Positions 1 to 34,417 of a stretch of 34,417 nucleotides of DNA are shown piece after piece. Each line of letters starts with the position of its first letter. The first letter of the stretch is position 1. The notes beneath the pieces were generated by a model. The model did no database searches. It saw only the letters and a list, made by a program, of their open reading frames with translations, and was not told the DNA's origin. This stretch comes from Betaproteobacteria bacterium (lineage in GTDB: Bacteria > Pseudomonadota > Gammaproteobacteria > Burkholderiales > SG8-41): assembly GCA_016199545.1 (NCBI GenBank), contig JACQGN010000206.1, forward strand, positions 1 to 34,417, given 5' to 3'. The position numbers and the translations under genes are program-made.

Positions 1-467
1 ACGCGATCCTGGTGAAGGGCGACGCGGTCGGGCAGACGATGTATTACGGAGCCGGGGCGGGCGCGGAGCCGACGGCCTCAGCGGTCGTCGCCGACCTTGT
101 CGACGTCGCACGCATGATGACGGCTGATCCGGAGCACCGGGTGCCGCATCTCGCGTTCCAGCCCGATCGCCTCTCCGATCTGCCGATACTGCCCATCGGC
201 GAAGTCGAGACGCGCTACTACCTGCGGATGCGGGTTCTGGACCGCCCCGGCGTTCTGGCGGACATCACGCACGTGCTCGCGGATCTCGGCATATCGATCG
301 AGGCCATGGTGCAGAAGGAACCGCATGGGGGCGAGGAACAGGTGACCATCATCATGCTGACGCACCTGACGCTGGAGAAGCACGTGGAGGCGGCGCTGCG
401 GCGCGTAGAGGCGCTGCCGGTGGTGTCCGGGAAGGTCACGCGCATCCGCCTTGAAGAGTTGAACTGA
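1..467 (+). CDS. hom: Homoserine dehydrogenase, C-terminal part (partial)
   Basis: This is the 3' end of an NADP-dependent homoserine dehydrogenase, which reduces aspartate semialdehyde to homoserine in the threonine/methionine branch. The reading frame is open from base 3, so the gene starts outside the window. The first visible residues ([20 protein letters not shown]) match the end of the catalytic domain. From about base 205 a C-terminal ACT domain follows ([17 protein letters not shown]), which is the usual site of threonine feedback binding in this family. Threonine synthase begins one base after the stop, so the two genes are very probably co-transcribed. Seen: frame and motifs. Known: family and pathway. 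Confidence 0.95.
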
Positions 468-468
468 G

Positions 469-1587
469 ATGCACTACACGGGATTGATCGAAAAATACCG
501 CGACCGGCTGCCGGTTGCCGCCGGCACCCGCCCGGTGTCGCTGAACGAGGGCGGCACGCCGCTCATCGAGTTGGTGAACCTGCCGCGACTCATCGGCAAG
601 CGCGTGCGCATCTTCGCGAAATTCGAGGGGCTCAATCCCACCGGGTCGTTCAAGGATCGGGGCATGACGATGGCGGTGACGAAAGCGGTGGAAGCGGGCG
701 CGCGCGCCATCATCTGCGCGTCAACCGGCAATACCTCAGCCGCCGCGGCGGCGTACGCTGCGCGTGCCGGAATCGCCTGTTTCGTGCTGATTCCGGAAGG
801 CAAGATCGCGCTGGGCAAGCTCGCGCAGGCCATGATGCACGGTTCGGTCGTGATCCAGATTCGCGGCAACTTCGATGACGGCATGCGCCTGGTACAGGAA
901 ATCGCGAAGACGATGCCGGTGAGCATCGTCAACTCCATCAATCCGTTCCGCCTGCAGGGTCAGAAGACCATCGCATTCGAAGTGATCGAGGCGTTGGGCG
1001 ATGCGCCGGATTACCACGCGCTGCCGGTCGGCAACGCGGGGAACATCACCGCGCACTGGATCGGCTACTCGGAGGCCGTGTGCCAGAACACGCTCGCCTG
1101 CGCGCTGTGCGAAGGCAGGTGCGGACATCACAGGACGAAAATCGCGACGCGCCGCCCGATCATGCTGGGCTACCAGGCAGCCGGTGCGGCGCCCCTCCTG
1201 CGCGGGAGGCCGGTCGAGAACCCGGAAACCGTCGCCACGGCAATCCGCATTGGCAACCCGGTATCGTGGCAACAGGCGGTCGCCGCGCAGCGGGAGTCGG
1301 GGGGGTGGTTCGGGGAATGCGCGGATGAGGAAATCCTGCGCGTGCAGAAGCTGCTCGCGCAGGCGGAAGGGATATTCTGCGAGCCCGCATCAGCCGCGTC
1401 GGTGGCGGGCCTCATCCAGGATCTCAATGCCGGACGGGTGAAAGAGGGCAGCACGATCGCGTGCACGTTGACCGGCCACGGCCTCAAGGACCCCGATACG
1501 GCGATTGCGCAGTGCGAGGCTCCGGTCACCGTCGCCGCGGAGCGCGGCGCGATCGAGCGCGTGATTCGTGAAAATCTGAATATCTAG
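469..1587 (+). CDS. thrC: Threonine synthase
   Basis: A PLP enzyme of 372 residues that converts O-phosphohomoserine to threonine. The PLP lysine is K62 in [11 protein letters not shown] and the phosphate-binding loop is GNAGN at 188–192. The C-terminal half carries the family block AIRIGNP. It belongs to the shorter ThrC class that lacks the long N-terminal domain of E. coli ThrC. The start follows the hom stop by one base. Oddity: between GYSEA and RRPIMLGYQ there is a segment that I judge about 13 residues longer than in typical relatives, with C205, C211, C214 and C218 followed by H220 and H221. It is either a metal-site-like insertion or a pair of compensating frameshifts. The TAG stop sits in an 8-bp palindrome (TAGCGCTA) shared with the convergent nadC stop. 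Confidence 0.95.
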
Positions 1588-1589
1588 CG

Positions 1590-2429
1590 CTAAGCTCCTG
1601 TATCAAAGCGCAGAGAAAAATCTGCCGCCTTGATGTCCTTGGTGAGCGCGCCGATCGAGATCCGGTCAACGCCTGTTTCCGCCACGGCGCCCACCATGTC
1701 GAGCGTTATGCCGCCGGAGGCCTCCAGCCTGGCACGGCCCGCCGCGATGCGAACCGCTTCGCGCATCGACTCGAGATCCATGTTGTCGAGCAGGATCATG
1801 GTGGCGCCCGCGGCGAGTGCTTCCTTCAGCTGCTCCAGCGTCTCCACCTCGACCTGCGTCCAGATGCCTTCGCGCGCGATCTTCGCGGCCGCCGCAAGCA
1901 CGGCTGTCACGCCGCCGGCCGCGGCGATGTGGTTTTCCTTGATGAGTATCGCGTCGTAGAGGCCCAGCCGGTGATTGATGCCGCCGCCGATCCGAACCGC
2001 GTACTTCTGAGCGAGCCGCAGCCCAGGCATAGTCTTGCGCGTGTCCACGATAGCGGCGCGCGTGCCGGCGACCGCATCAACGTATTGCCGCGTAGCGGTT
2101 GCTACCGCACTTAGCGTCTGCAGGAAATTGAGGGCCGTACGCTCGGCGGTGACGAGCGCGCGCGCCTTTCCATGGAGGGTGCAGACCCTGCTTCCGGCAC
2201 CTACCCGTGCGCCTTCGGCGGCTGTCCACTGTATGGTGACGGCCTCATCCAGCCTGCGAAAACTGGCGTCGAACCATGGCTGGCCGCACAGGACGGCTGG
2301 ACGGCGACACACCACATAGGCGCTCGCAACCTGCCCGGCGGGCGTGAGGAGCGCGGACCAGTCGCACGCGCCGATGTCTTCGGCGAGCGCTGCGGCTACG
2401 TTGCGCCCGATTTCAGATGCCAAATCCAT
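1590..2429 (-). CDS. nadC: Nicotinate-nucleotide pyrophosphorylase (carboxylating)
   Basis: Quinolinate phosphoribosyltransferase of 279 residues; it makes nicotinate mononucleotide from quinolinate and PRPP in de novo NAD synthesis. Family motifs are visible in order: the ERTALNFLQTLSA helix, VDTRKTMPGLR, KYAVRIGGGINHR, the EVEVETLEQ-like strand VEVETLEQLKEAL, LLDNMD, EASGGI, and the closing GVDRISIGALT. Length is normal for the family. It converges on thrC with only two bases between the stop codons, and no terminator with a U-run is visible there. No nadA or nadB lies next to it in the window. Confidence 0.95.
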   Translation of the reverse strand: MDLASEIGRNVAAALAEDIGACDWSALLTPAGQVASAYVVCRRPAVLCGQPWFDASFRRLDEAVTIQWTAAEGARVGAGSRVCTLHGKARALVTAERTALNFLQTLSAVATATRQYVDAVAGTRAAIVDTRKTMPGLRLAQKYAVRIGGGINHRLGLYDAILIKENHIAAAGGVTAVLAAAAKIAREGIWTQVEVETLEQLKEALAAGATMILLDNMDLESMREAVRIAAGRARLEASGGITLDMVGAVAETGVDRISIGALTKDIKAADFSLRFDTGA

Positions 2430-2476
2430 CGATTTCCTCTATATTTGTGAGGCGCCAAGGAATATGTCGCGGCGCC

Positions 2477-2567
2477 TCTTCCCTCATCCCCAACCCTTCT
2501 CCCGAGGAGAGAAGGGAGCATCGTGCTTCCCTCGCCCATCGGGAGAGGGACCGAGGGTGAGGGAAGA
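2477..2567. repeat. REP-like imperfect palindrome
   Basis: Two 28-base arms (2477–2504 and 2540–2567) are inverted complements at 22 of 28 positions. Each arm is rich in CCCTC/CTCCC on one strand. The 35-base centre holds a weaker nested inverted repeat around GGGAGCA / TGCTTCCC. The element fills the space between the divergent nadC and the glutamate-synthase-like gene. Seen: the symmetry. Known: intergenic palindromes of this CCCTCACCC…GGGTGAGGG style are common as dispersed REP-like elements in Proteobacteria. Inferred: this is one such element rather than a gene-specific regulator. Confidence 0.7.
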
Positions 2568-2604
2568 TTGGTCGACGGTCGATTCTAACGCCAACGGGGG
2601 AAGC

Positions 2605-4122
2605 ATGGACGGCATGATGACTGTGGTGTCCTACGGTCTGGGCACCGTGATGGGATTCGGGCTGATCGGCTGGCTGGTGGTGGCGATCATTCAGGACGTA
2701 ACCCAGAAGAAACACACCGTCCTGCGCAACTATCCGGTCATTGGACGGCTGCGTTTTTTCTTCGAGGACCTCGGCGAGTATTTCCGGCAGTACTTTTTTA
2801 TGGGCGACCGTGCCGAGATGCCGTTCAATCGCGCAACACGCGGCTGGGTGTACAAGGAGGCGAAGAACGAAGGCGGGATCATTGGCTTCGGGTCGACCAA
2901 CGATCTGCGCGAGCCGGGCTCCATCCTGTTCGTGAACCATCCGTATCCGGTGCTGGAGGAGGATCGGCTGCCGACGCCGGCCCTTGTCATCGGCGAAGGT
3001 TTTTGCCAGCATCCGTTCGAGGCGAAGTCCATCGTCAACATCAGCGGGATGAGCTTCGGTGCGATCTCGGCCCCGTCCGTGCGCGCGCTCTCACGCGGGG
3101 CTGCCGCCGCCGGCTGCTACATGGATACCGGAGAGGGCGGACTGTCGCCGTACCATCTCGACGGCGGGTGCGACGTCATCATGCAGATCGGCACCGCCAA
3201 GTACGGGATCCGCAATCCCGACGGCAGCTTCTCGCCCGAAAAGGCGAAGGAACTCGCCAAGGTGGTCAAGGCTTTCGAGATCAAGCTGTCGCAGGGCGCC
3301 AAGCCCGGCAAGGGCGGCGTGCTGCCGGGCGGCAAGGTGACCGAGGAGATTGCGGCGATCCGCGGCATCCCCGCCGGGCAGGATTCGATCAGCCCCAATC
3401 GCCACCGCGACATCGCCAATGTCGACGACCTGCTGGACAAGGTGGCGTTCATCCGCGATCTCACCGGCCGGCCGGTCGGCGTTAAAACGGCGATAGGCGG
3501 GCGGGGATTCATCAACGAGTTGTGCGAAGCCGTGTTGAAACGGGGCCGCGATTACGCGCCCGATTTCCTTGCGATCGACGGGGCCGAAGGCGGCAGCGGC
3601 GCGGCTCCCCAGACGCTGATGGACCACATGGCGCTGCCGATCGCGGAAGCGCTGCCACGCGTCGTCGATTCGCTGATCCAGTCCGATCTGAAAGGCCGCA
3701 TCCGCGTCATCGCCGCCGGAAAACTCGTCACCTCCGCGCGGGCTGCGTGGGCGTTGTGCGTAGGCGCCGACCTCGTCAACACGGCGCGCGGCTTCATGTT
3801 TTCGCTGGGCTGCATACAGGCGATGCGCTGCCACCAGAATACCTGCCCGACCGGCGTCACCACGCACAACAAGCGGTTGCAGCGCGGGCTGGTGGTGGAG
3901 GAGAAATGCCTGCGGGTCGCCAACTATTGCCGCAACATGAACAAGGAGATCGACATGATCGCGCACTCCTGCGGCTGCCGCCACGCGCGCGAGTTGAAGC
4001 GCGAGCACGTGCGCATCGTGCAGACGGCGAATCAGAGCATCGCTCTCAACATGCTTTATCCGTATCCAGCCGTCGGTTCGCGCGGAGAGGCGCGGCGCGC
4101 GGCGGAAAGCGTAGCAGCCTGA
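2605..4122 (+). CDS. FMN-binding glutamate synthase family protein, membrane-anchored
   Basis: A 505-residue protein related to the FMN/Fe-S domain of GltB. I start it at ATG 2605, behind a GGGGGAAG ribosome site, rather than at the much longer open frame that runs through the upstream palindrome. Residues about 7–30 form one transmembrane helix. The catalytic barrel follows, with NISGMSFGAIS near 145–155, GAKPGKGG near 231, SPNRHRDI and the FMN-phosphate block IDGAEGGSGAAP near 324–335. C403, C409 and C414 in the CxxxxxCxxxxCP pattern match the 3Fe-4S ligands of glutamate synthase. There is no glutaminase domain, so the substrate is unknown. A CDGSH iron-sulfur gene follows after 21 bases and probably shares its transcript. 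Confidence 0.88.
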   Translation: MDGMMTVVSYGLGTVMGFGLIGWLVVAIIQDVTQKKHTVLRNYPVIGRLRFFFEDLGEYFRQYFFMGDRAEMPFNRATRGWVYKEAKNEGGIIGFGSTNDLREPGSILFVNHPYPVLEEDRLPTPALVIGEGFCQHPFEAKSIVNISGMSFGAISAPSVRALSRGAAAAGCYMDTGEGGLSPYHLDGGCDVIMQIGTAKYGIRNPDGSFSPEKAKELAKVVKAFEIKLSQGAKPGKGGVLPGGKVTEEIAAIRGIPAGQDSISPNRHRDIANVDDLLDKVAFIRDLTGRPVGVKTAIGGRGFINELCEAVLKRGRDYAPDFLAIDGAEGGSGAAPQTLMDHMALPIAEALPRVVDSLIQSDLKGRIRVIAAGKLVTSARAAWALCVGADLVNTARGFMFSLGCIQAMRCHQNTCPTGVTTHNKRLQRGLVVEEKCLRVANYCRNMNKEIDMIAHSCGCRHARELKREHVRIVQTANQSIALNMLYPYPAVGSRGEARRAAESVAA

Positions 4123-4143
4123 TGACCCATAGAGGAGATCAAC

Positions 4144-4368
4144 ATGGCGAGGATCGTAATGCGCATGGCGATCGGCCCCCACAAGGTGATCGTGGGGAGT
4201 GAAACGAAATTCATCTGCGGCTGCGGACTCTCGAAAAACCAGCCGTTCTGCGACGGCACTCACAAGACGACGGCCCAAACGGAAGAACCCGGCCGCGTGT
4301 ACTGGTACGACCAGGAGGGGCATCGCCACGAATGCCTGGAGAGTTTCCCGGGCATCAGGAGCGCTTAG
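4144..4368 (+). CDS. CDGSH-type iron-sulfur protein
   Basis: A 74-residue protein with one CDGSH domain. The 2Fe-2S ligands are C25, C27, C36 and H40 in CGCGLSKNQPFCDGTH, the family signature. Proteins of this family bind a redox-active cluster with one histidine ligand; the physiological role of short bacterial members is mostly unclear. A good ribosome site (GAGGAG) precedes ATG 4144. It lies 21 bases after the glutamate-synthase-like gene, and the pairing of two Fe-S proteins suggests electron transfer or cluster handling between them (inference). A long perfect hairpin begins at its stop codon. Confidence 0.9.
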   Translation: MARIVMRMAIGPHKVIVGSETKFICGCGLSKNQPFCDGTHKTTAQTEEPGRVYWYDQEGHRHECLESFPGIRSA

Positions 4369-4400
4369 GATTTTGTCGAACTTGAGCTCGACAAAATCCT
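4367..4400. terminator. Perfect hairpin at the CDGSH stop codon
   Basis: A 13-bp perfect stem (4367–4379 with 4388–4400, AGGATTTTGTCGA and its complement) encloses an 8-base loop. It starts on the last two bases of the CDGSH stop codon and lies between two convergent genes, so it probably ends transcription in both directions. There is no clear U-run on either strand, so classical intrinsic termination is not certain. Confidence 0.6.
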
Positions 4401-4412
4401 TCCGACAGGAAA

Positions 4413-5006
4413 CTATCGTTCGATCCAGTAGATCGCCAGCACCAGCGCAGACAGCGCGAGTTCCGCGAGCGTGACCAGCAGGATGATGAAGGTGATGCGG
4501 CGCGCCGCAGGCTTCATCGGCACCCACACCTGCCGCATGTACCAGCGCCAGATGGCGAAGCCGCCCCAGCGTGCGTCGCGTCGCAGGTAGTCCTGCAGCG
4601 CAACCCCCCACGCGTGCAGGCTGCGGTCCACCTCCGCCGTGTCCCGTGCGCCCGCGGCAGCCTCTCCCGGGTAGATGTCGGTGATCTTCAGCCGGCTGCC
4701 GCCGGGCGCGGGTGTGATCTCAAAACGGGCTGACTGCTTGATGCCCCGATCGAAGTGCACCGTGTAGTCTTCCGGCGATCCCGGGGCCGGTGTGAGCCGC
4801 AGTTCAAAGTCGCGGCCGTTGCTGTGGTTGCGCCAGGCCCCGGCGGCTTCGGCCCCGCCGTGGGGTGCCGGGCGCCAGTACCGGAATTCCAGGTAGGGGT
4901 TGATCCGGTAGAGCCGCTCCAGGTCCCGGCAGAACTCGGCAAGTCGGGTGGGTGGAAGAGCCGTATCGACGATGACCCACGCGGCGTCGAGTGGCGAATC
5001 GTTCAC
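4413..5006 (-). CDS. SRPBCC-like protein with C-terminal membrane helix (hypothetical)
   Basis: A 197-residue protein. The first about 150 residues look like a START/polyketide-cyclase-like (SRPBCC) ligand-binding fold: an N-terminal helix-rich stretch, then alternating strands such as YTVHFDRGI, ARFEITPAPGG and SRLKITDIYPG. Residues about 170–193 are one transmembrane helix (ITFIILLVTLAELALSALVL), so the domain is probably held at the inner membrane. It starts at GTG 5006, and GTGA overlaps the stop of the preceding short universal-stress-like gene, indicating translational coupling. The fold is judged by eye, and no ligand or partner can be named. Confidence 0.6.
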   Translation of the reverse strand: MNDSPLDAAWVIVDTALPPTRLAEFCRDLERLYRINPYLEFRYWRPAPHGGAEAAGAWRNHSNGRDFELRLTPAPGSPEDYTVHFDRGIKQSARFEITPAPGGSRLKITDIYPGEAAAGARDTAEVDRSLHAWGVALQDYLRRDARWGGFAIWRWYMRQVWVPMKPAARRITFIILLVTLAELALSALVLAIYWIER

Positions 5007-5227
5007 TCGGGATAGGGCGCTACCAGCAGCGGCGCAGCGAGCCCCCTGACCAGTCCTTCGACTTGCATGCGTGAGCGCAGCCCCGGCATGCCGCGCCAGA
5101 AATCCGGGACGACAGTCAGGTGAAAAAGCGTGGCGCCCGGCATGGCCAGCGCGAGGGCGATGCTCTCGGCGGCGCGGGCGCCCGGCGTGCCGTGGCTCGC
5201 AAGCAGGATGCGCTGCGGCTGTAGCAT
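5003..5227 (-). CDS. Universal stress protein-like, shortened (possible internal deletion)
   Basis: Only 74 residues, against about 140–150 for UspA-family proteins. The N-terminal part (PQRILLASHGTPGARAAE, then GATLFHLTVVPDFWRGM) matches the first strand, helix and second strand of a Usp domain. The C-terminal part (GLRSRMQVEGLVRGLAAPLL) matches the final helix and strand. The middle, normally holding the ATP-binding GxxGxxG loop, is missing. The frame is intact, so this looks like an in-frame internal deletion and may be non-functional. Its stop overlaps the downstream start by GTGA. Alternative: a genuine minimal protein. Confidence 0.5.
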   Translation of the reverse strand: MLQPQRILLASHGTPGARAAESIALALAMPGATLFHLTVVPDFWRGMPGLRSRMQVEGLVRGLAAPLLVAPYPE

Positions 5228-5231
5228 TATG

Positions 5232-5265
5232 AGGAATTCGCCAGCGAAACCGCTGGCGAATTCCT
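5232..5265. terminator. 15-bp perfect hairpin at the stop of the 39-residue gene
   Basis: AGGAATTCGCCAGCG (5232–5246) and its exact complement (5251–5265) are separated by four bases. On the minus strand the stem begins inside the TAG stop of the small membrane-protein gene. The downstream gene on the same strand starts only 5 bases later at 5227, so the hairpin may reduce or attenuate read-through rather than fully separate transcripts. No U-run follows. Confidence 0.6.
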
Positions 5266-5383
5266 AGACGAACAGGTAGATGAGCAAGGCGATCGCGAGC
5301 GCGAGACCGAGCGCCACGAAATCCTCGGCACGGTCGTTCTTGAAGATGGTCAGCGCCGAGCCGCGGTCGAATTTGTCTTCCAT
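5264..5383 (-). CDS. 39-residue single-pass membrane peptide
   Basis: A very short gene: ATG 5383 preceded by AAAAAGG at a suitable distance, TAG at 5264. The first half is charged (MEDKFDRGSALTIFKNDRAE). The second half is one hydrophobic helix (DFVALGLALAIALLIYLFV) ending at the C-terminus. It lies 13 bases downstream of the sulfate-exporter-like remnant on the same strand and was probably its partner or accessory small subunit. I do not recognise a named family. The clean start, ribosome site and amphipathic layout argue that it is real, though its partner gene is broken. Confidence 0.6.
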   Translation of the reverse strand: MEDKFDRGSALTIFKNDRAEDFVALGLALAIALLIYLFV

Positions 5384-5396
5384 GAGCGCACCTTTT

Positions 5397-5700
5397 TCAA
5401 ATGGTTTCGTGGACCAGCAGCAGTACCACGATCAAGGATCCCACCGCCTTGATCACGCCGACGATCGAGCCGATGACGAGCGGCTGCCCGCCCGCCTGGC
5501 GGATCGAGGACAGCGTGATCTGCATGCCTAGACCGACCAGCCCGAATGTGAAGAACCACGCAAAATTATCGATTTCCTTGCCGCTTCGCTTGTCGACCCG
5601 CTTCATCACCTTGTCGCTGTTGTCGAAAAAGGCGCCCTGGTAGTGACGCGCTGGCGCAAAGATGCCAGTCGAAGACAGCAGGAACATCAGAATGAAACCT
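5397..5700 (-). pseudogene. C-terminal remnant of a sulfate exporter-like (YeiH/UPF0324-type) membrane protein
   Basis: About 100 residues remain, starting near FILMFLLSSTGIFAP and ending with two hydrophobic helices (WFFTFGLVGLGMQITL and PLVIGSIVGVIKAVGSLIVV). The pattern WFFTFGLVGLG…GGQPLVIG resembles the end of the putative sulfate exporter family. There is no N-terminal half: upstream, the frame runs into unrelated sequence at about 5695–5700. It cannot be a working transporter. The family call rests on recall of the C-terminal pattern and is moderate. Confidence 0.45.
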
Positions 5701-5793
5701 GGCGGACGCCTTCCCGCGAAAGACGCGGTACGAGTAAGCAGTGTACGCGATGGGAAATGGCAGCACGATTTCTTTGCCCAATTCCAGTTCATC
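5695..5793 (-). pseudogene. Possible C-terminal remnant of cytochrome bd oxidase subunit II
   Basis: A 33-residue stretch in a different frame from the exporter remnant. It contains EIVLPFPIAYTAYSYRVFRG, which resembles the last transmembrane helix and tail of CydB (…LPxIxAYTAYSYxVFRGK). No other part of cydB is present and no cydA is nearby. The piece is joined directly to the ThiS-like remnant upstream and the exporter remnant downstream. The assignment is based on a short match and is tentative. Confidence 0.35.
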
Positions 5794-5799
5794 ACATTG

Positions 5800-5955
5800 T
5801 TATCCGCCGCTCAAGACGCTGATGATCGTGACTTCATCACCATCGCCGACCGCGCTTGGTACCAAGTCTTGCCTGCGTCGGTCAATCGGAATACCGTAGG
5901 TCCGAGATGGCCGAAGTGCGCAGGCCAGCCGGGCCGGATCGTCTGCCAAGTTCAT
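5800..5955 (-). pseudogene. Possible ThiS/MoaD-like sulfur-carrier remnant
   Basis: A 51-codon frame from ATG 5955 whose last residues, [15 protein letters not shown], match the beta-strand and obligatory C-terminal Gly-Gly tail of ThiS/MoaD-type sulfur carriers. The front of the domain is missing or unrecognisable, and full members have about 65–90 residues. It is the first of three adjacent minus-strand gene ends. Alternative: a short unrelated frame that happens to end in GG. Confidence 0.35.
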
Positions 5956-5977
5956 GAAAGAACAACTGAACCAAGTA

Positions 5978-6005
5978 CTTGAAATGTGGTGCTGACCCCC
6001 AATAT
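5978..6005 (+). promoter_or_regulatory. Sigma-32 (heat-shock) promoter of clpB
   Basis: CTTGAA at 5978–5983 and CCCCAATAT at 5997–6005 are separated by 13 bases. This matches the RpoH consensus (CTTGAA, 13–17 bases, CCCCATNT) well. The site lies about 30 bases before the clpB ATG at 6035, which is the expected place for heat-shock control of this chaperone. Confidence 0.75.
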
Positions 6006-6034
6006 CGCTGGTAACCCGGATCGAAAGAGACGCC

Positions 6035-8644
6035 ATGCGCTTCGACAAGTTTACGACCAAGTTCCAGCAGGCCTTCGCCGATGCCCAGAGCATGGCGGTG
6101 GGCAACGACAACCCGTATATCGAGCCGCAACATCTGCTTGCCGCGCTTCTCAACCAGGATGACGGCGCGACGACTTCGCTGTTGGCGCGGGCCGGGGTCA
6201 ACGTGGGTGGGCTGCGTTCCGCCCTCAAGCAGAGCATCGACCGCATGCCCAAAGTCGAGGGCACCGGCGGCGAAATCACGGTGTCGCGCGAACTCGGCAA
6301 CCTGCTGAACCTCACCGACAAGGAGGCGCAGAAGCGCGGCGACCAGTTCATCGCCTCGGAGCTGTTCCTGCTGGCGCTGCTCAACGACAAGGGGGAAACC
6401 GGGCGCCTCATGAAGCAGCATGGCGTAAGCCGCGCGCCTCTCGAACAGGCAATCGGCGCCGTGCGCGGCGGCGAAGCCGTGCAGAGCCAGGAGGCTGAAG
6501 GCGCGCGTGAGGCACTGAAGAAATATACGCTCGATCTGACCGAACGCGCGCGTTCCGGCAAGCTCGATCCGGTGATTGGCCGCGATGACGAAATCCGAAG
6601 GGTGGTGCAGATCCTGCAGCGCCGCACCAAGAACAATCCCGTGTTGATCGGTGAACCGGGCGTGGGCAAGACCGCGATCGTCGAGGGGCTCGCGCAGCGC
6701 ATCGTCAACGACGAGGTGCCCGAGACGCTCAAAGGCAAGCGTGTGCTCTCGCTCGACATGGCGGCGATGCTGGCCGGCGCGAAATATCGCGGCGAGTTCG
6801 AGGAGCGCCTGAAGTCCGTATTGAAGGAAATCGCACAGGATGCCGGGCGCACCATCGTCTTCATCGACGAGCTGCATACCATGGTCGGCGCCGGCAAGGC
6901 GGAAGGCGCGATCGACGCCGGCAACATGCTGAAGCCCGCGCTCGCGCGCGGCGAACTGCACTGCGTTGGCGCCACCACGCTCGATGAGTATCGCAAGTAC
7001 GTCGAGAAGGATGCCGCCCTGGAGCGGCGCTTCCAGAAAGTGCTGGTCGAAGAACCCTCGGTCGAAGCCACGATCGCGATCCTGCGCGGCCTGCAGGAGA
7101 AGTACGAAGTGCATCATGGGGTCGAAATCACGGACCCGGCGATCGTCGCCGCCGCGGAACTGTCGCATCGCTACATTACCGACCGTTTCCTGCCCGACAA
7201 GGCGATCGATCTGATCGACGAGGCGGCCTCCCGCATCAAGATGGAGATCGATTCCAAGCCCGAGGCGATGGACAAGCTCGACCGCAGGCTGATCCAGTTG
7301 AAGATCGAGCGCGAGGCGGTGAGGAAAGAGAAAGATGACGCTTCGCAGAAACGGCTCGCTCTGCTGGAAAGCGAGATCGCCAGTCTCGAGCGCGAGTACG
7401 CCGATCTGGACGAGATCTGGAAAGCGGAAAAGGCGCAGGTTCAGGGCAGCGCGCACGTGAAGGAGGAAATCGACCAGGTGCGCGCCGAGATCGCGAGGCT
7501 GCAGCGCGCGGGCAAGCTCGACAAAGTCGCCGAACTCCAGTACGGGCGGCTGCCGCAGCTCGAAGCGCAGCTCAAGCAGGCTGAAAAGGCGGGCAGCGGA
7601 CAGGCGCGGTTGAAGCTCCTGCGCACGCAGGTTGGCGCCGAGGAGATCGCCGAGGTCGTGTCGCGCGCCACGGGTATTCCGGTATCGAGAATGATGCAGG
7701 GCGAGCGCGAGAAGCTCCTCCAGATGGAGGAAAAACTGCATTCGCGCGTCGTGGGCCAGGACGAAGCGGTGCGGCTGGTGGCGGATGCGATCCGCCGCTC
7801 GCGCGCGGGGCTCTCCGATCCGAAGCGTCCCTACGGCTCGTTTCTGTTCCTCGGGCCCACGGGCGTCGGGAAAACCGAGCTGTGCAAGGCGCTCGCGGCG
7901 TTCCTGTTCGATTCGGAAGACCATCTGATCCGCGTCGATATGTCGGAATTCATGGAGAAGCACTCGGTGGCGCGGTTGATCGGTGCGCCGCCGGGATACG
8001 TGGGGTACGAAGAGGGCGGGCACCTCACGGAAACCGTGCGCAGGAAGCCGTACTCGGTCATCCTGCTCGATGAGATCGAAAAGGCGCACCCCGACGTATT
8101 CAACGTGTTGCTGCAGGTGCTCGACGACGGGCGGATGACCGACGGACAGGGGCGTACCGTTGACTTCAAGAACACGGTCATCGTGATGACCTCCAACCTG
8201 GGCTCGCAGATGATCCAGCATATGGCCGGAGATGACTATCAGGTCATCAAGCTCGCAGTGCTGGGCGAAGTCAAGGCGCAGTTCCGGCCGGAGTTCGTGA
8301 ACCGTATCGACGAGATCGTCGTGTTCCACGCGCTCGATGAGAAGCACATCAAGTCGATCGCGAAGATACAGCTCGGCTATCTTGAACAGCGGCTGGCGAG
8401 CATGGACATGAAGCTCAGCATCACCGACGCCGCGCTCAAGGAGATCGCCGCGGTCGGCTTCGATCCGCTCTACGGCGCGCGGCCATTGAAACGCGCCATC
8501 CAGCAGCAGATCGAGAATCCACTGGCAAAGGCGATTCTCGAGGGCCGGTTTGCGCCCAAGGATACAATCCTGACCGATGCGCGCAAGGGCGCCATCGTGT
8601 TCGACAAGGCGCAACGCGCGGAGAAACAGAACGTTGCCGCATGA
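6035..8644 (+). CDS. clpB: ATP-dependent disaggregase ClpB
   Basis: The 869-residue Hsp100 chaperone that, with DnaK, threads aggregated proteins through its hexamer pore in the cytoplasm. The layout is standard: N-domain (about 1–150), first AAA+ module with GEPGVGKT, then the coiled-coil M-domain (about 400–525) that contacts DnaK and marks ClpB rather than ClpA/ClpC. The second AAA+ module has GPTGVGKT near 607, the pore segment GYVGYEEGG and Walker [14 protein letters not shown]. Length is normal. A sigma-32-like promoter lies directly upstream. The stop overlaps the next gene by ATGA, so that gene should be co-translated and heat-induced too. Confidence 0.98.
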
Positions 8645-9168
8645 ACATCCACCAGATTCAAATGGCGTACGACCAGCGGCAGGATCGAATCATGCTGCGG
8701 CTTTCGACGCGCGAGCAAACTGAATTCCGGTTCTGGCTGACGCGGCGCTTCGTGAAGCGGCTCTGGGGCTTGCTGTTGAAGATGCTCGAGCAGGACGAGT
8801 CGTTCCGGAGCCTGAGCGAAGAAGCCCGCCGCGCACTGCTCGGCATGCAGCACGAAACGTTTGTCGAGGAGGGCGACTTTTCGAAGGCCTATGAGAATAC
8901 CGCCCGGGACATGCCACTCGGCCCCGAGCCGGTGTTGCTCGCTACCGCCAAGGGCAAGGTCGACGCCAAGGGCAACCAGACCCTGAGCCTGCATCCTGCT
9001 TCAGGCCAGGGGATCGATCTGGGTCTCAACAGCAAGCTGCTGCACATGGTGGTCAAGCTACTGCGCGATGCGGTGTCACGCTCGGACTGGGACATCAGGA
9101 TCACGCTGCTCTCCGGGGCCGAGCAGTTCGCGGCGACCACCCCCGCGACCCCTCGCACCTTGAACTGA
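8641..9168 (+). CDS. Conserved hypothetical protein coupled to clpB
   Basis: A 175-residue protein of unknown function. It begins at ATG 8641, overlapping the clpB stop by ATGA, so it is translationally coupled to a heat-shock gene. Residues 1–95 are rich in charged and aromatic residues and largely helical ([20 protein letters not shown]). The second half has short strands ([34 protein letters not shown]). There is no signal peptide, membrane helix or cysteine. I do not recognise a domain. The context suggests a role with ClpB or under heat stress, which is inference only. Confidence 0.75.
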
Positions 9169-9201
9169 GTCCCTGGTCGCCCACCTGCACCGGGCTCCGG
9201 T

Positions 9202-10344
9202 TCAGAGTTGCAGCCGGCGCCAATAACCGGTGAGTTCGAGGTAACCGCGCCCGACGGATGCGCCCGCGCGCAGGGCGCGTACCGCACCCTCCCAATAGAC
9301 GGCTCCCGTGGTCGCGCGCGTATCGTTTTCCTGGTCATCGAACAGCGGTTCGATGTCGATCTCACGGCCTCCCGCGCTCACGCGCCACGATACCGGATAG
9401 TTCGCTCCGGTGCGGGATGAACGCCAGTGACGCAGGGGCGTGAAGCGCACTGCGTCCGGCGCAAATACTTGCACGCTGCCGGCAGCGCTGCGGTATGCCC
9501 CACCGGCCCAGAACGACCTGCCCGTGGGATCGCGCATCCGGAACGCCATCAGGGCGCCGCCGTCGTCGAGATTGATGCCGATCCAGTCCCATCCCACCGC
9601 GCGCTCGTCCATGTAGCTCGACGACCACTCATGGTCGAGCCAGGCCACGCCGCCAACCGTCTCGGTACTGCCGTTGCGCGTGAGCGTGCCGCTCGCGTCG
9701 AGGTGCGGAATGCTGTAGTAGTAGCTCGCAGATTCAGGGCGCGGTCCCTTCCGGCTCAGGCCCGCTGCCCCCTGCAGCATGGGGGGCTGCGTTGAGGTAA
9801 GGACGAGATCGAGCCGGAAGCTCCGCGCGGCGACGGTGGCGACATAGCGCTCGCCCTGCTGCCTGAATGACCAATCGTCGATCCATACCTCGGTGCGGCC
9901 CTGTGCTGCTCCGGCGAGTTCGAATGCCGCGCGCGCGGCGCGTTGATCGCGTTGCAGACGACCGCGCGCGGGGTCGGCGATTGCAGCGTGGGCAATCAGC
10001 ATGTGGTGCGGCGCAAACGTGCTCGGGTTCGCGGTTCGCCGCGCAGGCCGGGCGCGAAAGAAGGTGATCTGGAATCCGATGGCGGCGCCGCCAGCGCCAG
10101 CCAGCCAGCCGGTCACGTACCACCACTCGAGGCGAAATTCAGGATGGCTTCCTTCATCGTGCGGGAAGCGCATCGTATAACCTGGCACCACCGGCGCGAA
10201 AGGCGTGACCGCTCCAGCGTGACTGGTCCGGCGTGACTGGTCCAGCGTGACTTGTGAAAACACGCACGGGGTAGCCGCCAGCCCAGCCATGGCCGCCAGC
10301 AGACGCCTTCTTGCAAAGGCACGGTTTGGCGCTTCACCGGTCAC
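9202..10344 (-). CDS. Lipocalin-like (AttH/CrtC-type) secreted protein
   Basis: A 380-residue protein of the carotenoid 1,2-hydratase/AttH lipocalin-like family. Family motifs include HPEFRLEWWYVTGWL, FQITFFRAR, a central YYYSIPHLDASG, and WLDHEWSSSYMDERAVGWDWIGI; the last is the most diagnostic. The N-terminus carries RRRLLAAMAGLAATPCVF, a signal-like segment with an arginine pair and a possible lipobox-like cysteine, so export is likely. The GTG start at 10344 lies inside a heptamer repeat array, and codons just after the signal segment are made of a second, inverted array. It is the third gene after an ATPase and a permease, as in Att-type operons. The substrate is unknown; hydration of a carotenoid is not implied. 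Confidence 0.85.
   Translation of the reverse strand: MTGEAPNRAFARRRLLAAMAGLAATPCVFSQVTLDQSRRTSHAGAVTPFAPVVPGYTMRFPHDEGSHPEFRLEWWYVTGWLAGAGGAAIGFQITFFRARPARRTANPSTFAPHHMLIAHAAIADPARGRLQRDQRAARAAFELAGAAQGRTEVWIDDWSFRQQGERYVATVAARSFRLDLVLTSTQPPMLQGAAGLSRKGPRPESASYYYSIPHLDASGTLTRNGSTETVGGVAWLDHEWSSSYMDERAVGWDWIGINLDDGGALMAFRMRDPTGRSFWAGGAYRSAAGSVQVFAPDAVRFTPLRHWRSSRTGANYPVSWRVSAGGREIDIEPLFDDQENDTRATTGAVYWEGAVRALRAGASVGRGYLELTGYWRRLQL
10203..10258. repeat. Four 14-bp (eight heptamer) tandem repeats inside the lipocalin leader
   Basis: Four consecutive 14-base units follow GCGTGACTGGTCCR: 10203–10216, 10217–10230, 10231–10244 and 10245–10258, with a few substitutions in the first and last. They read GTGAC on the plus strand, opposite to the related array at 10332–10408. 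They encode residues just after the signal segment of the lipocalin gene. The unit length is not a multiple of three, so the encoded peptide is not itself repetitive. Confidence 0.85.
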
Positions 10345-10408
10345 GCTTCACCATTCACGCGTCATCAGTCACGTTCCATCAGTCACGCTGCACCGGTCAC
10401 GAGCTACC
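10332..10408. repeat. Eleven-unit heptamer array between permease and lipocalin genes
   Basis: The plus strand divides into eleven consecutive 7-base units of the form NNTCACS, such as GGTCACG, CTTCACC and AGTCACG; eight of the eleven keep TCA at positions 3–5. On the coding (minus) strand this is a run of GTGA every seven bases. The array contains the permease stop codon (10404–10406) at one end and the lipocalin GTG start (10342–10344) near the other. Confidence 0.85.
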
Positions 10409-12956
10409 AGTCCTCCCGCACCGCGCGGATCACGTCGTCGCTCATCGCTGCGCGTCCACTCCATACGGCGGTGACGATGGAAGCCGCGGCGAGAACGGCC
10501 GCGAGCGCGGCGAGAGGGAGCCACGGCACGTGCAGGTCCATGCTCCAGTGAAACGACTGGCGGTTCACCACGTGGATCAGGATCAAGCCGGTGATCCACC
10601 CCAGAGCTAGTCCGACTGCTGCGCCGAAGATGGAAACGATGGCGCCCTCCCATCCGAGCATGGCGCCGATGCCGCGCCGGCTCATGCCGATGTGCCGCAA
10701 CATTCCGAACTCGCGCCGGCGGGCAAGCGCCTGCGCGCCGAAGCTCACGCTGATGCCGAACAGACCGATCAACACCGCTGCGATTTCCAGCGCGTAGGTC
10801 ACCGCGAACGTGCGGTCGAAGAGCGCGAGCGAGTTGGCGCGCACCTCGCGGGTGCTGGCGATTTCGATGCCCTGGGCATTTCCGAGGCGCTCGCGCAGGG
10901 CGCGCTCGACATCGGGCAGTGCCGCGCCGGGGGCAATCCAGATTGCCGCGTCATTGGCCAACGCGTCTCCGGTGAGGTTCACGTAGAGCTGCCGGTCGAT
11001 GGCAATCGCACCGCTCTGGCGCACGTAGTCGCGCCAGATGCCGGCCACGGTGTACTCGCGTGAGGACGCTCCTATGGGCAGTTGCACGCGCTGCCCGGTG
11101 CGCCAGCCATAGAGGTCGGCCGCCACCTCCGACACCCAAACCGCCGGCGGCTCGCCGGCACGCGGAATCACCGTCGGGCCGATCGCCAGCAGCATTGCCG
11201 CAGAGTCCGCGGGGCCCGCAAGCAGCACGACCGGCGGCCGATCCGAAGCCAGCAACAGATTCTGGCTGCGCAGGAATTCGATGCGTTCGACGCCCGGAGT
11301 GGATTGGAGGCGGTTCTGCTCCTCCGGGGTGAGAAAGCCGGTTTCGCCGCCGCGCAGGGCGCGCAGATAGAGATCAGCCGGCAGCATGTGCTCGAGCCAG
11401 GTTTCCAGCGAACTGCGGAACGAGTGCACCATGATCAGCATTGCAACCATCAGACTGAAGCTTGCGACGATGGCAGCGGCACTGACTGCAATCTGGCGCG
11501 GCGTCGCCTGTAATTGCGCGAGGGCGAGTGCCGCCGGAACGGAACGAGGAGCCGAAACGCGTTTCAGCACGCCGGAAACGAACTGCGGCAGAAGCAGTAT
11601 GACGCCGGAGAGGATCAGCGCGATCGCGCAGTATGCGGCGACCGGGAGTCCGTCGACAGCCGGCGCGAACGCGAGCAGCGCGCCGATTGCGCACGAGGCG
11701 ATGCCCGGCCAGGTCGTGCGCACTCCACGCAGGCCCTCTTCTTCGTCACCGGCATGCAGCGCCTTGGCTGGCGCGCGGCGCGCGGCTTCCAGTGCCGGCG
11801 CCGCCGCACCCAGCACGGCAAACAACACGCCGAGCGCGAAGTACGCGATGAGCGCGACGGGATCGACGTGAATGCCCGGAACGATGCCGCGGAAATAACC
11901 GGCGCCCAGGTCAGTGCCGAAGTTTGCGATGGCAAATCGCGCGACGGCGTAGCCGAGCGCAAGGCCCAGAATTGCGCCGATCGCGCCGACGACGGCCGCC
12001 TCCGCCAGGAGCCAGTTCGCGAGTGAGCGCCGCGTCACGCCCAGCGCGCGCAAGAGGGCGAATTGCGCGCGACGCCGCATGAGCGCCAGCATCTGCGAGG
12101 AAAACACCAGGAACGCTCCGGTGAACAGCGCAATCAGCGCCAGCATATCGAGATTCAGGCGGTAGGCCCGCGACAGGCTCGCGCCGCGTTCCGCATCGGT
12201 CTCCGGGGTTGCCACGTACACACCGGGGGGAAGCTCGTTCTGCAGTTCGCGCTGGAACGCCGTGACAACCACGCCCGGCTTGAGCCGCAGATCGATACGG
12301 CTAAGCTTGCCAAGGCGGCCGAGGCGCCATTGTGCAGTGGCGATGTCCATGACGCCAACCCGTTGCCGATACCCGCCTTCCGGCAGCATGCCGACCACCT
12401 TCACTTCGACGACTCCGGTGCCGACCATCATGCGCAGCGCGGCGCCCATATCGAGGCCGAGCCAGCGCGCGGCTGACGGGCTTAGCAGTATGGAATCTGC
12501 AGCGAAGAGCTCGGCGACCTCAGCGGTCCTCTCGGGCAAGAGCGATGGTTGCACCTGTGCGGTGCGCAGCGGGTCGAAACCGATGATTCTGAGCGTGCCT
12601 TCCTTGCCGAGGATCGGCACCTCGAGTTCAACTGCCGGGTTGGCCGCTTCGACCTGAGGCAGGCGGGCGATGCGCGGGTACAGCGTTTCGTCGAAGCCCG
12701 CTCTCGGGCCGCGCACCACGAGGTCGGCTTCGCCCGCAAGATGATGCGCGGCAAGATTGAATTCGTTGAGCGCGCTTGAGTTGATCAGGTGCACTGCCAC
12801 ACCCAGGGCGACCCCCAGGGCGATTGCGGCGAGCGCAAGGAGGGCATGCCCGGGATGCTCACGCAGCGGACCGGAAACCAGCGCGCGGAACGGCAGAAAA
12901 CGCGTTCCGGAAGCCGTGAGCGCAGAGGCGTGGGGCGCAAGGCGGGCGCTAGCCAC
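10404..12956 (-). CDS. ABC transporter permease, FtsX/LolC type, fused two-module
   Basis: An 850-residue inner-membrane permease with two FtsX-type modules in one chain. An N-terminal helix (HALLALAAIALGVALGVAVH) precedes a periplasmic MacB-like domain of about 200 residues. Three helices with a RRRAQFALLRALGVTRRS loop follow, then a second periplasmic domain, then three more helices with RRREFGMLRHIGMSRRG. Proteins of this form work with a LolD-like ATPase to extract or move lipids or lipoproteins across the envelope. The GTG start (12956) lies in a heptamer repeat. The ATPase gene is upstream and the lipocalin gene downstream, as in Att-type operons. Confidence 0.92.
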   Translation of the reverse strand: MASARLAPHASALTASGTRFLPFRALVSGPLREHPGHALLALAAIALGVALGVAVHLINSSALNEFNLAAHHLAGEADLVVRGPRAGFDETLYPRIARLPQVEAANPAVELEVPILGKEGTLRIIGFDPLRTAQVQPSLLPERTAEVAELFAADSILLSPSAARWLGLDMGAALRMMVGTGVVEVKVVGMLPEGGYRQRVGVMDIATAQWRLGRLGKLSRIDLRLKPGVVVTAFQRELQNELPPGVYVATPETDAERGASLSRAYRLNLDMLALIALFTGAFLVFSSQMLALMRRRAQFALLRALGVTRRSLANWLLAEAAVVGAIGAILGLALGYAVARFAIANFGTDLGAGYFRGIVPGIHVDPVALIAYFALGVLFAVLGAAAPALEAARRAPAKALHAGDEEEGLRGVRTTWPGIASCAIGALLAFAPAVDGLPVAAYCAIALILSGVILLLPQFVSGVLKRVSAPRSVPAALALAQLQATPRQIAVSAAAIVASFSLMVAMLIMVHSFRSSLETWLEHMLPADLYLRALRGGETGFLTPEEQNRLQSTPGVERIEFLRSQNLLLASDRPPVVLLAGPADSAAMLLAIGPTVIPRAGEPPAVWVSEVAADLYGWRTGQRVQLPIGASSREYTVAGIWRDYVRQSGAIAIDRQLYVNLTGDALANDAAIWIAPGAALPDVERALRERLGNAQGIEIASTREVRANSLALFDRTFAVTYALEIAAVLIGLFGISVSFGAQALARRREFGMLRHIGMSRRGIGAMLGWEGAIVSIFGAAVGLALGWITGLILIHVVNRQSFHWSMDLHVPWLPLAALAAVLAAASIVTAVWSGRAAMSDDVIRAVREDW

Positions 12957-12981
12957 TTGTCACCTGTCGGTGGTCACTTGT
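12954..12981. repeat. Four-unit heptamer array between ATPase and permease genes
   Basis: CACTTGT, CACCTGT, CGGTGGT and CACTTGT follow each other without gaps. On the coding strand they read as GTGACAA/GTGACC-like heptamers, the same style as the array at 10332–10408. The permease GTG start codon is the last three bases of this array on the minus strand. Confidence 0.7.
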
Positions 12982-12987
12982 CGCGGA

Positions 12988-13656
12988 TCAGTTCCGCAGG
13001 CGCAGCCCGTCGGATGCAAGCGTGAAGACACGGTCGGCGCTGGCAGCCGCAGTGGCGGAGTGCGTGACCAGGATGCCGGCGCCGCCGTTGCGTTTCACTT
13101 CGGCACGCAGGAGAGTGAGCACCTGAGCGCCATTCGCCGCGTCGAGATTGCCGGTAGGCTCGTCGGCGAGCGTGAGCAGCGGCCGGTGCACGAGCGCCCG
13201 GGCGATCGCAGCCCGCTGCAACTCACCACCCGAGAGCTCGCGTGGATAACTTGCGCCGGCCCGGGAGAGACCCACGGCCGTCAGCATCTCGGCCACGCGT
13301 GCGCCAGCCTCGTCAGGCGCCGCACCTATGAGCGACAACGGCAACGCCACGTTCTGTGCAACGGTAAGATGCGGCAGCAGGTGAAATGCCTGGAACACGA
13401 AACCGATGTGATTCCGGCGCACGAGCGTGCGTTCGGCGTCGTCGAGTGCAGTCACTTCGCGCTCGGCAAGCGTTACGCTCCCGGAATCGGGAACGTCAAG
13501 GCCAGCGATGAGGTTGAGCAATGTCGACTTGCCCACGCCCGATTCGCCCATGATCGCCACGTACTCGCCTGCCGCGAGATCGAACGTGACATCGTCGAGC
13601 AGGGTGCGCGGACGCACCCCGCCGTACGACTTGGTCAGCTTGCGGATTGCAAGCAT
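12988..13656 (-). CDS. ABC transporter ATP-binding protein, LolD/MacB type
   Basis: A 222-residue nucleotide-binding subunit. Walker A is GESGVGKST at 37–45, the signature LSGGELQR at 141–148, and Walker B LLTLADEP at 160–167 followed by TGNLD, the extension typical of the LolD/MacB/FtsE group. It powers the FtsX-type permease encoded next on the same strand, 31 bases downstream. The gene order ATPase, permease, lipocalin-like protein is that of Att-type and related lipid-handling exporters. Substrate unknown. Confidence 0.93.
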
Positions 13657-13742
13657 GGACGCACATCACTTCGAGCGCTGGCAGTCCCCTCAAACCGCGC
13701 TTTCTTGGTCATGTGTCGCATTGCAACAGGTGGTTTTCCATA

Positions 13743-13775
13743 AAGAGTTTGTCGGCTGCTGGCCGACAAACTCTT
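13743..13775. terminator. 14-bp perfect hairpin at the stop of the TPP enzyme gene
   Basis: AAGAGTTTGTCGGC (13743–13756) and its exact complement (13762–13775) enclose five bases. On the minus strand the stem begins at the last base of the TGA stop of the TPP enzyme gene. It shares the TTTGTCG core with the hairpin at 4367–4400. It probably ends the minus-strand transcript of the TPP/hydrolase pair before the ABC operon. No U-run is evident. Confidence 0.6.
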
Positions 13776-15460
13776 CAGACGATCCACTCCGAGACCGGGG
13801 CGCGCGCCTGATGGAGGGGCTGGGCGATCACGTCGACCAGGACCGGGCCATCGTGGCGCACGGCGGCAGCAAGCGTCGCGCGCAGCTTTGCCGGATCGCT
13901 TACGCGCCACGATTTCACCCCGAAGGCGGCAGCGACTGCAGCGTGATCGGTGCGGCCAAAATCGACGGAATAATAGCGGCGATCGAAGCTCGACTTCTGT
14001 CCCGCCTTGATCCAGCCATAAGTGGCATTCGATACCACCAGCATCAGCAGGGGCACTTTCAATCGGACGACGGTCTCGAGCTCGCCGCAGGTGAAACCGA
14101 AGCTGCCGTCGCCCATGACCGCCACCGCCCGGGCTCCGGAGCGGGCAAAATGAGCGCCGATCGCCGCCGACATCGCGTAGCCCAGCGCGCCGTGCGCCCG
14201 ATTCGAAAGGAAATGGCGCCCCGGACGCCGCAGTTCGTAGTATGCCGAGAGATAGGGGCAGGGCGTACCGGGGTCGGCGACGATGATCGCGTCATCGTCA
14301 AGCACCGCCCGCAGATCGGATACGATCCGCTCCGGCGTGATCGGGCGGGTGTTGCTGCCGGCGAGTCGCCGGAATTCCGAAAACTTGGCAACCTTCGCCT
14401 GCGCGACGGCGCGAGACGCTGCCTGCGAGCGCTTGCGCCACGACGCACGCACGCCAAGCTCGCTGCCCAGCGCGTGCAGTGCAAGCTGCGCGTCCGCCTG
14501 AATCGCGACATCGGTGGGGTAGTTCACGCCGAATACCCCCGGGTCCACGTCGATGTGTACGACGCGCGCCGAGCCGGGCAGCGGATGGCGCCATTTCTCG
14601 GTGGTGACCGAACCGGCGCGGCACCCGATGAAGACCACTACGTCGGCGCTGTCGATGACCGTCCGCGTAGGCAAGGTGCCGCCGTTGCTGCCGATCACGC
14701 CTGCCACGAGCGGGTGCGTGTCCGCGAGCGAGCCTTTGCCGCTGACGGTCGTGCACACTACCGCGCCGAGCTTCTCCGCGAGCATCCGCAGTTCCCTTGA
14801 TGCGCCCGAAATCAATACTCCACCGCCGACCACCAGCGCGGGCTGGCGTGAGTGCGCCAGCACAGCGGCGGCAGCGCGTATCGCGGCAGAGTGCGGCCCG
14901 ATGCGCAGCGCGGGAACTCGCGCAAACTCCGGATCGGCGTGCAGAGCCGAAGCGTCAACCGTTTCCCGTTGCACGTCCAGTGGCAATCCAAGATGGGCCG
15001 CACCCGGGCGACCGGTCGTCATCTGGCGAAACGCCTCGCGCACGGCAAGAGGCACGCGGTCGCCGCGGTCCACCACATGGGTCGATTTGGCCACGGGCCC
15101 GAACAGTGCTTCCTGATCGAGTTCGGTGAGGGTAAAACGGCCACGGCTCACCACGGGGATGTCGGTGGTGATGCAGAGCATTGGAACTGACGACTCATTT
15201 GCCTCTGCCACGCCCGGTAGAATGTAGGTAGCGCCGCCGCCGCTCGGCCCTTCGCACACGCCGACCCTGTTGCTTACGCGCGCGTAGCCGTCGGCCATAT
15301 AGGCCGCCGAACGTTCGTCGCGCGTGAGAACGTGGGTCATGCCATGCTTCAGGCGATAGAGCGCATCATAAAAGGGCAGGCTGGTATCGCCGCACAAGCC
15401 GAAGATGTGCGTGACGCCTTGCAACGCCAGCATTCGCACCAGGGCGTCTGCACCCGTCAC
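13775..15460 (-). CDS. Thiamine-diphosphate enzyme, acetolactate synthase-like
   Basis: A 561-residue TPP-dependent enzyme of the acetolactate synthase/benzoylformate decarboxylase superfamily. I start it at GTG 15460, which overlaps the upstream stop by GTGA and follows a GGGGA ribosome site; the longer open frame would run back through the hydrolase gene. The PYR domain has the catalytic glutamate at position 49 (TRDERSAAYMADGYAR), and the PP domain has GDGSFGF…N, the magnesium/TPP motif. There is no small regulatory subunit gene nearby, and the substrate could be any of several 2-keto acids or aldehydes, so the catabolic role is undefined. It is coupled to an alpha/beta hydrolase–OsmC fusion. 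Confidence 0.88.
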   Translation of the reverse strand: MTGADALVRMLALQGVTHIFGLCGDTSLPFYDALYRLKHGMTHVLTRDERSAAYMADGYARVSNRVGVCEGPSGGGATYILPGVAEANESSVPMLCITTDIPVVSRGRFTLTELDQEALFGPVAKSTHVVDRGDRVPLAVREAFRQMTTGRPGAAHLGLPLDVQRETVDASALHADPEFARVPALRIGPHSAAIRAAAAVLAHSRQPALVVGGGVLISGASRELRMLAEKLGAVVCTTVSGKGSLADTHPLVAGVIGSNGGTLPTRTVIDSADVVVFIGCRAGSVTTEKWRHPLPGSARVVHIDVDPGVFGVNYPTDVAIQADAQLALHALGSELGVRASWRKRSQAASRAVAQAKVAKFSEFRRLAGSNTRPITPERIVSDLRAVLDDDAIIVADPGTPCPYLSAYYELRRPGRHFLSNRAHGALGYAMSAAIGAHFARSGARAVAVMGDGSFGFTCGELETVVRLKVPLLMLVVSNATYGWIKAGQKSSFDRRYYSVDFGRTDHAAVAAAFGVKSWRVSDPAKLRATLAAAVRHDGPVLVDVIAQPLHQARAPVSEWIV

Positions 15461-16707
15461 AGGGGATTCCCCGCCGGCGCATCGGCAAGCCGCGTCGGGA
15501 TCACGACCTCCGAGTGCAGCGTGCGGTGCACCGGGCATTTGCTAGCGATCTCCAGCAGGCGCTGGCGCTGCGCGGCGTCGAGCGGGCCGGTGATTTCGAT
15601 CTCGCGGTCGATGCGGTCGACCCTGCCATCACGGGTTTCGCATTCAGCGCAATCGGCCGCGTGAATCTTGTCGTGCCTGAGTTTCACGACGACACGTTCG
15701 AGCGGCCATTGCTTCTGGTCGGCGTAGAGGCGCAACGTCATGGAAGTGCACGCCCCCAGGGCGGCAAGCAACAGAGCGTACGGCGACGGGCCCGTGTCGT
15801 TGCCGCCGTGGCTTACCGGCTCGTCTGCGTGCAGCCGATGCGGGCCGACGCTGACCATCTGCGCGAGACGACCCGCGCGTGTCTCGGCGACGGTCACCTC
15901 ATCGCGTTCGGCGACGCCGCCGGGTGCGGCGCTTGCGCTCGCCGAGCCGATGTAACGGCTCGCCCAGGCGCTCAGTACCGCGGCCACATAGACCGCGTCC
16001 TCTTTTCTCGTGAGCAGATGATCCGCATTGTCGAGTGACACGAAGCTTTTCGGATGTTTGGCGGCCATGAAAATCTGCGCCGCGTTGTCGATGCTCACCG
16101 TGGTGTCGCGCGGGGAATGAAATACGAGCAGGGCCTTGCGCAGTGATGCGATGCGTTCAATGGGCGCCTGGCCTGCGAGGTCATCGAGAAACTGCCTGCG
16201 GATGCGAAAGCTGCGGCCGGCAAGCGTGACCTCGGCCTCTCCCGCCTGCTCGATTTCGGCAAGGGCGGGCGCGAGCAGGCGGCGGACGTGTGCAGGATCG
16301 AACGGCGTGCCGATGGTGGCGATCGCCACGCTCTCCGGAATCTGGCTCGCCGCCGCGAGAACGGCTGCGCCACCGAGGCTGTGCCCGACCAGTATGGCCG
16401 GGGCCGCGTGGCGCTCGCGCAACCATGCCGCCGCGGCGACCAGGTCAGCCGCGTTCGACGAGAAGTTGGTGTTGGCGAACTCGCCTTCGCTGCCACCCAG
16501 CCCGGTGAAGTCGAAGCGCAGTACGCCGAATCCATGTGCCACGAGGGCGGCTGCGATGCGTGTTGCGGCGAGTGACTCCTTGGAACACGTGAAGCAATGC
16601 GCAAACAACGCAAACGCCACAGGTGCGGCCGCGGGCAATTCGAGGCGGGCCGCAAGGAGTGCGCCGGATGCGCCGGCAAAACGAATCATGTTCGGAGCGG
16701 CAGTCAT
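15457..16707 (-). CDS. Bifunctional alpha/beta hydrolase – OsmC family protein
   Basis: A 416-residue fusion. Residues 1 to about 255 are an alpha/beta hydrolase with nucleophile S110 in GHSLGG and probable acid and base D201 and H230. From about 270 an OsmC domain follows, with the two redox cysteines C320 (LGACTSM) and C391 (CPVHR) that reduce organic hydroperoxides in Ohr/OsmC proteins. The start chosen is ATG 16707, behind GAGGA; upstream codons in the same frame lack family resemblance. The fused form is known in Proteobacteria. Its stop overlaps the TPP enzyme start. It is divergent from a Bug-type binding protein, suggesting one regulated unit (inference). Confidence 0.92.
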   Translation of the reverse strand: MTAAPNMIRFAGASGALLAARLELPAAAPVAFALFAHCFTCSKESLAATRIAAALVAHGFGVLRFDFTGLGGSEGEFANTNFSSNAADLVAAAAWLRERHAAPAILVGHSLGGAAVLAAASQIPESVAIATIGTPFDPAHVRRLLAPALAEIEQAGEAEVTLAGRSFRIRRQFLDDLAGQAPIERIASLRKALLVFHSPRDTTVSIDNAAQIFMAAKHPKSFVSLDNADHLLTRKEDAVYVAAVLSAWASRYIGSASASAAPGGVAERDEVTVAETRAGRLAQMVSVGPHRLHADEPVSHGGNDTGPSPYALLLAALGACTSMTLRLYADQKQWPLERVVVKLRHDKIHAADCAECETRDGRVDRIDREIEITGPLDAAQRQRLLEIASKCPVHRTLHSEVVIPTRLADAPAGNPL

Positions 16708-16881
16708 GGTGGGGTCCTCACAGGCGCGCTTGACGCCTGATCGTAGCATGGCGCGCGACAGCATGAATGACCTCCTGCCCGGGGGAACTTGACGCCCCTT
16801 TTCCGCTCTCATCGCGGTAGCTGGTATGATTTGCCGGAATGTGTTGCGTGGACGTGCGAACTACAAACGAGGAGGGTAATG

Positions 16882-17859
16882 ATGAATGTCAAGCTACAGA
16901 GCCATATTGCCGGGATTTTCTGCGCCGCGGTGATTCCCGGGGTAGCCCTGCCGGCGCAGTCTCAGGGGTATCCCAACAAGCCTGTGCGGATGATCATTCC
17001 GTTCGGCGCGGGCGGCTCGACCGACGTGCTCATACGCATCGTCGCGACGAAGCTGCCGGAAAGCTTGGGCGAGCAGGTGGTGATCGACAACCGTACGGGT
17101 GCCGGAGGTCTTATCGGGACCGAAATCGCGGCAAAATCGAACCCCGACGGATACACTTTGCTTGGTACCGGAACGCCGCACACCATTGTTCCTAACCTGT
17201 ACAAGAACGCGCCGTTCCATGCAGTGAAGGATTTTGCGCCGATCATGCAGATCGCGAGCCAGCCATACGGCCTGGCGGTGCATCCCTCGCTTGGCGTCAA
17301 ATCGGTCAAGGAGCTGATTGCGCTGGCGAAGAAGGAGCCCGGCAAGCACAACTACGCTTCCTCGGGCCAGGGGGGCGCGATGCACCTGTTCCAGGCGCTG
17401 TTTGTCAGCATGGCCGGCATCGACATCGTGCACGTCCCGTACAAGGGCAGCGGGCCGGTGCGGGCCGACCTCGTAGGTGGCCAGATCAAGATCGGCTGCC
17501 TTGGCCTCTCGAGCATCATGCCTCACTACCGGGCGAAGCAGTTGAACATCATCGCGGTGACGAGCGCGAAGCGCTCACCCGAGTTGCCTGACGTTCCTTC
17601 CATTGCCGAAACCCTGCCGGGCTATGATGCGTCGCTTTGGACCGGGTTGCTTGCGCCGCGGGGAACCCCGGCAGCCGCCATCGAGCGCATACACCGCGAA
17701 GTCACGAAGTTGCTTCAGACTGCGGAGGTGCGGACGGCGTACCAGCGGCTGGGAACGGATGTCGTGGCCACTGATCCGAAGGCCTTTGCCACGTTCGTGC
17801 AGGTCGAGAACGACAAATGGGGCAAGATCGTGCGCGACCTCAAACTGGTGGTCAAATAG
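16882..17859 (+). CDS. Bug/TctC-type periplasmic solute-binding protein
   Basis: A 325-residue exported binding protein of the tripartite tricarboxylate transporter receptor (Bug) family. A signal peptide (residues 1 to about 27, ending near ALPAQSQG) precedes YPNKPVRMIIPFGAGG, the family entry motif; ENRTGAGGLIGT-like IDNRTGAGG follows. I prefer ATG 16882, five bases after GGAGGG, over ATG 16879, which is only two bases from it. No TctA or TctB membrane gene is in the window, so it is an orphan receptor, as most Bug proteins in Betaproteobacteria are. Ligands are typically carboxylates or aromatic acids; none can be named here. Confidence 0.93.
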   Translation: MNVKLQSHIAGIFCAAVIPGVALPAQSQGYPNKPVRMIIPFGAGGSTDVLIRIVATKLPESLGEQVVIDNRTGAGGLIGTEIAAKSNPDGYTLLGTGTPHTIVPNLYKNAPFHAVKDFAPIMQIASQPYGLAVHPSLGVKSVKELIALAKKEPGKHNYASSGQGGAMHLFQALFVSMAGIDIVHVPYKGSGPVRADLVGGQIKIGCLGLSSIMPHYRAKQLNIIAVTSAKRSPELPDVPSIAETLPGYDASLWTGLLAPRGTPAAAIERIHREVTKLLQTAEVRTAYQRLGTDVVATDPKAFATFVQVENDKWGKIVRDLKLVVK

Positions 17860-17880
17860 CAATAAACCGGACGCGCGCGC

Positions 17881-18153
17881 TTAACGCTTGCGCATATACG
17901 CCGGGCGCGCGGCCATCGGCGGCGCGGCGCGCTCGTCCTTGTGGCGGAAGCTGATCCGGCCTTTGGTCAGGTCGTAGGGCGACATTTCGAGGGTGATGCG
18001 GTCGCCCGTGAGTATGCGGATCCGGTGCTTGCGGATTTTTCCCGATGCGTACGCGGTCACCTTGCAGCCGTTTACCAGCGTGACGCGAAAGACGGTATTG
18101 GGCAGCACTTCGTCGATCACGCCTTCGATCTCGACCACTTCTTCTTTTGCCAC
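17881..18153 (-). CDS. infA: Translation initiation factor IF-1, tailed paralogue
   Basis: A 90-residue IF-1, which binds the 30S A site during initiation. The S1-like fold is intact ([48 protein letters not shown]). I choose GTG 18153, eight bases after GGGGAG, giving the family start (V/M)AKEE. After the normal end near residue 72 there is a basic, Pro/Ala-rich tail ending in RPAYMRKR. Such tailed second copies occur in Betaproteobacteria beside the standard infA in the ribosomal protein cluster. It lies on the same strand as, and 112 bases downstream of, a cold-shock gene. Confidence 0.92.
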
Positions 18154-18265
18154 GTGCAAGTCTCCCCGTCGCGGGCAAGCGGCAGCGCCGCCTTCCCCGC
18201 GCCGATGCCGGTGCGGTGCGAAAGGGCTGAGACAGCGGCCGCGTGCAGCCGCCTGTCCGGGTCGA

Positions 18266-18475
18266 TCAGACCGATTTCAGATTGACTGCGGAGAGCCGGC
18301 CGTCGGAGCCGCGTTCCGTGTCGAACGTGACCTGCTGATTCTCGGCCAGCCCCCGCATGCCGGCGCGCTCGACGGCAGAAACGTGGACGAACACATCCTT
18401 CGAGCCGTTCTGCGGTGCGATGAAGCCGAAGCCCTTGGTTGTATTGAAAAACTTTACGGTGCCAGTGGTGGACAT
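18266..18475 (-). CDS. Cold-shock protein (CspA family)
   Basis: A 69-residue single-stranded nucleic-acid-binding protein. RNP1 is KGFGFI at 14–19 and RNP2 is DVFVHVS. It acts as an RNA chaperone or anti-terminator in the cytoplasm. I start it at ATG 18475, behind GGAGAAATACC; a longer open frame upstream is the untranslated leader. A plausible promoter at 18608–18636 would give a leader of about 125 bases, as expected of a cold-regulated csp gene. Confidence 0.95.
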
Positions 18476-18555
18476 GGTATTTCTCCGGGGAAATTGCGGC
18501 GCCGTGCCCGAAATTGAGCGCGGCATCAAACGACTATTCGGGAAAGACCAGCGGG

Positions 18556-18572
18556 GCACCCCGAAGGGATGC
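18556..18572 (-). other. UUCG-tetraloop hairpin in the csp leader
   Basis: On the minus strand GCATCCC, TTCG and GGGGTGC pair as a seven-base-pair stem (one G-U pair) closed by the exceptionally stable C(UUCG)G loop. It lies in the predicted untranslated leader, 81 bases before the csp start. It could serve as a structural element of a cold-responsive leader; this role is inferred. Confidence 0.45.
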
Positions 18573-18607
18573 TGAGAGGACCGACCGACAACCGATTCGA
18601 CTTGGGG

Positions 18608-18636
18608 AGTATGGGGCGTGCGGGTGCATTTGGCAA
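18608..18636 (-). promoter_or_regulatory. Candidate sigma-70 promoter of the cold-shock gene
   Basis: On the minus strand TTGCCA (18636–18631) and CATACT (18613–18608) are spaced by 17 bases. This matches five of six and four of six consensus bases. It would place the transcript start about 125 bases before the csp ATG. Confidence 0.45.
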
Positions 18637-18758
18637 GGAGAAAGAATGTGTTGCGAGCAAACGCGGGAAGCCGTGGAGAACGCCAGGAACCTGGAAAACC
18701 GGCGCGGAGAAGGGGTCTCAGGGCAAGCGGATGCGCCGGCGGGCGAGGGAAGTAGCGA

Positions 18759-21071
18759 TCACCGGACAACGGCGCTGCGCACAACGAACTGCGGCGCGTC
18801 AAAGGCGGTGACGGACGGCAGCGCTCCCTGGAAAAGTTCCACTTCCACGAGGGTGGTGAGCGCGCTGCAGCCCTGCGTGAGCTTCGAGGTGCCCTTGTCG
18901 AGGGTCAGCACATTTGGATTGCCGTGCTTCTCCAGCGTACCGATTTCTCCCGGCGCCAGCGGGTCGTACCATGCGCCGGTGGGAAGCACGGCCACCCCTT
19001 GCCGCACGCCGTCGCTGATCTTGACACCTGCGAGGCACGCGCCGCGGTCGTTGAACACCCGAACGACGTCGCCAGTCTTGATCCCGCGCGCGGCAGCGTC
19101 CTGCGGGTGCAGGGTGAGCGCTTCGCGGTCTCGAATCTTGGCGGCGCGGCTGACGCTGCCCTGATCATACTGGCTGTGGAGCCGCGTGGCGGGTTGATGC
19201 GAAATCAAGTGCAGGGGATAGCGCCGGGCGAGCGGCGCGCCCAGCCACTCGGCAGGTTCGTACCACGCCGGGTGCCCAATGCAGTCGTCGTAGCCGAAGG
19301 ATGCGATGGTCGAGGAGAAAATTTCAATCTTGCCCGACGGCGTGGGCAGCCGGTTGGCGCCCGGGTCGGCGCGATAGGCGCCCAGCATCACCGGCGGCTC
19401 GTCCGGTGGCGGCATCTCGACGTAACCCTCGGCCCAGAAAGCTTCGAACCCGGGCAGTGACAGATCGAACTTGCGGGCGCGCACGCGTGCTTCATCGTAG
19501 AGGTGGCGGAGCCACACCGCGGCGCTGCGGCTCTCGGTGAATTGCTCCTTCGCACCCAGCCGCTCGGCCAGCGCGCTGAAGATCTCGTAGTCATCGCGCG
19601 CTTCACCCACGGGCTCGATCGCGCGCTTCATCGCGATCATGAAGCGGTCGCGCGAAGTGGAGCCGATATCATCGCGTTCCAGCATGGTGGTGGCCGGCAG
19701 CACGATGTCGGCCATTTTCGCGCCCGGGTTCCAGTATTGCTCGTTGACGATGATGGTTTCAGGCTTGCGCCACGCCCGGATGAGGCGGTTCAGGTCCTGG
19801 TGATGGTGGAATGGATTGCCGCCCGCCCAGTAGATGAGCCGGATATCCGGATAGGTGCACGCCCTGCCGTTGAACTCGTAGCGGCCACCTGGGTTTTCCA
19901 GCATGTCGGCGATGCGCGCGACCGGGATCGGCGTCTTGACCGCGTTCTGGCCCTGCGGCAGCACCGGCCCCGAGAAAGGGCGGGCGTTGGCGCCTTCGAT
20001 CCCGACCGGGCCATAGGCGAGGGCAATGCCGCCGCCGGGTGTGCCTATTTGCCCAAGGAGACAGGCGAGGGCGATGCCCATCCAGTACGGCTGCTCGCCG
20101 TGATCGCCGCGCTGCAGCGACCAGGCGACGCTGATCATGGTGCGATTTGCGGCCATGCGTCGCGCAAGCGCAGCAATCGTATCCGCCGGAATGTCGCAGA
20201 TGTGCGCCGCCCAGTGCGCGGTCTTGGGGACGCCATCCGCTTCGCCCATGACGTATCTGCGGAACGGCTCGAATCCTTCGCAGTAGCGCTCGAGAAACGC
20301 AGGATCGTGACGGCCTTCCGCGATCAGGGTGTGCGCGAGGCCCAGCATGAAAGCGGTATCGGTGTTGGGCCGCAGCGGCATCCATTCCACACCGAGCGCG
20401 GCGTCCAGATCGTCGCGCAGGGGCGAGACGTTGACGAACCGCACGCCCGCACCAGCGAGGCCCTTCAACGCCGGACGTGCTTCATGCTGACTGATGCCGC
20501 CGGAATTGACCTGTGTATTCTTGCCAGGGATGCTGCCGAAGGCGACGAGCAACTGGCAGTGTTTTTCAAGTTGCACCCACGCGGTCTGCTGCGCGCGCAG
20601 CGCGTCCATGTCCATGACGATGTGCGGCAGCAGGGTGCGCGCGGCGCCGAGGCTGTAGGTGCCGACGTGCGCGACGTAGCCGCCGATCGCGTTCATGAAG
20701 CGGTGTACCTGGCTCTGCGCGTGATGGAACCGTCCCGCGCTCGACCAGCCATAGGATCCGGCAAAGATCGATGTATTGCCGAATTGCGTCTTGACGCGCT
20801 TCAGTTCCCCGGCGGCCAGCGTCAATGCCTCGTCCCAACCGACCTTGACGAAGGGTTCCGCTCCACGCCTTTCGGGCGCCGCGCCGGGGCCGCCTTCGAG
20901 GTAGCTCTTGCGCACCGCCGGGTACCGTACTCGTGTGGGGCCGGTAACCGCAGCGGCGAGTGACTGGCCGATTGGCGAGGGGTCGGGGTCCCGCTCGAAA
21001 GAAGCGATCCGCGTGATGCGCCCGGCCTCCACCGTTACGTCGTAAACGCCCCAGTGGGTGGAAGTCAGCAT
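18759..21071 (-). CDS. Molybdopterin oxidoreductase, biotin/S-oxide reductase (BisC) type
   Basis: A 770-residue enzyme of the DMSO reductase family, in the group of biotin sulfoxide reductase and TMAO/DMSO reductases. The opening STHWGVYDV and the block [14 protein letters not shown] are characteristic; S111 is the expected molybdenum ligand, which separates this group from cysteine- or aspartate-ligated enzymes. There is no N-terminal 4Fe-4S motif and no Tat signal, so a cytoplasmic BisC-like reductase is most likely. Later motifs include [21 protein letters not shown] and [14 protein letters not shown]. Upstream on the same strand lie a small membrane protein and a four-domain rhodanese. 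Probable substrate: a sulfoxide or N-oxide such as methionine or biotin sulfoxide; not determined. Confidence 0.9.
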
Positions 21072-21169
21072 GGTCGGCCATTACCCGGGTAAGAGACGGC
21101 TTTTCGGCGCTTTCACCAGATTGCGAATGCAAGTGTAACGTATCACGGGGGCGGGGTTTCAGAGAGGCA

Positions 21170-21352
21170 TTACGCCAGTAACCGCAGCGCAACGGAAAAC
21201 ACGCCGAAATTGACCGCGATCACAAACATCGCGTAGGACCACAAGGGCTCGCTGTTCGGATCCCACAGACCTCGCAGGGCGTGACCGAGCGTGCCGCAGG
21301 CGACGATCGCGAAACCCAGCATGAAGGCGCGCTCGAGGTCGGGTGGGCGCAA
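21170..21352 (-). CDS. Small two-helix membrane protein (hypothetical)
   Basis: A 60-residue frame starting at TTG 21352, three bases after the rhodanese stop; ATG 21322 is an alternative giving 50 residues. Two hydrophobic segments are visible (FMLGFAIVACGTLGHALRG and LWSYAMFVIAVNFGVFSVAL) with a short polar turn (DPNSEP). No ribosome site is obvious, so translation probably depends on coupling to the rhodanese gene. The family is not recognised. Confidence 0.55.
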   Translation of the reverse strand: MRPPDLERAFMLGFAIVACGTLGHALRGLWDPNSEPLWSYAMFVIAVNFGVFSVALRLLA

Positions 21353-21355
21353 GGG

Positions 21356-22939
21356 CTAACGCGTTACGCCCACCTTGAACGCCGCCTTTTCTTCGGAGTC
21401 AAGCTGGGCCATGAGGCCGGTTTCCCAGGCGAGGTACTGCTTCATCGCCTCGCGGTTGCCGGCGTGGCGGTCGTGCACGAAGTAGAGATGGTCGATGCAC
21501 TCGGTGTCAGGCGGCACGTCGGGTGAGGATTCGGCCGTATAGCCCGCTTTGGTCCAGGCAGCGAGACCACCATTGAGTATTCGCACGTCCTTGGCGCCGG
21601 CTTCAGTGAGGTCAACCGCGGCGAGGCGTGCAACATCGGGATTGTCGGCGATGAGCACGATGGTTCCCGCAGCATCATGCGCCGTTGCCGCAACACGGGG
21701 CCGGATGCTCCAGCGGCTGCCGGGAATGTGCGTCTTGCGGAAATTCAAACTGGCGCCGATGTCGATGACGCTACAGGTGCCGGTGTCGAGCGCGCGTTTG
21801 AGGTCGGCAGCGGATATCTCGGGCAGTGGCGGCAGTGTAGCTTTCTTCGGCGGGTTCCCGCGCAGACTCGAGCGCACCCCGCCTTCGAGCACGTACGCAT
21901 CGCAGCCCAGTTGCCTGAGCCATGCGGCAACCACCGGGGCGCGCACCTGCTCGCCGCCGTCGATCAACACGATGCGCGCGTTGCGCACACCTACCCATTG
22001 GTCGGTGGCCTGCACCAGTTGGCCGCCGGGTGCGTGCACCGAGCCCGGAATCGACCCCGCTTCGAATTCCTCCGGCGTGCGGACATCGCAGAGATAGGTC
22101 GTGCGGCCGGACTCGTCTAGCCATTTCTCGACGTCACGCGCGCTGACTGAGTTCACGCTGTGTCGCGCCATCAACTTGCGCGCGGAATCCTGCAGCGCCG
22201 GCAGGCGCGATGCGTCGATGCGGTCCGGATAGCGGCGGCTGGCGCCGCGCTCCAGTTCGAAGTCGGCAAGCACCCAGCCCTGGGTGCCGTTCTCCAGCGC
22301 AAAGACGGGATTCTCGATGCCGAAGTTGAGCAATGTCTGCGCGCCCATGATCGAGCGCGTGCGGCCGGCGCAGTTGACGACGATCTTCGTTTTCGGACTC
22401 TTGACGATGTCGCGAATGCGATACGGAAGCTCCGCGTTGGGACAGCAGATGCCGCCGGGGATGTTCATCTTCTGGTACTCGGTGTAAGGCCGACCGTCCA
22501 CGACGATAAAGTCCTCGCCGCGCTCGCGCATCGCTGCGAGGTCCCGCACCGTGACGCGCGGCGTGTGGTAGACGTGCTCGACCAGTTCGCCGAACAGCTT
22601 GCTCGGCACGTTGACGCCTTTGAACAGGGTGTAGCCTGCCGCTGCCCAGGCCCTGGTGCCGCCGTCAAGCACCGACACGTCCGTGTAGCCGAGAGCCGAG
22701 AGCCGCCTGGCTGCGAGCACAGCAACACCGGAGTCTCCATCGTCGCATAGCACGATGCGCGCTGAAACACGCGACACCAGCGCACCGATGTCGAGTTCCA
22801 GCCGGCTATAGGGCAGCGGTGTCGCGAACAGCAGGTGCGATTCGCCGAACTGCCCCGGCTCGCGCACGTCGAGCACTGCCAGTTCGCGCCCGTCCTGGAG
22901 CATGGTGCGTAGTTGCCGGGCGGCAACGGTGCCGGTCAT
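21356..22939 (-). CDS. Four-domain rhodanese-like protein
   Basis: A 527-residue protein made of four rhodanese domains in series. Domain 1 (about 1–105) has an active-site cysteine C65 in LCDDGDSG. Domain 2 (about 118–235) has C190 in NCAGRTRS, the best sulfurtransferase loop. Domain 3 (about 262–360; [20 protein letters not shown]) has D327 where the cysteine should be (LIDGGEQV). Domain 4 (about 372–470) also lacks it (LIADNPDV). So two domains look catalytic and two structural or regulatory. A helical tail (470–527) contains [21 protein letters not shown] 22939 overlaps the RhlE stop by four bases. It probably moves or senses sulfane sulfur in the cytoplasm; the partner is unknown. Confidence 0.92.
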
Positions 22940-24339
22940 TTGTGGGATTTCGCGTGGGTCGATGCGCCGCCGAGCAGCGCCGCCGCCGGCCGCGACGGCT
23001 GGCGGCGCAACGGGTGAGTGATTTCCGGCTTGGTTGCAGTCGAGGGCGAGGGCTCGTATGGCTTGCTGAAGTCGATCTCACGAGCGCCGGAGTTGCGGGG
23101 CTCCACGAGTTTGGGTGCGCTGCGCTTTTCGCGTTTCTCGTGTCTCTCGGATCTCTCGTGCCTGTCCCGCTCGTACGTGGGACGCGGTTTTCCGCCACCG
23201 CGGTCGAACTCCGGCGCGGTCACGCGCGGGAGCGTGCGCTTGAGCAGCTTCTCGATCTCGGCGAGGAGCCTGTTCTCGTCCGGGCTCATCAGAGAAATGG
23301 CCTCACCCGGCAATCCGGCCCGCGCGGTGCGGCCGATACGGTGCAGGTAATCTTCCGGCGTGTAAGGCAGTTCGTAGTTGATCACGTACGGCAGTTCCAC
23401 GATATCGAGGCCGCGCGCCGCGATGTCGGTGGCGACCAGTACCGGCGCGCGTCCCTGCTTGAAATCGGAAAGCGCCTGTTCGCGTTCGGCCTGGGTGCGG
23501 TCGCTGTGGATCGCGGTGGCGCTGATCCCGTCGCGCACCAGTTCACGGGCGAGCCGGTTCGCGTCGCGCTTCATGCGCACGAACACCAGAGCCTGGGGAA
23601 TGTTGCGCGTTCTGATGAGATAGCCAAGCAGGGCGCGTTTGCGGGTTGCGGGGACCTCGTAGACCTGGTGCGTGACCAGATCTGCCGTGGCGTTGCGCCG
23701 GGCGACCTCGATCATGGTCGGCTGGCGCAGGAGCTGGCTGGCGAGTCTCCGGATCTCGTCCGAAAATGTCGCCGAGAACAGCAGGTTCTGGCGCTGGGCC
23801 GGGAGCACTGCGAGGATGCGCTTGATATCGGGCAAAAATCCCATATCGAGCATGCGGTCGGCCTCGTCGAGCACCAGGATTTCCACGCGCGACAGGTTGA
23901 CGCTACGTTGGTGCAGATGATCGAGGAGCCGCCCAGGGGTCGCAACCAGGATCTCGACTCCGCCGTGCAGCGCCTTCATCTGCGGAGTGATATCAATGCC
24001 CCCGTAGACTACCGTGGTGCGCAGGGAGAGAAACTTGCCGTAGATCCGCACGCTTTCCTCGACCTGGGCCGCGAGTTCGCGCGTAGGGGTAAGAATAAGC
24101 GCGCGGATCGGGTGGCGAGCCGGAGACAGGCTGGTGTTGGCCTGGGGCGCGAGCAGTTGCAGCAGGGGCAGCGTGAAGCCGGCGGTTTTTCCAGTGCCGG
24201 TCTGGGCGCATCCCATGATGTCGCGGCGCCGGAGGATCGCGGGAATGGCCTGGGCCTGGATCGGCGTGGGTTCCTTGTAACCTTGCTCGGCTACGGCGCG
24301 CAGCAACTCGGGAATCAGGTTCAGCGATTCAAAGGACAT
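22936..24339 (-). CDS. rhlE: DEAD-box RNA helicase, RhlE type
   Basis: A 467-residue ATP-dependent RNA helicase. Q motif PTPIQ (25–29), Walker A AQTGTGKT (45–52), motif Ia PTRELA, DEAD box VLDEAD (156–161), SAT (189–191), and [10 protein letters not shown] near 330 are all present. The last 90 residues are a disordered basic tail rich in Arg, Lys and Glu ([17 protein letters not shown]), typical of RhlE-like helicases acting on rRNA. The stop overlaps the rhodanese start (ATGA), so the two are expressed together. No strong ribosome site is visible before ATG 24339. Confidence 0.95.
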
Positions 24340-24642
24340 CTAAGGTAGTTTTGAGCGCGCGCCTCGATGAGGCGTGGCTGTCGGTTGTGGTCCCGCGGTT
24401 CGGGGAGCGGTATCGAATGCCGGGTCTACGGCGTCAGGCGGCAAGTGCACGGAGTAAGATTATACCCCGTGTCGGCGCTTTCCGTTGCGTCCGGGATCTC
24501 CGCCATAGTGCCGGGGAAACGCGGCGGCATATCCGCGAAAACTGCCAAATATTCAGAAATCTGGTAAATTGATGCGCTACATAACGTGAAGTGTGCCGGC
24601 CGCCCCGCGGCGGCCGGGCTAAGTGACGAGGTATCAGCAAGA
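24340..24642. other. Intergenic region between divergent rhlE and HNH genes
   Basis: This 303-base gap contains the promoters of both divergent genes, but none is clear. An AT-rich patch (about 24540–24575) includes TAAATT, a possible -10 for the HNH gene. A 6-bp hairpin (24360–24374) lies in the rhlE leader. A GC-rich stem, CCGGCCGCC (24596–24604) with its complement (24609–24617), precedes the HNH start. No gene is visible. Confidence 0.5.
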
Positions 24643-25263
24643 TTGGACACGATTCAGATTGCCGGCGAAAGCCCGGCCCAAGGCGCGTTTCCACTGATCC
24701 TGACGCTAGACATGCACGGAGTGCCCCATCGCTGGATCAGCTGGCAGCACGCCTGCTACTACTATGCCAAGGACCAGGTCGCGTGGAGTCTCGGCGAGCG
24801 TGCGTTCACCGTTCACGGCGGGTTGAACCGCGTCACCGGCGAACGCTCCCGGATTTCGGCCGCGAGCATCATCGCCATCAAGGGCAAGGCGATGGCGATG
24901 AAGTCTTTCGGGCAGGTGCCACCGCTGAACAATCGCGAGCTATTCCATCGCGACCGCCAGATGTGCGCCTACTGCGGGGGAATGTTCACGACTTCCAGGC
25001 TCACCCGCGATCATATCAATCCATTTTCGCGCGGGGGCAAGGACACGTGGATGAACGTCGTCACCGCGTGTCGTTCATGCAACGAAAAGAAAAGCGACCG
25101 CACGCCCGAAACAGCGCGCATGGAACTCATCTACCTGCCATATGTGCCGAATCGCGCGGAATACCTGATCCTGACCAACCGCCGCATACTGGCCGATCAG
25201 ATGGAGTTCCTGGCGCAGCATGTACCGGCCCAGAGCCGCCTCCATCACAAGTCAGCCCAGTAA
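24643..25263 (+). CDS. HNH endonuclease
   Basis: A 206-residue protein with a C-terminal HNH nuclease domain: zinc-binding CAYC and CRSC pairs flank LTRDHINPFSRGGKDTWMN, where the DH and N residues form the catalytic site. The N-terminal part (LILTLDMHGVPHRWISWQHA) is shared by a family of stand-alone proteobacterial HNH proteins whose role is not settled. I place the start at TTG 24643, eleven bases after GAGGT; the upstream GTG (24586) lacks a ribosome site and would translate the GC-rich hairpin. No phage or restriction genes are adjacent, so selfish or defence function cannot be claimed. Confidence 0.85.
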   Translation: MDTIQIAGESPAQGAFPLILTLDMHGVPHRWISWQHACYYYAKDQVAWSLGERAFTVHGGLNRVTGERSRISAASIIAIKGKAMAMKSFGQVPPLNNRELFHRDRQMCAYCGGMFTTSRLTRDHINPFSRGGKDTWMNVVTACRSCNEKKSDRTPETARMELIYLPYVPNRAEYLILTNRRILADQMEFLAQHVPAQSRLHHKSAQ

Positions 25264-25341
25264 GGCCTCGGGCGGGTTCATCCTGTGTGTCATGAATCTT
25301 AATTAACCTATTGATATATAATGAGTCATATCGGGCATCTG

Positions 25342-26115
25342 TCAACCGCACACCGATAGGGCCAAAGCCTGAAGCACTTCTCCGCTAGCGGGATCCTGAA
25401 CGACTGCTGCCACCGATAGTTCGGATGCCTTCCACGAAGCAGCAACCTCGAAGGTATGCGTGAATTCGATCCTATGACCGGCTGCTGCCGCAAATGGTCC
25501 GGCGAGATCGCGCACCACGAAATCGTGCTTGAGGTGCTTGCCGCGGTTCTCGCCGGCCCGCACCTGATTGGAAAGCTTGTTCTCGTATAGGGCGAGAAAG
25601 ATTTGCGCCCGCGCGGGTGAGACCGCGTTTTTCAACGCTACGCTCACCTCGACTCCCAGGCTGATGGCGGCGGGCGGCGTGAGGCGCAATGCGATGGCCG
25701 CCCCCGCAGCACGTTGGTTGGCCGCGGATATGCGTTCGGCGATCTCGTCCCGGCCCCGGCCGCGACGGTAGTCCTTGCCATTGAATAGCAACTGCGGGGT
25801 GTAGACGACCCGCGTCCCGTTTCGCGCGTTGATCGCGCGTTGGCGTTCGCTGAACCGCCGCTGCGCGAAAGGGTCGCTCCAGCCCAGGTAGTCCCAGTAA
25901 TCGACGTGAAAACCGAGGACCACGACGCGGTCCGGGCCGAATCCGCGCGCGGGCAGTTCGCTCACCCAGCGGTCGGCGGGTGGACAACTGTCGCACCCCT
26001 CCGAGGTGTACAGTTCGATTACGGGCACGCGCCGCTCACCGCTGCTCGCCTTGCAGAGCGGATCTGCGGCAGCGGGCAGGGCGATCATGAGCAGCGCGAG
26101 CAGAACGGGGTTCAT
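25342..26115 (-). CDS. DUF1223 secreted thioredoxin-fold protein
   Basis: A 257-residue exported protein. A signal peptide (MNPVLLALLMIALPAAADP) precedes the DUF1223 block VIELYTSEGCDSCPPADRW with C41 and C44 in a CxxC arrangement of thioredoxin-like folds. HVDYWDYLGWSDPFAQRRFSERQ and YTPQLLFNG follow, both characteristic of the family. I start at ATG 26115; the open frame continues upstream but without family resemblance and would lack the signal peptide at its front. The function of the family is unknown, and a redox role in the periplasm is a reasonable inference from the fold. Confidence 0.9.
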   Translation of the reverse strand: MNPVLLALLMIALPAAADPLCKASSGERRVPVIELYTSEGCDSCPPADRWVSELPARGFGPDRVVVLGFHVDYWDYLGWSDPFAQRRFSERQRAINARNGTRVVYTPQLLFNGKDYRRGRGRDEIAERISAANQRAAGAAIALRLTPPAAISLGVEVSVALKNAVSPARAQIFLALYENKLSNQVRAGENRGKHLKHDFVVRDLAGPFAAAAGHRIEFTHTFEVAASWKASELSVAAVVQDPASGEVLQALALSVCG

Positions 26116-26232
26116 CTTCGCATCCGGAAGGAATGCGCATTCGTCAGTCGTGGGACCCGGATCCTTACAGAGGTTGCCAGTACGCGGCAGGCGCTGCGCG
26201 CGACCTGCCCCGGGCATGCGATACTGTGGTGC

Positions 26233-27075
26233 ATGGCCACGGTAGTACGGCAATACGATCTGCACACGCATTCGACCTACTCGGACGGAGTCCTGGGTCC
26301 CGCCGGCGTGGTGGACCGCGCCGTCGCAGCCGGCGTTACGTGTCTGGCATTGTCCGATCATGACGAGACTGGCGGCCTGCATGAGGCCTCCTGGCGTGCC
26401 TGGGAGCTGGGCATCGAACTCATTCGGGGCGTTGAGATATCGGTGACATGGCGAGCGCACACATTGCATGTCATCGGCTTGCATATCGATCCCGACCATG
26501 CCGGGCTTCGCGCCGGGCTGGCCAGGATACGCGCGGGAAGGCATGAGCGCGCATGCAGAATTGCGCAGGGATTGGAGCGGGCGGGGGTCGCGGGGAGCCT
26601 GCAGGGTGCGCGTGCTCACGCCGCAAATCCGGAACTCGTGAGCCGCACCCACTTTGCGCGATATCTGGTGCAGCAGGGGCACGCGCGGGACCTCAATGCC
26701 GCGTTCCGTCGCTTCCTTGGTGCCGGCGCTGTCGGGTACGTGACGCATCAGTGGGCAGAGCTCGAGGAGGCGCTAAACTGGATTACGGTGAGCGGCGGGC
26801 TTCCCGTACTGGCGCACCCGGCGCGCTACAAACTCGATCACGCGCAACGCGAGGCGCTGCTGTCCACGTTCCGCGATCTGGGTGGTGTCGCCGTCGAAGT
26901 CGTAAGCGGTAACCACACCCCGGACCAGGCAGCGGTCTGGGCGCGATATGCGGCGCGGTTCGGGTTGCTCGCGTCCGCCGGATCGGATTTTCACCGGCCG
27001 ACCGGGGGGCGCCACGGCATAGGCCATTTGCCGGAACTGCCGTCCGGCTGCGTGCCGGTGTGGACGAAGTTCTAA
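26233..27075 (+). CDS. PHP-domain phosphoesterase (TrpH/RNase AM-like)
   Basis: A 280-residue metal-dependent phosphoesterase of the PHP family. The first metal motif is H11 and H13 in YDLHTHSTYSDG with D18; further ligands are in LSDHDETGG, GVEIS, LAHPARY and SAGSDFHRP. The E. coli relative YciV acts on nucleotide 3',5'-bisphosphates and trims RNA 5' ends; similar activity here is inferred. It precedes yciO on the same strand, as in E. coli. A heptamer array starts directly at its stop codon. Confidence 0.92.
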   Translation: MATVVRQYDLHTHSTYSDGVLGPAGVVDRAVAAGVTCLALSDHDETGGLHEASWRAWELGIELIRGVEISVTWRAHTLHVIGLHIDPDHAGLRAGLARIRAGRHERACRIAQGLERAGVAGSLQGARAHAANPELVSRTHFARYLVQQGHARDLNAAFRRFLGAGAVGYVTHQWAELEEALNWITVSGGLPVLAHPARYKLDHAQREALLSTFRDLGGVAVEVVSGNHTPDQAAVWARYAARFGLLASAGSDFHRPTGGRHGIGHLPELPSGCVPVWTKF

Positions 27076-27101
27076 GTGCGGAGTGCGGAGTGTGGAGTGA
27101 A
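27074..27101. repeat. Four-unit heptamer repeat after the PHP gene
   Basis: AAGTGCG, GAGTGCG, GAGTGTG and GAGTGAA follow without gaps, beginning within the TAA stop of the PHP gene. The seven-base period and GTG core resemble the arrays in the lipocalin operon, though the bases after GTG differ. Confidence 0.75.
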
Positions 27102-27177
27102 GGGGGACCCTTTACACACGCGGTCTATCGATAACTGGGTTTAGGTATTCTGCGCTCATCGCTCTGCACTGTTCTTC

Positions 27178-27801
27178 ATGGCTCAGTTCTTCTTGATCCA
27201 CCCCGACAATCCCCAGCCGCGGCTGATCAGGCGGGCGGCGGATATCGTGCGGGCGGGCGGGGTCATCGTCTATCCCACCGACTCCTGCTATGCGTTGGGG
27301 TGTCACCTCGGCGACAAGGCGGCGATGGAGCGCATGCGCGCCATCCGGCAAGTAGACGCGCGACATCATTTCGCGCTCATTTGCCGCGATCTCGCCGAAA
27401 TCGCAACCTATGCCAGGGTCGACAACCGGCAGTTCCGGCTGCTCAAGGCCACGACGCCCGGCAGCTATACCTTCATTCTGCGGGCGACGCGGGAGGTTCC
27501 CAAGCGCCTGCAGCACCCAAGCCGCCGCACCATCGGGCTGCGCATTCCCGACCACGGTGTCGTGCGCGCATTGCTCACTGAACTGGGCGAACCGCTGTTG
27601 TCGACGACGCTCCTGCTGCCGGGTGACGACGTGCCGCTCAACGATGTTGAGATCATACGCGCCCGTCTCGAACACCGCGTCGATTTGATTCTCGACGGGG
27701 GATCATGCGGCATCGAGCCGACGACAGTCGTCGATCTGACAGGCGACGCGCCGGTGGTCACGCGCGCGGGCAAGGGCAGCGTCGCATCCCTGGGATTCTA
27801 G
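27178..27801 (+). CDS. yciO: YciO/Sua5/YrdC-family protein
   Basis: A 207-residue protein with the YrdC double-stranded-RNA/nucleotide-binding fold. The sequence follows E. coli YciO closely: FFLIHPDNPQPRLI at the start, GGVIVYPTDSCYALGC, ICRDLAEIATYARVDN, PGSYTFIL and PTTVVDLTGDAPVVTR at the end. TsaC/Sua5 relatives make threonylcarbamoyl-AMP for tRNA t6A; YciO itself is a paralogue with a less settled role. The partner genes PHP upstream and site-2 protease downstream form a conserved betaproteobacterial order. Confidence 0.93.
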   Translation: MAQFFLIHPDNPQPRLIRRAADIVRAGGVIVYPTDSCYALGCHLGDKAAMERMRAIRQVDARHHFALICRDLAEIATYARVDNRQFRLLKATTPGSYTFILRATREVPKRLQHPSRRTIGLRIPDHGVVRALLTELGEPLLSTTLLLPGDDVPLNDVEIIRARLEHRVDLILDGGSCGIEPTTVVDLTGDAPVVTRAGKGSVASLGF

Positions 27802-27885
27802 TCCGCCCGAAGTGGCGGATGCCGCGGCCTGATAAAATCGGGGCGCGGGCGAACATTCAATACCCAAAACGGCACCGCGACATAC

Positions 27886-28584
27886 ATGGAATTCAAACTG
27901 ATCCAGGCCATCGCGATCTACGCGCTTCCGGTGATCTTCGCCATCACTTTGCATGAGGCGGCGCACGGTTACGTGGCGAAGCGCCTGGGTGACCTCACTG
28001 CCTACGCGGCGGGCAGGGTGAGCCTCAATCCGCTGCGGCACATTGACCCGATTGGCACGATTGCCCTTCCGCTCGCGCTGTTGGCATTGTCCAAACTGTT
28101 CGGGACCGGCGGTATTCTGTTCGGCTGGGCGAAGCCGGTGCCGGTCAACTTCGGCAATCTGCGTCACCCCAAGCGTGACATGCTGTGGGTGGCTGCCGCC
28201 GGGCCATTGAGCAATCTGGCGATGGCGGTGATCTGGGGGGCGGTGCTGAAGATCTCGGTGGCATTGCCCGGCACCTACTTTGCGTTACCGCTCGCGCTGA
28301 TGGGAGCCGCGGGGGTTTTCGTGAACGTGATTTTCATGGTGCTCAACCTGCTGCCTTTGCCGCCGCTCGATGGCGGGCGGATCCTCGTGAGCGTGCTGCC
28401 GCAACGCGTTGCCTATAAGGTCGCGCGCGTCGAGCCGTACGGCTTCTTCGTGATCATCGCCTTGCTGGCGGCGGGACTTCTCGGCGCGATCCTGGGGCCG
28501 CCGATCCGCATTACGATGTTGCTGATCGAGACGGTGCTTGGCCTTGCGCCCGGCATCGTTTTCCAGCTCGCGGCCGCGATCTGA
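27886..28584 (+). CDS. Site-2 protease family (M50) membrane metallopeptidase
   Basis: A 232-residue polytopic membrane protease. The zinc motif HEAAH (H23, H27, with E24 as base) lies in the first helix. The third ligand is in NLLPLPPLDGGRI near 165, the family NxxPxPPLDG motif. About five or six hydrophobic helices are visible. It is the compact form without PDZ or CBS domains. Housekeeping neighbours yciO and trpS on both sides are typical; the substrate is unknown. Confidence 0.93.
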   Translation: MEFKLIQAIAIYALPVIFAITLHEAAHGYVAKRLGDLTAYAAGRVSLNPLRHIDPIGTIALPLALLALSKLFGTGGILFGWAKPVPVNFGNLRHPKRDMLWVAAAGPLSNLAMAVIWGAVLKISVALPGTYFALPLALMGAAGVFVNVIFMVLNLLPLPPLDGGRILVSVLPQRVAYKVARVEPYGFFVIIALLAAGLLGAILGPPIRITMLLIETVLGLAPGIVFQLAAAI

Positions 28585-28615
28585 CGGATGTCGCGCGCGG
28601 CTTAAGCGGATCATC

Positions 28616-29818
28616 ATGTTTACCAATCGCGTATTGTCCGGGATGCGACCGACCGGCAGCCTGCACCTTGGCCACTATCATGGCGTGCTGAAGAACTGGG
28701 TGCGGTTACAGCACGAGTACGAATGTTTTTTCTTCGTTGCGGACTGGCACGCGCTGACCACGCATTACGATGAGCCGGCCACGATCGGCAGACACGTCTG
28801 GGACATGGTGATCGACTGGCTGGCGGCGGGCGTCGATCCCGCGCAGGCGACGCTCTTCATCCAGTCGCGGGTGCCGGAGCACGCCGAGTTGCACCTGCTG
28901 CTGTCGATGATCGCTCCACTCGGCTGGCTGGAACGGGTCCCGACCTACAAGGACCAGCAGGAAAAGCTGTCTGACAAGGACCTCGCCACCTACGGTTTCC
29001 TCGGTTATCCACTGCTGCAGAGCGCGGATATCCTCATTTACCGTGCGAACCGAGTGCCGGTCGGCGAGGACCAGGTGCCGCATATCGAATTCACGCGCGA
29101 GATTGCGCGGCGGTTCAATCACGTGTTCGGCCGGGAGCCGGGCTTCGAGCAGAAGGCCGAAGGTGCGGTGAAAAAACTGGGCGCGCGCCGCGCGAAACTC
29201 TACCAGCAGTTGCGCACCCGCTATCTTGAGGCAGGGGATACGCAAGCGCTGGCATCCGCGCGCGCGTTGCTCCTGGAAACCCAGAATCTCACGCTGGGCG
29301 ACCGCGAACGGCTTTTCGGCTATATCGAGGGCGGCGGCAAAGTCATCCTGAGCGAGCCGCAGGCGCTGCTGACCGGAGCCTCGAAAATGCCCGGGCTCGA
29401 CGGTCAGAAAATGTCGAAGTCGTACGATAATACGATTACGCTGCGTGAGGATGCGGAGAGTGTCAACAGGAAAATCCGTACCATGCCTACCGATCCGGCA
29501 AGGATCAAGCGCACAGATCCAGGAGACCCGGAAAAGTGTCCGGTATGGCAGTTGCACCTGGTGTATTCGGACGAGCAACGCAGACAGTGGGTGCAGCAGG
29601 GGTGCCGGAGCGCCGGCATCGGCTGTCTGGAGTGCAAGCAACCGGTCATCGACGCCGTACTCGAGGAGCAGAAGCCGATGCGGGAACGGGCCGGAATCTA
29701 CGTCGAAGACCCGACTCTGGTGCGCAACATCATCGCCGACGGCTGCGAGAAGGCGCGCGAGCTCGCGCAGGAGACGCTGCGCGACGTGCGGGAGGTTATG
29801 GGGCTCAACTATAGTTGA
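28616..29818 (+). CDS. trpS: Tryptophanyl-tRNA synthetase
   Basis: A 400-residue class I aminoacyl-tRNA synthetase. The HIGH-like motif is HLGH at 17–20 and the KMSKS loop is at 265–269. I start at ATG 28616 because MFTNRVLSGMRPTGSLHLGH is the conserved opening; the longer frame overlaps the protease gene. Residues about 174–245 form an insertion absent from the roughly 330-residue TrpRS of Bacillus, as in the longer betaproteobacterial/pseudomonad form. A 16-bp perfect palindrome covers the stop codon (29804–29819). Confidence 0.96.
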   Translation: MFTNRVLSGMRPTGSLHLGHYHGVLKNWVRLQHEYECFFFVADWHALTTHYDEPATIGRHVWDMVIDWLAAGVDPAQATLFIQSRVPEHAELHLLLSMIAPLGWLERVPTYKDQQEKLSDKDLATYGFLGYPLLQSADILIYRANRVPVGEDQVPHIEFTREIARRFNHVFGREPGFEQKAEGAVKKLGARRAKLYQQLRTRYLEAGDTQALASARALLLETQNLTLGDRERLFGYIEGGGKVILSEPQALLTGASKMPGLDGQKMSKSYDNTITLREDAESVNRKIRTMPTDPARIKRTDPGDPEKCPVWQLHLVYSDEQRRQWVQQGCRSAGIGCLECKQPVIDAVLEEQKPMRERAGIYVEDPTLVRNIIADGCEKARELAQETLRDVREVMGLNYS

Positions 29819-29892
29819 GGATGAGCGCGAATGCTCTGCCGCAAGTGTCCGCGCGAAGGATTCGCTGTAAGATACTATGATGCGCGAGGCGA

Positions 29893-30705
29893 ATGACAGT
29901 GAACGAGCCCGCTAGCACAGACGCCCCCGTTGCGAAGGTCTACGGCCAGCCTCTGCTCGAGGTGCCGCAGGACCTGTACATTCCCCCGGATGCGCTGGAG
30001 GTCTTTCTCGAACAGTTCGAGGGGCCGCTCGATCTTCTGCTGTACCTGATCCGCAAGGAGAATATCAACGTCCTCGATATCCCCATGGCACAGCTCACCG
30101 TGCAGTATCTCGAGTACGTCGAGATGATGCGGGCGCACCAACTCGAGCTCGCCGCCGAGTACCTGTTGATGGCGGCGATGCTGATCGAGATCAAGTCGCG
30201 GATGCTGCTGCCGCGCCCGGGCGGCGAGCCGCTCGAGGAGGACCCGCGCGCCGAACTGGTGCGGCGCCTGCTCGAATACGAGCAGATGAAGCAGGCGGCG
30301 CACCAGTTGAGCGGGTTGCCGCAGGCGGGGCGGCACTTCGCGCTGGTCCAGGTGCTCTTCGAACATGGCGTGGGTGAACGATTGCCGGAAGTCCGGTGCG
30401 AGGACCTGCGTATGGCGTGGCTCGGGCTTGTGAGCCGGGCGGCCGTCAACCGTCACCACACGATCACACGCGAGGAGCTCTCCGTGCGCGCGCACATGAG
30501 CCGTATTCTGCGCCGCCTGCAGGACGCGAGGTTTGCCGAGTTTGCCACGCTGTTCTCGCCTCAGGAGGGGGTACCCGTTCTGGTCGTGAGCTTGCTGGCG
30601 GTGCTGGAGCTCGCGCGGGAGGGACTTGTCGAGCTGACGCAGGCCAAGGCTTATGGGCGAATCTACGTCAAACTGCGCGCCGGTCAGCTCGCGGCGATCG
30701 AATAA
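29893..30705 (+). CDS. scpA: Segregation and condensation protein A
   Basis: A 270-residue kleisin that bridges SMC head domains for chromosome segregation. Conserved N-terminal block [26 protein letters not shown] binds the SMC neck; [22 protein letters not shown] follows, and a winged-helix C-terminal part ends at YGRIYVKLR. scpB begins one base after its stop. No smc gene is in the window. The spacing indicates an operon. Confidence 0.95.
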
Positions 30706-30706
30706 T

Positions 30707-31366
30707 ATGGAACAAAGCATGCAACAGGAATCCGATCCCGATCTGGCGCACCTCAAGACGGTTCTCGAAGCGGTGTTGCTCGCGAGCCCGGAGCCGGTGG
30801 CCATCTCGGAACTGAGAAAGGTGTTCGACACCCCGATTGCGTCAGAGACGCTTCTCCAGGTTCTCGAGGAGTTGCGCGCAGAGTGGCAGGGCAGGGGCGT
30901 GGAACTGGTCAACGTGGCGTCGGGCTGGCGCTTTTGCACGCGCCCCGAGTACCAGGAGTTTCTGGACCGGCTCAATCCGCAAAAACCGCCCCGTTACTCA
31001 CGCGCGGTCATGGAAACGCTGGCGATCATTGCCTACCGGCAGCCGGTAACGCGCGGCGATATCGAGGACATACGGGGCGTCACGGTATCGAGCAACATCA
31101 TCAAGACGCTCGAACTGCGTGGCTGGATCGACGTCGTCGGGCATCGCGAGGTGGCCGGCCGGCCGGCGCTCTACGCGACCACCAAGTCATTTCTCGACGA
31201 TCTCAATCTGCGCTCGCTTGACGAACTGCCTGCGCTCGAAGAACTCGGGGCGCTGGTCGAACGCGCCGACACCGCGCCAGCACCTGACTCCGCCGCCGAC
31301 CACGCCGCCCCTGCCGTGCGCGAACCGGAGGCGGCATCCACCACTCCAACTGCACAGCTGCATTGA
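30707..31366 (+). CDS. scpB: Segregation and condensation protein B
   Basis: A 219-residue partner of ScpA with two winged-helix domains. Family blocks are [54 protein letters not shown]-like [15 protein letters not shown], and [16 protein letters not shown]. The tail after residue 180 is Ala/Pro-rich and probably disordered. ATG 30707 follows the scpA stop by one base; ATG 30719 is a possible alternative. rluB, often the next gene in Betaproteobacteria, is absent here. Confidence 0.94.
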
Positions 31367-31499
31367 CGGCATACGCCTGCTGCGCTTCGCGGGCAGGGGA
31401 TAACCAGGGGTGCGGCGCGCCACGGGGCGGTTTTGCCGCGGTGCGGATGCATCCGATGCGCGCGACACGTTTCAGCCCGATGTTCCCCCGTAACTGTAA

Positions 31500-33125
31500 A
31501 TGTTGAGCACGATGCTCCGCTGGATCGACGCAAACATCCTCGCGCTGGGCCGTGAGATGAGGTTTTCCTATCTGCCGCCGCTGATGGTGTACATGGCGGC
31601 GGGCATTTCGGGCCTCACCGGGATCGTCGGGACGTTCTTCGTCAAGGATTACCTCGGGCTGTCCGCGGCATTTCTCGCGAGCCTCGCATTCTGGGCCAAC
31701 ATTCCCTGGGCGCTGAAGATGCCCATCGGACATCTGGTTGACCTGATCTGGCGCTGGAAGAGCTGGCTTGTGTTTCTGGGCGCCGGGTTGATCGCGCTGA
31801 GCCTGCTCATCATGGTCGGTCTGCTCACGGACCGTACAGCCATGACGGCGATCATGCGGCCGGAAGCATGGTACGTGGTGAGTGCGCTGCTGGCGCCGAT
31901 CGGATACGTTATCCAGGATGTGGTTGCCGACGCGATGACCGTGGAGGCGGTGCCGCGCGTCGACGATGCGGGGCACCCGATCGCACCCGCGGCGCGCAAG
32001 CTCATGAACACCACCATGCAGACGCTCGGCCGCGTCGCCATCATTGGCGGCACGGTTCTCGTCGCGCTCATCAACCTCTACGTCTTCTCCGGAACGGGCG
32101 AGCTGCAGGAGGCGGACAAAGTTGCGATCTACCGGGACATCTATCTCATGGCCCTGTCGATCCCCCTGATCTCCGTCGCCGGGGTCGTGCTTGCCCTCGC
32201 GCTCCAGCGCCGCGAGGCGCAGCGCCTGCTGACGCAGGGTTTGGGTCGGGAAGTGGTGAGGAGGCTGGTCACGGGGACGGTCGAACGCCCACCGGCGAAC
32301 TGGTGGATCCTCGGCGGCAGCCTCGCGTTCGTGGTCTTTACGGTAGCCATGGGTCTTGGCAGCTTCCCTTTCAATCAGGAAGTCATATTTCTCGGCTCGT
32401 TCGCCATCGTGACGTTTCTGCTGGCGAAGCTCACGCGCGAGCTGGACGCCGAGGCGCGCAAGACCCTGATCGGCACTGCGGTGGTCATTTTCATCTTCCG
32501 CGCCGTTCCCGGCCCCGGCGAAGGGGTGACCTGGTGGATGATAGACGCACTGAAGTTTGACCAGCAGTTCTTCTCCGTGCTGTCGCTGATCGGCAGCGCG
32601 TTGACGCTCGCCGGCATGTTCATCTTTCGGCGCTTCATGGCCGAACGCTCGATCGCCTATGTCATAGGTTTTCTCACGGTTGTGGGCGCATTGCTCTCGG
32701 CCCCCATCGTCGGCATGTACTACGGCCTGCATCAGTGGACTGCAGCATTGACGGGCGGCGTAGTCGATGCACGGTTTATCGCGCTGGTGAACACCGCGCT
32801 TGAATCGCCGCTGGGCCAGATCGCGATGATTCCCATGCTGGCGTGGATCGCCAATTCGGCACCGGCGAATCTCAAGGCCACGTTTTTCGCGGTGATGGCG
32901 TCGTTCACCAATCTGGCGCTGTCGCTGTCCCAATTGGGTACGAAATACCTGAATCAGATGTTTACCGTGACGCGCGAAGTGAAAGATACGGTGAGCGGCG
33001 CGATCCAGGTGCCGGCGGATTACGGCGAACTCGGGATGCTTCTCGTGACGCAGGTCGCAATCGGGCTCGCCCTGCCGATAGCCGCCATCGTGTTCGCGCG
33101 CGTGACGCGCTTCAAGAGCGCGTGA
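31500..33125 (+). CDS. MFS-type transporter, folate–biopterin (FBT/BT1)-like
   Basis: A 541-residue polytopic membrane protein with about 12 hydrophobic helices. The segment LAFWANIPWALKMPIGHLVD resembles the FBT/BT1 branch of the major facilitator superfamily (…P-W-x-x-K-x-P-x-G-x-x-x-D). A long cytoplasmic-like loop lies in the middle (about 225–265). Members carry folates, pterins or organic anions; the substrate here is unknown. ATG 31500 has no good ribosome site; ATG 31512, after TTGAG, is an alternative start. The 133 bases upstream hold GC-rich stems but no riboswitch I recognise. Confidence 0.7.
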   Translation: MLSTMLRWIDANILALGREMRFSYLPPLMVYMAAGISGLTGIVGTFFVKDYLGLSAAFLASLAFWANIPWALKMPIGHLVDLIWRWKSWLVFLGAGLIALSLLIMVGLLTDRTAMTAIMRPEAWYVVSALLAPIGYVIQDVVADAMTVEAVPRVDDAGHPIAPAARKLMNTTMQTLGRVAIIGGTVLVALINLYVFSGTGELQEADKVAIYRDIYLMALSIPLISVAGVVLALALQRREAQRLLTQGLGREVVRRLVTGTVERPPANWWILGGSLAFVVFTVAMGLGSFPFNQEVIFLGSFAIVTFLLAKLTRELDAEARKTLIGTAVVIFIFRAVPGPGEGVTWWMIDALKFDQQFFSVLSLIGSALTLAGMFIFRRFMAERSIAYVIGFLTVVGALLSAPIVGMYYGLHQWTAALTGGVVDARFIALVNTALESPLGQIAMIPMLAWIANSAPANLKATFFAVMASFTNLALSLSQLGTKYLNQMFTVTREVKDTVSGAIQVPADYGELGMLLVTQVAIGLALPIAAIVFARVTRFKSA

Positions 33126-33146
33126 CACACGGAGGGGTTGCCGCCC

Positions 33147-33299
33147 CTATCGTTTCAGCGGGGGGCTGCCGTACAGCCCGGTCGGCTTGACGAGGAGTAT
33201 CAGAAGCATGATGGCAAATGGCGCCATCTGCGCCAAGGGCGCGTAGATGAGAGACCCCAGCGAGACGACCTGGCCGACGATAAAGGCGGATAGGCTGCC
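33147..33299 (-). pseudogene. C-terminal remnant of a branched-chain amino-acid ABC permease (LivH type)
   Basis: Fifty codons to a TAG stop at 33147. The visible sequence runs AFIVGQVVSLGSLIYAPLAQ, then a hydrophobic helix AIMLLILLVKPTGLYG, which matches the end of LivH-type permeases (…LLILLxxPxGLxG). The rest of the gene, at least 230 residues, is missing; immediately upstream the sequence belongs to a different family in another frame. Confidence 0.5.
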
Positions 33300-33370
33300 T
33301 CGAATATGTCGGTCTCGCCGCCCACCGGCTCGTAATACGGCTCAAACGCAATGATGCGCGCTTCGGCGTT
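33287..33370 (-). pseudogene. N-terminal remnant of a CbbQ/NorQ-type AAA ATPase
   Basis: About 27 codons reading EPYYEPVGGETDIFEAAY in their centre, which matches the entry motif of the CbbQ/NirQ/NorQ group (PYYxPVGxExxLFExAY) just before their Walker A loop. The Walker A loop itself is absent because the sequence switches to the permease remnant. These ATPases activate Rubisco or nitric oxide reductase; nothing functional remains. Confidence 0.45.
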
Positions 33371-34417
33371 CGGTGAACCCGCGGATGCGATGGTAGTTTT
33401 CCCAGGCTCGCAGCAGCTCGTGCAGGTCCTTCGCGCGCATCTTGAGCGAGTCTTCCTTGATCATCTCGAGTTTCTTTTCGCACAACTCGAGCATCTTGGC
33501 GTTGGTCTGGTACCAAGTCGAAACGCCTGCGCAGTACTCGTCCATGATCTTCTGCAGCCGGAACTGCAGCATCTTGGGCGTGATGTAGCGGGGATTGATA
33601 TCGATCGCCGTGGTGTAGTCCTTGTGCTGCAGAAAGGTCTTGACCGGCCGGTAGATTTCCTCGACGAGTTCATCGACCGTTCTTGCCATCTCGGGTTTCC
33701 AGGTCTTGTTGTCGAGCGCGAACTTGACCATGGCCTTGGCCGCGATCCGGCCCTCGGTGTGCGAGCCCGAGGAAAACTTGTGGCCGGATGCACCGACCCC
33801 GTCGCCCGCGGTGAACAACCCCTTGACCGTGGTCATGCGGTTATAGCCCCATGACCATTCCGTGGGAGTGCCGGGGATGTCGGTTGGACCCGACACCCAG
33901 ATGCCTGCGCAACCCGCGTGCGAACCGAGCAGATAGCCGTCCTTGAAGCGCGCTGGGACGAAGCGGTTCTCCATCATGGTCATCGCGGCGCCGCATTCGG
34001 CCGCCATGGCGTAGGTTGAGCCGGCGTTCCAGACGGGGTACCAGGCCCGTCCCGTGCCTTCACCTACCGAGCGCGGCCGGAATACGTTGACCGCGCCTCC
34101 GGCGGCGAGCAGGCAGCACTTGAACTTGTAGACGTAGAGCTTGTGGTCGCGTACCGAGAAACCCGCTGCGGCGGCAACCCGGGTTGGATCATTTTTGTCC
34201 GTGACGAGGCGCACGATGAACACGCGCTCCTGGATATTCTCCATGCCGAGCGCCTTCTTGGCGGCTTCGGCGACGATCCACTTGTAGGACTCGCCGTTGA
34301 TCATGATTTGCCACTTGCCCGAACGCACGCACTTTCCGCCCTCGACGAGCTTCTTGTCCTCGTCGCCCGGCTGCTTCCAGATCGGCAGGCCCTATTCTTC
34401 GAACTGGTGCACGGAAT
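33342..34417 (-). pseudogene. aprA: Adenylylsulfate reductase alpha subunit, broken
   Basis: A decayed copy of the FAD subunit of dissimilatory APS reductase, which interconverts APS and sulfite. Family blocks are clear: QIMINGESYK, AAGGAVNVFRPRSVGEG, WYPVWNAGSTYAM, MENRFVPARFKDGY, LLGSHAGCAGIWVSGP, NRMTTVKGLFTAGDGVGASG. Three defects are visible. A TAG at 34392–34394 replaces the tryptophan of FEEWGLPIWK. FKDGY joins directly to LLGSH near 33930–33938, skipping about 130 residues normally between them. The C-terminus after YHRI (33384) is replaced by unrelated codons leading into the CbbQ-like remnant. The 5' end lies beyond the window. Residue counts for the deletion are from recall of the family. 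Confidence 0.8.

Follow-up and report, generated by a model that had tools for sequence, protein, structure and literature searches.

The protein encoded behind an RhlE-like RNA helicase gene in the betaproteobacterial DNA analysed here (the window, 34,417 nucleotides in all) appears from its sequence to be a four-domain sulfurtransferase of the 1yt8/PA2603 type, a known kind of bacterial sulfur-handling protein, and its gene follows rhlE in most genomes of the host's family that carry its closest form. With reasonable, if not firm, confidence we read this protein, Rho4, as disposing of the sulfite and sulfane sulfur that arise in organic-sulfur metabolism, encoded in a "sulfur slot" that the family has kept behind rhlE and with RhlE itself as a bystander. 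An earlier note on this DNA had called the combination of genes one that it did not recognize; Rho4 itself already has a known architecture in 1yt8.

Rho4 and the genes around it

Rho4 (527 aa, positions 21356-22939, minus strand) consists of four tandem rhodanese domains, each recovered as a separate stretch by the Pfam Rhodanese model in agreement with the earlier note, followed by a conserved C-terminal tail in which Y502, L503, W505 and E506 are invariant among 25 aligned sequences. Its best solved relative is PDB 1yt8, a "thiosulfate sulfurtransferase" of Pseudomonas aeruginosa with four domains, which we take to be PA2603. The two align by phmmer across residues 9-516 of Rho4 (6e-119; 8e-208 by profile) with 42% identity over the whole length, and the AlphaFold2 model of Rho4 (mean pLDDT 92.1), a prediction, is matched to 1yt8 by Foldseek with TM-scores of 0.91/0.92. 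A comparison of Rho4 with 1yt8 and with the other sequences showed that: 1) Rho4 and 1yt8 both carry four rhodanese domains in one chain and align end to end. 2) Both have the catalytic cysteine of domain 2 (CxGRTR) in a CAGRTRS loop; this residue, C190 in Rho4 (codon 22370-22372, minus strand), is a cysteine in 93 of 93 sequences, the window's included, and is the sole Rho4 cysteine present in every sequence compared. 3) C65, in the loop CDDGDSG of domain 1 (codon 22745-22747, minus strand), is a lineage-specific cysteine: 51 of 52 class I rows carry it, as do 7 of 8 rows of slot-type class II, 11 of 20 of the other class II rows and 2 of the 13 remaining ones (the classes are defined below), whereas 1yt8 has no cysteine there in the phmmer alignment. 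4) The catalytic-loop position of domain 3 is D327 (codon 21959-21961, minus strand), and because it is aspartate in all 92 sequences with a residue there, it represents a conserved feature of the domain and not decay. 5) In domain 4 the equivalent position is an alanine in the window (A431), whereas 1yt8 has a cysteine in this domain. The alignments point to one sulfur site common to all proteins compared, in domain 2, and to a second site that is specific to certain lineages. The earlier observation that two domains keep their cysteine (C65 and C190, both in catalytic-loop positions) and that the fourth has none stands, but the third domain cannot be said to have "lost" its cysteine, given the invariant aspartate.

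Other multi-domain rhodaneses are more distant. The ergothioneine synthase EanB (6ktv and others) resembles Rho4 in sequence at about 1e-4 and in Foldseek at an E-value of about 1e-9; we considered an EanB-like function for Rho4 and rejected it, as the whole-chain TM-scores of 0.19-0.24 and identities of 13-16% place the two in different families. The three-domain YnjE of E. coli (2wlr) shares the tandem arrangement of rhodanese domains, but its TM-scores are 0.23-0.25 at 14-17% identity.

Immediately upstream, the gene at 22936-24339 (minus strand) encodes a 467 aa DEAD-box RNA helicase (Pfam DEAD 7e-49, Helicase_C 5e-30), for which the NCBIfam RhlE equivalog PRK10590 is the best-scoring model with 572.8 bits; as this is under the cut-off of 743, we call the helicase RhlE-like. 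The stop codon of rhlE and the start codon of rho4 overlap as ATGA at 22936-22939 (minus strand), sharing the four bases that the earlier note had pointed out, and no Shine-Dalgarno sequence is evident to the eye ahead of the Rho4 ATG. Downstream on the same strand, likewise as first described, lies a gene for a molybdoenzyme with molybdopterin oxidoreductase domains (18759-21071, minus strand; 770 aa; Pfam Molybdopterin 1e-54), a predicted S/N-oxide reductase. Model TIGR00509 matches it over its full length with 1010.4 bits, below the cut-off of 1017.55, and it is for this reason termed BisC-like; the structures closest to it in sequence are the DMSO reductases 1dms and 1eu1, and its open frame of 773 aa extends only 3 codons beyond the 770-aa protein, too few to encode a signal peptide. 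In comparison with G001, the closest relative, dN/dS is 0.21 for Rho4, 0.12 for RhlE and 0.16 for BisC. The "small membrane protein" formerly placed between Rho4 and BisC, a 60-aa open frame at 21170-21352 (minus strand), is probably not a gene: it shows no sign of constraint against G001, where its 7 changes are spread 2/3/2 over the codon positions (dN/dS 0.86, from 50 codons only), and its ATG is ATA in that genome, so that we do not count it; it also matches no Pfam family at cut-off. We also considered by eye whether it might be what remains of a longer gene read in a different frame; a Pfam search of an open frame in the relative returned nothing. On the other side of rhlE is a divergent HNH-endonuclease-type gene (24586-25263, plus strand; HNH_5 4e-16). 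An Rfam scan of the window gave 0 matches, and a promoter and terminator scan of little power remained at or below chance (1 promoter-like site in the region against 1.0 expected), with no such site between the genes.

The place behind rhlE in the host family and beyond

The host genome (G000; 4.4 Mb, 78.7% complete) belongs to a family of uncultured Betaproteobacteria for which our census covered 74 draft genomes, with RhlE paralogues (lower-scoring second matches) and three BisC rows at about 50% identity left out of the counts. Its closest named locus is that of the MAG "Betaproteobacteria bacterium RIFCSPLOWO2_02_64_14". Rho4 was found at E <= 1e-60 in 67 of the 74 genomes, and the matches were divided at 52% identity: class I, at or above this value, comprises 56 places in as many genomes, and class II 43 places in 36. 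In 48 of the 56 genomes class I rho4 follows rhlE on the same strand of the same contig; the order to which the earlier note had drawn attention is thus not limited to this genome, and the association of the two genes is beyond chance. Of the 46 linked rows other than the window, 42 have the HNH-type gene in divergent orientation less than 1 kb upstream of rhlE, and in the other 4 the sequence there ends before 350 nt; the conservation of this gene identifies the place behind rhlE as the same position across the family. The distance between the two genes ranges from overlap to 12.6 kb: measured between match ends (n=48), the gap is below 100 nt in 7 genomes, 100-1200 nt in 26, 1.2-5 kb in 11 and above 5 kb in 4, with nine genomes at 2.9-12.6 kb. 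Overlap, judged by match coordinates, is confined to G000 and G001, and the next closest pair is that of G014, 25 nt apart.

Several of the unlinked cases coincide with contig ends. Among the 8 class I genes with no rhlE on their contig, those of G006, G051, G073 and G086 start less than 2 kb from the contig start on the upstream side; that of G087 is a genuine exception over its 32 kb of upstream sequence, which contains no rhlE, and the others are in G052, G079 and G082. Conversely, an rhlE orthologue is present in 68 genomes, in 12 of which its contig has no Rho4 match, not counting G073, where rhlE with tauE and Rho4 are near the ends of two separate contigs. Four of these 12 contigs (G006, G016, G022 and G082) end within 230 nt of rhlE on the relevant side, and two lack Rho4 despite having room for it (6.5 kb in G068 and 8.9 kb in G087).

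The slot has been filled by two lineages of Rho4. Seven genomes without class I Rho4 carry a class II Rho4, 45-51% identical, behind rhlE; its companions there are tauE in L124, L129 and L050 and a sulfite-oxidase-type pair in L126 and L128, with neither in L125 and L127. In a tree of 91 rows (built without L116 and L117; L121 and L122 gave no usable Rho4) the slot-type class II proteins group in a small clade of class II that is clearly separated from class I. An AU test rejected a single clade uniting the 52 class I rows with the 8 slot-type rows of class II (p-AU 4e-11, on a quick tree and with the groups named after it had been seen), the latter including L123 of G059, whose rhlE sits on another contig. 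Either in-place replacement or the loss of one of two ancestral copies would explain this pattern. In one genome, G007, the class II Rho4 behind rhlE and tauE is fused to the C-terminus of a thiol-dioxygenase-like domain, giving 744 aa in all. The best solved match of this domain is mercaptosuccinate dioxygenase 8vni (2.5e-27), and it may be inactive, because two of the three histidine ligands of the thiol dioxygenase family appear replaced in the alignment.

To examine Rho4 outside the host family we used 31 order-level genomes with a match, which yielded 20 new loci in addition to 7 earlier ones; removal of L025 (G012, from the host's own family) from these 27 left 26. Flanks of up to 1.5 kb were searched, shorter at contig ends (L144, L151), and within them none of the 26 loci has rhlE near Rho4. 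Instead, a thiol-dioxygenase-like gene is found upstream of Rho4 in 12 of the 26, directly in 11 and about 1.2 kb away in L148, and not in the other 14; except in L050, L053 and L062 this designation rests on tblastn with three queries. Among solved structures the L053 enzyme is nearest to mercaptosuccinate dioxygenase (5e-32) and that of L062 to the 3MDO/CDO group (1e-84). Named loci with such a gene by Rho4 come from Variovorax, Azospirillum, Oryzomicrobium and Pseudophaeobacter, and no thiol-dioxygenase-like gene was detected at the Reyranella and SAR116 loci. An adjoining thiol dioxygenase is hence a neighbourhood trait and does not define a 1yt8-type protein. A helicase-like ORF about 1.6 kb downstream of Rho4 in L053 was considered as a possible rhlE link and set aside, being 25% identical to RhlE with an un-RhlE-like alignment. 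In G028 and G127, from another family of the order, no Rho4 lies within 1.5 kb of the HNH-rhlE pair, and the Rho4 that these genomes have, 57% identical, is encoded on another contig. Together with the outside loci that lack rhlE, this suggests that the link arose in, and stayed within, the host's family, the other families having been sampled only.

Other occupants of the slot and alternative readings of the linkage

A gene of the TauE/SafE family separates rhlE from rho4 in 16 of the 40 class I rows and 3 of the 7 class II rows that are linked in the tree set, as counted by tblastn with a single TauE query (two of the proteins were confirmed by Pfam); the same search gave no TauE in 24 of the 40 class I rows. 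A sulfite-oxidase-type enzyme is encoded nearby in 4 of the 52 class I rows and in 3 of the 8 rows of class II, in some genomes together with a cytochrome b561 gene on the other strand; the best named model for this enzyme is MsrP, at 76 bits far under the cut-off of 207. ORFs were called in two (L036 and L041) of the nine genomes with gaps of 2.9-12.6 kb, and one gene there is of the PrpD type, with no evident sulfur role. As far as their sequences tell, most of the other genes recognized in the slot have to do with sulfur, namely those of the TauE/SafE family, the sulfite-oxidase-type enzyme with its cytochrome b561 and the thiol-dioxygenase-like domain. In the window itself the ORFs beside Rho4 are rhlE and bisC, with neither tauE nor a thiol dioxygenase adjoining. 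Elsewhere G000 has seven TauE-family genes, and PF05995 finds no thiol dioxygenase in this genome, which is 78.7% complete, although the model also misses mercaptosuccinate-type enzymes.

The BisC-like gene follows Rho4 on the same strand in 12 of the 56 class I genomes, at 47-3592 nt, and in G083 rhlE, rho4 and bisC are closely packed, with 54-74 nt between them. Sulfurtransferases such as YnjE or those of the FdhD type are thought to supply sulfur for Moco enzymes, and the repeated presence of such enzymes near Rho4, both BisC-like and sulfite-oxidase-type, could mean that Rho4 provides sulfur for their maturation or protection. This reading, which we regard as unlikely, gains from the linkage of BisC in 12 of the 20 genomes (counted by eye) that hold both class I Rho4 and a close BisC, and a rhodanese-domain protein that perhaps serves the cofactor synthesis of a molybdopterin oxidoreductase is an idea repeated in the available part of PMC5373536. 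However, 44 of the 56 class I genomes have no close BisC downstream on the contig, and distant Rho4 genes accompany thiol dioxygenases instead. Moreover, both types of molybdoenzyme have sulfur compounds as substrates, and substrates in common explain their company with Rho4 equally well.

It is also improbable, in our estimate, that the linkage is purely regulatory, with rho4 and other cargo using the rhlE promoter (e.g. for cold or stress induction) and having no single function in common. The cargo behind rhlE is indeed variable and extends to the PrpD-type gene, and the apparent want of a Shine-Dalgarno sequence before Rho4 is in keeping with such an arrangement, but much of the cargo that can be recognized (tauE, sulfite-oxidase-type, thiol dioxygenase, Rho4, BisC-like) is sulfur-related, by listing rather than by statistics.

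The earlier note had raised sulfur transfer to RNA, whereby the helicase would open structured RNA and Rho4 would pass sulfur to it in a thiolation reaction. That the two genes keep their order and strand in 48 of 56 genomes, that a second Rho4 lineage occupies the slot in seven genomes without the first and that the ATGA overlap occurs in two close relatives would all suit such cooperation. We nevertheless found no pointer to it and hold it to be very unlikely: the gap is 1.2-12.6 kb in 15 of 48 genomes, and such variable spacing, which begins with outright overlap, is difficult to reconcile with an RNA helicase and a sulfur transferase that must work as one unit; the overlap is a property of two close relatives only; none of the 26 outside loci is adjacent to rhlE; and the 13 window proteins that were scanned with Pfam include no RNA-thiolation enzyme. 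The rhlE contigs without Rho4 (12 of 68) also speak against it, weakly in view of the four that end within 230 nt, and the publication retrieved for RhlE together with rhodanese is unrelated, going by its title and abstract opening. An RhlE-rhodanese gene pair is likewise unmentioned in the titles, abstract openings and passages retrieved, including those of PMC9516567. The twofold filling of the slot gives some slight room to a genuine link with the helicase, as adjacency to rhlE could weigh more than a passive-neighbour model allows; but that the slot is maintained because co-expression or contact with the helicase matters, with Rho4 loading sulfane sulfur onto RhlE-bound RNA or an RNA-decay protein and so tying mRNA turnover to sulfite or persulfide stress, is in our view the least probable of these ideas.

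A proposed role of Rho4 in sulfite and sulfane sulfur handling

The reading that we prefer, disposal of sulfite and sulfane sulfur, draws its support from the match to 1yt8, the invariance of C190 and D327, the conserved place of the gene, its sulfur-gene neighbours and the thiol dioxygenases outside the family, all of them sequence comparisons or predicted structures. Under this reading C190 in domain 2 would take up sulfane sulfur as a persulfide and hand it to sulfite or a thiol, C65 in domain 1 may be a second acceptor in this lineage, and domains 3 and 4 would act as a scaffold. In relatives the TauE/SafE-family protein would export sulfite or thiosulfate, and other relatives have the sulfite-oxidase-type enzyme with cytochrome b561 in the slot as an alternative. 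The BisC-like enzyme, by virtue of its family, is a candidate for a second, looser partner that reduces S-oxides. Compaction of the slot in the host genome would have brought rho4 into overlap with rhlE; rho4 is probably carried on the rhlE transcript and its translation may start by coupling, while RhlE would be a housekeeping neighbour outside the sulfur chemistry.

Similar gene associations are described in the available portions of two publications. The mercaptosuccinate dioxygenase cluster of Advenella includes a rhodanese-related sulfurtransferase, and in Variovorax a molybdopterin oxidoreductase with a rhodanese-domain protein has been discussed for sulfite detoxification (PMC5373536, in part). 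The clusters of Advenella mimigardefordensis and Variovorax paradoxus thus resemble the loci studied here in combining a rhodanese-domain protein with a thiol dioxygenase and a discussed molybdopterin oxidoreductase (same source and portion), and in our own set a thiol-dioxygenase-like gene at the Variovorax locus L103 is followed directly by that of a Rho4 with 56% identity; the window differs from mercaptosuccinate dioxygenase/rhodanese clusters in having no dioxygenase beside Rho4. In the 3mdo-tst unit of Pseudomonas protegens the partner of the 1yt8-type protein is 3-mercaptopropionate dioxygenase, compared with rhlE in the window (PMC12947264, in part).

Certain observations count against the sulfur reading. 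According to the same portion of PMC12947264, the tst mutant of P. protegens shows no significant effect on the level of 3-mercaptopropionate, and tauE and a thiol dioxygenase gene are both absent beside the window's Rho4, as TauE is from 24 of the 40 linked class I rows and the dioxygenase from 14 of the 26 outside loci. The 1yt8 family, furthermore, is structurally solved, but its biochemical role is unproven in those parts of the literature that we retrieved. The partners that accompany it across genomes, namely thiol dioxygenases, TauE/SafE-family proteins, sulfite-oxidase-type and BisC-like enzymes, point to sulfite and organosulfur handling as the province of the family. With two Rho4 lineages in one genomic slot, the question of why genes stay next to each other can be put here in an uncluttered form. 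Thus, a tempting story of RNA and sulfur gives way to a testable one, in which C190 and D327 are the residues to test.

Genes and intervening sequence around Rho4 in the window and its relatives

The short stretch between the gene for the four-domain rhodanese (Rho4) and the BisC-like molybdoenzyme gene is similar in two close relatives (21170-21352 in the window; 10650-10913 in locus L031), and looks like non-coding or decayed sequence. The window also encodes an alpha/beta hydrolase joined to an OsmC-like domain in a single open frame (15460-16812) and a TctC/Bug-type tripartite tricarboxylate receptor (16789-17859; cluster c0, 47 members across many related loci). Genes for such receptors are frequent around Rho4 in the host's family, which probably merely reflects an expanded family.

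Several MAG records with class I Rho4 (52% identity or more) are labelled 'Bordetella parapertussis', the named loci being L075, L078, L080, L083, L085 and L105. Their Rho4 sequences are 69-72% identical to that of the window and cluster among uncultured Betaproteobacteria in the Rho4 tree; the titles look mistaken.

A sulfite-oxidase-fold molybdoenzyme in genus g2

In genus g2 several loci carry, in the orientation opposite to rhlE, a sulfite-oxidase-fold molybdoenzyme accompanied by cytochrome b561 (L046, 9748-11146; L126, 2666-4052; also L128, L133, L134, L135 and L138). The molybdoenzyme has only a weak likeness to MsrP or SorA. It is present also in L135 and L138, from genomes in which no Rho4 was seen in the slot behind rhlE.

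A fusion of a dioxygenase-like domain with a rhodanese

In genome G007 a thiol-dioxygenase-like domain is naturally fused to a four-domain rhodanese behind rhlE and the TauE/SafE-family gene (L050, 6173-8407, minus strand), its nearest solved structure being mercaptosuccinate dioxygenase. Because two of the three iron-ligand histidines of this enzyme family look replaced, with HNN instead of HNH and a second motif lacking histidine, the dioxygenase part may, judging from its sequence, be a dead or altered enzyme.
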